From positions 1 to 49,945 of IMG/VR virus record IMGVR_UViG_3300005253_000501: a stretch of DNA of 49,945 nucleotides; one strand, 5' to 3'. The stretch comes from a virus. The notes below the pieces were generated by a model. That model searched no databases and was not told the origin of the DNA. It saw only the letters and a list, made by a program, of their open reading frames with translations. Every line of letters begins with the position of its first letter. Positions within the stretch are counted from its first letter, which is position 1. Below, piece after piece: positions 1 through 49,945 of this stretch. The position numbers were made by a program, and so were the translations under genes.

Positions 1-599
1 TCCTGCTCTAAAGAACCTGTTACAGTTCCCCCGGCTTCAGAGATAGTAAAATCTAATTCCTCAAGAAATATTCCATTGAATGAACCAAGAAGTGTTTGGG
101 TATTAGTATCCAAATCAACTGTAATACTCCCAGCCCCGTTAGTAATACTGATATGATCTGTAGTCCCAGAAATAACTGCAAGCACCGGATCAGCCCCTGT
201 ACTTCCTATAGGTATTTTACCATTAGTTGCTACACCAAGAGGAGTAACAGCAGATGTACCTGACCCAAGAAGGATTCCATGATCCGTAAGAGTAGCTACT
301 CCGGTTCCACCTTTAGCTACTATAAGTGGATCAACAATACCTATAGTAATAGTACCATCACCAACATCAGATATATTTATTTCATTTGCAACTCCAGCTA
401 TCCATGAAGTAAGCTCACTTACAGACGCAAGAGCTTTACCTGCATCAGTTGATACTAATCTTAAAGCTGTTAAACCACTTAGAGTTAATCCAACATAAGT
501 AAGAGAACTATCTGGTCCCAATCTTAGATGACTTAATTGCTGGATAGCTTGGCGAACCCTTACCATATCTTGGGCCGTTACTGGATTTGTTAAAGCCAC
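1..599 (-). CDS. Tail fiber-like protein, N-terminal part (cut by left edge)
   Basis: An open frame runs from a GTG at 599 off the left edge, giving at least 199 residues without a stop. GGAGGG about 8 bases upstream of the GTG, overlapping the end of the preceding gene, is a good ribosome binding site. The protein is rich in Gly, Thr, Ser and Ile and contains the short phrases GGTGVATLTDHGILLGSGT and GKIPIGSTGADPVLA, a repeat style I associate with phage fiber and receptor-binding proteins. It follows the other virion genes on the same strand. The reading frame is compatible with joining the fiber fragment at the right edge (48967-49945), but this does not prove it is the same gene. Confidence 0.7.
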   Translation of the reverse strand, partial: MALTNPVTAQDMVRVRQAIQQLSHLRLGPDSSLTYVGLTLSGLTALRLVSTDAGKALASVSELTSWIAGVANEINISDVGDGTITIGIVDPLIVAKGGTGVATLTDHGILLGSGTSAVTPLGVATNGKIPIGSTGADPVLAVISGTTDHISITNGAGSITVDLDTNTQTLLGSFNGIFLEELDFTISEAGGTVTGSLEQ

Positions 600-603
600 A
601 ATA

Positions 604-1149
604 CTACCCTCCGGCTATTTGTCCCATAAGATTCATTATCATACTATAATCGGGATACTCATCTTCCCTACGTTCAATCATTCCAGCCTTTGCTCCCATA
701 GCACCGGCATACTTACTCATACGAACATCTTCCATTTGAAGCCTTGCAGGTGCTCCTACTTCCTCTTCAAACTTCTTAGCTAAACCTGCTGTCTGAGTAG
801 TACCATATAGCCCTGAACTAACAAGAGCCTGTGTACCCTGAGCTACTGACTTTGTCTTTGCTCTGCCTATTTGAGCTTCAAAACCTTTACCAAACTGACC
901 ACCGGGCTGGAAGAGTCCTATGATTTGTTCATATATATTCTTTGCTTCAGCATATCTCTGCTCATTAGCAGCCCTTGCTGATGCGTATTGTCCAGAAAAT
1001 TGACCAGCTAATTGATTTAATGCTCCACTATAATTTGAACTTATACTTGAACTTGGATTTGGTCTGTATGAAGTTACAGATAAACCAGCAGATGAAGATT
1101 TCGGACTGCCTGACAATTTACTTAGATTCCTACCACGATCTGTAGCCAT
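604..1149 (-). CDS. Putative internal virion or tail-associated protein
   Basis: 181 residues. The first 45 are Ser/Pro/Asn-rich and probably disordered. The rest is Ala/Gln/Glu-rich and predicted helical, with RAANEQRYAEAKNIYEQII in the middle and a Gly/Ala-rich C-terminus. No family is recognised. Its place between the nozzle-like gene and a fiber gene, and its helical composition, suggest a tail-associated or ejected protein; this is inference from position only. Its start codon overlaps the stop of the upstream gene at 1149. Confidence 0.55.
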   Translation of the reverse strand: MATDRGRNLSKLSGSPKSSSAGLSVTSYRPNPSSSISSNYSGALNQLAGQFSGQYASARAANEQRYAEAKNIYEQIIGLFQPGGQFGKGFEAQIGRAKTKSVAQGTQALVSSGLYGTTQTAGLAKKFEEEVGAPARLQMEDVRMSKYAGAMGAKAGMIERREDEYPDYSMIMNLMGQIAGG

Positions 1150-2747
1150 TACCTTATTCTCCCTGCATCTTGTACATCAACCAATACTCTATTGATTGCA
1201 AACGTTTCACTTGCTGTAGAATTATAAAATTTTATTCCTATATAAGCACCACGTACCCTTAACCGTATCCGGGTTTTTCTCCCAGTTCCACTCAAGGTTC
1301 CTGTAACTTGTGGAGTAGCACCATCCTTAATATCCTCTATCAAAGTCTCTGCATCATCTGCTGAATATATATCATAAGTAACTCCATCTGAATCAGCGTG
1401 TGCACCTCCAGACGCTCCACCAGCTAATTCAATAGTCAATGAAGTTAATTTACCTTCCACATCCTCCTCTCCCATTTGTAAAATAGGATAAAGAACATAA
1501 GAAGAAATTGCATCATCAGTAGCACCTACATCATCACTCTTAGCTGCTGTATCAAACTTTCTGATATACCCATCTTTACAACCAACCAGCAAATCACGAT
1601 AATCTTTATCATTTGCATCATAATAGAATAAGGAATAAGCACCACACTCATCAGGATAAGACTCAGGAAACAACCCACTTATCTTAGCACCCAGACTAAA
1701 CCAATAATTTGAATTAGAGCCATCTGATAATTTTGTAATACAAATAACAATACCAAATCTTTTTCTATCATAAGCTAATGTAATTCTATGTGTTGTTGGA
1801 TCAGCATCCTCATCACCAATGAGTTCTGGTAAACTTATCTCTGAGATATTTGTAATCTTTCCCATATCTCTTTCCATCTTATAAAGACCACCAGTACCCC
1901 AGAAATATAAATTTCTCTCATTATCAAAACACCAACTGTGTGCTCCATATATTCCTACTGTTTTATCAAGATCATCCAATGAACCACCAGCAGCAGGATC
2001 ACCACGCAATACCCAGATACTTGTAGCACAACCAAATATTAAATAATCATCACTATATGGTATCAGGCATCGAACAATATCCCCAATCAAACCAGCATCT
2101 GCATTTCCGCCAGCTACAGGTGATTGTGCATCACTGGCAGTATAAGCAAAATCCGTATGATCTGCTTGACGAGACATATACCATTGCTCAGGATTATCTG
2201 AATTTCCAGATAAAACCATCCTCCCTCTCCATAGACACCCAAGATACGCCTGATCGGGCAAAGAACCTGAAGCATCATCAGGGTACACTGTCCAATCATA
2301 CCAATGAGGTGTGGTAGATGCCTGTGCTACAGCAGAAGGTACTTTGTCTTCAGGGTCCATACTTCCACCTGATAAAGCTCCTGATGTTACAAATGTACCA
2401 CTTGTAGTATATCCATAAATTATTGTCTTAGCTGTATTAACAAAATCAACAAGCATAGTAGCACCTGATCCGGCTTGAGTAACTATTGATCCTCTTGTTG
2501 GTGCAGTTGTCAACGCTGCTACCGTCAATTTTGTATTGATAAAATCCGCAATCTTTAGATTAGTTCCATTGACAATAAAGACCTTCTGGAATCCTTCAAA
2601 CATTGTAAGATTATCAGAAGTATCAATGTCCCCATTAGCTGCTGCCAATTCTACCATTGTTCCTGCACTCACTTCGTACCAAGCCTCATTGTTTCCAATA
2701 GCAACCAGTCTTCTAACAGGTGCTCTTTCATTTAATGATACCACCAT
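1149..2747 (-). CDS. Tail nozzle/beta-propeller-like protein, large C-terminal part
   Basis: 532 residues of beta-rich sequence with repeated short blades such as DDYLIFGCATSIWVLRGDP, RNLYFWGTGGLYKME and RDLLVGCKDGYIRKFD. This is the kind of pattern found in the propeller body of podovirus nozzle (tail tubular B-like) proteins. The family's usual N-terminus is absent here and is found instead in the 79-residue frame at 3970-4209. The first 20 bases overlap the 3' end of an HNH endonuclease gene, whose end supplies the start codon. Residues 11-27 (VRRLVAIGNNEAWYEV) echo the last residues of the frame upstream of the HNH (VRRLVAASNNKIWYES). The gene therefore looks like the distal part of an interrupted gene, still open and probably expressed. 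Confidence 0.65.
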   Translation of the reverse strand: MVVSLNERAPVRRLVAIGNNEAWYEVSAGTMVELAAANGDIDTSDNLTMFEGFQKVFIVNGTNLKIADFINTKLTVAALTTAPTRGSIVTQAGSGATMLVDFVNTAKTIIYGYTTSGTFVTSGALSGGSMDPEDKVPSAVAQASTTPHWYDWTVYPDDASGSLPDQAYLGCLWRGRMVLSGNSDNPEQWYMSRQADHTDFAYTASDAQSPVAGGNADAGLIGDIVRCLIPYSDDYLIFGCATSIWVLRGDPAAGGSLDDLDKTVGIYGAHSWCFDNERNLYFWGTGGLYKMERDMGKITNISEISLPELIGDEDADPTTHRITLAYDRKRFGIVICITKLSDGSNSNYWFSLGAKISGLFPESYPDECGAYSLFYYDANDKDYRDLLVGCKDGYIRKFDTAAKSDDVGATDDAISSYVLYPILQMGEEDVEGKLTSLTIELAGGASGGAHADSDGVTYDIYSADDAETLIEDIKDGATPQVTGTLSGTGRKTRIRLRVRGAYIGIKFYNSTASETFAINRVLVDVQDAGRIR

Positions 2748-3171
2748 TATCTAAATACCTCTGTGCTATTGCACAAAATTGTTTATCTTCTACAATTGCT
2801 AATTTAGCATTACACTGTTGACAAAGCAATCCTCTTACTTTTCCCGTTTTATGGTTGTGGTCAACACATAAAGATATATCCAATTTAGATTGATGTTTGC
2901 CACACATTGCACAACATCCCTCTTGTTCAACAAACATTCTATCCCAATCTTTTATTGTAATGCCATATCTTTGTTTTAATTTAACATTCCTAAAATATTC
3001 TTTTTGTTTTTTAGAAATTTTTCTTTTAATTTCTGGTTTATGATAATGTTCTCTATTCCAAGAATTATGACAACTCTTACACCAATAAGTTAACCCATCT
3101 TTAGCATGTTGTTTCTTATAAAATTCAGATAAATCTTTCTTCTTTTTACATTGAGTACATTTCTTTTTCAT
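2728..3171 (-). CDS. HNH homing endonuclease (endonuclease VII family), inserted in tail gene
   Basis: 147 residues. The N-terminus has a zinc-ribbon-like KCTQCKKKKDLSEF...CKSC. The C-terminal half has the recombination endonuclease VII signature GCCAMCGKHQ, VDHNHKTGKVRGLLC and QQCN, with the metal ligands and the catalytic DH intact. The start overlaps the upstream stop by ATGA and the end overlaps the next gene by 20 bases. It thus sits exactly between two parts of what appears to be one tail gene. Free-standing homing nucleases of this type spread by cutting uninserted alleles. It is the first of four intact copies in the window. Confidence 0.9.
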   Translation of the reverse strand: MKKKCTQCKKKKDLSEFYKKQHAKDGLTYWCKSCHNSWNREHYHKPEIKRKISKKQKEYFRNVKLKQRYGITIKDWDRMFVEQEGCCAMCGKHQSKLDISLCVDHNHKTGKVRGLLCQQCNAKLAIVEDKQFCAIAQRYLDNGGIIK

Positions 3172-3968
3172 AATGATTCATACCAAATTTTATTATTACT
3201 CGCTGCTACTAATCTTCTTACAGTAGCCATATTATTCTCACCTGTAACCGTTCCAGTAGGACTTCCAGAGCCAGTCCCAGACCCATCAAGAGTAATACCG
3301 GTAGGTAACACAGGATCAAAAGGTATTGTTGTCCAAGACCACTCATCTCCAGTTGTGGTTCCAGTAGAATTTATTGAATCTATTCTCCAGTATCTTGCAT
3401 CAAGATAAGCATACGGAGTATAAACAGAAAGACTAAATGATAAACCCACTTGTCCTTCTGAAACTCTTGTTAAACTTCCTGATGAAGTACCATAATAAAC
3501 ATCATAAGATGTTGCACCACCACCATCTTCCCAAGTTATGGTAGCTTGATCTAATGTAACAGTATCAGCAACATCAGTAGGAGTAGGATTTATTGCCTTT
3601 GATGGTGGTCCACCAGTAGTAAAAGACTGAGTTTCAGAAAATTGAGTCTCGGTCCCCCCCTGCTCATCGATACGAACTATTGCACCAATTTTCCATGTAT
3701 AACTTGTTTGTAAAGAATATGTCACAAAAGGACCAGCAAAGATAGCTGTACTATATCTTGTCTGAGAGGAAGTATTTCCAGACTTTACAAAATCCCCATC
3801 TATATATAATTCCCAAGATGTAATATCTCCTACATTTACAGCAGGAGGATTTGTAGGAGTAGGACTCAAATCAAAGGTAAGAATAACGGTAAGCCGTTGT
3901 AAAGGACTACTCCAAGTTCCAACACCAGTTTCACCATCTTCAGGAGATATTAAATTTATAGTAGCCAT
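3168..3968 (-). CDS. Fibronectin type III-like domain protein, module within split tail gene
   Basis: 266 residues from ATG at 3968, which follows the preceding stop directly (TAATATG). Longer in-frame starts would only overlap the previous gene. It has Ig/FN3-like beta sequence with LISPEDGETGVGT, TSYTWKIGAIVRI and a second repeat with GGATSYDVYYGTSSGSLTRVS and YWRIDSINS. Such domains decorate phage virion proteins and bind surface glycans; that is family knowledge. The last 20 residues (MATVRRLVAASNNKIWYESL) do not belong to the FN3 fold and match the beginning of the nozzle-like protein downstream. A 13-base direct repeat flanks the FN3 part. Confidence 0.7.
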   Translation of the reverse strand: MATINLISPEDGETGVGTWSSPLQRLTVILTFDLSPTPTNPPAVNVGDITSWELYIDGDFVKSGNTSSQTRYSTAIFAGPFVTYSLQTSYTWKIGAIVRIDEQGGTETQFSETQSFTTGGPPSKAINPTPTDVADTVTLDQATITWEDGGGATSYDVYYGTSSGSLTRVSEGQVGLSFSLSVYTPYAYLDARYWRIDSINSTGTTTGDEWSWTTIPFDPVLPTGITLDGSGTGSGSPTGTVTGENNMATVRRLVAASNNKIWYESL

Positions 3969-3969
3969 A

Positions 3970-4209
3970 TTACACCACCGAACTAACAGTACAAAGGGCA
4001 ACGATTGGTTGTTCTGCTGCACCTATCTGAGTACCAGCACCCCACTTCTCAAAGCCGGGACGTTGTCCAATACGAAACTTCTTTTCAAGTACATCCTGTG
4101 ATCTGCAATTATTCATAAATTCTGAATAATTTTTCATCACTTCATTAGATGGGAAACCTTTTAGGATGCCTTGTATCGGTACGGGTATTTCAATTTTCTC
4201 ATCTCCCAA
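3970..4209 (-). CDS. Tail nozzle-like protein, short N-terminal part
   Basis: 79 residues. NNCRSQDVLEKKFRIGQRPGFEKWG followed by EQPIVAL is typical of the extreme N-terminus of podovirus nozzle proteins, where an Arg-Pro-Gly-Phe stretch precedes the first propeller strand. The frame stops at TAA right after this segment, and the rest of such a protein is found only after an FN3 module and an HNH gene (1149-2747). It may be translated as a separate chain, or the stop may mark a decayed junction. No slippery sequence is visible at the stop. Confidence 0.6.
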   Translation of the reverse strand: MGDEKIEIPVPIQGILKGFPSNEVMKNYSEFMNNCRSQDVLEKKFRIGQRPGFEKWGAGTQIGAAEQPIVALCTVSSVV

Positions 4210-4248
4210 GGTATTGAATACCTTTTAATAAAATGTTAATATTACCTC

Positions 4249-4596
4249 CTAAAGAAGATAAGTTATATCTATAATTGCGTCTGCATCTGCTGAATAGAAG
4301 TAAATTTTGCTAACATCATCTATAGGTACAAACAAAGGTTGTGCAGCACCACCAGCACTTGTACCACTTATATACTGACGCTGTAAATCTATACCAAGAA
4401 TAGCACTTGCAGCAACATCAATATTCATCTTGACTACTTCTGTATTACCTATTGCCGGGCTTACCCAACAACCACAGCACGGCAAACTGACTCCGGCATT
4501 ACCTTGCCCAACATTAGAAGAGCATGTCACTCTAACAGAACCGCCATAACTTCTAATACGTAACACTGATCCTGAATACCTTGTTTCAGAACTCAT
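4249..4596 (-). CDS. Small virion-associated protein, unknown
   Basis: 115 residues in the late operon between the nozzle gene and a second unknown structural gene. Beta-rich, with a Cys pair in VSLPCCGCWVSPAIG and several small-residue stretches. No family recognised. Position suggests a head-tail or capsid accessory protein. Confidence 0.6.
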   Translation of the reverse strand: MSSETRYSGSVLRIRSYGGSVRVTCSSNVGQGNAGVSLPCCGCWVSPAIGNTEVVKMNIDVAASAILGIDLQRQYISGTSAGGAAQPLFVPIDDVSKIYFYSADADAIIDITYLL

Positions 4597-4626
4597 TTAT
4601 GTTTCTCCAAATATTTATAAACCTTC

Positions 4627-5118
4627 TTAGTTTCTTGCATCGTACCGAGTTTGACTTTTATCAACTATTTCAGGATTAGTGCTAAAGTAAAATACCTCAA
4701 CAAACATTTTACCAGCAGTAACATCTCCCCAATCATTATCAACAGTTACAGTAAGAGTAATAGTTGTATCAGAACTTATAGCAACAAAACCACGATAAGA
4801 CCCGTCAGCAGCAGCATCAGCACCCTCAATCAAATTACTTGCAGCAGCAAATACATTATGAGTAGTCTGACTAAATAAATCTGCATCAGAACCATCACCA
4901 ATACCCAAAACAGCACTCACATCTCCAATAAATCCTTCTGTAACCTTTACTTTTGAACCAAATACCAAAGAACCAGCAGGAATCTGCTTTGCCAATGTCT
5001 TAGTACCAACAGCACCCCCGGCATCAGTGAAATCACCAAATTCAATCCACTCTCCAACTTTACGAATACCAATACCTACTGGACTTCTTTCCAAATCTAA
5101 ATTCACTTTTCTCGACAT
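4627..5118 (-). CDS. Structural protein, unknown
   Basis: 163 residues, beta-rich and Gly/Ala/Asp-rich, with regular phrases such as IPAGSLVFGSKVKVTEGF and SSDTTITLTVTVDNDWGDV that resemble capsid decoration or tail accessory folds. A good ribosome site (GGAGAAAATG) precedes the ATG at 5118. No specific family recognised; the virion role is inferred from the operon. Confidence 0.65.
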   Translation of the reverse strand: MSRKVNLDLERSPVGIGIRKVGEWIEFGDFTDAGGAVGTKTLAKQIPAGSLVFGSKVKVTEGFIGDVSAVLGIGDGSDADLFSQTTHNVFAAASNLIEGADAAADGSYRGFVAISSDTTITLTVTVDNDWGDVTAGKMFVEVFYFSTNPEIVDKSQTRYDARN

Positions 5119-5188
5119 AACATTTTCTCCTTTGCAGCACTGTACCCCTTTGGGTCACTGTCTACGATATTAAATAATATTGTTTAAC

Positions 5189-5962
5189 TTACAATGAAAC
5201 TCCGTAAACTGTTGAAGCCGAACTAAACCATCTTAATTCTCTTGCCAACTCTGGATTATTCCAGAATAGTCCGTGAGCAATAAGCATACTACTTTGTTCC
5301 GGCACTCTCTTCAAATCCATTTCAATACAACTATGAAGCAACTCCTGTGCTCGACTGTTGTGGTGGGTTGTTTTCATATCATCATCATTTGCCTCTGCTT
5401 CCGCAAGAGCACATTCAAGAATACATTCTGAAACAAGAGCACCACCAATGAAATAATCTGCATCTGCTGTAGGTTTATCAGGTTCAATCACGTAACCATA
5501 ATGAAGAGTCCAAGCACTATTTGATTCTGGATACAATGCAACTGCATATTGAGTACCTGTAGATACTGAATATTTTTCAGTTGTCAAACTCCAAAACATA
5601 GGATAACTTGAAGAGGTAATTCCACCCCTTAATTCCATTATTCTCTGCATAGTAACAGGTCGTGGATTAGGGAAATTAGAAGCTTTATCATATTGAAGTG
5701 GATACCAAAACCATTGGAAATCAAGGGGCAATGGATACAACCACCTATTAGGTTGGGCCTCTATGACACCTTCTTGTTTAAGAAAAGACCAAGTATGTAA
5801 TCTACCGTTACGAACATTCTTAGGAAGTAAAAATCTTCTATATCCTCGATAAGTTAAATCTTTAACTTTGGTTAGAGATGTCCCTGCTGGACTTGAACCT
5901 AAACCAAGGAACTCGCTGACTTTTATATAAACTGCTGAAAATGAAAGTTGAAGATCAGACAT
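5189..5962 (-). CDS. Head-tail connector/adaptor-like protein
   Basis: 257 residues. The start MSDLQLSFSAVYIKVSEFLGL and the following YRGYRRFLLPK and PLPLDFQWFWYPLQYD resemble phage adaptor (neck) proteins that bind below the portal, which usually begin with a short helix and a conserved Leu-Tyr-Arg region. Length and location before the nozzle gene agree. GGAGGTATAATG gives a strong start. A hairpin lies upstream at 5981-6023. The family assignment is tentative. Confidence 0.5.
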   Translation of the reverse strand: MSDLQLSFSAVYIKVSEFLGLGSSPAGTSLTKVKDLTYRGYRRFLLPKNVRNGRLHTWSFLKQEGVIEAQPNRWLYPLPLDFQWFWYPLQYDKASNFPNPRPVTMQRIMELRGGITSSSYPMFWSLTTEKYSVSTGTQYAVALYPESNSAWTLHYGYVIEPDKPTADADYFIGGALVSECILECALAEAEANDDDMKTTHHNSRAQELLHSCIEMDLKRVPEQSSMLIAHGLFWNNPELARELRWFSSASTVYGVSL

Positions 5963-5980
5963 TATACCTCCTCAAAAATA

Positions 5981-6023
5981 GGGCCGGGATTGGACCATCA
6001 ATCCATTGATGATTCCCCGACCC
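5981..6023. repeat. Long intergenic hairpin
   Basis: GGGCCGGGA at 5981-5989 pairs with TCCCCGACCC at 6014-6023, and inside it ATCAAT (5997-6002) pairs with ATTGAT (6005-6010). It lies between the 124-residue gene and the adaptor-like gene. On the minus strand it is not followed by a run of T, so an mRNA processing or stability hairpin is as likely as a terminator. Confidence 0.55.
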
Positions 6024-6116
6024 TGAGACAGAAAATCAATCCATTATTTCTGTATTAAACCTGTGATCCGACTAAAGCCGACCACTCAGCATTTTCTACT
6101 CTTGGTAGATATGCAA

Positions 6117-6491
6117 TTAACTAACCTCTTCCGCCTTGAAAATTCTCCTGATACATTCTTCGTGAATTGTGCCCCCCAAAGCCTGTGCTCCTGTTCTTGG
6201 ATCAGGTTCCTGTGCAATCAACTTATTCATAGCTGTTTTCAATAAACCCATCTCATGCTCATCAAGAACAATATCATCCCCAGCATCCCTTATTTGTTTT
6301 GCTAAATCACAAGCATCAACAATTTGAACTCCGTCCTTAAATATCCCCGGTAATCTTAACCACTGATGAAGATTGTCCTTTATGGGATATACAATTTCTT
6401 CAGTTACCAATTCAATACCACCTTTGTCATTTCTTTTGTTGACCTTAACTGTAACCGCGTACTTACTTAAATCAATTTTGAATTTTTTCAT
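6117..6491 (-). CDS. Small protein in head operon, unknown
   Basis: 124 residues, mixed charge, predicted soluble. KKFKIDLSKYAVTVKVNKRN at the start and LDEHEMGLLKTAMNKLIAQE near the middle suggest a compact alpha/beta fold. No family recognised. Its placement between the capsid-associated gene and the head-tail adaptor-like gene suggests an assembly role. Confidence 0.6.
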   Translation of the reverse strand: MKKFKIDLSKYAVTVKVNKRNDKGGIELVTEEIVYPIKDNLHQWLRLPGIFKDGVQIVDACDLAKQIRDAGDDIVLDEHEMGLLKTAMNKLIAQEPDPRTGAQALGGTIHEECIRRIFKAEEVS

Positions 6492-6520
6492 TTCCTGTCT
6501 CCTTGAACAATAAAAGATAG

Positions 6521-6544
6521 GTAAGGGCCAATTGGCCCCTACCC
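6521..6544 (-). terminator. Probable terminator after capsid-associated gene
   Basis: GGTA and TACC enclose GGGCC-AATT-GGCCC with one mismatch. On the minus strand the hairpin is followed by TATCTTTTATTG. It sits directly after the 400-residue gene and would reduce read-through into the tail genes. Confidence 0.6.
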
Positions 6545-6571
6545 AATAAATACATCTTAACCTGATGTTAA

Positions 6572-7774
6572 TTAGGGGATACTATCTACTGCAATTAAGT
6601 AATAAGTAGTTCCACCAAGTACAATAGGAATAACTTTATCGCTTGTATCAACTGTAACATCCCCTGTGCAGGCTTGATAATCAACAGCATCAGATTCAAT
6701 ATTAAACAAATTTATAAAACCATGATCTGTAGCATCTTTATCTATGCGGAAAACAGTATTCATAGCAGTATTTATCGTACCACGAGTACGAACACGCACA
6801 CCAAATTCTTCGGTAGCTGCAACACCTTCACGATTTACAGCTATATCTAAACCACCAAAGTTCGTTTTAGTACCAGAAGTCAAATCCTGTGCATCGATTT
6901 GCATAGCAATAGCATTAGTAATATCACCAGAACCAGACTTCAGAGATATAGAAACATTTGCACCATATATCTGCCCAAGTGTTCCACCACTTCTGTTAGT
7001 TATAGCACAGTTAATACCCCGATAGGTGTAATTAGTATCGTTGGCTGCATAGTTACTACCACTGACGTGGATCAATGCACTATAAGCATCTCCTGTTGAT
7101 ACAGTCACTTTATCACCAGATACCTCCAACAAATAACTCTGTGCAGCAGTTGTTCCTATGAAAAAATTATCTCCATCAATCTTAACACCATACTCACGAC
7201 CAGAAGTTGCTGAAGAACGTACCGGAGCAAAATGTGCTCCTGTAGCAGATATTTGCATTCCAGTAGGAAATAATTTTGCTAAAACTATGCCAGTAGCATT
7301 TGAACGATCTACGGTTTCCTCACAAAGAGCACATGCTAATGGATCACCATCACCTGTTACAGCAGCCAAATGCTGTGTTGCATCAGAAATTCCTAAAGAA
7401 TCCCCAATAGTACAATTCTTATTTGTTCTTACTGGAACAATAGCTCCATTGGCAACATAAATTTCCAACCAACGAGGACCAGTTTGACCTGCAAAAGAAG
7501 TACCAGCAACAACACCGGCTAACCATTGAAAATTAGCAGTTGCCGGGTCTTCCACTAAAAGAAACTTACCTTCATTCTGATTACCCTCAGCAGTCGTATT
7601 AGGTGAGGTTTGACAACCGGGTACTCCACCAGCACCCTTATCATAACCAAGAACATTTGCCGTTGCATCATAGTTGTAACATACAGGCATACCCTCACGT
7701 ATGATATTTGTACCCTCGTAATACACACGCTTTCTTTGTGCTTCAACAATGTTTGTTCCAAAACTTGTTCTCAT
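6572..7774 (-). CDS. Capsid-associated or fiber-like structural protein
   Basis: 400 residues. The N-terminal half has segments such as PVCYNYDATANVLGYDKG and RWLEIYVANGAIVPVRTNK. The C-terminal half is beta-rich with many Thr, Gly and Asp and phrases such as DDFRIDKDATDHGFINL-type strands, ending in GTTYYLIAVDSIP. It directly follows the capsid gene, apart from an inserted HNH gene, so a capsid decoration or head fiber role is likely. No family is firmly recognised. Confidence 0.55.
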   Translation of the reverse strand: MRTSFGTNIVEAQRKRVYYEGTNIIREGMPVCYNYDATANVLGYDKGAGGVPGCQTSPNTTAEGNQNEGKFLLVEDPATANFQWLAGVVAGTSFAGQTGPRWLEIYVANGAIVPVRTNKNCTIGDSLGISDATQHLAAVTGDGDPLACALCEETVDRSNATGIVLAKLFPTGMQISATGAHFAPVRSSATSGREYGVKIDGDNFFIGTTAAQSYLLEVSGDKVTVSTGDAYSALIHVSGSNYAANDTNYTYRGINCAITNRSGGTLGQIYGANVSISLKSGSGDITNAIAMQIDAQDLTSGTKTNFGGLDIAVNREGVAATEEFGVRVRTRGTINTAMNTVFRIDKDATDHGFINLFNIESDAVDYQACTGDVTVDTSDKVIPIVLGGTTYYLIAVDSIP

Positions 7775-7878
7775 TTCTACAATCCTTTAATTACACTTAC
7801 AAAATACGTTGACAGAGTAGTTACGTTTTACCCACTCTGCCGATTTTAATCCATTAGGACATCCGTCCGTGGATTACG

Positions 7879-8370
7879 TTAAAACTCTTCTATGTAATCT
7901 GCGGCACGTCTTAACCTAACAGGCTCATCACCCATCGAACCAAGTGCTGTGTTGCAAGCATTACATAACAATCCTCTAATCTTCATTGTCTTATGACAAT
8001 GGTCAACATCAAACGCTTTTCCTAAACCAGCCTGATGACGTCCACAGATAGCACAACAACCATTTTGTTTCTTTATAAGACTGTCATACATCTCTACATA
8101 ATCATCAACAGACATACCAAATCTACTTGCCCTACCACGTAAACGGCGAGCTTTACGATATTCAGCATCGGATTGATACCTCTTGTGGTATCGAGCATTC
8201 TGCTGTTTATTAAGTTTGATCCGATTCTTTAGAAGATACCCTCTACATTGTTCCTTACCACAAGATTTACATCCCGGACACAAACCATCCTTAGCTGATG
8301 TACGTTTATGAAACTCAGATATTGATTTAACCTGTTTACATTTTGTACAACGCTTAGTAAGCTTTGGCAT
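7879..8370 (-). CDS. HNH homing endonuclease (endonuclease VII family)
   Basis: 163 residues. Zinc-ribbon-like N-terminus (CTKCKQVKSISEF, CPGCKSCG) and an endonuclease VII core: GCCAICGRHQ, VDHCHKTMKIRGLLC, NACNTALGSMGD. All expected metal ligands and the catalytic DH are present. It lies between the major capsid gene and the capsid-associated gene, a typical intergenic home for a free-standing homing nuclease. It is diverged from the copy at 2728-3171, so recent duplication within this genome is unlikely. Confidence 0.9.
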   Translation of the reverse strand: MPKLTKRCTKCKQVKSISEFHKRTSAKDGLCPGCKSCGKEQCRGYLLKNRIKLNKQQNARYHKRYQSDAEYRKARRLRGRASRFGMSVDDYVEMYDSLIKKQNGCCAICGRHQAGLGKAFDVDHCHKTMKIRGLLCNACNTALGSMGDEPVRLRRAADYIEEF

Positions 8371-8389
8371 TTATAACCCCTAACAAATC

Positions 8390-9466
8390 TTAAAGGCCAC
8401 TGTTTTCATTTATAAGAAAACCGTGACGTTGGCGGTTGGTGCTACAGATGGCATAAGAGAGGTCTAATGTGACCTTCAAAACATTGTGTTGCTGGTCTCT
8501 CGGATACGGTTTACCTAAGACAAAGTTATTCTCCCGAAGAATACTAACTTTGATGTAATCCATATTACATGCAAGAATCGGATCAGTGCCATAAGTACTC
8601 GTATTGGCAGTATCCAATTTCTGGACATAGATAAACGGTGTACCCTTATAAATTGTATGACCATGATACTTACCAAGATCAGGTCCAACCTTATCATCTG
8701 ATAACAACTGAAGATGATTAAGATTTGTAAGAACATTGATGCTCGTAAAGTAACGATAATTCATAAAATTATGCTTCTGGGCAACCTCTTCTACCACGAT
8801 AGGTGGTATGAAGTTAGTCTGTATTGTTGCTCTATCCAATAGAGTAATCAGATTGTCACCTAAATTACCATCATGGTCAGCATAGTATGACGCATATCGA
8901 GCATTAAAACTCGCGCTTGATGCAACACCACCAACATCATAGGCAGTACCAGAACCATCATTATACCTTGCACTGTAGGCATTAAATGCTCCAACAGAAC
9001 CATCAGTACCTTCAGAAATCCACGAAATCAGTCCATGTGGATTTAGCTCATCAGACGCACTTGTAGGCGACTGAAAAATGGCATCATGAAGTATTTCAGC
9101 AAATTCACGGAACATGTTTTTACGCTTCCCGTTCAGATAATCATATACCTTAACATCGTCGCCCATATTCATACCAAGTTCAATACGGTTGTAAGACATG
9201 TTAGTTGTGGCATGAGTCCAATTAACTGTCCACTTGCTGTCCGTATTTACAACATTATCACTATCCTCTTCCCACAGAGAAATGTGTTTTGCATTTCCCT
9301 GATCTGCAAGAGTGATAAATCCTTCTATCCTATCACCACCGCCCAATACATATTTGTCCTTACCGAACAAATCATTGACAGCCTGATAGTTTGCCTCCTT
9401 TAGTGTCATCTCAAGACGATCACTATCCTTGGCATAACCTTCAAGCGTGGAAAATCCTATATCCAC
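8390..9466 (-). CDS. Major capsid protein
   Basis: About 358 residues from GTG at 9466. The order scaffold-like gene then this gene, the length, and the phrases FSTLEGYAKDSDRLEMTLKE near the start and YGTDPILACNMDYIKVSI near the end fit an HK97-fold major capsid protein. The start is uncertain. The best Shine-Dalgarno sequence (AAGGAAGGTG) lies about 30 bases upstream of the GTG, and the frame is open back to it through ATT and ATA codons but has no ATG, so translation may begin further upstream at a rare codon. A GroES homologue is encoded a few genes upstream. Confidence 0.7.
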   Translation of the reverse strand: MDIGFSTLEGYAKDSDRLEMTLKEANYQAVNDLFGKDKYVLGGGDRIEGFITLADQGNAKHISLWEEDSDNVVNTDSKWTVNWTHATTNMSYNRIELGMNMGDDVKVYDYLNGKRKNMFREFAEILHDAIFQSPTSASDELNPHGLISWISEGTDGSVGAFNAYSARYNDGSGTAYDVGGVASSASFNARYASYYADHDGNLGDNLITLLDRATIQTNFIPPIVVEEVAQKHNFMNYRYFTSINVLTNLNHLQLLSDDKVGPDLGKYHGHTIYKGTPFIYVQKLDTANTSTYGTDPILACNMDYIKVSILRENNFVLGKPYPRDQQHNVLKVTLDLSYAICSTNRQRHGFLINENSGL

Positions 9467-9517
9467 TGCCTGTTCTATACTAATTTCTATAATACACCTT
9501 CCTTAGCTGAGTAATCC

Positions 9518-10624
9518 TTACTCAATACCTGCTTTCTTCCTTGCCTGTTGGACGATATTGGCGGCCTTAGCATCCGTGTTTTTAAACACCTTAACCATCC
9601 TTCGTCTTGTTGGCTTAGGAGAAAATCGTTTTTGGTTATCTTTCAAATCCTTTACAACTTGTCTCGTTGCATTAGTAACTCCCTGCGTACCAGCATACCA
9701 AGTCAATGCTTCATTCATCGCACTCTCAAATGATCCACCATTAGTTTGATGAAACATATCAGCAACTTTGTACACCTTGGCTCTAACTGTCATCGCTGGA
9801 CTATTGGTAAAAATCTCACCGGATTGACTTTTAGGTAAATCTTTAGTGAGACCAAATTCCTTGAAAGTCTTGACATGTCGATCAAAAACATCATTGGCAA
9901 TTGCTCCCCGTTGCATTGAAGCTTCCTGAAGAGCTTTTTCTTTTGACGTTAATTCAAAGTCATCAACTTTCTTAAACTGGTCTGCAAATTTAGCCTCAAC
10001 CCTCCTTGTAATCACATCAACAATATCATTCGCAGCATCACCATGTTCTTTCTTAAACTTAGCCAGAGCTTCCTCATCAACGAGATCGGCCTTATCCTTG
10101 GCCCCCTTTTCCTCATCAACCTCCGTGTCTTGCCGGTGTGTTTCATCTTGCTCGAATTGATTGGCTAAATCTTCGAGAATCGAAATGTCGGTTTCGGCCA
10201 CCTTGATAATTTTATCTTCGGACCAACCAAGTTTCTTACCGGCAGCTTCCAGTCGAGGGTCAAGCTCAATATGCTCATATTCTGAAGTGTCTTCAACGTC
10301 CTCGGACTCAGACTTATCTTCTTCAGAAACACCCTGCGAATCATCGACTTCATCGCTGGAAACTTCATCCTCCTTGACTACATCTTCATCGGTCTTGATA
10401 GGGTTACCATCCTTATCTACCTCGACCATTTCAAAATCAGGTTCTTCCTGACCACGTATCTCCGCAAGCTTTTTACTTAAAGCCTCCGGTACAACGTCAC
10501 CATCTCCCATAGCATGAACAGGACCATTAGTTGAACTTTCCTTTTGTTCTTCGGTCTTCTCATCAACTACTTCGTCAGTGACTTTATCATCTTCTTTATC
10601 TTTCTTTCTATTCCATCCTAACAT
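9518..10624 (-). CDS. Scaffold-like head assembly protein
   Basis: 368 residues, extremely acidic in the first 160 (long Glu/Asp runs such as EDEVSSDEVDDSQGVSEED) with helical, charged sequence after, and a basic C-terminal tail (KPTRRRMVKVFKNTD). Acidic helical proteins of this size immediately upstream of the capsid gene are usually scaffolds, whose basic C-terminal end binds the coat protein. The assignment rests on composition and order, not on sequence family. Confidence 0.7.
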   Translation of the reverse strand: MLGWNRKKDKEDDKVTDEVVDEKTEEQKESSTNGPVHAMGDGDVVPEALSKKLAEIRGQEEPDFEMVEVDKDGNPIKTDEDVVKEDEVSSDEVDDSQGVSEEDKSESEDVEDTSEYEHIELDPRLEAAGKKLGWSEDKIIKVAETDISILEDLANQFEQDETHRQDTEVDEEKGAKDKADLVDEEALAKFKKEHGDAANDIVDVITRRVEAKFADQFKKVDDFELTSKEKALQEASMQRGAIANDVFDRHVKTFKEFGLTKDLPKSQSGEIFTNSPAMTVRAKVYKVADMFHQTNGGSFESAMNEALTWYAGTQGVTNATRQVVKDLKDNQKRFSPKPTRRRMVKVFKNTDAKAANIVQQARKKAGIE

Positions 10625-10827
10625 TGTCTGCCTCTTTCAATAATTTCATCTATAATTTCGTTCCCCGGTATTCTTGAAAGAAGAACTTGAACTAACTTTG
10701 TCAAATATTCTCTATCAAAATCTTCCAAAGGAATTTTCTTATAAGAAATGGGGCCTGAATCTTCCCCTGCAAAAAAGATTTTTCTAATTTCTTCATCAAT
10801 TTCTCTTTTTACCTCTTCTAAAATCAT
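10618..10827 (-). CDS. Small acidic protein, unknown
   Basis: 69 residues, starting MILEEVKREIDEEIRKIFF, overlapping the scaffold gene by 7 bases and the upstream gene by one base. Predicted helical and charged. No family recognised; translationally coupled with head genes. Confidence 0.6.
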   Translation of the reverse strand: MILEEVKREIDEEIRKIFFAGEDSGPISYKKIPLEDFDREYLTKLVQVLLSRIPGNEIIDEIIERGRQC

Positions 10828-11180
10828 TATTCTGCCCCTTCATCTAATTTATCTTCATCATCACCTGCAATAATAGCCCCAATCTTACAATCTCCACATT
10901 GTCTCTGTGCCGGGCTGTTAGGTAAGAAATACTTTTCACATTTCTCGCACTGATGCCCAATTTCCTTCAACTTAACCTGAAGTAAATTCTCTAAAAGTTC
11001 TGCAAACAAATCTTCTCCAGTTTCTTTATCAAATAACATACATTTCAAAATTCGGACCTTCTCACCTTGCCGAGAAATACGATATTGTATTGTAGGAACT
11101 TCACGCTTCAACTCAGGATAAGGAACATCCACAATACGAATGCCTGTTCCGTCTGTAAAACTGTGCTCTAGGTATACCAT
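10827..11180 (-). CDS. Zinc-binding small protein, unknown
   Basis: 117 residues. The C-terminal part carries CEKCEKYFLPNSPAQRQCGDC, a four-Cys zinc knuckle or ribbon; the N-terminal part is beta-rich with VPTIQYRISRQGEKVRILKC. Lies between the GroES homologue and the scaffold operon. A nucleic-acid or assembly-partner binding role is possible but not shown. Confidence 0.6.
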   Translation of the reverse strand: MVYLEHSFTDGTGIRIVDVPYPELKREVPTIQYRISRQGEKVRILKCMLFDKETGEDLFAELLENLLQVKLKEIGHQCEKCEKYFLPNSPAQRQCGDCKIGAIIAGDDEDKLDEGAE

Positions 11181-11462
11181 CTATTCTGCCTCCTTCAATA
11201 TTGCTACAATGTTTTCATCTTTGGCGAAGATACAAACCTCATCATTGATAACAGCAACCACTAAATTACGTGGATCAACTACTACCTTATCTCCAACTTT
11301 CACACTTTTAACATCACACCCAACTGCATTAACAATACCAACCTTATCTGTATTGGGTAGTTTAGCATTTTGAGGAAGATGTATTCCCCCCGATGTAACC
11401 ATTCCATCTTCTTTATTAGGTGCCTTTATTAAAATAATATCTTTTGCTGGAACCACCTTCAT
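11181..11462 (-). CDS. GroES-like co-chaperonin
   Basis: 93 residues, close to the 97 of bacterial GroES. It shows the family pattern: an N-terminal strand MKVVPAKDIILIKAPN, a mobile loop with TSGGIHLP, then GIVNAVG, VKVGDKVVVDP and the C-terminal KDENIVAIL. Co-chaperonins cap GroEL and set cage size. Some phages carry their own so that large capsid proteins fold. The gene lies just upstream of the scaffold and capsid genes, which fits that role. Whether it works with the host GroEL is inference. Confidence 0.85.
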   Translation of the reverse strand: MKVVPAKDIILIKAPNKEDGMVTSGGIHLPQNAKLPNTDKVGIVNAVGCDVKSVKVGDKVVVDPRNLVVAVINDEVCIFAKDENIVAILKEAE

Positions 11463-11474
11463 TTTCCTGTCTCC

Positions 11475-11798
11475 TTAATCATATTCGATATAATTCCTTT
11501 GTTTCATTCTTACTTTCTTTTCTGTTCTACCAGTGTAAAGCAAATGACCATTCTCATTATATTTACTACCCGGAAATCTCTTCATAGCTTCCTTAATCTG
11601 ACTTGGATGAACTCCCATAGCAATTGATACACGATCTGTATCTGTCTGTTGTGTCTTAGAACTCATAGATGAAACATAACTCCTTGGGGAAGGCTTCCCA
11701 CATTCAGAACAAGGAACTGTTTTTGCTCGTTTTGATATTGTTGAGAATTCTTCCATCTCAACCCCACAATCATCACATTTATATAAATAAAGAGGCAT
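11475..11798 (-). CDS. FmdB-like zinc ribbon protein
   Basis: 107 residues from ATG at 11798, chosen because AAAGGAGACAAA precedes it. The N-terminus MPLYLYKCDDCGVEMEEF and CSECGKPSPRSYV give the CxxC...CxxC zinc ribbon of the FmdB family of small regulatory proteins. The rest is basic and partly helical. Function in phages is unknown. Placed between portal-side genes and the GroES homologue. Confidence 0.7.
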   Translation of the reverse strand: MPLYLYKCDDCGVEMEEFSTISKRAKTVPCSECGKPSPRSYVSSMSSKTQQTDTDRVSIAMGVHPSQIKEAMKRFPGSKYNENGHLLYTGRTEKKVRMKQRNYIEYD

Positions 11799-11808
11799 TT
11801 TGTCTCCT

Positions 11809-12180
11809 TTACGCTGTTCCAAAAGCCGTAATTTCTAATGTTACTGCTTCCCCAGCATTATTGTTTTTTATTCTCACAATACCAGCAGGGGACGGTATGA
11901 CTGCTATCTCGCCCTCCTGAATCGTCAAACTTGCCGAGAAGCTCGAAGAGTAGTTTAGATGTACATCAACATCATTTGATACACATTTAAGAAACAGCAT
12001 TGTGACTGTACCCACATCGCCAAAAGATAATGTTTCGTCAACATCTGTCGTACCTTGTACAAGATACTGTTTGAATTTACGAGTAGCTACAGTTGCAGCA
12101 TCAAACTTCTCTGCAAACTCTTCAAGATTTCCAAGGCCTGTTAATTTAAGACCTACGCGCACTTGAGCAACAACGGCCAT
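11809..12180 (-). CDS. Small beta-rich protein, possible capsid accessory
   Basis: 123 residues, beta-rich (VHLNYSSSFSASLTIQEGEIA, GIVRIKNNNAGEAVTLEITAFG), with a helix around EFAEKFDAATVATRKFKQYL. Resembles decoration or cement proteins in size and composition only. Adjacent to the protease gene with a two-base gap. Confidence 0.55.
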   Translation of the reverse strand: MAVVAQVRVGLKLTGLGNLEEFAEKFDAATVATRKFKQYLVQGTTDVDETLSFGDVGTVTMLFLKCVSNDVDVHLNYSSSFSASLTIQEGEIAVIPSPAGIVRIKNNNAGEAVTLEITAFGTA

Positions 12181-12182
12181 TA

Positions 12183-12860
12183 TTATATCTCCAACTTTGC
12201 TTCTTTTAATGCTTTAAGTATTGCTTCAGTAGGAACAAAAAATGAAATCCTTGCCCTTCTTGATCCAACATGAACACCACGAATTTCACCATCCTTATCC
12301 AACACACAAGAACCACTATTTCCCGAAAATCCATCATAATCAGATTGTACTAAAATAACTTCCCCAAAAACCTCGGTAATATATGTCTCAACACTTGACA
12401 CAATTCCCTTTGATACACAATATTTCAATTGAAGACGATTACCCAAAATAAATAATTCCTCACCCCGTTCTGATTTCACCAAATCAAATTTAAGAGAAGG
12501 TTTCTTTACACTATGAAGTAAAAGAAAACCACAATCATAGTCTGGATGTACAATACTTTTTAATACCTCATATTCTGTGCCATCTTCAAAGATAATGCCA
12601 TTTGGTTCCCCCTCAGCTACATGACCTGCCGTTACTACAATATCATTACCTATATAAAATCCTGATGCTGGATGCCCCGGCCAATCAGCATGAATAACTT
12701 GTACTACTGATTGCATTGAAGATTCAATCATCTGAACTTGTGTCCTTGATACTTTTGAAATTGAATAGGGAGGTATTTGATATAAACCAGTAAGAAGTAA
12801 ACCAGTAGAAATAATTACTGCAATTAAAAATACACCTAATATTTTCTTAAACTCTTTCAT
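12183..12860 (-). CDS. Membrane-anchored trypsin-like serine protease
   Basis: 225 residues. Residues 6-26 are a hydrophobic segment (signal anchor or uncleaved signal). The rest matches a trypsin-like (S1) fold: TAGH with His80, DYDCGFLLL with Asp109, and GFSGNSGSCV with Ser182, so the catalytic triad appears complete. It sits between the portal and head genes. Head maturation proteases normally belong to other families and lack a membrane anchor, so a role in the cell envelope or cleavage of a host protein is just as plausible. Strong start: AGTAGGAGTAATAATG. Confidence 0.75.
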   Translation of the reverse strand: MKEFKKILGVFLIAVIISTGLLLTGLYQIPPYSISKVSRTQVQMIESSMQSVVQVIHADWPGHPASGFYIGNDIVVTAGHVAEGEPNGIIFEDGTEYEVLKSIVHPDYDCGFLLLHSVKKPSLKFDLVKSERGEELFILGNRLQLKYCVSKGIVSSVETYITEVFGEVILVQSDYDGFSGNSGSCVLDKDGEIRGVHVGSRRARISFFVPTEAILKALKEAKLEI

Positions 12861-12888
12861 TATTACTCCTACTTATTTAGTCAAGACC

Positions 12889-12936
12889 TCAAATAATCAT
12901 AAGGGTTATCAATATTATCAAAAATAATTTCTTCAT
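12889..12936 (-). CDS. Tiny hydrophobic peptide (tentative)
   Basis: 15 residues, MKKLFLIILITLMII, preceded by AGGAAACAACA. It looks like a bare signal or membrane segment between the portal and the protease gene. It could be a real micropeptide or the remnant of a lost gene. Confidence 0.3.
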   Translation of the reverse strand: MKKLFLIILITLMII

Positions 12937-12945
12937 TGTTGTTTC

Positions 12946-14694
12946 CTATTTATTTGGAGCGGAAGATTGACCAGCACGGGGGCTGGAAGCGTATTGCTGA
13001 AGATTTCCCATTCTACTTGCACTACTAGCTCCTTGACGATCGTCTGATTGACTGGTCATCTTGGATTGCTTTTGTGCCGGTTGATACGGTCCCATATCAT
13101 TTCCACTTTGAGGAACAGCACTTTGCCAAATATCTTCGATGTCCAATTGTAAATACTCAGCTATCTTGGTAGTTGCTGCATCAATATCAAGCCTAACCCC
13201 CTGCTGTGCAGCCAATGGCATTACAGGTAATACCCATCCAGATAAGAACTGCATTAACTTTTGACTCTGTATCGACGGGTTAAATCTTTGCATGGAATAT
13301 GGTTGAATCTTGAAGTTGAAATCATAGAAGTCACCCTCTCTTGCATACTTATCAAAGATTACTTCAACACTTCCAGCACCTTCAATTCTCTTGATAGTAG
13401 GAATTTGAATCATAGGATCATTCCAGATATACCAAGCAAATTTCTTCATAACACTCTGGGTAAAATCATATACCGAATTAACCATATCATCCACAATACG
13501 GGATGCGTTTGTCATCAACATTTGCTCTTGACCGAGCGTATTAGCTTGTGATCCCCTCCCACCAAGTTGATAAAGATTACCCCCTTGTATCGAAAACTGT
13601 TGTTCAAGATAACTAACCCACTCGTAATTCTCAGGGTTAGTGCCACCTAATTGAATTGCTTTAACATTGTTAATATCAGCAACTTTACAATTACCATTAT
13701 TTATTGTTGTTGCCATATTATCTGCATCTTCTTGAGCTTCAGGAGTATATACTAATATGTTTTTTTGAGCCTCCGCCTGTTCTCTCATCTTATTGATAAG
13801 AACATTCATTGCCGTATCCATATCAATCCAACCCCATGCCGGAGGTATGGGCATAGGTTGTTTCATTGCAAATTTATAACCAAGAAAATCATAAGGACCA
13901 TCTTCAGGACCGTCAAATACAGTAGTCTTTAATATTTTATAGTATTCACCATCAGCAAGAAGTGTTATTGTAATACCTTCATCTGGAAGGTAAACATCCA
14001 TCAACTTTGTCCAATATCGTAAAGTATGATAATCTGTACCTTGCACATTGGACTTCACAATATCTTTGATAGTATTATCACCATAAAGTTTGAAAGATGG
14101 TGAAATATGATCTGCATGTTTTAGACCAAAAAATTCTTTTGCAAGTTGAGTAGGCATTACATAATAATTACCTTCCATCTCAAAATCTTCTCTTGTGTCG
14201 GCAGCTACATCACCTATATAATCTTCATCGTCCACAGTAGCAGCGTAAGGTTGCCCAATATCAAGATTATTTCCATATATACTTGACTCCCACTCCTTCA
14301 TAATTCCAGTCTTTACAATACCAGCACCAAACATAGAATTGAAAATTGAAGGTCGTAATACTGTTTTAGAAAATTTAATCTCCTGTAACAAATGATTCAT
14401 AGCAAGTTGAGTTGTATAAGCCCAAGGTTTCAACTTTGGAATACGAGCTTCACAATTCACCCTCGGATTAGACATTGCCAGATAAGGAACTAAGATACCA
14501 ATTGCTCTATCCACAAGATTCATAGTATGTGTTTTAGCATTAGTGCCTTGATTAAAATAACCAGAAACCCAGCTACTAACCATCCTATTTCTTTTAGCCA
14601 AACGAGGTTGATCTGCCCTCCGCCAAATTCTGGCTCCTTCCCGAATTCTCTGGGTAAAAGTCTTACGAACATCCCGCTGATTGAGTAGGCTCAT
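12946..14694 (-). CDS. Portal protein
   Basis: 582 residues, directly after the large terminase gene and ahead of the protease and head genes, the normal portal position. Features agree with a portal: an Arg/Lys-rich N-terminus, WGWIDMDTAMNVLINKMREQAEAQKN in the helical centre, a long clip/stem/wing arrangement and a flexible Gln/Ser-rich tail. The portal forms the dodecameric DNA entry ring at one capsid vertex. Identified by position and size; motifs are not specific. Confidence 0.8.
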   Translation of the reverse strand: MSLLNQRDVRKTFTQRIREGARIWRRADQPRLAKRNRMVSSWVSGYFNQGTNAKTHTMNLVDRAIGILVPYLAMSNPRVNCEARIPKLKPWAYTTQLAMNHLLQEIKFSKTVLRPSIFNSMFGAGIVKTGIMKEWESSIYGNNLDIGQPYAATVDDEDYIGDVAADTREDFEMEGNYYVMPTQLAKEFFGLKHADHISPSFKLYGDNTIKDIVKSNVQGTDYHTLRYWTKLMDVYLPDEGITITLLADGEYYKILKTTVFDGPEDGPYDFLGYKFAMKQPMPIPPAWGWIDMDTAMNVLINKMREQAEAQKNILVYTPEAQEDADNMATTINNGNCKVADINNVKAIQLGGTNPENYEWVSYLEQQFSIQGGNLYQLGGRGSQANTLGQEQMLMTNASRIVDDMVNSVYDFTQSVMKKFAWYIWNDPMIQIPTIKRIEGAGSVEVIFDKYAREGDFYDFNFKIQPYSMQRFNPSIQSQKLMQFLSGWVLPVMPLAAQQGVRLDIDAATTKIAEYLQLDIEDIWQSAVPQSGNDMGPYQPAQKQSKMTSQSDDRQGASSASRMGNLQQYASSPRAGQSSAPNK

Positions 14695-14704
14695 GTTTGA
14701 TTCC

Positions 14705-16660
14705 TTACAGCCATTTATTCACTTCATTTTTCTTTCTACTGAGTTCTTTTTTTCGTTCCCGAATCCTGTGTAACATTGTATTCTTGCGAACTTTCTGTGC
14801 TTGCTTAACCTTAGCTTTTGGTTGCTCCTTCATGGCAAGAAGAGATAATCCAATGGCAATTACTCTATCTCCGTGAGCATAACGTGCTCCACTGGATTCT
14901 GTGGCCTGAGCAGCCAAACCAACATCCATAGTTCCACCCTGAAAAATGTAATCTCTAAGTTCCCTGATAGTTTGCATGTCATGTATTATTAAATACGGAA
15001 ATCTTTTATCAGTTTGAAGAGATTCATCAATAGCAGCATCAAGATCACCAAGAAGAGCATTCTTAGTGCCATTTATTCCTGTTGTAGAAGTCCAACCATA
15101 AGTCTTATTCCTTCCACGCTTGCGTGTCTTTGCTCTTTCATTTACTTTGTAATAAACAAAAGCATATCCAATCTTACGTATTCTATTGGCAAATGTATCA
15201 CCCGGACCATTTTGCTCCCAGATCAAATATGTATTACGTGATCCACCACCTGCCCACAAACACAAAGCTACTGCAAGTTCGGCAAAGTCAGTGACATCAA
15301 TATTTGGATTAACATATAAACCAACAACCTCACTTGTATTTACATCAGTAATGGCAGCAACACTATTACTTGCACCTGTCCCTCTTGATATATCACAGCT
15401 TACAATATAATTATGATCTTGTCTGGGCTTGCCATCAGGCAATGATCCCCACCATTTCAACAACTTAGGACCACCACGTTTGAATTCAACATCAACTGGT
15501 CTTTTATCTTTTATTTCATACTTCAATGTCCCTGTAAAAGTTGGCTCTTTAACAAACTTCTTTTCAATTCTAACCAGATTCATATCATCAAAGAACTGGT
15601 CAGCCGATCCTTGTGGAATACGTAAAATATTGATTGCTATATCCTGTTTTCTACGCCCACGAGCTTCCTGCCCATCAAGCCAAGGACTCCGATCACAACT
15701 AAAAAGTCTCTCTCCTCCATCAGCAACAAAGCTAATACTACCCATTTGCTCTTGAACTTCATCCGATGATTCAGCAACCTTCAACTGTAAGTCACTGTAA
15801 ATAAAGGACTTATGGTCTTCTATCTCATTGAATATTGTTGGACATTTCTCTCGATAATAATCAATATCATATATCTGAATTACATCCATCTCAGGAGAAT
15901 TATACAATCCGGGATTCTTTACTGGATTATCTTCCCAACCAAGAACAATTACTTCAACCTTATTGCTGTTGATAAGCCTGCTGTATGGATGTCCACTTCC
16001 CCACTTAAAATGTGTGCTGTTGAAAATACAACACGGCGTAACGTCTTGTATGTTATCGATAATGTACTGAGCTACTATTGGCTCAATACGAGCAGCTTCA
16101 TCTACAAGAACTGCCTTTGCTCTATCTGCTGCACCAAAATTATCTGTAGTTGCCTCACCGCCTATCTTGGAACCATTATCTAAATTCTCTAATGACAAAT
16201 GACTCTTAAACATATTAGGCCGCATGTACTCAGGCAAATTCCATAAGCCATAAAGTATTTTGTGCATAAGAGATTTATGTAAGCCGGGTACTCTTGTGCC
16301 CTTTGTAGGAAGACGAACACCCTGATCCACAAAATGCTCTGCTCTGGAACCAACAAGAAAAGACATATCATCATACAACAAAAAATAAGCACCAAACATC
16401 TTGCAGATAATTTCTGTTGCACCCTCTTCACGACTTTTATCAAATATTAAGTTGTGAGGATTCATTTCAGTTGCGTTGTCAATTGCATACTTCAAACGCT
16501 CTACACCATATTCTTGCTGAGGTCTTAAAATGAAAGGCACGTTCTGCTTACCGGGCATGGCACGAGCTTCATATACAAAAAAGGATGAATTAAATAATAT
16601 CTGTGGTTTATTCCTGCAAAGTTCCAGATAAGCATAAAGCATTCCCGGATCAAGTGACAT
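14705..16660 (-). CDS. terL: Terminase large subunit
   Basis: 651 residues from ATG at 16660, which follows the terS stop (TAAAATG). An in-frame ATG further upstream at 16786 would only read across terS. N-terminal ATPase: Walker A-like KSREEGATE at 75-83 and Walker B AVLVDEAARIE with Asp187-Glu188. C-terminal RNase H-like nuclease: VSCDISRGTGAS with Asp423 and HGDRVIAIGL near the end. The protein pumps DNA through the portal and cuts the concatemer. The tail (KVKQAQKVRKNTML to the end) is strongly basic. Confidence 0.92.
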   Translation of the reverse strand: MSLDPGMLYAYLELCRNKPQILFNSSFFVYEARAMPGKQNVPFILRPQQEYGVERLKYAIDNATEMNPHNLIFDKSREEGATEIICKMFGAYFLLYDDMSFLVGSRAEHFVDQGVRLPTKGTRVPGLHKSLMHKILYGLWNLPEYMRPNMFKSHLSLENLDNGSKIGGEATTDNFGAADRAKAVLVDEAARIEPIVAQYIIDNIQDVTPCCIFNSTHFKWGSGHPYSRLINSNKVEVIVLGWEDNPVKNPGLYNSPEMDVIQIYDIDYYREKCPTIFNEIEDHKSFIYSDLQLKVAESSDEVQEQMGSISFVADGGERLFSCDRSPWLDGQEARGRRKQDIAINILRIPQGSADQFFDDMNLVRIEKKFVKEPTFTGTLKYEIKDKRPVDVEFKRGGPKLLKWWGSLPDGKPRQDHNYIVSCDISRGTGASNSVAAITDVNTSEVVGLYVNPNIDVTDFAELAVALCLWAGGGSRNTYLIWEQNGPGDTFANRIRKIGYAFVYYKVNERAKTRKRGRNKTYGWTSTTGINGTKNALLGDLDAAIDESLQTDKRFPYLIIHDMQTIRELRDYIFQGGTMDVGLAAQATESSGARYAHGDRVIAIGLSLLAMKEQPKAKVKQAQKVRKNTMLHRIRERKKELSRKKNEVNKWL

Positions 16661-16661
16661 T

Positions 16662-17324
16662 TTACTGTGTAACTTTATCCTCCATCTGAGATTCTCCTCC
16701 ACGCTTCTTGGAATTGCTTCCAGAAGAATGCTTGGGTCTTCCATCAATTTGCTTATTCTTTTTGTCATCTGTAAATTCCGTCTCAATAATATCCTTTGGT
16801 AAGAACGCCCCTGCCAATCGTGTTATCTGTTCTGTAACAACCTTCCCTGAAATCTTAACATTTATATTTTTATTCTGATCTATTTCAATTTTATGGTTAC
16901 TTATCCAAGGCTCTTCTTCTTTTAACTGCCTTGATATGTTACAAAGGAGAAACATGAGAAGTGTCGAGTCAGGTTTCATTTCCTTATGAAATTCTGAAGT
17001 CTCAGCAGCGTACTTGGTAACTACACCCTTATCATCAATTTTCTGCTTGTACTTAATATTTTTTTCGACGTACGAATATCCGATAGCAGCACGTAACCCC
17101 TTTGCAATCAAATAACTTTTTGCTAATCTCTTTCCATCAGTAAATGCTTGTTTGAACAATGGATGTCTTTTTTTCCAAGTTCTAATCTTTGCTGGAGTAA
17201 TGCCAAGAAAATATCCAATATCTACCTCTGTCATACCGGATGCTACAAGGCGTGTCGCTGTTTCTAAAAAATCAACACTGAAGACAGCCCCCTGCTTCAA
17301 TCCCTTTTTTTCTTCATCACCCAT
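16662..17324 (-). CDS. terS: Terminase small subunit-like DNA-binding protein
   Basis: 220 residues upstream of terL. FLETATRLVASGMTEVDIGYFLGITPAKIRTWKKRHPLF is a helix-turn-helix as found in small terminase subunits and related small DNA-binding proteins. The central part is helical and the C-terminus very charged (KKNKQIDGRPKHSSGSNSKKRGG). It should recognise the packaging site and present it to TerL. GAAGGAGATAGAAG before the ATG is a strong ribosome site. The large hairpin at 17340-17402 lies just upstream. Confidence 0.75.
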   Translation of the reverse strand: MGDEEKKGLKQGAVFSVDFLETATRLVASGMTEVDIGYFLGITPAKIRTWKKRHPLFKQAFTDGKRLAKSYLIAKGLRAAIGYSYVEKNIKYKQKIDDKGVVTKYAAETSEFHKEMKPDSTLLMFLLCNISRQLKEEEPWISNHKIEIDQNKNINVKISGKVVTEQITRLAGAFLPKDIIETEFTDDKKNKQIDGRPKHSSGSNSKKRGGESQMEDKVTQ

Positions 17325-17339
17325 CTTCTATCTCCTTCA

Positions 17340-17402
17340 GAAGAGTGGCCTGCACCATCAGACAAAATGGAAAATTTTATGGTGCTAAGGCCCAGCCTCT
17401 TC
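17340..17402. other. Long imperfect hairpin upstream of terS
   Basis: Three helices line up in order: GAAGAG (17340-17345) with CTCTTC (17397-17402), GGCC (17347-17350) with GGCC (17389-17392), and GCACCAT (17352-17358) with ATGGTGC (17379-17385). Small internal loops separate them, and AAAAT/ATTTT can pair in the apical loop. On the minus strand it would form the 5' untranslated leader of terS. It could be a packaging site bound by TerS, a leader RNA structure, or a terminator without a clear T run. Confidence 0.6.
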
Positions 17403-17808
17403 TTTATTGCTTCCGTGCATATTCAACATATTCACTCCTAAAATATGTGTAATCTCAAAGTCTTGACGGACCCCGACTTTTAACTCTAACTAAATAATAT
17501 TTATAATACTAAGAGTATTATTGTCCACACTCTATTATTTAATCATTCTACACCCATCAGATGAGGGGTGGAGAGTTATAACCAAAATAAGAAATTATTT
17601 CAGTATTCACATGCAATAGCTGATTATCATCCTACAATTTTTCATATAGTTCAATCAACGGGCAAAGCTAACCATCGTTCTCAGTCAATGACATCCTGCC
17701 ATAAACCGCTATACGTTATAGTTAACTGTAAAGTCGGCAACGCCCACTTCAGCACATATCAACCTAACATTCCTTCCAAACTCCATTTTGTCTTTGTTTT
17801 TGGCTGTA
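17403..17808. other. Regulatory gap between terS and the next gene
   Basis: About 400 bases without a convincing gene. It holds the late-type promoter at 17500-17527. The rest is AT-rich without repeats I could recognise, and no frame has both a good start and protein-like composition. Confidence 0.6.
17500..17527 (-). promoter_or_regulatory. Sigma-70-like promoter with inverted repeat as spacer
   Basis: Read on the minus strand: TGGACA (17527-17522), a 16-base spacer, TATAAA (17505-17500). The spacer with its flanks is a perfect 8-base inverted repeat, ATAATACT (17503-17510), three bases, AGTATTAT (17514-17521). It faces terS and the head operon, so it is the best candidate for the late promoter, and the dyad may be an operator. 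Confidence 0.55.
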
Positions 17809-18174
17809 TTAAACTAACATCATTTTTAATGTATGTACAAGTTCTGGGTTATTGAGACTATCCCAGAATTCATCATAAGCTTTTTTTAGTTCTTTACGTT
17901 TTGAAGGGGATAAATCACGATCAAAAACTTCATCATATTCTGATCGAATAGGTTTCTGTTGTTTTTTTATCTCCTCCCAAAAGGGTATTCGACGTAAACA
18001 ACCACAGCTTTGTGTGCCACCTGAACGAAGACTACCTGCTCCAATAACTTTTTGTTTACCACATTCACATAAACATAAATACTGAGATTGGTTTTGTTTA
18101 TTAGGGGTTGCTTCACCAATTACATAAAGCTTTCCAAATTTTTTACTCATCAAATCAATTCTTGATCTTCCCAT
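17809..18174 (-). CDS. AP2/HNH-type homing protein N-terminal domain, short form
   Basis: 121 residues. MSKKFGKLYVIGEATPNK, YLCLCECGKQKVIGAGSL and SGGTQSCGC form the zinc-binding N-terminal module usually found at the head of phage AP2-domain or HNH homing proteins. The usual following module is missing; instead the protein ends in a charged helical tail (SPSKRKELKKAYDEFWDSL). It may be a degraded homing gene or a repurposed DNA-binding protein. Encoded alone between the two arms of the genome. Confidence 0.6.
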   Translation of the reverse strand: MGRSRIDLMSKKFGKLYVIGEATPNKQNQSQYLCLCECGKQKVIGAGSLRSGGTQSCGCLRRIPFWEEIKKQQKPIRSEYDEVFDRDLSPSKRKELKKAYDEFWDSLNNPELVHTLKMMLV

Positions 18175-18477
18175 TTTCTGTCCTTATGTACTTAAAGAAA
18201 TTGTAGCACTCTCTACTAATATGCTACTTCTATGTGATTGTTAACTCTTCACCCCCGTTATTGGACTAAAAACACACTTTTTAATTTTTCTTGAGAAAAT
18301 ATATTTTATTTTTTTGTCAAGAATTTTGAAAGTTTTTTGTAATGTGGATTTTCAGTCTAAAAATGAAGATAGGTAAAGGTGGGGTTACGACGTTTAGCAA
18401 GAACAAATGAAGGGAGATATTAGGATAAATGAACCATATATGGTGATAGGTAGAAGGACTTATTTTAAGGATGTAAA
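18175..18477. other. Divergent intergenic region before DNA polymerase
   Basis: 303 bases, very T-rich. On the minus strand TGCTACAAT near 18203-18211 is a possible extended -10 for the small gene at 17809-18174. On the plus strand no clear -35/-10 pair was found. The last 54 bases (18427-18480) contain an ATG-initiated five-codon frame and resemble a second leader at 29063-29121. Confidence 0.5.
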
Positions 18478-20400
18478 ATGAAACGTACTTTTATAACAAA
18501 TTTATCTGATCTTCAGGATTGGTGCTTTAGTACAGACTTAAAGAAAGTTGCATTTGATACTGAAAGTCGTTCTGAAAATGATACAAAGAAGGGTGCTCTT
18601 GATTATTCATTGTTATATTGGATCGGTGCTTCTTTCTGTAATGGTAAGAGTACCTGCTACATTGATCTTGATGTACCTGATCGTGATAAGATGATAGCTT
18701 TTTTAGAGTATCAATTTCGTACTCAGATAAAGAAACTGATAGGTCAGAATATTCAATATGATATGATGGTACTTTATAAATATGGGATTCAACATACTGA
18801 AGATATTTATTGTACTATGGTTGCTGCACATTTGATTGATGAAAGAGGACCAAAGAGTTTGAAAGATTTGACAGCACGTTATCTTTCTCCCAGAAAAATC
18901 GTCAAATGGAAAGATGTAGAAGGCATAGATCATCATTCAGAACAATTTTATGATTATGGTGCTGATGATGCTCAGAACACTTGGGAACTTCACGAAGTAT
19001 TTTATCCTAAACTGGCTCGTGAGAAACTTACATATCTTATGTTCAAGATAGAAATGCCGTTCCAATTTATATTACGTGATTTACATATAAACGGAATTCT
19101 CATAGATCAAAAGAAACTTCAGGAAATAGAAGATTTAGTCAAACCAATTATGTTAGAGTCTGAAAATAAGATGCTTGAAATGATTGGAAAGAAAGCTTTT
19201 ATTGATAGAGCATTTTGGGAGGACTTAGATGCTCGTAAGGTATCTGTAAACTTTAATAGCAACAAACAAGTAATTCCTCTTCTTATGGAAAAGTTTGGTA
19301 TTGAGTTTACCGAACTTACTGTTAGTGGGGAAAAACGAAAGCGTGAGAAATTAGAGGTGGGAGATTCTTATTGGAAACTTGATAAATTGATATTAGGCGG
19401 TACTGAATTGGACAATGGTGTGATCGGTGGTTTAGCTCAAAAATATCCATTCTGTCGTGAACTACTTATATATCGTATGGCATTTGATATAAAAGGTAAA
19501 TTCACTGTGAAAATGAAGGAGTCATTAAGCCCGGATGGTCGCATCAGATGTTCATTCAATGACACTGTAGCTGCTACTGGTCGATTAAGTTCCTCGGACC
19601 CCAATCTCCAGAATCTAAGAAAGTTAAATGTGGTACTCAATGTAGAGTGTCGATCGTGTTTTATTACACCAGAAGGTAAATCATTTATTGTTGCTGATTA
19701 TGCTGGGCAAGAGCTTCGTATCTTAGCATTTGAAACTCAAGACCCTACACTTCTGAGAGTTTTTGAAAAAGACATGGATTTACATCTAATGACAGCTAAT
19801 TTATTATTTGATCTTGGACTCACAGAAAATGAAATGACCAAGGGAAATGCAGATTATGAGGTTGCTCGTGAAAAGTACAAAGTAGAAAGACACTGGGGTA
19901 AAAACGGTTTCAACTTCCCGGTTGTTTATGGTAGCACTGAATACGGAATATCAAAAAGTATAGGAGTGTCTGTCAAGGAAGCAAAAAGGTTGCTTGATAA
20001 ATTCTTGGATCAGTATCCCGGAATTAAAGATGGAATTGCAGATTGTGAAGAAAGAATTAAGCTGTATGGTTATGTTACTAATCATGCTGGAAGACGTAGG
20101 AGATTTGATGGATTCAGCAAGAGAGCATTAAGACAAGCGTTCAATTTCAAAATCCAAGGATATTCTGCAGAAATGCTTCGTCTTGGTATGGTTAATGTCA
20201 GACAAGTTATATTGAAACATCCTGAGTGGGATATGAAGCTTGTGCTTACAATCCATGACGAAGTTGTATTAGAAATTGATGATAAATATATTGAAGAGGC
20301 AATCCCTTTAATAAAAGAAGCTATGAACACTGCTGTCAATATTGGAATTCCTATTGAAACCGACATTGGTATTGGGAAAGTTTATTCGGAGGCAAAATGA
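18478..20400 (+). CDS. polA: Family A DNA polymerase
   Basis: 640 residues. 3'-5' exonuclease domain: VAFDTES with Asp27 and Glu29, GQNIQYDMMVL with Asp95, and YGADDAQNTW with Asp164, so proofreading looks intact. Polymerase domain: motif A VADYAGQELRILA near residue 406, motif B with R...GK...NFPVVYG near 472-485, motif C IHDEVVLEI near 592. There is no 5'-3' nuclease domain, as in T7-type polymerases. Motif B has one extra residue between the conserved Lys and Phe compared with Klenow. It starts the plus-strand replication arm; AAGGATGTAAA precedes the ATG. Confidence 0.95.
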   Translation: MKRTFITNLSDLQDWCFSTDLKKVAFDTESRSENDTKKGALDYSLLYWIGASFCNGKSTCYIDLDVPDRDKMIAFLEYQFRTQIKKLIGQNIQYDMMVLYKYGIQHTEDIYCTMVAAHLIDERGPKSLKDLTARYLSPRKIVKWKDVEGIDHHSEQFYDYGADDAQNTWELHEVFYPKLAREKLTYLMFKIEMPFQFILRDLHINGILIDQKKLQEIEDLVKPIMLESENKMLEMIGKKAFIDRAFWEDLDARKVSVNFNSNKQVIPLLMEKFGIEFTELTVSGEKRKREKLEVGDSYWKLDKLILGGTELDNGVIGGLAQKYPFCRELLIYRMAFDIKGKFTVKMKESLSPDGRIRCSFNDTVAATGRLSSSDPNLQNLRKLNVVLNVECRSCFITPEGKSFIVADYAGQELRILAFETQDPTLLRVFEKDMDLHLMTANLLFDLGLTENEMTKGNADYEVAREKYKVERHWGKNGFNFPVVYGSTEYGISKSIGVSVKEAKRLLDKFLDQYPGIKDGIADCEERIKLYGYVTNHAGRRRRFDGFSKRALRQAFNFKIQGYSAEMLRLGMVNVRQVILKHPEWDMKLVLTIHDEVVLEIDDKYIEEAIPLIKEAMNTAVNIGIPIETDIGIGKVYSEAK

Positions 20401-20630
20401 TGAAGTTAAAAGAAAGATTTAAAAAGTCTGTAAATCGTATTTGCAGTCAAACATCTGAAGAGATTGCGAAGTCCAATTACAAGAAGCTAATAAAACGAAG
20501 GGATATTATAAGTCCTAAAACATTTATAGGAGGAATGTGGTTAGGAAGAAACGATCCCTGTTATTGTGACAGAGAGCCTAAGATTAAATTCAAATATTGC
20601 TGCTGGGCTAAACATTCAACATTATTCTAA
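20397..20630 (+). CDS. SEC-C motif small protein
   Basis: 77 residues, basic N-terminus, then GRNDPCYCDREPKIKFKYCC, a good match to the SEC-C zinc-binding motif found at the end of SecA and in small proteins. Starts inside the polymerase stop (ATGA overlap), so it is co-translated. Function in phages is unknown. Confidence 0.75.
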   Translation: MMKLKERFKKSVNRICSQTSEEIAKSNYKKLIKRRDIISPKTFIGGMWLGRNDPCYCDREPKIKFKYCCWAKHSTLF

Positions 20631-20646
20631 AAGAACTGGAGGATAA

Positions 20647-20913
20647 ATGATGATAGTTAAAATACATGTAAAGATTGGTGATTCTATTAAAGAATTTTAT
20701 TTTGTAAATCCACAAAATTTAGTATTCCATGAAGCGGATGTTGGAGGTGGATCAAATTTGGCTGGTGCTGATGGGCAAACTCTTAGTAAAAAGAAAATGA
20801 TAATTCATCCTCCCCAAGGCCCACCACTTGCTGTTGAAGAAACAAAAGAAGAATTATTGGAGCTATTTAACGATGGAAAAGACTCGACAATTTGTACCAG
20901 TACTTCTGAATGA
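20647..20913 (+). CDS. Small protein, unknown
   Basis: 88 residues, starts after GGAGGATAA. IVKIHVKIGDSIKEFYFVN, a Gly/Ala turn, then PPQGPPLAVEETKEELLELF. Predicted beta then helix. No family recognised. Overlaps the next start by 41 bases. Confidence 0.6.
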   Translation: MMIVKIHVKIGDSIKEFYFVNPQNLVFHEADVGGGSNLAGADGQTLSKKKMIIHPPQGPPLAVEETKEELLELFNDGKDSTICTSTSE

Positions 20914-21151
20914 TAAAGTTGTTGTTTGGATATTTGAAGATGGAGAAGAAGAAATAACTATTAGAATTCCTGTAAATAAGAAGATTTTTACAGAAGGGCG
21001 ATATGCGTATATTACTGAGGCGCATGATATAACCTTTGTACGTAGAGAGAGATTGATTACAACATCGATTCCAATGGTTGAAGAAATATTCTATCTTTGC
21101 AGACAAAGTAGTATAACTTTCGTAGATACTACTGTAGCAATAATAAATTGA
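20873..21151 (+). CDS. Small protein, unknown
   Basis: 92 residues from ATG at 20873, preferred because GGAGCTATTTAACG lies just upstream. Beta-rich with alternating charge (VVVWIFEDGEEEITIRIPVNK). No family recognised. Part of the polymerase operon. Confidence 0.6.
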   Translation: MEKTRQFVPVLLNDKVVVWIFEDGEEEITIRIPVNKKIFTEGRYAYITEAHDITFVRRERLITTSIPMVEEIFYLCRQSSITFVDTTVAIIN

Positions 21152-21170
21152 TATTTTGAGGAGTTTGAAA

Positions 21171-21533
21171 ATGAGTGAAGTAATTGAAATGATGAATCAA
21201 TGGTTTCTTGGTAATGTAAACGATGAAAGATTATGGGGTGTGATATTAGAAGCTAAGAAAAATTTTAAGTCACAAAAGAAAATAGAAAAGAAGAAAAGGG
21301 GAGAGAGAGAAGAAGGCTACGATCAGGCGATAGAGGATTTTAAGGACTGGATAGCTAATGGTAAAGGCGGCAAATGGAGCGATGCGTACTGGATGCTCCG
21401 AGGTAAGAAAAAATCCCGATTCCATCCAGAGTCAAGGCCACTTGATTTTCACGGCGGAACCAGAGAACTTCTGAAACAACTACAGGAGATGGTAAATAAG
21501 ACTTTTGAAGATATAATTGATATGGAGAAATAA
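21171..21533 (+). CDS. Small protein, unknown
   Basis: 120 residues from ATG at 21171 after GAGGAGTTTGAAA. Very charged and helical (KKNFKSQKKIEKKKRGEREE), with WSDAYWMLRGKKKSRFHPES in the centre. No family recognised. Ends one base into the next gene's start. Confidence 0.65.
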   Translation: MSEVIEMMNQWFLGNVNDERLWGVILEAKKNFKSQKKIEKKKRGEREEGYDQAIEDFKDWIANGKGGKWSDAYWMLRGKKKSRFHPESRPLDFHGGTRELLKQLQEMVNKTFEDIIDMEK

Positions 21534-21886
21534 TGAAGACCAAGAAGAAATTTAATCATATCTGGGAAGACCTCTATAAAGTCAATGTGTGGTGGTTTGT
21601 TGGCTCAAGAAAACAGTATGGTGATTTAGTTCGGAAAGAATTCAAACTGGTAGCCTCAGATATAGATGATACTGTAAGAGGCCGTGTTGAATATTTTACA
21701 GTAGATGGTCAACCTCTACCTATTATCTGGCTTCCCAAGAAAGATATTACTTGCCTTGCTCACGAGGTCTTTCATGTTGTTCACTGGATTATGAAATATA
21801 AAGGTATATATCTATCAGATGATTCTAACGAGGCTTATGCTTATCTTCTGGAATATTTGATGGAAGAGATTATGGAGAAATGGTAA
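21533..21886 (+). CDS. Putative zinc metallopeptidase-like protein
   Basis: 117 residues. The motif LAHEVFHVVHWIM gives HEXXH with His77, Glu78 and His81, and the downstream NEAYAYLLEYLMEEI supplies an acidic residue for a third metal ligand. Small phage proteins with this layout are known, but their target is not. Its start overlaps the previous stop (TAATG). Confidence 0.65.
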   Translation: MKTKKKFNHIWEDLYKVNVWWFVGSRKQYGDLVRKEFKLVASDIDDTVRGRVEYFTVDGQPLPIIWLPKKDITCLAHEVFHVVHWIMKYKGIYLSDDSNEAYAYLLEYLMEEIMEKW

Positions 21887-21887
21887 G

Positions 21888-22277
21888 ATGAAATTAGCAA
21901 CTAAAGAATACAATAAAATTTATTATCAAAAAAATAAGAAAAATATTCTTAAACATCATAAACATTATAAAGAAACCAAGAAAGAAAAAATAGCCTTTGC
22001 CAGTTATAAGTATAATATTAAAATAAGATATGGTATGACTATAGAAGATTACAATAAAATATTTATTAAACAAAATGGTTGTTGTGCAATTTGTGGAAGA
22101 CAGCAATCAAAACAGAAGCGTAGATTAAGTGTTGACCATAATCACAAAACTGGTCAAATTCGTGGTTTGTTGTGTCAATCTTGTAATGCCCATCTTGCTT
22201 GGTTGGAAAATTATAATGTTGATATTGAGAAACATATTAACTGTACTACTATTGGAGGAAGAAAAGAATGCGGTTAG
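21888..22277 (+). CDS. HNH homing endonuclease (endonuclease VII family)
   Basis: 129 residues. Basic helical N-terminus, YGMTIEDYNKIFIKQNGCC, then CAICGRQQSKQKRRLSVDH, HKTGQIRGLLCQSCNAHLAW. Metal ligands and the DH pair are intact. Unlike the minus-strand copies it lacks the N-terminal zinc ribbon. Inserted between the metallopeptidase-like gene and the SLOG-like gene, overlapping the latter by 10 bases. Confidence 0.9.
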   Translation: MKLATKEYNKIYYQKNKKNILKHHKHYKETKKEKIAFASYKYNIKIRYGMTIEDYNKIFIKQNGCCAICGRQQSKQKRRLSVDHNHKTGQIRGLLCQSCNAHLAWLENYNVDIEKHINCTTIGGRKECG

Positions 22278-22621
22278 CAATCGTTGGATCAAGAGATTTC
22301 ACAGATTACAAACGTCTTAAAAGCTGGGCAAGTATCTTGATTAGAGGTGTTAATCCTTTAGAAGTTATTATCATTTCCGGGGGTGCTCGTGGAGCAGATT
22401 CATTAGCGAGAAAATTTGCTAACTTATGGGATTTTCCATTTGAGGAATACGCAGCCCATTGGGACGAGTTGGGTAAAAGTGCTGGTTTTGCCAGAAATAA
22501 AGAAATGGCTGAGGAGGCTGATATTGTGCTGGCTTTCTGGGATGGGAAGTCTCCCGGAACCAAGCACATGATTGATGCCAGTATCAAATTAAGCAAACCT
22601 ACAATCATTGTTCCATCTTGA
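22268..22621 (+). CDS. SLOG/YspA-like nucleotide-binding protein (DUF2493 type)
   Basis: 117 residues. MRLAIVGSRDFTDYKRL, ISGGARGADSLARKFA, HWDELGKSAGFARNKEM and VLAFWDGKSPGTKHMID are the conserved steps of the DUF2493/YspA branch of the SLOG superfamily, a Rossmann fold proposed to bind or process nucleotide-derived ligands. Complete for the family. Located just before the tRNA genes. Confidence 0.85.
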   Translation: MRLAIVGSRDFTDYKRLKSWASILIRGVNPLEVIIISGGARGADSLARKFANLWDFPFEEYAAHWDELGKSAGFARNKEMAEEADIVLAFWDGKSPGTKHMIDASIKLSKPTIIVPS

Positions 22622-22625
22622 GAAA

Positions 22626-22695
22626 TGGTCTTTTAGTGTAATGGCAGCACTCCGAGTAGGGGTTCGGGAAACTGGTTCGATTCCAGATAGACTAC
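22626..22695 (+). tRNA. Aberrant tRNA-like gene, isotype uncertain
   Basis: Acceptor TGGTCTT (22626-22632) pairs with TAGACTA (22688-22694) with one wobble and one mismatch. The D-arm with AATGGCA and the T-arm CTGG-TTCGATT-CCAG are clear. The anticodon stem TCCGA/TCGGG encloses an 8-base loop GTAGGGGT; taking T22657 as U33 the anticodon would read AGG, with extra G's. Variable loop and linker are short. It may be a degenerate tRNA or one with an expanded anticodon loop. No CCA is encoded. Confidence 0.5.
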
Positions 22696-22696
22696 T

Positions 22697-22767
22697 GTGG
22701 CTGTGGTGTAATGGTAGCACAACAGGTCGTGATCCTGTGGGTGTGGATTCGACTTCCATCGGTCACC
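22697..22767 (+). tRNA. tRNA-His (GTG)
   Basis: Full cloverleaf: acceptor GTGGCTG/CGGTCAC with discriminator C at 22767, D stem GTGT/GCAC, anticodon stem ACAGG/CCTGT with loop TCGTGAT, T stem GTGGA/TCCAT with loop TTCGACT. C73 is the histidine-type discriminator. Two oddities: position 33 is C instead of T, and position -1 is T where histidine tRNAs have G. CCA is not encoded. Starts one base after the upstream tRNA-like gene, so both are processed from one transcript. Confidence 0.8.
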
Positions 22768-22825
22768 TTATTTTAAGTCGTAATATGCTATTGAGAAAAT
22801 CTGTATCTCACCCATCAACGAACAC

Positions 22826-22845
22826 AGGCTATCCATTTATAGCCT
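22826..22845. repeat. Hairpin downstream of the tRNAs
   Basis: AGGCTAT (22826-22832) pairs perfectly with ATAGCCT (22839-22845) around CCATTT. No T run follows, so a processing or stability role is as likely as termination. The rest of 22768-22965 shows no gene. Confidence 0.45.
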
Positions 22846-22965
22846 AACTACCCCACCTACCTCTCCCTACTACTTAATCACAGAGATCGGGCCTAATTTT
22901 GGCTCCTATGGCTTTTTAGCTAATAGCTACTGTATGACAAATCTTCAATTCTGTCTATATATAAG

Positions 22966-22994
22966 TTTACTTTTAAGGTTTTATTTGGTATAAT
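22966..22994 (+). promoter_or_regulatory. Promoter for HNH gene (leaderless)
   Basis: TTTACT (22966-22971), 17-base spacer, TATAAT (22989-22994). The start codon of the HNH gene is only 7 bases past the -10, so transcription would begin at or next to the ATG. Confidence 0.65.
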
Positions 22995-23000
22995 AGAGAT

Positions 23001-23285
23001 ATGAAAGAAAAATCTGGTAGAAAAAAATACAAAAGAGAATGGAATTTCAAGAAAAAATACAACCTAACTCTTAAACAACACAGGCAGATGTACATCGGCC
23101 AGAATGGTTGTTGTGCAATATGTGAAAAAGCTGTTTCTCTTGATAAAATAGATGTTGACCACGACCATAAAACAGGTAAAGTCCGAGGTTTGCTGTGTAG
23201 GGGCTGTAATTTAAGTTTAGGTCATTTTGGGGATAATCCTCAGATTCTCTTTAATGCAATAAGACATCTTCAAGCATCATCTTGA
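23001..23285 (+). CDS. HNH homing endonuclease, short (endonuclease VII family)
   Basis: 94 residues: basic N-terminus, YNLTLKQHRQMYIGQNGCC, CAICEKAV, DVDHDHKTGKVRGLLC, RGCNLSLGHFGDNP. It is the minimal catalytic core with all metal ligands. It has its own promoter and no room for a ribosome site upstream of the ATG, unlike the other three copies, which are embedded in operons. Confidence 0.9.
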   Translation: MKEKSGRKKYKREWNFKKKYNLTLKQHRQMYIGQNGCCAICEKAVSLDKIDVDHDHKTGKVRGLLCRGCNLSLGHFGDNPQILFNAIRHLQASS

Positions 23286-23874
23286 TTAACCATACATGTA
23301 CTATTCTCTATTGATACTCAATATCTGTATAGACTTTTCTTAAACCCCCGTATTTTTTACATAATCCTCTATATTCAACTCTAAACAATGGTTTTCCTTA
23401 AAACTCTCCTGACATAAGTGCTATTTTCTGTGGGGCTATTATATTTTTCAGGGGAGGTATCACCTCTATACCACCCTCCGCCTTATCGGACCTACCACCG
23501 GGGTAGCCTATCTTCTTGGTGTATGGCAATGCTTCATTGACTGATGCTCAGTATATGCTCTTGACGTGTGTATATGCTCTATGCCCTTGCCCTTGCCTGT
23601 GTAGCTCTATGATGTACACATAGCCCAAAGCTACGAAGCTCTTCGTACTATGTATATGCGTGATGGCTGGTGGCTGGTTGGGAGGGGGTACTCCTCATGG
23701 CTCACGCTCAACAACACCTATTACTCAATCATATCCTTTACTCTATGGTTCTATATGCTCACGCCACTGCTTCATCCTCGTCCTATAATATCTGTATTGA
23801 TTGTATAGCTTGTGTGTGCCCTTATTGGCCTATAAATGGTCATGAAAAAATCTTTTATTTATTTAATTATTTAC
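23286..23874. other. Non-coding region with iteron-like repeats and hairpins
   Basis: About 590 bases without a credible gene. It contains three copies of TATATGCTC (23552-23560, 23571-23579, 23752-23760) and a variant TATATGCG (23653-23660), the hairpin TACGAA-GCTC-TTCGTA (23632-23647), a hairpin around GGTAT...ATACC near 23457-23474, and one arm of a long-range inverted repeat (23531-23557). Composition is richer in C, T and G than the flanks. An origin or a regulatory RNA are the best guesses. Confidence 0.5.
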
Positions 23875-23903
23875 TTGCATTTTGATTAAAAGTAGTTTAT
23901 ACT
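23875..23903 (+). promoter_or_regulatory. Promoter of the small-gene cluster
   Basis: TTGCAT (23875-23880), 17-base spacer, TATACT (23898-23903). It lies just upstream of the first of many tiny genes and points into them. Confidence 0.65.
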
Positions 23904-23958
23904 ATAAGTATAAGACATTGACAAGTTAAGATGGGTTTATGATTTTAAGGAGTTGATT

Positions 23959-24048
23959 ATGTTTTGGATAAAAATGTTGATTTTGGGTATGGTTATTGGT
24001 GGTTTGTTCTGTGCTTTGGGCCAATATCTTCTACCTACCATAGGATAA
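23959..24048 (+). CDS. Small single-span membrane protein
   Basis: 29 residues, almost all one hydrophobic segment (LILGMVIGGLFCALGQYLL). Ribosome site AAGGAGTTGATT, the form shared by several genes in this cluster. First gene after the promoter at 23875-23903. Unknown function. Confidence 0.6.
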   Translation: MFWIKMLILGMVIGGLFCALGQYLLPTIG

Positions 24049-24058
24049 CACGGAACAC

Positions 24059-24070
24059 GGCAAGGATGCC
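24059..24070 (+). repeat. A-NGGA-U hairpin, copy 1
   Basis: GGCA-AGGA-TGCC, extendable by ACG...CGT across one bulged C. It contains CAAGGATG, matching the CANGGANG core of CsrA/RsmE sites. Lies 10 bases after the upstream stop codon. Confidence 0.7.
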
Positions 24071-24096
24071 CGTCATTATAGTTGGGGGATAAGAAA

Positions 24097-24150
24097 ATGA
24101 GACGTGAAATATGGATTCTGACAATATTGGCTTATTTGGTGTTGTGTTAA
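24097..24150 (+). CDS. Very small hydrophobic peptide
   Basis: 17 residues, MRREIWILTILAYLVLC, after GGGGGATAAGAAA. Positive N-terminus followed by one short hydrophobic helix ending in Cys. Likely translated given the ribosome site, function unknown. Confidence 0.45.
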   Translation: MRREIWILTILAYLVLC

Positions 24151-24183
24151 GTAATGTTTTCACCTTGTTTTGGGAGTTTTACC

Positions 24184-24306
24184 ATGAAAGTAGAAATACA
24201 CGAAATATCGCTTGAAATAGAAGTACCGGAGATTACTGAAATATCGCTTGATTTTGAAACGGAAATTATTGAAGTACCACTTGATATAGAAGCATTGATT
24301 CAATAA
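24184..24306 (+). CDS. Small acidic repeat peptide
   Basis: 40 residues made of near repeats: EISLEIEVPEIT, EISLDFETEI, IEVPLDIEALI. Strongly acidic, with strictly alternating hydrophobic and charged residues that suggest a beta ladder or an amphipathic surface. Ribosome site GGGAGTTTTACC. No family recognised. Confidence 0.55.
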   Translation: MKVEIHEISLEIEVPEITEISLDFETEIIEVPLDIEALIQ

Positions 24307-24314
24307 AGGAACAC

Positions 24315-24326
24315 GGCACGGATGCC
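24315..24326 (+). repeat. A-NGGA-U hairpin, copy 2
   Basis: GGCA-CGGA-TGCC, 8 bases after a stop codon, with CACGGATG. It forms the start of a 51-base element repeated at 24557-24607. Confidence 0.7.
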
Positions 24327-24370
24327 ATGCAATAATATCCTAAGTATTAGGTAATGAATTACCATACTAT
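24320..24370 (+). repeat. Intercistronic 51-base direct repeat, copy A
   Basis: Identical in 50 of 51 positions to 24557-24607. After the GGA hairpin it holds two further small hairpins, CCTAA-GTA-TTAGG and GGTAA-TGAA-TTACC, then ATACTAT. It separates two small genes and leads into the ribosome site of the next. Confidence 0.75.
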
Positions 24371-24390
24371 ATAATTAAGGAGTATTTGAG

Positions 24391-24543
24391 ATGTTAGATC
24401 AAATATTAAAATATTGTATTGCAAAAGAATATTCGTTTGAAGTAATAGCTGCGATGGTTGACAAGTTTAATGAAGACGAAGAATTTTGGCAGTCTATGGA
24501 ATTAAGTAAACTACATGATTTTGTTGTTTACGGCGAATATTAA
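24391..24543 (+). CDS. Small acidic protein, unknown
   Basis: 50 residues, helical, MLDQILKYCIAKEYSFEVIA then FNEDEEFWQSMELSKLHDF. Ribosome site AAGGAGTATTTGAG. No family recognised; flanked on both sides by the repeated intercistronic element. Confidence 0.6.
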   Translation: MLDQILKYCIAKEYSFEVIAAMVDKFNEDEEFWQSMELSKLHDFVVYGEY

Positions 24544-24550
24544 ACAACAC

Positions 24551-24563
24551 GGTCAAGGATGCC
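24551..24563 (+). repeat. A-NGGA-U hairpin, copy 3
   Basis: GG(T)CA-AGGA-TGCC with one bulged T, containing CAAGGATG. The loop and closing A-U are kept although the 5' arm has gained a base. Confidence 0.65.
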
Positions 24564-24607
24564 ATGCAATAATATCCTAAGTATTAGGTAATGAAGTACC
24601 ATACTAT
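24557..24607 (+). repeat. Intercistronic 51-base direct repeat, copy B
   Basis: Second copy of 24320-24370 with a single change (T to G) in the arm of the last hairpin. Followed by the ribosome site TTAGGAGATTGATT of the next gene. Confidence 0.75.
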
Positions 24608-24622
24608 TTTAGGAGATTGATT

Positions 24623-24748
24623 ATGTATGTTAATGGTGAAGAAATCAAAATGCCGAAAGTATGGAAATGGATATGGATAGGCTATTTAGTCATAAATGTT
24701 TATTTGATGTTACATGGCTGGAGGCTGTGGGATGGTTTGAACTTCTAA
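24623..24748 (+). CDS. Small membrane protein
   Basis: 41 residues: short polar N-terminus, then KVWKWIWIGYLVINVYLMLH, a Trp-rich membrane segment, and a Trp-containing C-terminus. Ribosome site TTAGGAGATTGATT. Unknown function. Confidence 0.6.
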   Translation: MYVNGEEIKMPKVWKWIWIGYLVINVYLMLHGWRLWDGLNF

Positions 24749-24808
24749 AGAGTTGGGTTTTGTTGTTTGGGCTATCCTGATGGGCATAGCACTTAATTAG
24801 GGGATATT

Positions 24809-24907
24809 ATGAAAACTCTTAAAAGAATTGGTAAACAGATTAAAAGACGTATGATGCGTCCAGAAAAGAGAATCAAAAAGATTTATACTAATTGGAGGAA
24901 TTTCTAA
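24809..24907 (+). CDS. Small highly basic peptide
   Basis: 32 residues, 14 of them Lys or Arg (LKRIGKQIKRRMMRPEKRIK). Probably binds nucleic acid or acidic protein. Ends one base into the next start (TAATG). Confidence 0.5.
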   Translation: MKTLKRIGKQIKRRMMRPEKRIKKIYTNWRNF

Positions 24908-25113
24908 TGTTTAATGTAAATGACAGAGTAAAAGTAGTAGCATCGGCGGAGTTATCTGGAGAATGTTGTGTCAAGCATCTAATCGGCAAGGTAGGGACTA
25001 TTACAAAAACAGGTAGCGGGGTATCGGTTGATACCATGTTGTCGGTTAAACTTGACGGTCCCAAAGGGATAGAAGACGCATTTTGGCCAGAAGAACTTGA
25101 AAAGATAGGATAA
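24907..25113 (+). CDS. Small SH3-like beta-barrel protein
   Basis: 68 residues from ATG at 24907, preceded by TTGGAGGAATTTCTA. DRVKVVASAELSGECC, LIGKVGTITKTGSG, LSVKLDGPKG and FWPEELEKI resemble the strand order of KOW/SH3-like small domains. Assignment by pattern only. Confidence 0.55.
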   Translation: MFNVNDRVKVVASAELSGECCVKHLIGKVGTITKTGSGVSVDTMLSVKLDGPKGIEDAFWPEELEKIG

Positions 25114-25122
25114 CACGGAATC

Positions 25123-25134
25123 GGCATGGATGCC
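25123..25134 (+). repeat. A-NGGA-U hairpin, copy 4
   Basis: GGCA-TGGA-TGCC with CATGGATG, 9 bases after a stop codon and just upstream of the TTAGGAGATTGATT ribosome site. Confidence 0.7.
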
Positions 25135-25154
25135 TACTATTTAGGAGATTGATT

Positions 25155-25364
25155 ATGAAAACGTATAGCGTAGCAATTAAAGTTCGGAAAGGCTATTGGG
25201 TAACTAATTGGGATGCGTTCTTTAATTTGTCGGATATAGATTGGGCTGATGTTTTAAGCTACTGCAAAAAGTCTGGTCATTTGGCTTTCGGTTATTATTA
25301 TGGCTGGAAGTCTAATGAGCTAACGTCAGCAAGATGCAGGACTGAATTGGCTTATATAATCTAA
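25155..25364 (+). CDS. Small protein, unknown
   Basis: 69 residues from ATG at 25155. VAIKVRKGYWVTNWDAFFNL, DIDWADVLSYCKKSG and FGYYYGWKSNE; aromatic-rich, probably a compact alpha/beta fold. No family recognised. Confidence 0.6.
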   Translation: MKTYSVAIKVRKGYWVTNWDAFFNLSDIDWADVLSYCKKSGHLAFGYYYGWKSNELTSARCRTELAYII

Positions 25365-25376
25365 AGGGGGTTAAAT

Positions 25377-25508
25377 ATGGAATACAAAATAGTTTGTGAC
25401 GGTAAGGTTATTGCTCGTTTTGTAAATGAGTGCGACCGGGATTACGCTTTGGATGCCTTAGCAGAGCAGTTTCCAGATTCAGAGTTCGTTGGGACTAAAC
25501 AGGAGTAA
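25377..25508 (+). CDS. Small protein, unknown
   Basis: 43 residues, acidic: YKIVCDGKVIARFVNECDRD then ALDALAEQFPDSEF. Beta-beta-alpha pattern. Ribosome site AGGGGGTTAAAT. No family recognised. Confidence 0.55.
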   Translation: MEYKIVCDGKVIARFVNECDRDYALDALAEQFPDSEFVGTKQE

Positions 25509-25517
25509 ACAGGGACC

Positions 25518-25531
25518 GGGAACGGATTCCC
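25518..25531 (+). repeat. A-NGGA-U hairpin, copy 5
   Basis: GGGAA-CGGA-TTCCC. All three stem pairs below the G-C base differ from copies 1-4 and remain paired, while the CGGA loop and closing A-T are kept. Followed by GCAATAATAT as in copies 2 and 3. Confidence 0.7.
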
Positions 25532-25570
25532 CGCAATAATATCAATACTATTTAATTAAGGGAATATGAT

Positions 25571-25750
25571 ATGAAAATTTCAAAAGAAATTATCAGTGCT
25601 TTAGAACGGGCAAAAATCAAAATAAAGAAAATTGAAATGAAACCGGTTCTAAAAGAATATCGAGCTGGTAGTGCATGGCTCGGAGACATAAATGATATAA
25701 TTGACCGGACGGTGTTGGCGGTCCGGGACGAATTAGAAAGTATAAAATAA
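25571..25750 (+). CDS. Small helical protein, unknown
   Basis: 59 residues, basic helical first half (SALERAKIKIKKIEMKPVLK), then LGDINDIIDRTVLAVRDELE. No family recognised. The next promoter starts 6 bases after its stop. Confidence 0.55.
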   Translation: MKISKEIISALERAKIKIKKIEMKPVLKEYRAGSAWLGDINDIIDRTVLAVRDELESIK

Positions 25751-25755
25751 AAGAC

Positions 25756-25784
25756 TTGACATGTACAATTAAATAGTATATAAT
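25756..25784 (+). promoter_or_regulatory. Perfect-consensus sigma-70 promoter
   Basis: TTGACA (25756-25761), 17-base spacer, TATAAT (25779-25784): both hexamers exact. The extended block AGTATATAATTAGAATAGAT recurs with one change at 27027-27046. It drives the ComM-like gene 56 bases downstream. Confidence 0.85.
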
Positions 25785-25839
25785 TAGAATAGATGACGAC
25801 GATAGCTTTATTATTGTGGCTTTTTAATGGGGGTTAAAA

Positions 25840-26316
25840 ATGGTACTTATCGAAAATGACTACGTTACAGTTGAGGTTCCGGCTTATGTTACAAGAGCGA
25901 TTGACGTTGCTGATGTAGCTAAAAAACAGTTGCTCATTGTATCTACTGACCCGGTCTTTAATAAGATAGAGGGGGCAACTGTTGTAACGCCTTGCCCTTG
26001 TGGGTTTTTTGGGCATGATATTATAAAATGCAGATGCCAACTGGTACAAATAGAGAAGCATCAGTTTGCAATACGAGAAACTTACCGAGAGGGTTACATT
26101 AGGATCGACGGATTATTTTGCTCAAGGAATATAAAATATAAACAACTTGACGAGACGTGTTTACTGCTACTCAAACACGCGATTTCAGAACTAAGCCTCT
26201 CCATCTATCAACTATTACTTATTACTGATGTTGCTGGAGCTATTGCAAAAATGGACGGGACTAAAACTGTTCGCTCGGAGCATATTGCCGAAGCCTTGGC
26301 GTATCGAACGATATAA
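25840..26316 (+). CDS. ComM/YifB-like protein lacking the ATPase core
   Basis: 158 residues. CPCGFFGHDIIKCRC (Cys52, 54, 64, 66) is the zinc-binding insert of the ComM/Mg-chelatase-like family, followed by QIEKHQF. The C-terminus SIYQLLLITDVAGAIAKMDG then RSEHIAEALAYR matches the lid domain that ends those proteins. The Walker-motif ATPase part is absent, so it cannot act as a motor on its own. It could join host ComM hexamers and block or redirect them, or use only the zinc module. It has its own perfect-consensus promoter, suggesting strong early expression. Confidence 0.7.
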   Translation: MVLIENDYVTVEVPAYVTRAIDVADVAKKQLLIVSTDPVFNKIEGATVVTPCPCGFFGHDIIKCRCQLVQIEKHQFAIRETYREGYIRIDGLFCSRNIKYKQLDETCLLLLKHAISELSLSIYQLLLITDVAGAIAKMDGTKTVRSEHIAEALAYRTI

Positions 26317-26371
26317 AAACAGAATATGGCTGATAGTTTAACCGAGGCTGTTTATTTGAAGGAGTTTGCTT

Positions 26372-26503
26372 ATGGAAATGGATAAAGACGAAGATGAGAA
26401 CCAAGTACCGCATTGTCCCAGTTGTGGAGCACCACTGGGCGTAAATGGTGATATGGAAATACAGCCGTGTCAAGGTTGTGCCGATGGGAATATTCCTGAA
26501 TAG
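26372..26503 (+). CDS. Small zinc-ribbon protein
   Basis: 43 residues: acidic start, then HCPSCGAPLGVNG and QPCQGCADG, two CxxC pairs forming a likely zinc ribbon. Ribosome site GAAGGAGTTTGCTT. Confidence 0.6.
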   Translation: MEMDKDEDENQVPHCPSCGAPLGVNGDMEIQPCQGCADGNIPE

Positions 26504-26517
26504 ATAGGGGATTGATT

Positions 26518-26628
26518 ATGAAAGACCAATATGATGATGATGATGTACCAGATGATTTGGTTTTGATGCCGTGTAAACAATTTGATGATAAATTCGATAA
26601 GTTAATATTGTTTAATCAAGGAGTTTGA
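26518..26628 (+). CDS. Small acidic peptide
   Basis: 36 residues with an Asp run (QYDDDDVPDD). Ribosome site GGGGATTGATT. Its final codons carry the ribosome site of the next gene. Unknown function; strongly acidic small phage proteins are often DNA mimics, but nothing here proves it. Confidence 0.45.
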   Translation: MKDQYDDDDVPDDLVLMPCKQFDDKFDKLILFNQGV

Positions 26629-26629
26629 A

Positions 26630-26806
26630 ATGAAAGCATTGTTAAAGAAATTGCAGGACGAACAGGCAAGGGCACAAACACGTTATGACAAAGCTGTAAC
26701 TACTCGTGAAGCAACGAGTAAAGTAGCAGAGGAAGCAAATGGAAGCCTTGAACGCATCACTTACGCAGTTAGTTGTTTGGAAAGTTATATTAGTGGCGGT
26801 AAATAG
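26630..26806 (+). CDS. Small coiled-coil protein
   Basis: 58 residues, nearly all helical: LLKKLQDEQARAQTRYDKAV and SKVAEEANGSLERITYAV. Starts right after the previous stop. No family recognised. Confidence 0.55.
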   Translation: MKALLKKLQDEQARAQTRYDKAVTTREATSKVAEEANGSLERITYAVSCLESYISGGK

Positions 26807-26817
26807 GATCGAATCAT

Positions 26818-26831
26818 GGCGACGGATCGCC
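26818..26831 (+). repeat. A-NGGA-U hairpin, copy 6
   Basis: GGCGA-CGGA-TCGCC. The third and fourth stem pairs differ from all other copies and still pair. Followed by TGCAATAATA and the ribosome site TAAGGAGATTGATT. Confidence 0.7.
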
Positions 26832-26864
26832 CTGCAATAATACTAATTATTAAGGAGATTGATT

Positions 26865-27035
26865 ATGAAAAAAGTAACAATAAAATTAGAGTTGTGTATT
26901 ATAATGTCAATAGATGAAAGCATTGAAATTTCAGAAGTAGTCAACGAATTGGACTACTGTGTAAAGGATACTACAAAGACTGCTAATATCTTAGAGACTC
27001 AACTCACAGATTACGAAGTTGTCAATAGTGTATAA
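26865..27035 (+). CDS. Small protein, unknown
   Basis: 56 residues: VTIKLELCIIMSIDESIEIS then VVNELDYCVKDTTKTANILE. Beta-helix pattern. The last codons contain a TATAAT, probably the -10 of the next promoter. Confidence 0.55.
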   Translation: MKKVTIKLELCIIMSIDESIEISEVVNELDYCVKDTTKTANILETQLTDYEVVNSV

Positions 27036-27036
27036 T
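27031..27036 (+). promoter_or_regulatory. -10 element within gene end
   Basis: TATAAT in AGTGTATAATTAGAATAGAT, matching the -10 region of the promoter at 25756-25784 over 20 bases with one change. No good -35 is seen, so it would be weak or activator-dependent. Confidence 0.4.
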
Positions 27037-27106
27037 TAGAATAGATATACTGAGCATCAGTTAATGAGGCGTTAGCATATAGAGAACTATTTTTAGGGGA
27101 TTGATT

Positions 27107-27406
27107 ATGACCGTTAAAGAGCGATGGGTATTAAAGAATATGCCCAAATGCGGCGTGGATATATTAAACAGCGATTTTGTAGATTTATATATTGCTGCGT
27201 TTAATCCGGTTTACAGATTAACTAATTGGGGTGCTTACAAATGCCCACAACTCGGAAAGTTATTATCCCAAATGTTCAAAAAGAACATATTGGAACGTGG
27301 TACGATATCCCTTGGAATAAATTGGGAACCGGGATTTCCAAAATGGGTATATTCCTATTCGATAGTGGCAGTATATAAACCTTATGCAGAAAATTTAAGG
27401 AATTAA
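27107..27406 (+). CDS. Small protein, unknown
   Basis: 99 residues from ATG at 27107 (ribosome site TTAGGGGATTGATT). Helical start with ERWVLKNMPKCGVDIL, then FNPVYRLTNWGAYKCPQLGK and LGINWEPGFPKWVYSYSI. Possible winged-helix-like fold from the pattern; not recognised. Confidence 0.6.
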   Translation: MTVKERWVLKNMPKCGVDILNSDFVDLYIAAFNPVYRLTNWGAYKCPQLGKLLSQMFKKNILERGTISLGINWEPGFPKWVYSYSIVAVYKPYAENLRN

Positions 27407-27407
27407 G

Positions 27408-27488
27408 ATGGATGTATTACCATTATTAACAGTAGGTGGTATAATCCTTGTGATAGGGTTTGCTATAATAGCAATAATGATGCCATAA
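27408..27488 (+). CDS. Small membrane peptide
   Basis: 26 residues, one transmembrane segment (LLTVGGIILVIGFAIIAIMM). Starts two bases after the previous stop. Unknown function. Confidence 0.45.
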   Translation: MDVLPLLTVGGIILVIGFAIIAIMMP

Positions 27489-27503
27489 GATAGGAGGATT
27501 AAA

Positions 27504-27827
27504 ATGTATAAAGCTACAATAATTTGCGTTGGGATGGGTGAAACTGAAATTAAAGCCCAAAAAGATTTAATAAACCTCTTAAATGATACTGCCCGCAATA
27601 AAGAATGGGACGAACTGGAAATAGAAATTGAACCAATAGACCACAAGACCGAAAGCGAACAAGAAAAAACATTAGCAATATTAGCAAGGGTATGGTCAAA
27701 ATTTGGTGTACTCAGATTATGTCAACTGTTGTCTAATTGTTTTGAGTTTAATGATCTATACTATGTTACCAATAAACAACTCAGAATTAAATTAGAAGAA
27801 TTTCTTTTGAACCAAAAGGGGGATTAA
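27504..27827 (+). CDS. Small protein, unknown
   Basis: 107 residues. Starts YKATIICVGMGETEIKAQKD then ELEIEIEPIDHKTESEQ and a helical C-terminus (LARVWSKFGVLRLCQLLSN). Ribosome site AGGAGGATTAAA. Not recognised. Confidence 0.6.
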   Translation: MYKATIICVGMGETEIKAQKDLINLLNDTARNKEWDELEIEIEPIDHKTESEQEKTLAILARVWSKFGVLRLCQLLSNCFEFNDLYYVTNKQLRIKLEEFLLNQKGD

Positions 27828-27828
27828 A

Positions 27829-27927
27829 ATGTTTGCATGTATTAACTGTTGGAGTATGATTGCTCCTGTTCTTGGATTAGTTGGGTATGTTGTAGCTTTT
27901 TTGTACATATTTTTTAGGAGAAGATAA
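27829..27927 (+). CDS. Small membrane protein
   Basis: 32 residues: FACINCWSMIAPVLGLVGYV and a short hydrophobic continuation ending in FFRRR. One transmembrane span with a CxxC-like pair near the N-terminus. Good ribosome site AAGGGGGATTAAA. Confidence 0.5.
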   Translation: MFACINCWSMIAPVLGLVGYVVAFLYIFFRRR

Positions 27928-27928
27928 A

Positions 27929-28027
27929 ATGAAAGCTAATATACAATATGCATTGTTTGTAGTCGGTGTATTGGTTTTGGAAAGTTTAGCAATAATTGGT
28001 TTTTTTTATTTTGTTGTGGGGAATTGA
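27929..28027 (+). CDS. Small membrane protein
   Basis: 32 residues, one span (YALFVVGVLVLESLAIIGFF). Follows the previous stop directly. Overlaps the next TTG start by 4 bases. Confidence 0.5.
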   Translation: MKANIQYALFVVGVLVLESLAIIGFFYFVVGN

Positions 28028-28182
28028 TTATAGAAAAGTTTGTTGTGGAATTGATAAGATTGACTGGGTCGTCGAAACAACTTGCTATTACAGCATGGTA
28101 TTCGTTAAGTGATGAAGATAAGAAAAATCCAGTAAAAGCAGCTAATAGTTATGCGGATAGATACAATATGAGATTGATTTAG
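28024..28182 (+). CDS. Small protein with TTG start
   Basis: 52 residues from TTG at 28024, preceded by GTGGGGAA. IIEKFVVELIRLTGSSKQLA, YSLSDEDKKNPVKAANSYAD. Helical and soluble. No ATG is available in the frame before residue 49, so the TTG is needed. Confidence 0.5.
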   Translation: MIIEKFVVELIRLTGSSKQLAITAWYSLSDEDKKNPVKAANSYADRYNMRLI

Positions 28183-28193
28183 GGGATAATAAG

Positions 28194-28445
28194 ATGCTTG
28201 ACTTTGAGTATAAGACAGATGCAGAGAGAGTACAGGCTTGCCATGAGAGAGAAGAACGATTGACAGTATTATCAAATAATCTTGATTTGATAGCAGCAAT
28301 ACATGAAAAAGCAATAAAGTACCACGAACTAACTATACAAGATTATACTGTGCTTGACAGTGTATTAGAATGGATAATAACAGATATATTGCATCAAAAA
28401 GCTGAAACAGAATTCATAGAACGTACATTTGGTTTGGGGGAATAA
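28194..28445 (+). CDS. Small helical protein, unknown
   Basis: 83 residues, long helices (YKTDAERVQACHEREERLTV, IHEKAIKYHELTIQDYTVLD). Ribosome site AGGGGATAATAAG. No family recognised. Confidence 0.6.
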   Translation: MLDFEYKTDAERVQACHEREERLTVLSNNLDLIAAIHEKAIKYHELTIQDYTVLDSVLEWIITDILHQKAETEFIERTFGLGE

Positions 28446-28446
28446 A

Positions 28447-28551
28447 ATGAAAGATGAAATATTGGATTGTGAAAACGAAGATTGTAATTATTGTCCTTAT
28501 GGAGAACCTTGTAGGAATGATGATATAGGAGATTCAGATGAAAAGGCTTAG
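28447..28551 (+). CDS. Small acidic Cys-rich peptide
   Basis: 34 residues with CENEDCNYCPYGEPC, a likely metal-binding cluster in an acidic chain. Overlaps the next gene by 14 bases. Confidence 0.45.
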   Translation: MKDEILDCENEDCNYCPYGEPCRNDDIGDSDEKA

Positions 28552-28696
28552 TAAAACCGTAGTTGATTTGTATAGTAAAAATGCAGCAGTAGATTTGATG
28601 TGTACTCATGGAGTAAAGAATGCTAAACGTATTGCATACAAGACTTGGAAATGGTTAAAGGCCGAAGAAGCTCGGCAAAAGGAGAAATCGAAATGA
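28538..28696 (+). CDS. Small basic protein
   Basis: 52 residues, basic and helical (LSKTVVDLYSKNAAVDLMC, KNAKRIAYKTWKWLKAEEAR). Ribosome site GGAGATTCAG. Possible nucleic-acid binding. Confidence 0.5.
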   Translation: MKRLSKTVVDLYSKNAAVDLMCTHGVKNAKRIAYKTWKWLKAEEARQKEKSK

Positions 28697-28887
28697 TGTG
28701 GATTCATATTATTGTTGGATTTGCAATGGGAACGGCTATGTTTATATGGGGCTTTCATTGTGGACAAAAAAGATTCTGGAGTGACAAAAAATTTAAGGAT
28801 TATTGTGCAATGCTTAAAAAAATTATTGAGAAGCATCAAAATGATGAAAGGAAAAGAGCATCATGCAAAATATTCAACAAAAATTAA
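28693..28887 (+). CDS. Small membrane protein
   Basis: 64 residues from the ATG overlapping the previous stop (ATGA). IIVGFAMGTAMFIWGFHCG is a transmembrane segment followed by a basic cytoplasmic-type tail. Overlaps the next start. Confidence 0.55.
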   Translation: MMWIHIIVGFAMGTAMFIWGFHCGQKRFWSDKKFKDYCAMLKKIIEKHQNDERKRASCKIFNKN

Positions 28888-29069
28888 AAAATCTAACAGA
28901 TAATCCAAAGAGCCTCCTTAGGCCGGGGTGGACCAGTGAAAAATGTTCAGGAAATTTCAAGTCCTATAATCATCAGCATGGTTTCTCTTTCAGGTGGGAC
29001 TTCTTTGTAAGATCACAAGGTTTGGATGGAATTGCAAGAACAAATGCAGGGAAACCAAGGTCAAAATGA
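28863..29069 (+). CDS. Small protein, unknown
   Basis: 68 residues: NIQQKLKNLTDNPKSLLRPG, then a Phe/Arg-rich part (HQHGFSFRWDFFVRSQGLDG). Start lies inside the previous gene after GGAAAAGAGCATC. Not recognised. Confidence 0.5.
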   Translation: MQNIQQKLKNLTDNPKSLLRPGWTSEKCSGNFKSYNHQHGFSFRWDFFVRSQGLDGIARTNAGKPRSK

Positions 29070-29119
29070 ACCACATATTCCTATATGTAGAAGGATGTAT
29101 TTTTGAAGGGATAAGATAA
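29066..29119 (+). CDS. Short leader-type peptide (tentative)
   Basis: 17 residues, MNHIFLYVEGCIFEGIR, overlapping the previous stop and the next start. The nucleotide stretch resembles 18427-18480 upstream of the DNA polymerase, which suggests a leader or regulatory segment rather than a functional protein. Confidence 0.3.
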   Translation: MNHIFLYVEGCIFEGIR

Positions 29120-29280
29120 TGAAAAAATCTCACAAGTGGGAGGTTAATAGACGATTAAGTATTCGCTGTCCTCATTGTCGTAGATGGTTTATAAAATGGA
29201 TTGATTCAAGAGGAAAAGTTGGAGATGCTGTTTTTTGTAGTCTCTGTAAAAAATTATTTAGACTTGGGAGGGTGAAATGA
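29119..29280 (+). CDS. Small zinc-ribbon protein
   Basis: 53 residues with RLSIRCPHCRRWFIKW and VFCSLCKKLF, two CxxC pairs, in a basic chain. Ribosome site GAAGGGATAAGATA. Likely nucleic-acid binding. Confidence 0.6.
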   Translation: MKKSHKWEVNRRLSIRCPHCRRWFIKWIDSRGKVGDAVFCSLCKKLFRLGRVK

Positions 29281-29480
29281 AAAGAGTAAAATTTGATGGT
29301 CTTGAGACGGGGGATTTTTTCAAATACTATGGTGTTCTGTATATGGCAATCGGCTTATGTGAAGGGGTACGATTAACCACCAAAACTCGTGGTTACGTAA
29401 GATATTTTTCTGGGTTATCTTTGGTAAGACCTATTGAAGCTACTATTTGTCATGTTGAAGATGAGATAGAGGAGAAATGA
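29277..29480 (+). CDS. Small protein, unknown
   Basis: 67 residues starting within the previous stop (ATGA). KRVKFDGLETGDFFKYYGVL, RLTTKTRGYVRYFSGLSLV. Beta-rich. Not recognised. Confidence 0.55.
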   Translation: MKRVKFDGLETGDFFKYYGVLYMAIGLCEGVRLTTKTRGYVRYFSGLSLVRPIEATICHVEDEIEEK

Positions 29481-29791
29481 TGTTCACATTACCGGCGTGG
29501 ATAACCTATCAACAATTTGAAGTATTAAAGCGGATAGTTCCCGGACACCCTGAATATCAACCGTTAGGAATGGGTATGACACAGCAAGCAGCAGCAGATG
29601 ATATGGGTGTTAGTCTAAGTACAGTAAAAAGGATAATCGTTGAAATAAAGGATAAATTTCCCCCAGCATGGAAAAGAATTAAAGCTATGCAGGCAGTAAT
29701 GAATCGTCAACTCACAAAAGCACATCAGATGTATAGTTTTGATGATTGGATGTCCAACATTAGTGAAAAAGAAACAGTTGAAAAATTTTGA
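29477..29791 (+). CDS. Helix-turn-helix DNA-binding protein
   Basis: 104 residues. MTQQAAADDMGVSLSTVKRI is a helix-turn-helix of the sigma region 4/LuxR-like type, where a recognition helix follows GVS-S-V. The N-terminus (WITYQQFEVLKRIVPGHPE) fits the helices before it. It may regulate the early arm. Start at the double ATG after GAGGAGAA. Confidence 0.65.
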   Translation: MMFTLPAWITYQQFEVLKRIVPGHPEYQPLGMGMTQQAAADDMGVSLSTVKRIIVEIKDKFPPAWKRIKAMQAVMNRQLTKAHQMYSFDDWMSNISEKETVEKF

Positions 29792-29812
29792 GGTATTTTA
29801 AGGAGTTTGAAA

Positions 29813-30031
29813 ATGAATCCCGAAGACGATTTTCAATGGACAGAAATGGATGGACCAATGCCAAAATATTTAATATGTCAAAGAGATGGTGAAGTATTGG
29901 TTCACGTTGGTTTTGCTGACAGTATTGAGCAGGCAGAATGTATAATGAATATGTTACGACCGGGAGATCATTGGTCTCCAGCAATACATGACCTTGATAA
30001 AATGTTAAGAGAGTCCAATGCTTGGAGATGA
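29813..30031 (+). CDS. Small protein, unknown
   Basis: 72 residues from ATG at 29813 (ribosome site AAGGAGTTTGAAA). PKYLICQRDGEVLVHVGFAD, then RPGDHWSPAIHDLDKML. Mixed alpha/beta. Not recognised. Confidence 0.55.
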   Translation: MNPEDDFQWTEMDGPMPKYLICQRDGEVLVHVGFADSIEQAECIMNMLRPGDHWSPAIHDLDKMLRESNAWR

Positions 30032-30045
30032 TAAAAGGAGAGACA

Positions 30046-30210
30046 ATGTCTAATATATTGCTTTGTGCCTGTGGTGGTAAGTGCGAGGGTGTTTGCCGGG
30101 AAAATCATTTAGATAGAGTGAGGCTAAGGGGCACTAAAGAAGAATTTGTTAAATGTCCATCGGCGTATACAGAAGAAAAAAGGAGGGATCATTTTGAAAG
30201 TAGAAAATAA
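30046..30210 (+). CDS. Small Cys-rich protein
   Basis: 54 residues from ATG at 30046 (AAAGGAGAGACA). ILLCACGGKCEGVCREN gives four close Cys, probably a metal site; the C-terminus is charged. Overlaps the nuclease start. Confidence 0.55.
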   Translation: MSNILLCACGGKCEGVCRENHLDRVRLRGTKEEFVKCPSAYTEEKRRDHFESRK

Positions 30211-31198
30211 AGAACACCTACCGGAATTATTATATAATGCTTTAGCTGAAAATCGGCCACCAGTTGAGGGGGAGATACATGTGACAACTTTGATAGGTCC
30301 ACCTTTGATTGATTATTTGAGACGCAAACATTGGAATGAATTAGTAGATGATGCAAGCAATCGTTTATTTGCATTATTAGGAACAGGACTTCATGCAGGA
30401 ATAGCAAATGATGGTCGTATTGAGCGTGCTATAAAGGTATTAGATGATGTGATTGAAAACTGGGGTAAAATAGATGATTATATAATTTTATCTATTATCC
30501 AGAATTTACTAAAATCTCTTGGTAGTGTAGGACGTACAGGAATTGAATCACAACTCAAACTTAAACTAAGTGACAAATGGACATTGGTTGGGACAGACGA
30601 TCATTTTGATGAAGATGTTGGCAAACTCATGGACTGGAAGATCACATCGGTCTGGAGTGTATTATTTGCAGATCATAACTGGGAAGATCAATTAAATGTA
30701 TATGCCTATATGAGACGTAAACTCGGTTATGAAGTAAAGAGCCTTGAAGTATGGGCATTATTGCGTGATTGGCAGAAAAGCAAAGCTAAATATGGCAATG
30801 ATCCAAACTATCCAAGAGTACCCTTTGTCAGAATTCCATTGCGTTTATGGAGCTTGGAAGAACAGGAGGATTATATATACAAAAGACTTTCCCTGTTTGA
30901 TGGTGCTCCGGGTGAGTGTACTCCCGAAGAAAAATGGGAGTCACCTACAGTATATAAGGTAATGAAAAAGGGTAGGAAATCCGCTCTTGTTGCTACTCGG
31001 TGGATCAATAACGAAAAGAAGGACTTGTTAAGCATAGCCGATGCTATGTCTGCTGCCGGTGCTAAGAATCATGTAGTAGATGGAACTAATATTTATATTG
31101 AGAAGTTTGAGGGTGAAGCAAGACGTTGTCAAGATTATTGCAACTGTAATACTTTTTGTCCTTATTATGTAGGAGATAAACAATGTATAATTATGTAG
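30194..31198 (+). CDS. RecB/Cas4-like PD-(D/E)XK nuclease
   Basis: 334 residues from TTG at 30194, chosen because AAAGGAGGGATCATT precedes it; no ATG fits. The core LVGTDDHFDE and GKLMDWKIT gives the Asp and D-x-K (Asp147, Lys149) of the PD-(D/E)XK fold, and FALLGTGLHAGIA provides the upstream helix. The last 25 residues carry a Cys cluster (RRCQDYCNCNTFCPYY), as in Cas4/AddB-type iron-sulphur nucleases, but no N-terminal Cys is seen. Probably a phage recombination exonuclease; close to the NinB-like gene and SSB. Confidence 0.75.
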   Translation: MKVENKEHLPELLYNALAENRPPVEGEIHVTTLIGPPLIDYLRRKHWNELVDDASNRLFALLGTGLHAGIANDGRIERAIKVLDDVIENWGKIDDYIILSIIQNLLKSLGSVGRTGIESQLKLKLSDKWTLVGTDDHFDEDVGKLMDWKITSVWSVLFADHNWEDQLNVYAYMRRKLGYEVKSLEVWALLRDWQKSKAKYGNDPNYPRVPFVRIPLRLWSLEEQEDYIYKRLSLFDGAPGECTPEEKWESPTVYKVMKKGRKSALVATRWINNEKKDLLSIADAMSAAGAKNHVVDGTNIYIEKFEGEARRCQDYCNCNTFCPYYVGDKQCIIM

Positions 31199-31434
31199 AA
31201 CAACGTCCCAAAATATTAACAGACGAGGGACAGAGATTGTTTCTAAAGATACGAGATACTGCCTTTGAACATCTCAAACGAAGTGGGGCATTTCAAATGA
31301 GTGCCATTCTTGGTACTGATGGAGATGCTTGGGAAATATTGGCATGTGTGGATAGAATGATGGAATTAGTAGAAATTAAGGAATTGTTACAAGTCGGTTG
31401 CGCGGCACAACATCGAGTATTTATAAAAGCATAA
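31183..31434 (+). CDS. Small protein, unknown
   Basis: 83 residues overlapping the nuclease end by 16 bases. EGQRLFLKIRDTAFEHLKRS, TDGDAWEILACVDRMMELVE. Helical; not recognised. Confidence 0.6.
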   Translation: MYNYVEQRPKILTDEGQRLFLKIRDTAFEHLKRSGAFQMSAILGTDGDAWEILACVDRMMELVEIKELLQVGCAAQHRVFIKA

Positions 31435-31442
31435 GGAAATAA

Positions 31443-32057
31443 ATGATGGGATACCCAAATAATAAACAAAAAGAGTTTAAGGCTGACAGATTTAAGCAAT
31501 ACCTCATTACCAGAAGTGTATCTGCTAAAATGGCTCTTGAATTATGTATAGCCGGGAAGATTACATTACAAGAAATCCCTATCTATACTGATAAGTTTAC
31601 GCTATTACATTTTGGACAGATTCAGGTTGAACCAGAGGTAGATAGGGAAATTCTACGCATCTCAGCATTGGATCAAAGGAGACGAGAAGACCCAGACCCA
31701 AGTGAAATTGATCCCTCAGTGGGTAAACCAGTATTATGTGATGATTGTGGGCATGGGAGAAGTGGTGCTGATGAATGTAAAGTAGAAGAATACACTTACA
31801 ATGATTGTGCTGATTATCTTCCTCCTGATGACAATCCTCCAGATAGTGTTGAAAATTTAGAAGATCAGGCAGACCATAATAAGCAAAGAGAAGCATTTGA
31901 ACAGGATCAGCAACAGGCTGAAGATGAAGCTACTACAGAAGCCAAAGTAGAGGACGAAATGCTTGAGTATAAATGTGAATTATGTAGCAAATCGTTTAAG
32001 ACTAAGAAGGGTTGTCTTAATCATCTCAAGAACAAGCATAACGCAGAGGGGAAATAA
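31443..32057 (+). CDS. Zinc finger protein with C-terminal C2H2 motif
   Basis: 204 residues. N-terminal helical part; a Cys-rich middle (CDDCGHGRSGADECKVEEYT); a Glu/Asp/Gln-rich linker; and a classical C2H2 finger at the end: YKCELCSKSFKTKKGC, then LNHLKNKH. C2H2 fingers are uncommon in phages and generally bind DNA. Start at the double ATG after AAGGAAATAA. Ends one base into the next gene. Confidence 0.65.
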   Translation: MMGYPNNKQKEFKADRFKQYLITRSVSAKMALELCIAGKITLQEIPIYTDKFTLLHFGQIQVEPEVDREILRISALDQRRREDPDPSEIDPSVGKPVLCDDCGHGRSGADECKVEEYTYNDCADYLPPDDNPPDSVENLEDQADHNKQREAFEQDQQQAEDEATTEAKVEDEMLEYKCELCSKSFKTKKGCLNHLKNKHNAEGK

Positions 32058-32452
32058 TGACATTCCCCTTTGTTGGTCAAGTTGAGATGAGATTTGACAG
32101 ACTGGTTCTTGTTCTGAGAGACAGAGAACAGTTTGATACATATATCAATCGGACCTTCAAAGAAAACGATAAAGTTTGGGTAACAGTTGAACTCCCACAT
32201 AAAGACAGAACGTGGGAGCAATTCAAATATCTTTTCTCCTGTGTTTACCCATTTATGGCTGAGAGTATTGGCTGTACTGTAACAGAGATCGACGGAATCA
32301 TGAAAAAACGGTTATTGACAGTTAATAAAGATACACCGTTGGAGTATGTAAAAAATAAGACAGATTTGAATCGTGCCGAGCTTGCTGAGTATATTGATGG
32401 AGTAAGACGAGAAGCAGCAGGAATGGGAATTGAAACTGCAGACCCAACTTAG
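32057..32452 (+). CDS. NinB-like recombination protein
   Basis: 131 residues. RTWEQFKYLFSCVYPFMAES, TEIDGIMKKRLLTVN, DLNRAELAEYIDGVRREAAG and GIETADP follow the spacing of phage NinB-like proteins: a Gln/Phe helix, a conserved Lys-Lys segment, and a final helix ending near a Pro. NinB proteins bind single-stranded DNA in lambda-type recombination. Located beside the nuclease and SSB genes. Confidence 0.65.
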   Translation: MTFPFVGQVEMRFDRLVLVLRDREQFDTYINRTFKENDKVWVTVELPHKDRTWEQFKYLFSCVYPFMAESIGCTVTEIDGIMKKRLLTVNKDTPLEYVKNKTDLNRAELAEYIDGVRREAAGMGIETADPT

Positions 32453-32562
32453 GAAGTATTGTGAAAGAAGATGTATTGGATAAACTGTTTTGGAGAACTT
32501 ATTCAGAGCCTTTAATTTGGAAACATATATTTACTAAACCACAATATTTTAAGGAGAATCAA

Positions 32563-32883
32563 ATGAAAACAGGTGACATTGTAACTTTTATCGATTGGTC
32601 TTGGCAACTTACACTAATTGGGAACTCTTTGGAACCTCGTTACAAAGACTCCCAAAATGAAGATTTTGTTGTAGTAGCTTTAGATTGTGTTTTGCCAATA
32701 AACGGAACAAGTATAAATCCAAAAAATGTTAACAATGCTATTATCCGAGGACAAACTACAGGGAACATCACATTTATACAAGAACGATTTTTACGTCCGG
32801 CAACTCCCAAGGTTACTGAGGTTACTATGGCCGAAGTTTGTGCTAAATTTGGGGAAACCGTAAAAATTATTAGGGAGGAATAA
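32563..32883 (+). CDS. Small protein, unknown (start uncertain)
   Basis: 106 residues from ATG at 32563 after TAAGGAGAATCAA. The frame is open further upstream to a GTG at 32461 behind AGGAAGTATT, which would add 34 residues of plausible sequence; either start could be used. VTFIDWSWQLTLIGNSLEPR, beta-rich. Not recognised. Confidence 0.55.
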   Translation: MKTGDIVTFIDWSWQLTLIGNSLEPRYKDSQNEDFVVVALDCVLPINGTSINPKNVNNAIIRGQTTGNITFIQERFLRPATPKVTEVTMAEVCAKFGETVKIIREE

Positions 32884-32884
32884 A

Positions 32885-33139
32885 ATGAAAGTTACAATTA
32901 ACAAGAAACCAGTTAAAGTTGAAGAAAAGGTTATTGATTGGAAAACATTACAGGGAGGTACCGTTGTAAAATTTTGTGATAAATCCGTAGGCTTAGTATA
33001 TGATAAATCGGCTAAATTTGAAAAGGGTATGGTAATTATCTCTGGTATAGATAGGCCAACTATTGCTGATGGTTACCGGTCTATGGAGATAACTAAGGTA
33101 CTTGGTAAATTAACAGGAATAATAGTAGATGAAATTTAA
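32885..33139 (+). CDS. Small protein, unknown
   Basis: 84 residues after GGGAGGAATAAA. INKKPVKVEEKVIDWKTLQG, VVKFCDKSVGLVYDKSA. Beta-rich; similar in style to the two neighbouring small genes, perhaps an old duplication. Not recognised. Confidence 0.55.
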   Translation: MKVTINKKPVKVEEKVIDWKTLQGGTVVKFCDKSVGLVYDKSAKFEKGMVIISGIDRPTIADGYRSMEITKVLGKLTGIIVDEI

Positions 33140-33150
33140 GGGGAAATGTA

Positions 33151-33381
33151 ATGAATACTGTTAAATTAAAGGGAAGTAAAGGAAGCTTTCTCTTGGGAAG
33201 TATTGTGAAAAGGGGAGAAACAGCATTCGTAGGTCGATGTGGTGATGAAGAAGAAGATGCTTTATACTTTATTTCTTATAATTGTATTACTTCAGCCGAG
33301 CGCCCAAGAAATACTTGGCATGATCCTAGATGTCCTGTTATAGTAAATCGATTTGTTAATGTTGAAATCAAGGAGTTATAA
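33151..33381 (+). CDS. Small protein, unknown
   Basis: 76 residues: NTVKLKGSKGSFLLGSIVKR, EDALYFISYNCITSAERPRN. Beta-rich. Ends one base into the SSB gene, so the two are co-translated. Confidence 0.55.
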   Translation: MNTVKLKGSKGSFLLGSIVKRGETAFVGRCGDEEEDALYFISYNCITSAERPRNTWHDPRCPVIVNRFVNVEIKEL

Positions 33382-33875
33382 TGTTTAATAGCATCCAATT
33401 ACAAGGTAATTTAGTGAGGGATACAAAATTTGCTGACACAAGAGGGGATACTGATATTCTCAATTTCACAATTGCATCTTCTCGTAAGTACAAAGACAAA
33501 GAAGATGTTGTATTTGTAGATTGTACTGCTTATGGTGCAGTTGCTGTGAATATCAGTAAGTTCTTCTCTAAAGGTAGTCCTATTGGGGTAACTGGCAGAC
33601 TCAGTTTAAGTACATGGGAAGATAAGGATAGAAACAAACGATCTAAACTTTATATTACTGTAGAAGGTTTTCACTTTGTAGGTGAAACTGGGAAGGGTCG
33701 TGATAAAAGAGATGATAATCGAGATAGAGGCAATAGCCGAGGTGGTGGAAGTAGGGGCCGTGATGATAATAGAGACAGGGATCGTAGTAGAGATGATAAT
33801 AGAGGTCAAGCCAGAGATGGTGGTCGAAATAGCCGGGATGGTGATTCGAGGTATCAAGACGAAGTGCCTTTTTAA
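33381..33875 (+). CDS. ssb: Single-stranded DNA-binding protein
   Basis: 164 residues. OB-fold pattern: FNSIQLQGNLVRDTKF, LNFTIASSRKYKD, VFVDCTAYG, VTGRLSLSTWEDK, KLYITVEGFHFV. A long Arg/Asp/Gly-rich linker (residues about 105-155) is followed by an acidic tip (YQDEVPF), the site where partner proteins dock on bacterial SSBs. The low-complexity linker is unusually rich in Arg and Asp. Directly upstream of the helicase loader. Confidence 0.92.
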   Translation: MFNSIQLQGNLVRDTKFADTRGDTDILNFTIASSRKYKDKEDVVFVDCTAYGAVAVNISKFFSKGSPIGVTGRLSLSTWEDKDRNKRSKLYITVEGFHFVGETGKGRDKRDDNRDRGNSRGGGSRGRDDNRDRDRSRDDNRGQARDGGRNSRDGDSRYQDEVPF

Positions 33876-33924
33876 TAGGAAAAGCATAGAGCAAACAGTA
33901 ACTGTTCCAGTTAGGAGGTGAATC

Positions 33925-34464
33925 ATTACTGACAAACGTAAAATTAAACATGCAATTGAGGTATTGAAAGAGCTTGTAAAAAGACACTATGATACTCAAT
34001 GTGTCAATGAGTTTCCAATACAAAACCTCACTGATCTTTGTAAACTTTTAGAAAAGCCCCATGAGAAACCTCAAGTAGTTCCTGAAGCAAGTGCTGAAGC
34101 TATGTTGGCAGCAGTAAGATTGTTTGGTCAAATATCAGGACGTAAGCCCAATTATAAAAAACCCGATCTTAATAAGTGGGCTGTTGAAATGGATTTAATA
34201 CTTCGTAAGGATAAACGTACACCTGAACAGCTGTACGAATTGATTGATTGGTTAAGTCAAAGTAATTTTTGGTATAAAGTTATCCTATCCCCAGCGAAAC
34301 TCAGGAAACAACTGGATAAACTTGAATTAGCAATGCTTGATGATTGGCAATGGCAAAAGAGAAAGCTTCACCAACAAACAAAACGTACAGGTCCAACGCC
34401 TAAAGAAAAGTATATGGAGTCCATCAATGAAACAGATCAAGGAGACAATGTCCGAGGTGATTGA
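33925..34464 (+). CDS. Replisome organiser/helicase loader-like protein, probable AUU start
   Basis: About 179 residues. FWYKVILSPAKLRKQLDKLE near the C-terminus is the typical ending of phage replisome organiser and helicase loader proteins, which deliver DnaB to the origin. The helicase gene follows and overlaps. The frame opens after TGA at 33919-33921 and has no ATG, GTG or TTG before 33964. A near-perfect ribosome site TTAGGAGGTG lies 6 bases before ATT at 33925, so an AUU start is likely. The TTG at 33964 has no well-spaced ribosome site. Confidence 0.6.
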   Translation: MTDKRKIKHAIEVLKELVKRHYDTQCVNEFPIQNLTDLCKLLEKPHEKPQVVPEASAEAMLAAVRLFGQISGRKPNYKKPDLNKWAVEMDLILRKDKRTPEQLYELIDWLSQSNFWYKVILSPAKLRKQLDKLELAMLDDWQWQKRKLHQQTKRTGPTPKEKYMESINETDQGDNVRGD

Positions 34465-35278
34465 TAGTATTAAGAATCCCGTACAAGGGCTACCAACCGG
34501 CCTAGAGAGTGTTGATAAAGCAACTGGAGGATATAAACCGGGACAGCTTATTGTCATTGCAGGACGTAGCTCGATGGGCAAAACAGCTATGTTAGGTGAC
34601 TGTGTTCTGGCTCAGACAGGTAAGACTTTATTCTTTAGCTTGGAGATGTCTTCTATTGTATTGACTCAGCGACTAATAGCTAATGAAGCAAATATCAACT
34701 TTCGTACTTTGGTTAATAATGAGACTGATGATGGACAGAATAAACGAATACGTGCTGCAATAGGAAAATTACAAGAAAGTAATATCTTCATAGATGATAC
34801 TCCGTGCCTTACCCCCGGTCAATTCTGGGATAAAGCTGAAGAACATGAAGATGCAGATTTGATTATTATAGATCACTTGCATCTGATGAGACATGATAAC
34901 GGTAGATTGGGTGAAGTACAAGCACTTGATGATATATGCCAGCAGTTACGAGCTTATGCTAAAACAAAGAATGTTCCAATAGTATTAGCTTGCCAGTTGA
35001 ATAGGAACACAGAGAATAGACAAACACATGAACCAAGACTATCCGATCTTAGAGGTTCCGGTGGTATTGAACAAGACAGTGATATTGTATTGTTATTGTA
35101 CCGACCATCGTACTACCTGCAAAGAGAAATAAGTTATGATACTGTGGATGATGGTGATGCAGAGGTAATTGTAGCAAAGCAACGTAATGGGATCACGGGG
35201 AAGATCAAAACAATATTTTTAGGGAATTTTATGTCATTCAGAGATTCACCTGATGAGACGATGAGTAACTGGAGATGA
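34427..35278 (+). CDS. dnaB: DnaB-type replicative helicase (ATPase domain)
   Basis: 283 residues from ATG at 34427; the ATG at 34448 is the alternative. GLPTGLESVDKATGGY, Walker A GRSSMGKT (residues 46-53), Walker B LIIIDHLHLM, LACQLNR, and DLRGSGGIEQDSDIVLLLYR with the conserved Arg residues. Only the RecA-like motor is present. The N-terminal domain that contacts primase in DnaB is absent, consistent with the separate loader and primase genes on either side. Confidence 0.9.
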   Translation: MKQIKETMSEVIDSIKNPVQGLPTGLESVDKATGGYKPGQLIVIAGRSSMGKTAMLGDCVLAQTGKTLFFSLEMSSIVLTQRLIANEANINFRTLVNNETDDGQNKRIRAAIGKLQESNIFIDDTPCLTPGQFWDKAEEHEDADLIIIDHLHLMRHDNGRLGEVQALDDICQQLRAYAKTKNVPIVLACQLNRNTENRQTHEPRLSDLRGSGGIEQDSDIVLLLYRPSYYLQREISYDTVDDGDAEVIVAKQRNGITGKIKTIFLGNFMSFRDSPDETMSNWR

Positions 35279-35281
35279 AAA

Positions 35282-36130
35282 ATGTCAAAATCTGATTGGG
35301 TCCGTATTGAGGATGCTGGAATTCTTTGTGCAATATGCCAAAAACCGAATTGGTGTCTTGCTCACATTGACGGCAAACGAATTATCTGTCCTCGTGTAAA
35401 GAGCAATGTCCATCTCAAGAAAGCAGGGTTTATGCATAAGGTATTTGATAATGGTCTAAAGAAACGTAAATTTAATAAGAAACATACTGCATATTATAGA
35501 AAAGGTATCAATTGGAAGAATATCAATAAATTGTATTGTAGTAAATTGAAAAATAAACAATATCCTTATTTACGTTATACAAGCTTTGCTTTGGAATTAG
35601 GTATTTCCAAAGAAACATTGGAAGCATTTGGTCTTGGTTGGGATGGTGAAGCATGGACTTTCCCTGCTCGTGATGGCAATCTTGAGATAGTTGGCATCAT
35701 GCGAAGATTTCCTGATGGACATAAGATATGGGTATCAAGATCAAAACCCGGATTGTTTATTCCAAAGGTGAAATCATTTGAAGGTAATGTATTTGTTACT
35801 GAGGGAGTTACAGATGCAGCAGCTATGGTTGATTATGGATTCAGGGCATTAGGTAGGTCCAATTGTCAAACGGGAGTAGCTTATATTAAGAACTTCCTCT
35901 ACAATCACCCAAAGATTGGTCAGGTTACAATAGTAGGTGACAATGATCCAGATAATGTTCATGGAAATGTTGGACAAGTTGGTGCCTTTACTTTGGCTAA
36001 AGAACTTTATAAAGCTACATCTTTTACTGCTGTATTGGAAGTACCTGAGCAATTCAAGGATGTTAGATTGTGGTTGACTAAAAGTAAAGTAACTAAAGAT
36101 GAGATTATTGATGGAGTTAGAAGATTATGA
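35282..36130 (+). CDS. DNA primase with Toprim domain
   Basis: 282 residues. N-terminal zinc site CAICQKPNWCLAHIDGKRII with a Cys at CPR; middle YLRYTSFALELGISKETLEA; Toprim core VFVTEGVTDAAAMVDYG and VTIVGDNDPDN. Short for a primase, as in phages that encode the helicase separately. Starts three bases after the helicase stop. It should make RNA primers for lagging-strand synthesis. Confidence 0.85.
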   Translation: MSKSDWVRIEDAGILCAICQKPNWCLAHIDGKRIICPRVKSNVHLKKAGFMHKVFDNGLKKRKFNKKHTAYYRKGINWKNINKLYCSKLKNKQYPYLRYTSFALELGISKETLEAFGLGWDGEAWTFPARDGNLEIVGIMRRFPDGHKIWVSRSKPGLFIPKVKSFEGNVFVTEGVTDAAAMVDYGFRALGRSNCQTGVAYIKNFLYNHPKIGQVTIVGDNDPDNVHGNVGQVGAFTLAKELYKATSFTAVLEVPEQFKDVRLWLTKSKVTKDEIIDGVRRL

Positions 36131-36285
36131 AAATTGATCCAGAGGATATTCTTGTAAAAAATGCTGTTACATGTACCATTTGTCAATCTCCAGCGGATAG
36201 ATTAAAATGTGGGCTATTTATTTGCCAGAAAAATCCAAATCATGTAGGAGACGGTGTTATGGGAATATTTACAGATATAGATTGA
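36127..36285 (+). CDS. Small zinc-binding protein
   Basis: 52 residues starting inside the primase stop (ATGA). VTCTICQSPADRLKCGLFIC holds two Cys pairs, a likely zinc ribbon. Not recognised otherwise. Confidence 0.6.
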   Translation: MKIDPEDILVKNAVTCTICQSPADRLKCGLFICQKNPNHVGDGVMGIFTDID

Positions 36286-36297
36286 TGGGACTTAAAG

Positions 36298-36759
36298 ATG
36301 ATTAAAAAGAAGGGAATTCGTTATTGGAAAGCTAAGGTGTGGAATGAGTTCTCCCGCTATGTCCGAATACGGGATGCTCTTAGGACTACTGGAACTATAG
36401 ATAAATGTGTATGTTGTTCTTGTGGTAAAATTCTCCCGGCTTTCGGGTTAAAATGTATTCAGGCTGGGCATTTCATCCCCGGACGAAGATCAGCTATTCT
36501 CTTTGAAGAAACTGGAGTACACGGTCAATGTTATTGGTGTAATAGTAATATGGGATTACGAGGCAATTGGCCGGGGTATTATGCTTTTATGCTCAAGGAA
36601 TATGGACAGGAAGAAATTGATAGATTATTAGCTCTAAGACATCAGATCAGAAAATTTAATGTAGGAGAACTTGAAACTATGTGTGATCTTTATAAATACC
36701 GGTATAATTGGATGAAAGAACATAAGAGGGAATCAGATTTTTTGGAGATGTTGAAATGA
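36298..36759 (+). CDS. NinG/Rap-like recombination endonuclease
   Basis: 153 residues. KCVCCSCGKILPAFGLKCIQ, AGHFIPGRRSAILFEE, GVHGQCYWCNSNMGLRGNWP and YYAFMLKEYGQEEI are the ordered motifs of NinG (Rap), which cleaves Holliday-type joints in lambda-like recombination. The metal-binding Cys and the AGHF His are present. Downstream of primase, together with the NinB-like gene it gives the phage a recombination set. Confidence 0.85.
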   Translation: MIKKKGIRYWKAKVWNEFSRYVRIRDALRTTGTIDKCVCCSCGKILPAFGLKCIQAGHFIPGRRSAILFEETGVHGQCYWCNSNMGLRGNWPGYYAFMLKEYGQEEIDRLLALRHQIRKFNVGELETMCDLYKYRYNWMKEHKRESDFLEMLK

Positions 36760-36775
36760 AGGTTTGGGATAAAAT

Positions 36776-36889
36776 ATGAATAAAAGTGAACATCCTTTGT
36801 ACCACAGTTGGGAAGGTATGAAACAACGATGTTTTGATCCAAATGCAGATAACTATAATGATTATGGTGGTCCATTGAAAAAGCATTAA
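36776..36889 (+). pseudogene. Truncated AP2/HNH homing protein fragment
   Basis: 37 residues. HPLYHSWEGMKQRCFDPNAD then YNDYGG is the middle motif of phage AP2-domain homing proteins, which normally continues with RGI and an AP2 domain; here it stops after KKH. The N-terminal zinc module of the same family survives at 17809-18174. Probably the remains of a mobile gene. Confidence 0.55.
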
Positions 36890-36920
36890 CAACTCCTGTA
36901 AAAAAGAAAGTGAGGTGTGT

Positions 36921-37073
36921 ATGAATTATAAAATTTTTGGTTGGAGAATAACATTTTGTTGTGAAATAGAAGAGTGGGGTATTCCCTTTAGTTTTGATTA
37001 TTTTAATGTGGCTGGTTGGAAGGAAGTTAGCTTTTCTTTTCTATGCTTTAGAATAGAAATTAGGAAAGATTAA
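36921..37073 (+). CDS. Small protein, unknown
   Basis: 50 residues: NYKIFGWRITFCCEIEEWGI, then VSFSFLCFRIEIRKD. The final motif resembles the end of the protein at 39990-40337 (ILCFRFWVEIW), so the two may share a fold. Ribosome site GTGAGGTGTGT. Confidence 0.5.
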   Translation: MNYKIFGWRITFCCEIEEWGIPFSFDYFNVAGWKEVSFSFLCFRIEIRKD

Positions 37074-37075
37074 AA

Positions 37076-37150
37076 ATGAGAAAGAGATTCGTTCAAACGC
37101 TAATTCTATTTGTATCGTGGATTGTATTGTTAATGGTTTCATTTAATTAG
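37076..37150 (+). CDS. Small membrane peptide
   Basis: 24 residues: basic start and one hydrophobic span (RFVQTLILFVSWIVLLMVSF). Two bases after the previous stop. Unknown function. Confidence 0.45.
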   Translation: MRKRFVQTLILFVSWIVLLMVSFN

Positions 37151-37161
37151 GGGACAAAAGG

Positions 37162-37542
37162 ATGTTAGGAAAAGGTTTTTACTATTTTGCACACCCATAT
37201 GCATGTAGAGATGCAAATGGTGTTTTCGTACCAGAAGGTGAGGAAGCAAATTTCCAATTATGTAACCAGAGAGCAGCCAGATTGATCGAACTTGGATATA
37301 ATATTTATTCCCCCATATCACACACCCATCCGATACATAGAGCTTCACCAGTATTCTTGGCGAGGCATGAACATGAAGCATGGTATGTTTTGGATATGGA
37401 ATTTATGGCTAAAACTAACTTTGATGGTATCATTTTAGCACCGGGCTGGGAAAATTCTAAAGGATGTAAAATGGAGAAAAAATATTTTGTTGACAAAGGA
37501 CTTATTGTTGTAGAGCTAAAACAAATTTTGGAGGATAAATAA
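37162..37542 (+). CDS. DUF1937/deoxyribosyltransferase-like protein
   Basis: 126 residues. FYYFAHPYACRD, CNQRAARLIELGYNIYSPIS, HTHPI, YVLDMEFMAKTNFDGIILAP, GWENSKGCKMEKKYF are the conserved steps of the DUF1937 branch of the nucleoside deoxyribosyltransferase-like fold. It may act in nucleotide metabolism; catalytic activity is not certain. Overlaps the lipoprotein gene by one base. Confidence 0.7.
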   Translation: MLGKGFYYFAHPYACRDANGVFVPEGEEANFQLCNQRAARLIELGYNIYSPISHTHPIHRASPVFLARHEHEAWYVLDMEFMAKTNFDGIILAPGWENSKGCKMEKKYFVDKGLIVVELKQILEDK

Positions 37543-37997
37543 TGTTGAAGAAAACTATCTACGCACTAATTTCAGCAGCAATCATTATGTTTATCTTTGC
37601 AATGCCATCTGGGTGCACGGTTGTAAAGCAAGCTGATGGGAGATTTAAGGTAGGAGTAACCCCTGAAACCCATCAGACTATCAGTGATGCGGGTGAGGCA
37701 GCTACAGGTACACTTGGACTATTATCTACCCTCTTTCCAGCACTTATACCTATTGCAGCAGCAGCCGGAGTAGGTACTGCAACGTGGAAGAAAATGAGAA
37801 CCACTGTAACTAAGAATAGAGAACCACTTGAGATGTTGGTAAAAATATTAGAGAAAATTAAGAAAAATGATAAAACAACGTGGACTAAGATTAAGAAGGA
37901 AATAAGGAATGAGAATCCGGGGATACCAATAAAGACAACAATAGAAGAACTTGTAAATGAATTTGAACATCAACATAAGTTAGCTACACTGTCATAG
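37542..37997 (+). CDS. Putative lipoprotein
   Basis: 151 residues. Signal peptide LKKTIYALISAAIIMFIFAM with lipobox PSGC; then a Gly/Ala-rich hydrophobic stretch LGLLSTLFPALIPIAAAAG and a basic helical C-terminal half. Likely exported and lipid-anchored. A spanin-like or superinfection-exclusion role is possible; neither is shown. Confidence 0.6.
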   Translation: MLKKTIYALISAAIIMFIFAMPSGCTVVKQADGRFKVGVTPETHQTISDAGEAATGTLGLLSTLFPALIPIAAAAGVGTATWKKMRTTVTKNREPLEMLVKILEKIKKNDKTTWTKIKKEIRNENPGIPIKTTIEELVNEFEHQHKLATLS

Positions 37998-38056
37998 TTA
38001 AATCCTAACACGTGTAGGTGTGGGGGCTTGGAGCGGATTTCATTTGGGGTAACTAA

Positions 38057-38113
38057 ATGAACAAAAAGGCCCTCATTTGTATCATAATTTTATATATTGT
38101 ACACAGTGGGTGA
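38057..38113 (+). CDS. Tiny hydrophobic peptide (tentative)
   Basis: 18 residues, MNKKALICIIILYIVHSG, after TTGGGGTAACTAA. It overlaps the start of the first of two tandem hairpins. It could be a membrane micropeptide or a chance frame. Confidence 0.3.
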   Translation: MNKKALICIIILYIVHSG

Positions 38114-38163
38114 AATGGGGGCACCGGCCATGTGGCTATTATCCAGTTGTGGCCTCACCCACT
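38105..38163 (+). repeat. Hairpin with AGTGGGTGA stem, copy 1
   Basis: AGTGGGTGA (38105-38113) pairs perfectly with TCACCCACT (38155-38163); GGCC segments inside also pair. It shares its first 15 bases, AGTGGGTGAAATGGG, with the next element. Confidence 0.6.
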
Positions 38164-38170
38164 CACAACC

Positions 38171-38235
38171 AGTGGGTGAAATGGGGCATTGCATGAAGTT
38201 ACTCTCAACGACATTGCCCCACCCACTTTTCTTTT
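38171..38235 (+). terminator. Hairpin with AGTGGGT stem and T-rich tail, copy 2
   Basis: AGTGGGT (38171-38177) with ACCCACT (38221-38227), and GGGGCA with TGCCCC inside, after a short internal loop. Followed by TTTCTTTT, so it may stop transcription before the gene at 38247. Confidence 0.6.
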
Positions 38236-38246
38236 AGGAGTTAAAA

Positions 38247-38438
38247 ATGTCTGGAAAAGGTTCTGGTCCCAGAGAGGGTCAATACAGCAAGCAATCACGT
38301 AAGGCATTCGCCGAGGGTTATGATAGAATCTGGGGGTGTAAAGTATGCAATGGTAAAGGATTTCATTTAGATTATGATAGTATTCAAAAGAGACAAGTAA
38401 AAACAACCTGCTTAATCTGTAATGGTTTGGGAATATGA
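38247..38438 (+). CDS. DnaJ-like zinc finger protein
   Basis: 63 residues: CKVCNGKGFHLDYDS then TTCLICNGLGI, two CxxCxGxG-type motifs as in the DnaJ central zinc domain. The other DnaJ parts are missing. Ribosome site TTAGGAGTTAAAA. Confidence 0.65.
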   Translation: MSGKGSGPREGQYSKQSRKAFAEGYDRIWGCKVCNGKGFHLDYDSIQKRQVKTTCLICNGLGI

Positions 38439-38441
38439 AAT

Positions 38442-38675
38442 ATGAAAGCATTTAAAAAATGGTGGGCAAAAGAACACCCACCGGGAACTTATCATTATGA
38501 AAAAGTTCATGACTGTATCGCCGGTGAAACTTGGAAAGCAGCTTTAGAATGGGTATATGACAAACTGGATCACAGCCAAGAACATGAAGAAATAAAAGAT
38601 GTTATAGAGGAAGAATTAACCCCACGTGAATTTCACCCCGGCTGTCCTGATAATGATTTGGAGAAAATTCGATGA
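38442..38675 (+). CDS. Small protein, unknown
   Basis: 77 residues: FKKWWAKEHPPGTYHYEKVH, ETWKAALEWVYDKLD, then an acidic tail. The KKWW and WKAALEWV phrases are seen in small phage proteins of unknown role. Overlaps the next gene by 4 bases. Confidence 0.6.
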   Translation: MKAFKKWWAKEHPPGTYHYEKVHDCIAGETWKAALEWVYDKLDHSQEHEEIKDVIEEELTPREFHPGCPDNDLEKIR

Positions 38676-39502
38676 CTATAAAAAAAGAAACAGGCAAAGA
38701 ACGAGTGTTTAATACTGGAGCTAAGAAACAAGCTGCATCCGGTAAAGGTACTCCGGTTTTTATACCGGGCGATGCTATCCTTGATATAGCAAAACACTTT
38801 GAAGATGGTGCGGAGCATTATGGTGCTCGTAATTGGGAAGCAGGAATTCCATTATCAGAATTATTGAATTCACTTGAGCGTCACTTACAGCAACTAAAGA
38901 TGGGCATGACCGATGAGTCACATGATCGAGCAATGGTTTGGAACGCAATAGTATATCTTGCAACGAAACTAAGAATTGAAGCTGGGATATTACCAGCAGA
39001 ACTCAATGATATGCCTAAATATGGAAAGCTTATGATTGGTCAAATTGATGCTGAAAATATCCTTAAAGAAGAATTTGACGAATCTCCCTATACTCTGGAA
39101 GATGGAGAAGCTATTGATAAAGTGATAGAAGATAGTGATGCTCGTATTCAAGAGGCCTGCAATAGACTTTATGGTAAATCTAAATCCGAATCTGAAGAGA
39201 AATTAGTAAGATGCAATGCTGTTACTTTTGGTTGTGTTAAAAGTAGATGTCCACATGAAGAGCCACATAAATATACAATAGCTTGTAATGAAAGTGGGCT
39301 ATGTAAAGCATGTAAACGTAGCAGATGTGAAGGGTTTTGTATTGAAATAGAAGGTCAGGCTGATCTTGAGAATGTAAAGTATTGTCGAGATTGTGTACAT
39401 CACACACCCAGAGGAAAAGTTTGTCTCGAAGGAATAATGCTATCAGGGGAGGATCAGGAAGTAGGAACTTGTCAATTATACGAACCTAATCACAAGAAGT
39501 GA
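38672..39502 (+). CDS. dATP/dGTP diphosphohydrolase-like (DUF5664) protein with Cys-rich tail
   Basis: 276 residues. The N-terminal 110 follow the DUF5664 pattern: VFNTGAKKQA, PGDAILDIAKHFEDGAEHYG, ARNWEAGIPLSELLNSLERH, DRAMVWNAIVYLATK. This family includes the MazZ enzyme of phages with 2-aminoadenine DNA, but many members occur elsewhere. The C-terminal 95 residues carry Cys groups (CVKSRCPHEEPHKYTIAC, CKACKRSRCEGFC, CRDCVH), probably zinc sites, an unusual addition. No PurZ-like gene was seen. Confidence 0.7.
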   Translation: MTIKKETGKERVFNTGAKKQAASGKGTPVFIPGDAILDIAKHFEDGAEHYGARNWEAGIPLSELLNSLERHLQQLKMGMTDESHDRAMVWNAIVYLATKLRIEAGILPAELNDMPKYGKLMIGQIDAENILKEEFDESPYTLEDGEAIDKVIEDSDARIQEACNRLYGKSKSESEEKLVRCNAVTFGCVKSRCPHEEPHKYTIACNESGLCKACKRSRCEGFCIEIEGQADLENVKYCRDCVHHTPRGKVCLEGIMLSGEDQEVGTCQLYEPNHKK

Positions 39503-39525
39503 AATTTTTATTAGGAGAAAACTTG

Positions 39526-39978
39526 ATGCAAAGTAATATAAGAATTAGTGCTTATTTTTCACATCCAATTAGGGGACCAAAGGGAAAAGATGCTACAATT
39601 AAAGATATGCAACTTAACAATGATATTGCTATATTAGTCAGCGGTATGGTTAAACAAGCCTTACCTGTTCTGGATTTATATGTGCCTGCCGTTCACGATG
39701 AGTATATTATTGAGGCATATTTCAATAAAACCCATACTGAACACGATATTCTGGAAATTGATAAGATCATCCTTGCAAGGCGTGATATTATGATTATCTT
39801 TGCGTATAAAGGTGTAGTGTCAAATGGTATGCAGATAGAAACGGCTCATGCCAAAGAGCTTGGTATTCCTATTTTCAGATTTCAAAGTATTACTGGAATT
39901 AACGCATTGGTTGAAAATATATTGAATTGGTATTACATTAGACAAACATCAAGAAATCAGGATACATGTATATCTTAA
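39526..39978 (+). CDS. Nucleoside deoxyribosyltransferase-like (DUF4406-type) protein
   Basis: 150 residues from ATG at 39526 after TTAGGAGAAAACTTG. RISAYFSHPIRGPKGKDATI, VPAVHDEYIIEAYF, LEIDKIILARRDIMIIFAYK, SNGMQIETAHAKELGIPIF follow the layout of small deoxyribosyltransferase-like phage proteins: an N-terminal ligand loop and a late GMQIE glutamate. Possibly nucleotide salvage. Second protein of this fold class here, with 37162-37542. Confidence 0.65.
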   Translation: MQSNIRISAYFSHPIRGPKGKDATIKDMQLNNDIAILVSGMVKQALPVLDLYVPAVHDEYIIEAYFNKTHTEHDILEIDKIILARRDIMIIFAYKGVVSNGMQIETAHAKELGIPIFRFQSITGINALVENILNWYYIRQTSRNQDTCIS

Positions 39979-39989
39979 AGGAGCTAAAG

Positions 39990-40337
39990 ATGGGTTTACC
40001 TATACATTTTGCTGTATCTCGTGATGGTTTTAGACTTGCTTGTAAAGTAATAGGAAATATGGATGATTCAAATATTAGAGCCACATTTAGAAAAAGGTAT
40101 GTAACTTGTAAAAATTGTGTCAGAACTGAAGCTTTTAGGAAAATAAATATGGAAACATCAACAATAGAAATGAAAAATATTGAGATAATTTTTGGAGCAA
40201 CCACAGATTTATCTTGGTGGAACATTGGTCTTCATTGGTCAAAAATGTCAACTGCTACTGGGAATAAATCCTTTATACTATCTATCAATATTTTATGCTT
40301 TAGATTCTGGGTAGAAATTTGGAGGTGGAAGAAATGA
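39990..40337 (+). CDS. Small protein with C-x2-C motif, unknown
   Basis: 115 residues from ATG at 39990 after AAAGGAGCTAAAG. HFAVSRDGFRLACKVIG and RYVTCKNCVRTEAF; the same arrangement occurs at the end of the metallophosphoesterase that follows. C-terminal ILCFRFWVEIWRWKK resembles 36921-37073. A composite of two small modules. Confidence 0.55.
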   Translation: MGLPIHFAVSRDGFRLACKVIGNMDDSNIRATFRKRYVTCKNCVRTEAFRKINMETSTIEMKNIEIIFGATTDLSWWNIGLHWSKMSTATGNKSFILSINILCFRFWVEIWRWKK

Positions 40338-41224
40338 TAATTGGGATAGTGGGAGATTTGCATTTGCCCGGAGTTCGACCGGGGTATCTTGACTTCTGTA
40401 CTGATACCTTTGAAGAATATGGAGTAGATCAAATTATTGCTATTGGTGATATATTAGATTGGCACAGTATTAACTTCCATACTCGTGAACCACAATGCCC
40501 CGGACCAAAAGCTGAATTTGATTTAGCATTTGCTGAGATAGGGAAATGGAAAAGTAGATTTCCTAAATTAAAATGGTGTATTGGGAACCATGATGAACTT
40601 CCTGCTCGTGTAGCAAAAAGTGTCAGTCTCCCTGAATTTGTATTAAAATCTTATAACGAACTTTGGGATGTTCCTGATTGGGAAATTGACTTTTCTTTTT
40701 TAATTGATGAAACAATGTATAAACATGGTACGGGATGTAGTGGTATTCATCCAGCTTACAATTTGATGAATAAAATGAAGATGTCAGTAGTAATAGGACA
40801 TTGTCACTCAAGAGGAGGAATGAAGTGGAGCCAAAATCCTATAAAGAGATTTTTCTCTCTTGATGTTGGTTGTGGGATTAGTGAAAAAGAATGGCAATTT
40901 GCTTATGGCAGAGATATGGCTGAACGACCCTTCCTTGGATGTGGTATAGTAGATGATGGTCAGCCAATTTCAGTAGCTATGAAGTGTAGTAAAGGTGAGA
41001 AGTACCATGATTCGAGATTTAAGAAACCACATAAAGCTAAATCGAAGTACGTAGGTAGGAAGATAATTAGGAAGATAATTAAGAAGAAAGCAGCTGTACA
41101 TCTTGAATTAACTTCTGGAATGACGGTAGCTTGTGGAATAGGAGCTTGTGGCATTAGTAGATTTAATAAAAAGAAAGTAACTTGTAGGAATTGCAAGAGG
41201 ACTAAAGCTTGGAAGGAGGGATAA
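40334..41224 (+). CDS. Metallophosphoesterase with C-terminal zinc-knuckle module
   Basis: 296 residues from ATG at 40334 after GGAGGTGGAAGAA. IVGDLHLPG, IAIGDILDWHS, CIGNHDE and VIGHCHSRGG are the calcineurin-type metal motifs in order. After about residue 245 a basic linker (RKIIRKIIKKKA) leads to VTCRNCKRTKAW, the CxxC module also found in the previous gene. Substrate unknown; related phage enzymes act on DNA ends or cyclic nucleotides. Confidence 0.8.
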   Translation: MIIGIVGDLHLPGVRPGYLDFCTDTFEEYGVDQIIAIGDILDWHSINFHTREPQCPGPKAEFDLAFAEIGKWKSRFPKLKWCIGNHDELPARVAKSVSLPEFVLKSYNELWDVPDWEIDFSFLIDETMYKHGTGCSGIHPAYNLMNKMKMSVVIGHCHSRGGMKWSQNPIKRFFSLDVGCGISEKEWQFAYGRDMAERPFLGCGIVDDGQPISVAMKCSKGEKYHDSRFKKPHKAKSKYVGRKIIRKIIKKKAAVHLELTSGMTVACGIGACGISRFNKKKVTCRNCKRTKAWKEG

Positions 41225-41499
41225 TGACTACTAAAGTAGTTAATAAAAGAAAAGAAAATTACGATGTATATATAGGTAGAGGTAGTAAATGGGGGAATCC
41301 CTTCATAATTGGTATAGATGGGGATAGAGAAGAGGTTATTAAAAAATATAAAGCTTGGGCTTTAGAAACACCTTATTTATTGAGAAGTTTAGTAGAATTA
41401 GAAAATAAAGTTTTAGGGTGTTATTGTAAGCCCTTGGCTTGTCATGGTGACGTTTTAATTGAATTGATAGAGGAATATTGTAGAGGAGAAATAATATGA
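41224..41499 (+). CDS. DUF4326 protein
   Basis: 91 residues from ATG at 41224. YDVYIGRGSKWGNPFIIG, GDREEVIKKYKAWAL, LENKVLGCYCKPLACHGDVL match DUF4326, a small family common in phages with a C-x-C-x(4)-C-H site. Function unknown. Confidence 0.8.
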   Translation: MTTKVVNKRKENYDVYIGRGSKWGNPFIIGIDGDREEVIKKYKAWALETPYLLRSLVELENKVLGCYCKPLACHGDVLIELIEEYCRGEII

Positions 41500-41621
41500 A
41501 TAAATTTATGAGATTTGCTATACCTATTACCGGGGTAGTGATCCTGATACTTGTAGATTTTCGTATTGCTATTGCTGTTGTTTGTCTTGTTTGGGGGCAT
41601 AATTTGGAATATCATAAATGA
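41496..41621 (+). CDS. Small membrane protein
   Basis: 41 residues with two short hydrophobic stretches (FAIPITGVVILILV, FRIAIAVVCLVWG). Start overlaps the previous stop; its own stop overlaps the next start (ATGA). Confidence 0.55.
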   Translation: MNKFMRFAIPITGVVILILVDFRIAIAVVCLVWGHNLEYHK

Positions 41622-41887
41622 ATGATTGTGAAACTTGTAAGCATTGTAAACCTGATCCAGAAGAACCATATCTCTGGGTATGTGAAATAACAGGAATAGC
41701 ATTAGGTATTATGATTGATTGTAAATTTAAGGAGACAAGTATGAAGAGTGAAGTAACAAGGTTTTCAGTAACAAAGTACGAGCGGGATACTGATGGAAAT
41801 GTAGTAAAACAAACAATAATTGAGGGTACTGGAAATGTACCTCCGACTAATGAACCAGATGTCAAAAGAGCAGACAGGGTGGAGTAA
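41618..41887 (+). CDS. Small Cys-rich protein, last gene of the early arm
   Basis: 89 residues: DCETCKHCKPDPEEPYLWVC then a Cys in DCKF, a likely metal site, and a polar C-terminus. It ends just before the bidirectional terminator. Confidence 0.6.
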   Translation: MNDCETCKHCKPDPEEPYLWVCEITGIALGIMIDCKFKETSMKSEVTRFSVTKYERDTDGNVVKQTIIEGTGNVPPTNEPDVKRADRVE

Positions 41888-41902
41888 CAAAGAGTAGTTA
41901 CG

Positions 41903-41931
41903 AATAAAGGGCAGGATTACTGCCCTTTATT
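41903..41931. terminator. Bidirectional terminator between convergent arms
   Basis: AATAAAGGGCAG (41903-41914), loop GATTA, CTGCCCTTTATT (41920-41931): a perfect 12-base stem with A/T-rich ends on both strands. It separates the plus-strand early arm from the minus-strand late arm and includes the stop codon of the band-7 gene. Confidence 0.85.
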
Positions 41932-42448
41932 CTTCTAATGCAGTATTAGTCAGCAACCGGATATTTCTCGTCTTGCCTATATCTGTTATTCCTACCGAAA
42001 GAACATCAATCCCCCAGCCACGAGCCTTAGCCTGCAATGCTTTGGTAATTACATCCTTCATCTCAACTACCTGAATCTCATCCCTTGTAGAAACAGTTAT
42101 GTAATCCACACACGCAACAAGAGCTAAGTTCTGCAAACTCTGATCGTAATCCTGCACCTTCATAATAGCAGCAGTAGCATTCTTGATCCTGTACTTGATA
42201 GCAAGACCGATGCAAAGATCAACTTGGTCAAAGGACCATACACTCTGAATCCTTACATCTTTGACCTGTGGCATGACAGCTATTACAGCCATCTGTTGTA
42301 TCAAAGGCCAATATATGTACCATCCCGGAATAAGAGGATAGGTGTACCTGCCTAACGTAATACGACACCCACCTTCATCTGGATTGACCATATAAAGTCG
42401 AGGAAATATGCTCAGTAACCTATCAAAAATTTGTCTCAGCCAGTTCAT
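41927..42448 (-). CDS. SPFH/band-7 (prohibitin-like) domain protein
   Basis: 173 residues. VNPDEGGCRITLGRYTYPLI then GWYIYWPLIQQM is the start of the SPFH/band-7 fold. IQSVWSFDQVDLCIGLAIKY, LALVACVDYITVSTRDEI and ALQAKARGWGIDVLSVGITD continue it. A short hydrophobic N-terminus (RQIFDRLLSIFPRLY) could associate with the membrane. Host members such as HflK/HflC control the FtsH protease. A phage copy might modify that complex or the membrane at lysis. It neighbours the holin-like gene. Confidence 0.75.
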   Translation of the reverse strand: MNWLRQIFDRLLSIFPRLYMVNPDEGGCRITLGRYTYPLIPGWYIYWPLIQQMAVIAVMPQVKDVRIQSVWSFDQVDLCIGLAIKYRIKNATAAIMKVQDYDQSLQNLALVACVDYITVSTRDEIQVVEMKDVITKALQAKARGWGIDVLSVGITDIGKTRNIRLLTNTALEE

Positions 42449-42458
42449 ACCCTATCTC

Positions 42459-42659
42459 CTATGTCACTATTGCTGCCACTAAAGCTCCTGTTAAAGCAAG
42501 CACCGCTGCTACAAGAATGAATAGAAACTTATTGTGATGAGCGAGGTGGTTAGATAACTGTTCCTTTACCCAGCCCATATCAGTTTCTACTCGTACCAAT
42601 GCCTGTGCTATTTCGTCTAATCTATTTTCAGCGTCCACGTCTGGTTGACCTCCTGCCAC
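42459..42659 (-). CDS. XhlA/holin-like membrane protein
   Basis: 66 residues from GTG at 42659 (AGAGGTAGAC upstream). A helical charged N-terminal half (EIAQALVRVETDMGWVKEQL) and one C-terminal membrane span (LFILVAAVLALTGALVAAIV), the layout of XhlA-type lysis accessory proteins. Overlaps the end of the giant virion gene. Confidence 0.6.
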   Translation of the reverse strand: MAGGQPDVDAENRLDEIAQALVRVETDMGWVKEQLSNHLAHHNKFLFILVAAVLALTGALVAAIVT

Positions 42660-45600
42660 GTCTACCTCTACGAGATGATTTTTTAGCTGCTTTCTCTTGT
42701 TCTTTTCTTAGAGCATATTTGCTCCATATCAATCTACGCATATCTTCAGTCTCACCGTCACCAAGAGCAATGATACCCTTAATTGAACGCTGTGGTTGAG
42801 AAAAGGGAATCCCCTTTAACTTTGCAGCAACAGAAGCATATTTCCAAGGATCAGTTGGGTCTTTTGCAAGCCTTTGCATATCATTAGCTATACCGAAACC
42901 AACAGGTAATCTAATATTACTGTAACCTTGAATGATTGAACTGGCAAAACTACCAACTACAAATAATGGAGCTACCATATAAGTTGCTATATCCTGAACA
43001 ACTTCTTTTGGTTCTTCAGGTGGTGCAAATCCTCTATTTATCATCCCCATCAACATAGCAGGGAAAAGTAATGAAAACAATACCTTATATGCTACCATAG
43101 CATTTCCAATTTCTCCTCGCACCCTTGCCATTACAATGTCATCACGCCAATAATTGTAATGTTTATTTATCTGATTCTGAAATGTACTAAAAGATTTTTC
43201 CCAAGCTGAACCTCTGAAAAATGCTGGGAGGTCCATAATATCTGCCATAGGCTGAGTCTTTTCAACTATACCATCAGCATAAGATATAGCATCTGTTTCA
43301 CTCATACCATCTTCTATACCTAATTCATAGGCACTTTTCCAAACTACAACAACAGTATGCTGATCCATAAATTTTATAGGTGCAAGAGATATTTCAGCTA
43401 ATTTTATATGTCTACCCAATACATCCCGTGCAGTTTTAGATTTAGCTAAAACTCTTAATTCCCGCTCCATTGAACGAGTACGCATTGTAGGAGATTTAGC
43501 ATATACCATATCCCTCATAACTGCACTATCACCATAAAAATCTTTAGCAAAATTCTTAATAACTTTTCCTATTAACCGAGGATCATCTGCTATGCCAATG
43601 AAAGTAGATAAAGGTTGTCTCATCATAGATAAAACATTAAAACCAAGAGCAGCTACAACAGAATTTTTTCGTAAGACATTCAAAACAGTACCAATATAGG
43701 TAGTCTCTAATGTAGTTCTCTCACTTGCAATATCTTGTATCCATTTTTGTAATACCTTAGTACCCCAACCTCTTGTCTTGGCATCAAGTCTTTTCTGAAA
43801 TTCTGGATCACTTGCAATCTTACCGGCTTTATACGCCATAGGAGCTACAGCTTTATACCATTCAACTTGCATAGCATTTTCATGGAAATTACTAATAGCA
43901 TCTAAACGTAATTGTCCGACAGCTTTCTCTTTTCTTGGTATTACCGGTCCCTTTTTAACATCTCTCTTAGGGACACCTCTTCTACTATTTTCCTGTTCTA
44001 CTAAATCTTCATAAGCTATTGTTTTTGTTCTTCCCTTTTCATCTACAAATATTCGAGAATACCCTTCATGTTGTGGAAGGACATTACCTGTAACAGCATT
44101 ATATACTTTTGATATAGACTCATATCCATCAGCATATTCTTGAAGCATCCAATCTCCAAGACCAACAACCTTATCATCCATTTGACTAATTACTTCATTC
44201 ATCTGTTTAGTAGTCATTTTATTACCTACCTGTAAATGACGTAATTTACCTTTATCAAATTTAGCCATATATACTTCAAGAGCCTCAGTAGCAGAGAACT
44301 TCTTTCCATCTACTTCAATAGCATACTTTGCGTTCTTTCTTTTATCAAACAATTCATCTACAGTTATACCAGAATCATCAATTGCCTGTCTGAATTTATT
44401 AGTAGCCATCATTCTTTTAATTGCACCAAGAGAAGTAGCTGCCCTAAACCCCTTCCAAAAGAGATTATTCAAAACACCCTTCCATGCTTTAGGATGTGTT
44501 CCAGCATCTCTGTGTTCTTTACCAATAGTAGAATCAACACTATGAAGAATATTAGAAACACGTCTTGAATGTATATCGTAACCTGCTACAAAATCCTTAA
44601 ACTTATTCCAATCTTTCTTAAATCTGTTAGTTTCAGACAAACCAAGAATTTCTCCGGTATTCTCTACTGGATCAATAGCATTTCTTGCATCCTCAATATC
44701 ATGTTTCATAGTTTCTTCATTAAGACTCACCAATGCAAGATCATAATGTTGAAAATTCTGTACCATCTCTAAAGCTTCATCTATTTCAATATCAAAGGCT
44801 TCAGAAGCACCAGCAATAGCATCCCGTTGATCCTCATCCATATCAGCTAACTGTTCTTCAGTAATAGCTGATCTGTATCCTTGATGCTTCATTGAGTCAA
44901 TAGAATCTTCTTGCATAAGATTTTGAGTTACAGCCATTTCTACTGAGAGATTGAATGCTGTACCCGGAAGAGGCAATAGGGCCATAGCCTTAGCAGACTC
45001 TTTGGCAGTAATAAGTAATCTGTGTACTCTTTGCTTTAAGTAAGTAGCATCAACCTCAATACCATATCCACTATATACCTGAGCAATATCTTCAGCAGAT
45101 ATTTCTATAACATCCTGTATTACTTCCTCCCCTACTTGAGTACCTAACTTTTTCATATAACCAATACCGAGTCTCTTCATTATATTGGTAGTTGTACGTT
45201 TAGTAATTTCTTGTAATGCTTTTTTAGAAGCAACATCACCAAGTTTTATAAATTGACTCATTTGTAATACTTCAACCAAAGCATAAGGAATACCCGCAAT
45301 TCCAGCTATCTTCAATGCTTTTTCTTTAGGAACACCTTGATCGAGCATATTAGCATACATTGCACCAGTACCCTGCTTGTACATAAAATGTCCCGCACCT
45401 GCTCTCATACCCCACTGGAAACCCTTCTTTGCTCCGAACCTTATAGCAGCAGGAACAGTAACAAGTTCTTCTGGAGTAGCAACTTGGGGTCCAAGTTGAC
45501 CAGCCACAACCGCTGCACCTGCACCAACAGCACCACCGACAACAGCACCAACAGCACCACCGACAACAGCTTTTGGACCTGATTGAAACCATTGTCCCAT

Positions 45601-45960
45601 AACTCTTGTATTACCATAAATAACATCACCGAGAAAACTACTACTTATGGGATCAACCCGATCTACATACTGTAAATCGTTTCTTATTCTTAAAGCTTCT
45701 TCTTCATTGCCAATACCTGTAGCAGCAGAATCATATACAGCTATATCAGCAAGAACAGAATCCTTCCCTCTGGAATAAGCCTCTCCCATCTTAGCAAAAA
45801 ATCCTCGTTCTTGAGGACCAACAGTAACTCCAATTTGATTAGCAAAATCATTAAAGCTCATCTTATTTGCATAATACTTACTATGAAATCGAGAAGCTAA
45901 CTCTGCATCTGGTACAGCATCATATTCAGGATTGCGTCTCCGAAATTGGTCAATATTCAA
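42628..45960 (-). CDS. Giant internal virion (DNA ejection-type) protein
   Basis: 1110 residues from TTG at 45960, behind CACGGGGGTTTA. The start NIDQFRRRNPEYDAVPDAEL and ASRFHSKYYANKMSFNDFAN is a helical N-terminal motif seen in phage internal virion proteins. Residues about 125-175 are Gly/Ala-rich and hydrophobic (GGAVGAVVGGAVGAGAAVVA), a likely membrane-active part. The remainder is helical, and the end is extremely basic (KKSSRRGRRGRRSTRRG), fit for DNA binding. Size and place match ejection proteins that pass into the cell with the DNA. Confidence 0.7.
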   Translation of the reverse strand: MNIDQFRRRNPEYDAVPDAELASRFHSKYYANKMSFNDFANQIGVTVGPQERGFFAKMGEAYSRGKDSVLADIAVYDSAATGIGNEEEALRIRNDLQYVDRVDPISSSFLGDVIYGNTRVMGQWFQSGPKAVVGGAVGAVVGGAVGAGAAVVAGQLGPQVATPEELVTVPAAIRFGAKKGFQWGMRAGAGHFMYKQGTGAMYANMLDQGVPKEKALKIAGIAGIPYALVEVLQMSQFIKLGDVASKKALQEITKRTTTNIMKRLGIGYMKKLGTQVGEEVIQDVIEISAEDIAQVYSGYGIEVDATYLKQRVHRLLITAKESAKAMALLPLPGTAFNLSVEMAVTQNLMQEDSIDSMKHQGYRSAITEEQLADMDEDQRDAIAGASEAFDIEIDEALEMVQNFQHYDLALVSLNEETMKHDIEDARNAIDPVENTGEILGLSETNRFKKDWNKFKDFVAGYDIHSRRVSNILHSVDSTIGKEHRDAGTHPKAWKGVLNNLFWKGFRAATSLGAIKRMMATNKFRQAIDDSGITVDELFDKRKNAKYAIEVDGKKFSATEALEVYMAKFDKGKLRHLQVGNKMTTKQMNEVISQMDDKVVGLGDWMLQEYADGYESISKVYNAVTGNVLPQHEGYSRIFVDEKGRTKTIAYEDLVEQENSRRGVPKRDVKKGPVIPRKEKAVGQLRLDAISNFHENAMQVEWYKAVAPMAYKAGKIASDPEFQKRLDAKTRGWGTKVLQKWIQDIASERTTLETTYIGTVLNVLRKNSVVAALGFNVLSMMRQPLSTFIGIADDPRLIGKVIKNFAKDFYGDSAVMRDMVYAKSPTMRTRSMERELRVLAKSKTARDVLGRHIKLAEISLAPIKFMDQHTVVVVWKSAYELGIEDGMSETDAISYADGIVEKTQPMADIMDLPAFFRGSAWEKSFSTFQNQINKHYNYWRDDIVMARVRGEIGNAMVAYKVLFSLLFPAMLMGMINRGFAPPEEPKEVVQDIATYMVAPLFVVGSFASSIIQGYSNIRLPVGFGIANDMQRLAKDPTDPWKYASVAAKLKGIPFSQPQRSIKGIIALGDGETEDMRRLIWSKYALRKEQEKAAKKSSRRGRRGRRSTRRGR

Positions 45961-46047
45961 AATAAACCCCCGTGATGAATTTTACGATGACAGTTAGCAC
46001 ATAATAGTAAACAATTATTGATCTCTTTTATAACTTCTTCTTTTCAT
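45957..46047 (-). pseudogene. Remnant of an HNH endonuclease
   Basis: After a ribosome site AAGGAGACAG and an ATG at 46047 the frame is shifted. In the next frame KEEVIKEINNCLLLCANCHR then KIHHGGLF and a stop is read, the characteristic C-terminus of a different HNH family. The bulk of the nuclease is missing. The stop overlaps the TTG start of the giant virion gene (TTGA). Confidence 0.65.
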
Positions 46048-46076
46048 TCTCTGTCTCCTTATTCAAAATTTACTTC

Positions 46077-46946
46077 TTATAGCCACGCACGATAGGGATA
46101 ATCCTCCTGAATACGTCCTGTAGGTTTACTTCGTTCCGAAAATTGAGATTCAAAAGGTTCAGGTGGTCCCATTTCTTCGTAAGATGTTCTCTTCCTATTA
46201 GGATCAACACCACCAACATCCCAAGGATCACCACTTCCTTCTCCAAGTTCTTTCAAAATTTCTTGTATTCTTCTTTCAGAATATCCCAATGCCATCTTAT
46301 CTTGGGCAGAAGCTAATACCCACTCACCCTCTTTATTTTTTCTTGCCATTCCTTTTCCTCTAATACCCCAAACAGGATAAAAATCTCCCTCTGTTTCAGA
46401 AAAACTATCTATAACTTCCTGATGGTGTTTAAGGTCCCTCTCCAAATCCCTTCGAGAATCTTCCGCAGATTTCTGTAATTTCATCATATCCATAGGAGTC
46501 ATTCCTTTTTGCTCTCTAATCTGTGGAGCACCCGGACCCATACGATGCTTTGCTTCAGCATTTATTTTGAATTGTTCCTTCTGTTTATCTGTAATCCAAT
46601 CGGCATCATCAATGGCTTTCATTGTTGTTTCAAATTCTTGTTCTTTGAGAGATTGTTTATTATACTCATCCTGCTTCTCTTGCATACGAAGTTGTTCCGT
46701 CATCAGGAAATCATTCTCCTGTGACATTTGAATTTTCTGGAACTCCCAAGCATATCTCTGTTTCATGGCCTCTTGCTGTGCATCAGCTTGAAATTTAGCC
46801 ACAGCCATGCGAGACTGCTCTGCATAAAGACTCTTAGCAATATCTACAGCAATGGCCTGTTGTCTCCTTTGATCCTGTGCTGCACCTGCAATCTGAGCAA
46901 GTCGAATAATAGAATCAATTCCACCATGCTTTATTCTAAAACCCAT
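46077..46946 (-). CDS. Helical virion-associated protein
   Basis: 289 residues, long helices rich in Gln, Lys and Glu (IAGAAQDQRRQQAIAVDIAK, QEAMKQRYAWEFQKIQMSQE) and a polar C-terminus. Such proteins next to the giant ejection protein are often part of the internal core. Not recognised by sequence. Confidence 0.65.
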   Translation of the reverse strand: MGFRIKHGGIDSIIRLAQIAGAAQDQRRQQAIAVDIAKSLYAEQSRMAVAKFQADAQQEAMKQRYAWEFQKIQMSQENDFLMTEQLRMQEKQDEYNKQSLKEQEFETTMKAIDDADWITDKQKEQFKINAEAKHRMGPGAPQIREQKGMTPMDMMKLQKSAEDSRRDLERDLKHHQEVIDSFSETEGDFYPVWGIRGKGMARKNKEGEWVLASAQDKMALGYSERRIQEILKELGEGSGDPWDVGGVDPNRKRTSYEEMGPPEPFESQFSERSKPTGRIQEDYPYRAWL

Positions 46947-46964
46947 TTTTTCTCCTATAATAGA

Positions 46965-47639
46965 TCAATAAGGCATAATAATTCTTGTGTGAGGTGTTAC
47001 TGCAGTACCATCTGCTGTTAGATTATAACCACCAACTTTATCATTTAATCCTCGTATCAAATCCCAGTATGCTGTAAGCCCTAATAGAAAATGAGAAGGT
47101 GTAAATCCTTTGGCCAAACTCGGAATTATTTTTTCAAAATTATCGGCTCTATCCGAGGCAGTTGCTCCGGGCCATACGGATAAATCCCAACAAGCCATCT
47201 CTGCAATATAACCACTCCCAAAAAAACTAAGAGTCGATCCGGCTCTACAACCTATTCCAGTTCTACTTAAATTAGAAGCCTGTGAAGAAGCAACGGTGGT
47301 TCCCTTATTACCCCCATCCAAGAATATCCGCTTATCAGTTGTAGATGCTACTATTGCAATGGTATGATGCCAAGTATTATTACTCGGACCGGCAGTTGTA
47401 TCCATTACCCCATCCCCAGCAACCGATTTGATTCCAAATTTCACCGAATTTGTGGATTTAGAAGCATATAAAGTGTACGCCTCATCGGTAGTGGTTTTAT
47501 CGGCCAATGAAAATAATCCACCGAAATCTGCCTCATCGAGAATATTAAACCAACAACCTACTGCCCATTCTTCCCCAGTAAATATGGCTGGTTCTACCAA
47601 CAAATTTTCAGATGAAGCACTATCGAATAATCGTGCCAT
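46965..47639 (-). CDS. LamG/concanavalin A-like lectin domain protein
   Basis: 224 residues. EEWAVGCWFNILDEADFGGL, YTLYASKSTNSVKFGIKS, NTWHHTIAIVAS, KRIFLDGGNKGT and FFGSGYIAEMACWDLSVWP are the strand and ligand positions of a LamG-like jelly roll. These domains bind glycans, so this is probably a virion adhesin. Lies between two fiber-like genes and the ejection genes. Confidence 0.8.
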   Translation of the reverse strand: MARLFDSASSENLLVEPAIFTGEEWAVGCWFNILDEADFGGLFSLADKTTTDEAYTLYASKSTNSVKFGIKSVAGDGVMDTTAGPSNNTWHHTIAIVASTTDKRIFLDGGNKGTTVASSQASNLSRTGIGCRAGSTLSFFGSGYIAEMACWDLSVWPGATASDRADNFEKIIPSLAKGFTPSHFLLGLTAYWDLIRGLNDKVGGYNLTADGTAVTPHTRIIMPY

Positions 47640-47641
47640 TG

Positions 47642-48967
47642 TTATGTCTCCTTCACAACTAAACGTAACAATTCGGCATCGCCAGCGGCATCGTCACTTG
47701 CGGCATCTCTCGTAATTTTAATTCGGAAAGATTCCCCGGCAGCTATACTATCCATATCAGCACCGTCTGTAAAAGCTATACTTACCACATCAACTAAACC
47801 AGTTGTTCCGGGCACGGTTGTATTATCCACAGAATTAACGGCAGCAAAACTATCCCCATCAATATCTAATACTTGATCTCCGATTCTCTCAAACGATACA
47901 TCCCAATCAATTGTATTGGCCACCGCAGAAGTCATAGCGTAATGAATATAAACTGTTAATCCACCCCCAGCATAACCAGCAGGTAACACACTGCTAAATA
48001 CAGCAGACTCATTAGTTGTCGCATCGAAATCTAAAACAGGATGAAGATTCCGTGTATCAAGTGTTGCAAAATTAGCACTCGGAGGCTCATTCTTCTGCGG
48101 AGTAAACACTAATGGTCTCCCAAAACCTGTACCCCCTCCAACTCCGAGTTGTGTATCTGTTCCATCCTCATCGGTAAAATACAGAGTATTAGGAGCACCT
48201 GTCTTTACCCATAACTGTCCTTTGCCGGGAACATCAGCCTCTGCATTGGCTTGTTCTGTAAGAAATAATACTCCTCCGTTAATAAGGTCTTGTCCATTAA
48301 AATTAAAAGCACTTGTCGCCGATGCTGACAGATCACTTAATACCTCTGCAGCACTACGCCCTTCAAGTCCACTGGCTGTAAATTTAGCGTAGTCATTATC
48401 CGCTGCATCTGCATCGTCAACTTGCATTATTTTATCGTTGGCTATGCCTACATCGGCTGTTAGAGTAATAAAATTGCCACCATCAGCATAAGAAAGCCCT
48501 ACACCTGTTCTCAATACTCCATCGCCACTCGCTGCTCCAAGATACCCGGCAGTTGCACCAGAATCAATTCCGACTTTCTCATCTGCTCCTCCTCCACCTG
48601 CCGCATTGGGTATTTCTGTAATGTTTCCCTTGTTCCATATTATTGAACTATTGGCAGCAATGGTGACTGTGCCCAAAATTGCATTAGCATCTGCCGGAGA
48701 GCCAGCATTTTCCACATCCCAAAGTTTAACAGTCCGAGATGAACCAGAAGTATTGGCAATCACAATCACCGAACATATAGTAACTGTACTTGCTGGAACT
48801 GTATATATCGTATCTTGAGTACCCGAACCAGTTAATTGAGCCACCCCAAGTCTTTTATAATTATCAGTCCCACTTGTAGTCTCAATCCCATAACAACTAA
48901 CTGTTATAGATGAAGCTGCTGAGGCCTCGGCTTGTATGGTGTCCCCTGCTGTATCAAGAATTAGCAT
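47642..48967 (-). CDS. Tail fiber-like protein
   Basis: 441 residues, beta-rich and Gly/Ala/Asp/Thr-rich. It contains AADNDYAKFTASGLEGRSAA and EVLSDLSASATSA, a module also found in the next upstream gene, and FNGQDLINGGVLFLTEQANA. Typical of trimeric fibers or tail-tip proteins. Starts one base inside the upstream stop (TAATG). Confidence 0.7.
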   Translation of the reverse strand: MLILDTAGDTIQAEASAASSITVSCYGIETTSGTDNYKRLGVAQLTGSGTQDTIYTVPASTVTICSVIVIANTSGSSRTVKLWDVENAGSPADANAILGTVTIAANSSIIWNKGNITEIPNAAGGGGADEKVGIDSGATAGYLGAASGDGVLRTGVGLSYADGGNFITLTADVGIANDKIMQVDDADAADNDYAKFTASGLEGRSAAEVLSDLSASATSAFNFNGQDLINGGVLFLTEQANAEADVPGKGQLWVKTGAPNTLYFTDEDGTDTQLGVGGGTGFGRPLVFTPQKNEPPSANFATLDTRNLHPVLDFDATTNESAVFSSVLPAGYAGGGLTVYIHYAMTSAVANTIDWDVSFERIGDQVLDIDGDSFAAVNSVDNTTVPGTTGLVDVVSIAFTDGADMDSIAAGESFRIKITRDAASDDAAGDAELLRLVVKET

Positions 48968-49945
48968 TATCCCATTACCTCTAAAAATTGTTTACTCACA
49001 TCTCCACCGCCACCAGCGTGACTATGTAAAGTTGTTTCACTACCATCTGAAAGTTCTTCTAATTCTGCTGCTGTAACTCCAGTCGCCCCATCATTACCTG
49101 AAATATAAGCATAATCATGTGCTCCACCATTAGCAAGATTATCGTGATTGATAGTACCTTCTAAATCATCAGCAGTTTCCCCAATTGTTCTAAGAGCAAA
49201 TGTATTAGCTCCGGTCATTTTGACAAACGAAGCAGCCACATAAGATAATGCTGCAAGACTTGTCAATTCTGCATCAAGTGGTTGATATGTTGCATCGTGG
49301 TTATGCCCTGAAGCAGAAGCACCTATATCACTCAACACTTCCGCATAACTTCGACCCTCCAATCCATTAACTGTAAATTTAGCATAATCATTATCAGCCG
49401 GAGATACATGGTCAACTTCAAGCAAATTATTATCTGCAATCCCAATTGTCTGTTGAGCAAGAACATCCGTTCCAATCTCAAGATTCACTGTAGCCTTAAA
49501 AGCTGCTTCATTGGCATCGTCAAGAATACTACGAGCAAAAGAAGTAACTGTTGCAGCCACATGAACATTATCGGCAGATGTATAATAAAACTTATCAGCA
49601 GCCATTGCAATACCAGCAAGATTAGCTAACCCAACATCATAAGCAAGTACATTTGTACCGATAACGAGACCTAAATCCGTTCTTACTTCGGCAAGTGTTC
49701 TAATGACATAGGTATCTTCCGCAGTGATTTTAATCATACTGTCGGATACATAACCTAATCCAGCAAGACTTGTTAAACCAGCATCCTCTGCTTGAAATCC
49801 GGTATGCCCAGCAGAGGCAAAGGCCAGATTAGCTAATAGAGCATGATCCGTTGTAGTAACACCTACCCCTGCTGATAGTCCGGGATGTTGCCCTCTTAAA
49901 TCTTCTAATGCAATGTAAGTCCATTGCGATCCGGCTATTAACCTG
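48967..49945 (-). CDS. Tail fiber-like protein, C-terminal part (cut by right edge)
   Basis: At least 325 residues; the frame stays open to the right edge and the ATG at 49737 is internal. Two copies of a repeat are seen: AEDAGLTSLAGLGYVSDSMI-K-ITAEDTYVIRTLAEVR and PLDAELTSLAALSYVAASFV-K-MTGANTFALRTIGETA, plus SPADNDYAKFTVNGLEGRSY shared with the next gene. This repeat type is common in phage fibers. Confidence 0.75.
   Translation of the reverse strand, partial: RLIAGSQWTYIALEDLRGQHPGLSAGVGVTTTDHALLANLAFASAGHTGFQAEDAGLTSLAGLGYVSDSMIKITAEDTYVIRTLAEVRTDLGLVIGTNVLAYDVGLANLAGIAMAADKFYYTSADNVHVAATVTSFARSILDDANEAAFKATVNLEIGTDVLAQQTIGIADNNLLEVDHVSPADNDYAKFTVNGLEGRSYAEVLSDIGASASGHNHDATYQPLDAELTSLAALSYVAASFVKMTGANTFALRTIGETADDLEGTINHDNLANGGAHDYAYISGNDGATGVTAAELEELSDGSETTLHSHAGGGGDVSKQFLEVMG

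What the first reader, a model, noticed from the sequence alone, without database searches (positions are those of the whole stretch)
1149..4209. Tail nozzle gene broken into parts by an HNH gene and an FN3 module
Seen: 79 residues with the nozzle-type RPGFEKW start, then a frame with FN3-like domains, then an intact endonuclease VII-type gene, then 532 residues of propeller-like sequence. VRRLVA-NN--WYE is encoded twice: at the end of the FN3 frame, immediately before the HNH ATG, and at the start of the 532-residue frame, immediately after the HNH end, which also gives that frame its ATG. Inferred: the HNH inserted at this point and brought or duplicated a short 5' end so that the distal part kept a start codon. 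The tail protein would then be built from separately translated pieces.
Basis: partly seen in the sequence, partly recalled or inferred. Interest (0 to 1): 0.7.

Follow-up and report, generated by a model that had tools for sequence, protein, structure and literature searches.

The report
Split phage nozzle with swappable adhesins

Summary
On the minus strand lie a 79-aa gene (G1), an FN3 gene (M1), an endonuclease VII/HNH gene, and a 532-aa seven-bladed propeller gene (P). P folds like podophage nozzle proteins but lacks their first 64-83 residues, roughly G1's length. Among 104 viral contigs with P, G1 and P never share an ORF (0/90). The repeated 'VRRLVA-NN--WYE' predates the HNH: all 66 split loci have an adhesin-type gene ending in it, normally -4 to +12 nt before P, with no HNH between. 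C-terminal copies and P copies form two distinct families (Ala versus Gly at position 9), under protein-level constraint. P's ATG is native. The seam is a cassette site: FN3, lectin-like and GP4-fibre-I-like genes come and go, sometimes fused to P, sometimes leaving P without its hairpin, which then ends the preceding gene. Inference: nozzle blade 1 is split, and adhesins dock by supplying its hairpin. The HNH is a passenger, alone in the M1/P gap only here.

The parts
3970..4209 (-). G1: 79-aa gene (TTG start), inferred N-terminal segment of the nozzle (NN.R...G.RPG.KW...PIVALCTVSS)
   Evidence: 22 homologues; profile hit 119 bits. 0 of 90 loci share an ORF with P. Solved nozzles align to P only from residue 65-84 on.
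3168..3968 (-). M1: adhesin-type gene, 266 aa, starting ATG (MATINLISPED...)
   Evidence: AF2 model with 25 homologues: residues about 120-220 mostly pLDDT above 80, FN3 folds in PDB.
3309..3611 (-). FN3 domain of M1 (about residues 120-220)
3171..3224 (-). C-terminal hairpin tag of M1, TVRRLVAASNNKIWYESL, directly before the stop
   Evidence: weakly ordered on its own in the M1 model (pLDDT about 50).
2728..3171 (-). Endonuclease VII-type HNH gene, 147 aa, lodged in the M1/P seam; 28% GC against 38-41% around it
   Evidence: PF02945 E 3e-16, phrog_2633 E 3e-32, GC.
1149..2747 (-). P: 532-aa seven-bladed propeller part of the nozzle, native ATG at 2745-2747
   Evidence: AF2 pLDDT 78, pTM 0.68; Z 18.9 to Pa223 tail, 18.6 to VP1, 17.1 to P22 gp10.
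2673..2714 (-). P's own hairpin RRLVAIGNNEAWYE (residues 12-25), first hairpin of propeller blade 1
   Evidence: Strands 15-18 and 21-27, pLDDT about 84.
2758..2762 (-). AGAGG, likely ribosome-binding site of P, inside the 3' end of the HNH gene
   Evidence: Read from sequence; in most relatives the codons for E-D-I of the tag supply GAGGA before the next ATG.

Best explanation
A naturally split nozzle (tail-tubular-B / P22 gp10-type hub) whose break lies in blade 1 of the propeller, between the first strand and the following hairpin. G1 supplies the N-terminal segment and P the propeller; adhesin/fibre genes occupy the break and are exchanged as cassettes. SHOWN: the gene arrangement, the predicted fold, the missing N-terminal 64-83 residues in P, antiquity and protein-level constraint of the repeated hairpin, repeated cassette turnover, and presence of the arrangement without the HNH. 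INFERRED: G1 and P reassemble in the virion, and the C-terminal hairpin lets the adhesin dock on the nozzle by completing or adding to blade 1 in trans. The best natural hint for complementation is the class in which P starts right after the hairpin (MAAGTM...) and the hairpin is instead the C-terminus of the preceding adhesin gene. The HNH is a free-standing homing-type gene that entered this already existing seam.
For: Fold: podophage nozzles fill the top 13 Foldseek ranks (LME-1, SU10, Kp9, VP1, T7, GP4 and others), and structural alignments start at residue 65 (Pa223, VP1), 67 (P22), 73 (SU10), 84 (A4) for model residue 7-10. Intact comparators LUZ24 gp56, P22 gp10 and C72C1 read straight through this point. 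Separate ORFs 90/90; G1 stop to next ATG is -1, 0 or +1 nt in 67 of 90. All 66 split loci have at least one upstream gene ending in the hairpin. Tag identity 0.54 against 0.17 and 0.09 just upstream; leave-one-out sorting 47/48 and 32/33 (51/55 and 33/35 with other class limits). Tag codons: synonymous change near saturation, pN about 0.1 in the most similar pairs. Arrangement state changes 25 times on the P tree. L045/L046: about 81% DNA identity on both sides, with a roughly 500-nt module cassette exactly between tag stop and hairpin in L046. Cassettes are fibre/adhesin types: GP4 fibre I PF23140 E 5e-42, Laminin_G_3 E 2e-18, FN3. In SU10 the short-fibre dock loop is an extension of blade 1 (PMC9509320).
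Against: G1's match to nozzle N-termini by sequence is weak (profile-profile E 0.06, though colinear); P against the LUZ24 family is also weak (E 0.03). No virion data. In the majority split class P keeps its own hairpin, so the extra tag need not enter P's blade. No complex could be predicted here. SU10's dock loop is formed by residues 839-857, far from the N-terminal hairpin in sequence, so the spatial link is only by blade.
Confidence: 0.66

Rival explanations
1. One reading: the HNH inserted into a continuous gene and brought or duplicated the short repeat, giving P its start codon.
For: The HNH lies exactly between the two copies and its 3' end overlaps P's ATG.
Against: Both copies and the native ATG exist in relatives with no HNH in the gap; copies belong to two old families; L043 aligns from P's ATG onward.
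Confidence: 0.03
2. Tag without docking role: fossil of ancestral module-propeller fusions, or seam of recombination and translation coupling; its end (GAGGA in the E-D-I codons) serves as ribosome-binding site of the next gene.
For: GAGGATATATAATGG-like consensus at the stop/start seam; the seam is the cassette boundary; a fused class exists.
Against: The 18 residues are conserved at protein level with synonymous saturation; the tag family differs systematically from the P family; tagged genes also occur upstream of G1 (L085, L105, L111), where the next gene is not P.
Confidence: 0.2
3. RNA- or ribosome-level joining: an intron, programmed frameshift or bypass fuses M1 to P at the repeat (the copies are 504 nt apart, in frame).
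For: Removing the 504 nt between the copies would give the frame of the fused class.
Against: No Rfam match at E up to 1; only about 60 nt of that span lie outside the HNH ORF; in HNH-free relatives the relative frame varies (29/7/3), and P has its own ATG and an upstream purine-rich site.
Confidence: 0.04
4. G1 is not the nozzle N-terminus but a small tail accessory protein; P alone is a shortened nozzle.
For: Weak sequence match; G1 has no convincing Pfam or PHROG hit.
Against: G1's size fits the missing 64-83 residues, it is present in 90 loci just ahead of the adhesins or P, and it carries the NNVR..G..P and RPG pattern also seen in LUZ24 and P22 nozzle N-termini.
Confidence: 0.2

Closest known systems
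Podophage nozzle / hub proteins (T7 gp12, P22 gp10, SU10 gp17, LUZ24 gp56, GP4 nozzle)
   Same: Seven-bladed propeller with extra strands after the second blade; 376-424 residues aligned to solved nozzles; fibres dock on the nozzle in known phages (PMC9509320, PMC6702177).
   Different: There one polypeptide; here the N-terminal segment is a separate gene and adhesin genes lie in the break, ending in a copy of the blade-1 hairpin.
Genes in pieces next to homing endonucleases (Aeh1 mobE/nrdA, T4 mobA/gene 60, phage 25 seg/gene 43; PMC2988022)
   Same: Free-standing endonuclease tightly overlapped with flanking genes, beside a split essential gene; phage 25 may show an endonuclease entering an already split gene.
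   Different: The split is conserved in the whole group without the endonuclease and holds adhesin cassettes with a repeated protein hairpin.
GP4-type tail fibres (PF23140, fibre I gp80)
   Same: The same fibre family lies in the seam of at least a dozen relatives.
   Different: Not found near the window's own seam; a hairpin tag was not seen in five phages with this family that were checked.

Membership tests
Podophage nozzle protein | Seven-bladed beta-propeller hub fold | tested here: met
   AF2 pTM 0.68; Z 17-19 to solved nozzles, 376-424 residues aligned. Other propellers score Z 17-18.5 over about 250-280 residues only.
Podophage nozzle protein | Insertion (nozzle domain) between blades 2 and 3 and C-terminal platform strands | tested here: inconclusive
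   Strand order fits (strands 88-127 after the second four-strand unit; strands and helix 430-531), coordinates not available for a direct check.
Podophage nozzle protein | Single continuous polypeptide including the N-terminal 64-83 residues | tested here: not met
   P lacks them; G1 separate in 90/90 loci.
Podophage nozzle protein | Hexamer in the virion bound to adaptor and fibres | not testable with these tools
   No virion data.
Endonuclease VII / HNH free-standing gene | Endonuclease_7 domain | tested here: met
   59.5 bits against cut-off 23.6.
Homing endonuclease | Cuts the uninvaded seam and is copied into it | not testable with these tools
   Only position, low GC and unrelated contexts of 66 relatives.
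Group I/II intron with ORF | Ribozyme core around the ORF | tested here: not met
   No Rfam match; about 60 nt of room.
FN3 domain proteins | FN3 fold in M1 | tested here: met
   Foldseek hits are FN3 domains, e.g. 7jgt TMt 0.68; Pfam fn3 on homologue L036 E 2e-4, just under its cut-off.

The most novel reading that the evidence does not exclude
The hairpin is a plug: interchangeable adhesins attach to the nozzle by donating blade-1 strands in trans, so that a split beta-propeller works as a universal socket for receptor-binding modules, with the two hairpin variants marking two sockets.
Probability: 0.4. Interest if true: 0.82.

Novelty: new variant of a known kind. Interest (0 to 1): 0.6.

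Why it matters
Nozzle proteins are described as single chains on which fibres dock. A large, uncultured podophage group has the nozzle broken at blade 1, keeps adhesin genes in the break, and repeats a nozzle hairpin at the end of them. If the hairpin is the plug, it explains how receptor-binding parts are swapped without redesigning the tail, and gives a short modular docking element. It also warns against crediting an endonuclease with splitting a gene because it lies in the split.

Tried and rejected
HNH as cause of split and repeat: rejected by HNH-free relatives. Programmed frameshift or bypass: relative frames vary. Intron: no Rfam match and too little room. Recent gene conversion between copies: own pair hardly more alike than random pairs (0.465 against 0.449, permutation p 0.08). 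A second nozzle gene in the window as tag partner: none. Sequence route to nozzles: PDB profile search with P or G1 gave nothing useful; tblastn of P and of a fused relative against phages, no match. HNH relatives near nozzles: none of 66. G1-only scan of viral contigs found nothing, and its alignment was too variable to scan with. Papers on split nozzles or hairpin-tagged adhesins: none found in the library; the GP4 structure paper was not found there and the GP4 accession tried from memory was not in the collection.

Full report
What is there. The window is one 49,945-base virus record. On the minus strand, in order of transcription: G1 (4209-3970), M1 (3968-3168), an endonuclease VII-type HNH gene (3171-2728), P (2747-1149). 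All junctions are tight: G1 stop to M1 ATG 1 nt, M1/HNH overlap 4 nt, HNH/P overlap 20 nt. HNH GC is 28%, its neighbours 38-41%.

What P is. AlphaFold2 with 28 homologues gives a model (pLDDT 78, pTM 0.68) whose strand order fits a seven-bladed propeller. Foldseek ranks podophage tail nozzles first. VIA-align gives Pa223 Z 18.9 (403 residues, model 7-532 on chain 65-513), VP1 Z 18.6 (65-520), SU10 Z 17.4 (73-1005), cyanophage A4 Z 17.4 (84-1011), P22 gp10 Z 17.1 (67-472). Unrelated propellers reach similar Z but only over about 250-280 residues, so the nozzle assignment rests on length of match and on gene context. Each of these nozzles has 64-83 residues before the aligned part. G1, 72-79 aa in most relatives, fits that gap and has the NN.R...G.RPG pattern, like LUZ24 gp56 (GNNVRF..GK) and P22 gp10 (SFPG). 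A profile comparison is colinear but weak (E 0.06). In LUZ24, P22 and C72C1 the chain runs on without a break from the G1-like strand into the hairpin (for example LUZ24 PILDMFPFIRNNIPYWLLCSEQRLYLAD; alignment by eye). So the break lies just before the first hairpin of P. In SU10 and T7 blade 1 is closed by strands from both ends of the propeller, and SU10's short-fibre dock is an extension of the same blade (PMC9509320, PMC6702177).

Relatives. Scans of IMG/VR and of bacterial genomes gave 104 contigs with P (window included) after removing repeats by contig name, some still near copies. Four are truncated. The script puts 49 in class A (P with its own N-terminus), 17 in class C (P starting behind the hairpin) and 34 in the fused class; six of the 49 (L023, L030, L031, L050, L103, L104) have no hairpin in P, so by reading the sequences I count A 43, C 23, fused 34. 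All 66 in A or C have at least one upstream gene whose last residues are the hairpin. In class C the seam typically reads E-D-I-TAA-ATG-GCAGCAGG: the hairpin ends one gene and P begins behind it. G1 and P are never one ORF (0 of 90).

The repeat. C-terminal copies (tags) and P copies are two families: position 9 is Ala in 43 of 55 tags and Gly in 31 of 35 P copies, and Gly in all 15 unique copies that end the gene before a hairpin-less P. Held-out copies are sorted correctly in 47/48 and 32/33 cases (51/55 and 33/35). Tags are 54% identical on average while the 18 residues before them are 17% and the next 18 are 9%. Synonymous sites are near saturation (mean pS 0.82, mean pN 0.32; several of the most similar pairs have pN about 0.1). 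The tag is thus kept as protein. Its last codons also form GAGGA, a likely ribosome-binding site for the next gene. L085, L105 and L111 carry a tagged gene upstream of G1, so the tag is not just P's leader.

The seam is a cassette site. The arrangement changes at least 25 times on a 92-row tree of P, truncated rows counted as a state, and class C needs at least 13 changes on starred branches (quick tree; in that tree's labels the six re-read contigs are in class C). L045 and L046 are about 81% identical in DNA up to the tag's stop and again from the hairpin on; L046 has a module of about 157 aa in between, fused to P. Cassettes include FN3, a concanavalin-like domain (Laminin_G_3 E 2e-18), lectin-like domains (weak) and GP4 fibre I (PF23140, E 5e-42). 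The window's HNH is alone in the M1/P gap only here; L038 and L076 have HNH genes in the same seam beside GP4-fibre-I-like genes. None of 66 other HNH relatives lies near such a nozzle. T4-like phages offer precedents for endonuclease genes overlapping their neighbours and perhaps entering already split genes (PMC2988022), and endonuclease genes at boundaries of exchange (PMC10448857).

How it probably works. Shown: split coding, old repeat, cassette turnover, HNH-free relatives. Inferred: G1 and P form one nozzle subunit; class C P receives its hairpin from the gene before it; tags on M1-type adhesins pair with the nozzle or G1. M1's tag is a poorly ordered hairpin in isolation (pLDDT about 50), whereas P's copy is well placed (about 84), which fits a plug in search of a partner but does not prove it. 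The step least supported is what M1's tag binds when P has its own hairpin.

Noticed in passing
window 7879-8370 (-): A second endonuclease VII-type HNH gene (Endonuclease_7 E 2e-22), about 39% identical to the first over its best part, between a 400-aa and a 358-aa gene upstream of the seam.
   Followed up: partly
L103 about 1778-2265; also L104: P carries an extra in-frame domain of about 150 residues after residue 80, resembling the modules of the seam: a second place where modules enter the nozzle.
   Followed up: partly
L059, L060, L088, L089, L110 (P residues about 66-148): P appears to hold an internal duplication or insert near residues 70-127 (in L059 a segment LTHTTLTTAHA... is repeated as LTHAVLATAHA...).
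   Followed up: no
L037 5959-6180 / 6183-6737: P is frameshifted near residue 65 (two ORFs); sequencing error or a further split.
   Followed up: no
L085, L105, L111: A hairpin-tagged gene lies upstream of G1, and in L105 and L111 G1 is next to P.
   Followed up: partly
window 46965-47639 (-): Concanavalin-like (Laminin_G_3, E 5e-9) protein outside the seam, without the hairpin tag by profile search.
   Followed up: no
window 41927-42448 (-): SPFH/Band 7 domain protein (E 8e-16) in a phage genome.
   Followed up: no
window 22627-22767 (+): Two adjacent tRNA-like genes, one with a four-base anticodon call (aggg) and one tRNA-His.
   Followed up: no

Follow-up and report, generated by a model that had tools for sequence, protein, structure and literature searches.

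The closest described relatives of the element reported here are the binding sites of the CsrA/RsmA proteins. CsrA ligands selected by SELEX share the consensus RUACARGGAUGU, mostly with six-base loops, AC/GU closing and at most four contiguous pairs, and a single CsrA dimer can bridge two sites that lie 10-63 nt apart, as in E. coli glgC, where the two sites are the Shine-Dalgarno sequence (SD) and a hairpin immediately preceding it (PMC7652899). Structural recognition is largely confined to the loop: the ANGGAN hexaloops recognised by RsmN and RsmA are contacted almost exclusively within the loop, with little dependence on the sequence of the stem (PMC3791407). The system also has links to mobile DNA. 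Genes for csrA occur on phages and plasmids (PMC7366521; PMC11879866), and the knockdown of one phage csrA homologue led to smaller plaques (PMC11879866). In the open-access literature, we found no report of a phage family with a CsrA-type operator array in its own mRNAs.

Here we describe a hairpin that occurs six times in a 49,945-base contig from an uncultured tailed phage (37.5% GC; the whole contig is referred to as the window) and again in related phages. With the glgC-type CsrA/RsmA leader hairpins of E. coli it has in common an ANGGA hexaloop, a short stem and a location 10-63 nt upstream of an SD, but it is repeated before many short genes of one region and is followed by a conserved GCAATAATA tail, and the role of CsrA is putative. 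The sponge RNAs CsrB, CsrC and RsmX/Y/Z likewise hold multiple ANGGA hairpins on one transcript, whereas the phage array is interleaved with genes, is neither compact nor a separate small RNA, and has no match in Rfam. The phage and plasmid homologues of CsrA (RsmM, RsmQ and PTXU04 gp28) are mobile-element proteins that engage the Csr system; in contrast, the phage described here would carry the sites and not the protein. Finally, the T4 RegB/S1 sites also place a GGA between genes in early mRNA, followed by an A-rich sequence, but the present phage is without regB, its hairpin is conserved and its consensus is ANGGAN rather than GGAGRAYARAA.

Results

Six hairpins in the leaders of tiny phage genes

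No close relative of the window was found among 50,697 phage records, and the best phage matches of its proteins, at 21-40% identity, are scattered over many hosts, so that no single host is indicated. The structural genes, which extend to about 17.3 kb, are on the minus strand, and the plus strand encodes a family-A DNA polymerase (18478-20400) and replication genes. Between the polymerase and an exonuclease there is an array of tiny ORFs, most of which match no family, and the first part of this array holds all six hairpins, all in sense orientation. The features are as follows (distances run from the loop GGA to the next SD):

24059..24070, +, hairpin 1, GGCA-AGGA-TGCC, followed by the degenerate tail GTCATTATA; 21 nt
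24315..24337, +, hairpin 2, GGCA-CGGA-TGCC, tail GCAATAATA at 24329-24337; 59 nt
24391..24543, +, 50-aa ORF without family match, downstream of hairpin 2
24551..24574, +, hairpin 3, GG(T)CA-AGGA-TGCC with a one-base bulge, tail GCAATAATA at 24566-24574; 55 nt
24623..24748, +, 41-aa membrane-like ORF with an orthologue in the related contig L131 (73%), downstream of hairpin 3
25123..25134, +, hairpin 4, GGCA-TGGA-TGCC, without tail; 16 nt
25155..25364, +, 69-aa ORF without family match, downstream of hairpin 4
25518..25541, +, hairpin 5, GGGAA-CGGA-TTCCC, tail GCAATAATA at 25533-25541; 36 nt
25571..25750, +, 59-aa ORF without family match, downstream of hairpin 5
25756..25784, +, exact sigma-70 consensus promoter TTGACA-17-TATAAT (a consensus match), inside the tiny-gene array
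26818..26842, +, hairpin 6, GGCGA-CGGA-TCGCC, tail GCAATAATA at 26834-26842; 30 nt
26865..27035, +, 56-aa ORF without family match, downstream of hairpin 6
30146-31198, exonuclease

The six hairpins had been noticed in an initial annotation of the window, and their coordinates, loops and stems proved to be as it described them, the copy at 24551 requiring its one-base bulge to pair. The presence of CANGGATG in four of the six copies was likewise confirmed, as was the location of the hairpins after a stop codon and before the next ribosome site, with loops beginning 11-15 nt past the stop codons of short ORFs. Missing from that annotation was the tail GCAATAATA: four of the six copies carry it 1-2 nt beyond the 3' end of the stem, and a degenerate form of it follows the copy at 24059.

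A scan of the 2.9 kb concerned returned seven hairpins, namely these six and a spurious one at 26454, compared to a mean of 0.25 and a maximum of 2 when the identical scan was applied to a Markov-1 control of the same stretch (300 simulations). Furthermore, strictly paired A-NGGA-T hairpins with a G+C stem are confined, on the plus strand of the window, to this 2.8 kb.

Occurrence in related phages

Including the window, we identified 19 copies in six phages of one family, 13 of them in five related contigs (L131 and L272, four each; L143, three; L219 and L141, one each) whose DNA polymerase or terminase is just 36-89% identical to that of the window. A first search for relatives, with a stem-plus-tail pattern over 2.9 million viral contigs, gave nine matches, among them two contigs with several copies, L037/L131 (four) and L129/L143 (three), both of which encode homologues of the window polymerase (78% and 37%, respectively) and terminase. 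With wider patterns, L219 (a single copy; terminase at 50%) and L245/L272 (four copies, with a portal-like protein at 39% and a capsid-like protein at 33%) also came to light. The last of the six, L141, emerged when the other relatives were scanned; its single copy has a wholly different stem, GCCCCG/CGGGGC, and sits between a sigma-70-like promoter and a start codon, as read by eye. The wider scans returned about 100 matches, nearly all of them stemless, and these serve as a negative control; an early viral scan with CACGGCANGGATGCC gave chance matches apart from L037. A BLAST search of cultured phages with the element yielded nothing convincing, and Rfam contains no family that matches it.

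The element was not recognisable in L134, L138, L140, L142, L145, L146 and L148-L150, despite several kilobases of sequence past the polymerase, and its presence across the family is patchy. The tiny proteins flanking it are mostly unconserved beyond the close relative L131, whereas the element itself persists; the gene at 24623, led by hairpin 3, has an orthologue in L131 that likewise has the element directly upstream.

An invariant ANGGA motif on a covarying stem

In a gap-free alignment, ANGGA in the loop is invariant in 19 of 19 copies. The N position takes all four bases (A8, C5, T3, G3) and the sixth loop base is T in 16 copies, C in two and G in one. The stem, mostly 3-5 bp long (6 in L141), changes completely in sequence across the 19 copies while its pairing is kept. 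Over the 17 distinct rows, 87% of cells are paired versus 63% in shuffles, 18 cells carry double-sided changes versus 5.3, and the covariation score is 0.512 versus 0.102 +/- 0.041; none of 500 shuffles reaches this score, a count that is not a probability because related copies are not independent. Support for covariation goes beyond the shuffles, since the sliding control (every slid register was much worse than the true one) and the number of pair types agree with it (C-G, A-U and G-C beside the loop; G-C, C-G and U-A at the next pair). The covariation that the initial annotation had seen among the six window copies is therefore borne out in the homologous phages, across which the stems remain paired.

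An A-T pair closing the loop, which had been taken as constant, is indeed always present in the window, but three copies in the relatives have A.C or A.G instead, which rules out a tetraloop with an obligatory A-U closing pair. As the A-U pair never covaries and varies in these three copies, the unit under selection is best described as an ANGGAN hexaloop on a free stem. An alternative hairpin, GCANGG-AUG-CCNUGC, was rejected: L143 can form it and hairpins 2-3 can do so in part, but the other copies cannot. Minimum-energy fold predictions for whole leaders do not always include the hairpin.

Position in leaders and resemblance to CsrA sites

The distance from the loop GGA to the next SD is 16-60 nt in 17 of the 18 copies with an assignable start, the exception being L219 with 102 nt, although this spacing is partly fixed by short intergenic distances and is not an independent criterion. 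The SD, which usually supplies the second GGA of a bridged pair, is within the published 10-63 nt in these 17 copies; one SD in L143 is without GGA. ANGGA lies in the apical loop, and a short free stem closes a loop of six bases. Judged by sequence and predicted pairing, this consensus equals the published CsrA/RsmA/RsmE site. The 19 phage records of the family that were searched, many of them fragments, contained no csrA gene, and no Hfq gene was found in the phage records searched.

Discussion

What we observe directly are the hairpins with their covariation and invariant ANGGA, their occurrence across a phage family, and their leader position and spacing. We believe that these observations are best explained if the elements are repeated cis-acting translational operators of the CsrA/RsmA type in the leaders of short phage genes, a reading to which we give a probability of roughly 0.55. 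One dimer of host CsrA would hold the ANGGA hexaloop, its high-affinity site, in one pocket and the GGA-containing SD, 16-60 nt further downstream, in the other, in the manner of E. coli glgC, and the resulting bridge would keep ribosomes off each short gene. Repression would lift once free CsrA falls or becomes inactive, or once phage transcripts outnumber it. That CsrA is the ligand, that the host has it and that the outcome is repression and timing are what we infer from this resemblance. The promoter matches in the window array and in L141 are consistent with early, host-dependent transcription.

The main feature that a CsrA reading leaves unexplained is the GCAAUAAUA tail, which plain CsrA binding does not predict and which no CsrA site includes. 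Of the 19 copies, 14 have the exact GCAATAATA and 17 retain GCAAT, and the distance from the first loop base to the start of the tail is 11 nt in 14 of 17 copies, regardless of stem length. The tail could bind Hfq, or it could belong to a protein that reads loop and tail together. In the latter case, a phage-encoded or other host RNA-binding protein would recognise hairpin and tail jointly, as its operator or as a signal for processing, and any likeness to CsrA sites would be coincidental. We regard this as unlikely, while noting that the tail is conserved nearly as well as the loop, at a distance held constant though stem length varies, that no known ligand explains both parts, and that the element-bearing phages all share genes of unknown function. 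Against it, the 19 copies, taken by themselves, give exactly the loop constraint ANGGAN on a free stem, the constant loop-to-tail distance could be explained by simple descent, and a search for a candidate RNA-binding gene found none.

The involvement of Hfq would be a sub-case of the CsrA operator rather than its competitor: the hairpin would hold CsrA and the A-rich AAUAAUA of the tail the distal face of Hfq, for joint repression. Two ARN triplets can indeed be read in AAUAAUA, and the binding of RsmA to an mRNA can depend on Hfq (PMC7705225). In that published case, however, the sites for Hfq are upstream and work through unfolding, and the strict GC ahead of AAUAAUA would be unnecessary for Hfq. 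We consider this composite somewhat less likely than a protein that reads both parts.

The initial annotation had read the array as possible CsrA/RsmA sites that either use host CsrA to time the translation of small genes or form a sponge, titrating host CsrA off host mRNAs. The conserved, covarying hairpins with the consensus of a CsrA site uphold this reading in part. The presence of as many as six sites on the same strand, and of a sigma-70-like promoter within the array, does recall CsrB and RsmZ, which act through multiple ANGGA hairpins (PMC7366521). Each site belongs to its own gene leader, the spacing between sites is 230-1300 nt and an SD lies at bridging distance, an arrangement that fits cis operators better than a compact sponge. 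Furthermore, the density of ANGGA in the window is ordinary (a maximum of 5 per 200 nt on the plus strand, compared to a simulated mean of 5.0), some of the phages have a single copy, the CsrB and RsmZ families in Rfam gave no match and the array is not made of dense GGA hairpins. Thus, we consider a sponge improbable.

A degree less probable again are sites for a GGA-specific nuclease of the RegB kind, or generic RNA processing. T4 RegB cuts GGAG/U in the intergenic regions of early genes, helped by a 3' A-rich stretch (PMC3014915), a setting similar to that of the phage element. RNA structure, however, protects from RegB, loops with GGAC also occur, and the invariant A two bases before the GGA would be left unexplained; neither RegB (PF10715) nor a ParE/RelE-superfamily toxin (PF05016) was present in the six element-bearing records. 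Least plausible of all, and in our opinion very improbable, is an element that acts as DNA (a mobile repeat, promoter or recombination site): gene order around the copies differs between the window and L131, as it would for exchangeable cassettes, but the copies found are all sense-oriented and, in nearly every case, follow a stop codon and precede a start codon, and GCAATAATA, read as an extended -10, is without a -35 partner and without a conserved TG ahead of it. A host repeat or mobile element was rejected, as a strict-pattern scan of 85,000 species genomes gave two matches, both stemless, and no true copies.

With CsrA-type operators as the preferred reading, we tentatively propose, at somewhat less than even odds, that the element represents an undescribed class of phage RNA in which an ANGGAN hairpin and a GCAAUAAUA tail at a fixed distance would let early small genes sense the activity of host CsrA, perhaps with the tail occupied by a further host protein. 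If this is true, the timing of phage genes would be linked to the regulation of carbon use and lifestyle in the host, and the timing of infection would depend on the metabolic regulator of the host. For the Csr site, the copies would also be a natural source of multi-copy covariation data, and the conserved tail motif may reveal a second partner of CsrA.

GGA motifs outside the tiny-gene leaders

In L138, a related phage contig without a recognisable copy of the element, the intergenic region at 8985-9215 (minus strand) carries eight ANGGA motifs per 200 nt, against a simulated maximum of seven. Two ANGGAN hairpins were found there, together with a folding z-score of -2.1 and a match to the sponge RNA CsrB that fell below threshold (E 0.13). 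The region is possibly a CsrB-like RNA or a product of chance. A GGA-rich noncoding stretch also lies upstream of the polymerase gene in L142 (8390-8660), where the hairpins GGGCAC-ATGGAG-GTGCCC and CGC-ACGGAT-GCG are neighbours and overall fold stability is not unusual. Downstream of the polymerase gene in the element-bearing L141, noncoding positions 8420-8660 hold two pairs of tandem TATGGCAAGGAGGCCTTG repeats, which form GGC-AAGGAG-GCC hairpins.

In the window, GCAATAATA occurs without an ANGGA hairpin at 21137-21145, directly upstream of an ORF starting at about 21156.

Other genes and repeats of the window

Further features of the window are:

2728-3171, 7879-8370, 21888-22277 and 23001-23285: four ORFs, related to one another, that resemble HNH-type endonucleases and carry CXXC motifs
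22627-22767: an odd tRNA-like gene (four-base anticodon call, aggg), followed immediately by tRNA-His(GTG)
38672-39502: protein with an N-terminal dATP/dGTP diphosphohydrolase domain (PF18909)

The endonuclease-like ORFs are inserted between structural and early genes, and their homologues are scattered in the relatives as well. The PF18909 family also occurs in modified-adenine phages; none of the scanned ORFs looked PurZ-like.

Within the array, a 54-nt leader is duplicated with 96% identity (24317-24370 and 24554-24607); it has additional hairpins, CCTAAGTATTAGG and GGTAATGAATTACC, 3' of the element. A 40-aa ORF (24184-24306) consists of three degenerate ISLEIEVPEI-like repeats; at the DNA level, a 21-nt repeat is present three times. 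Preceding the array, about 650 nt without convincing ORFs (23290-23950) contain CCTATAATA-type repeats, also present in the element-bearing relatives L131 and L219, and this stretch is a possible origin or regulatory region.
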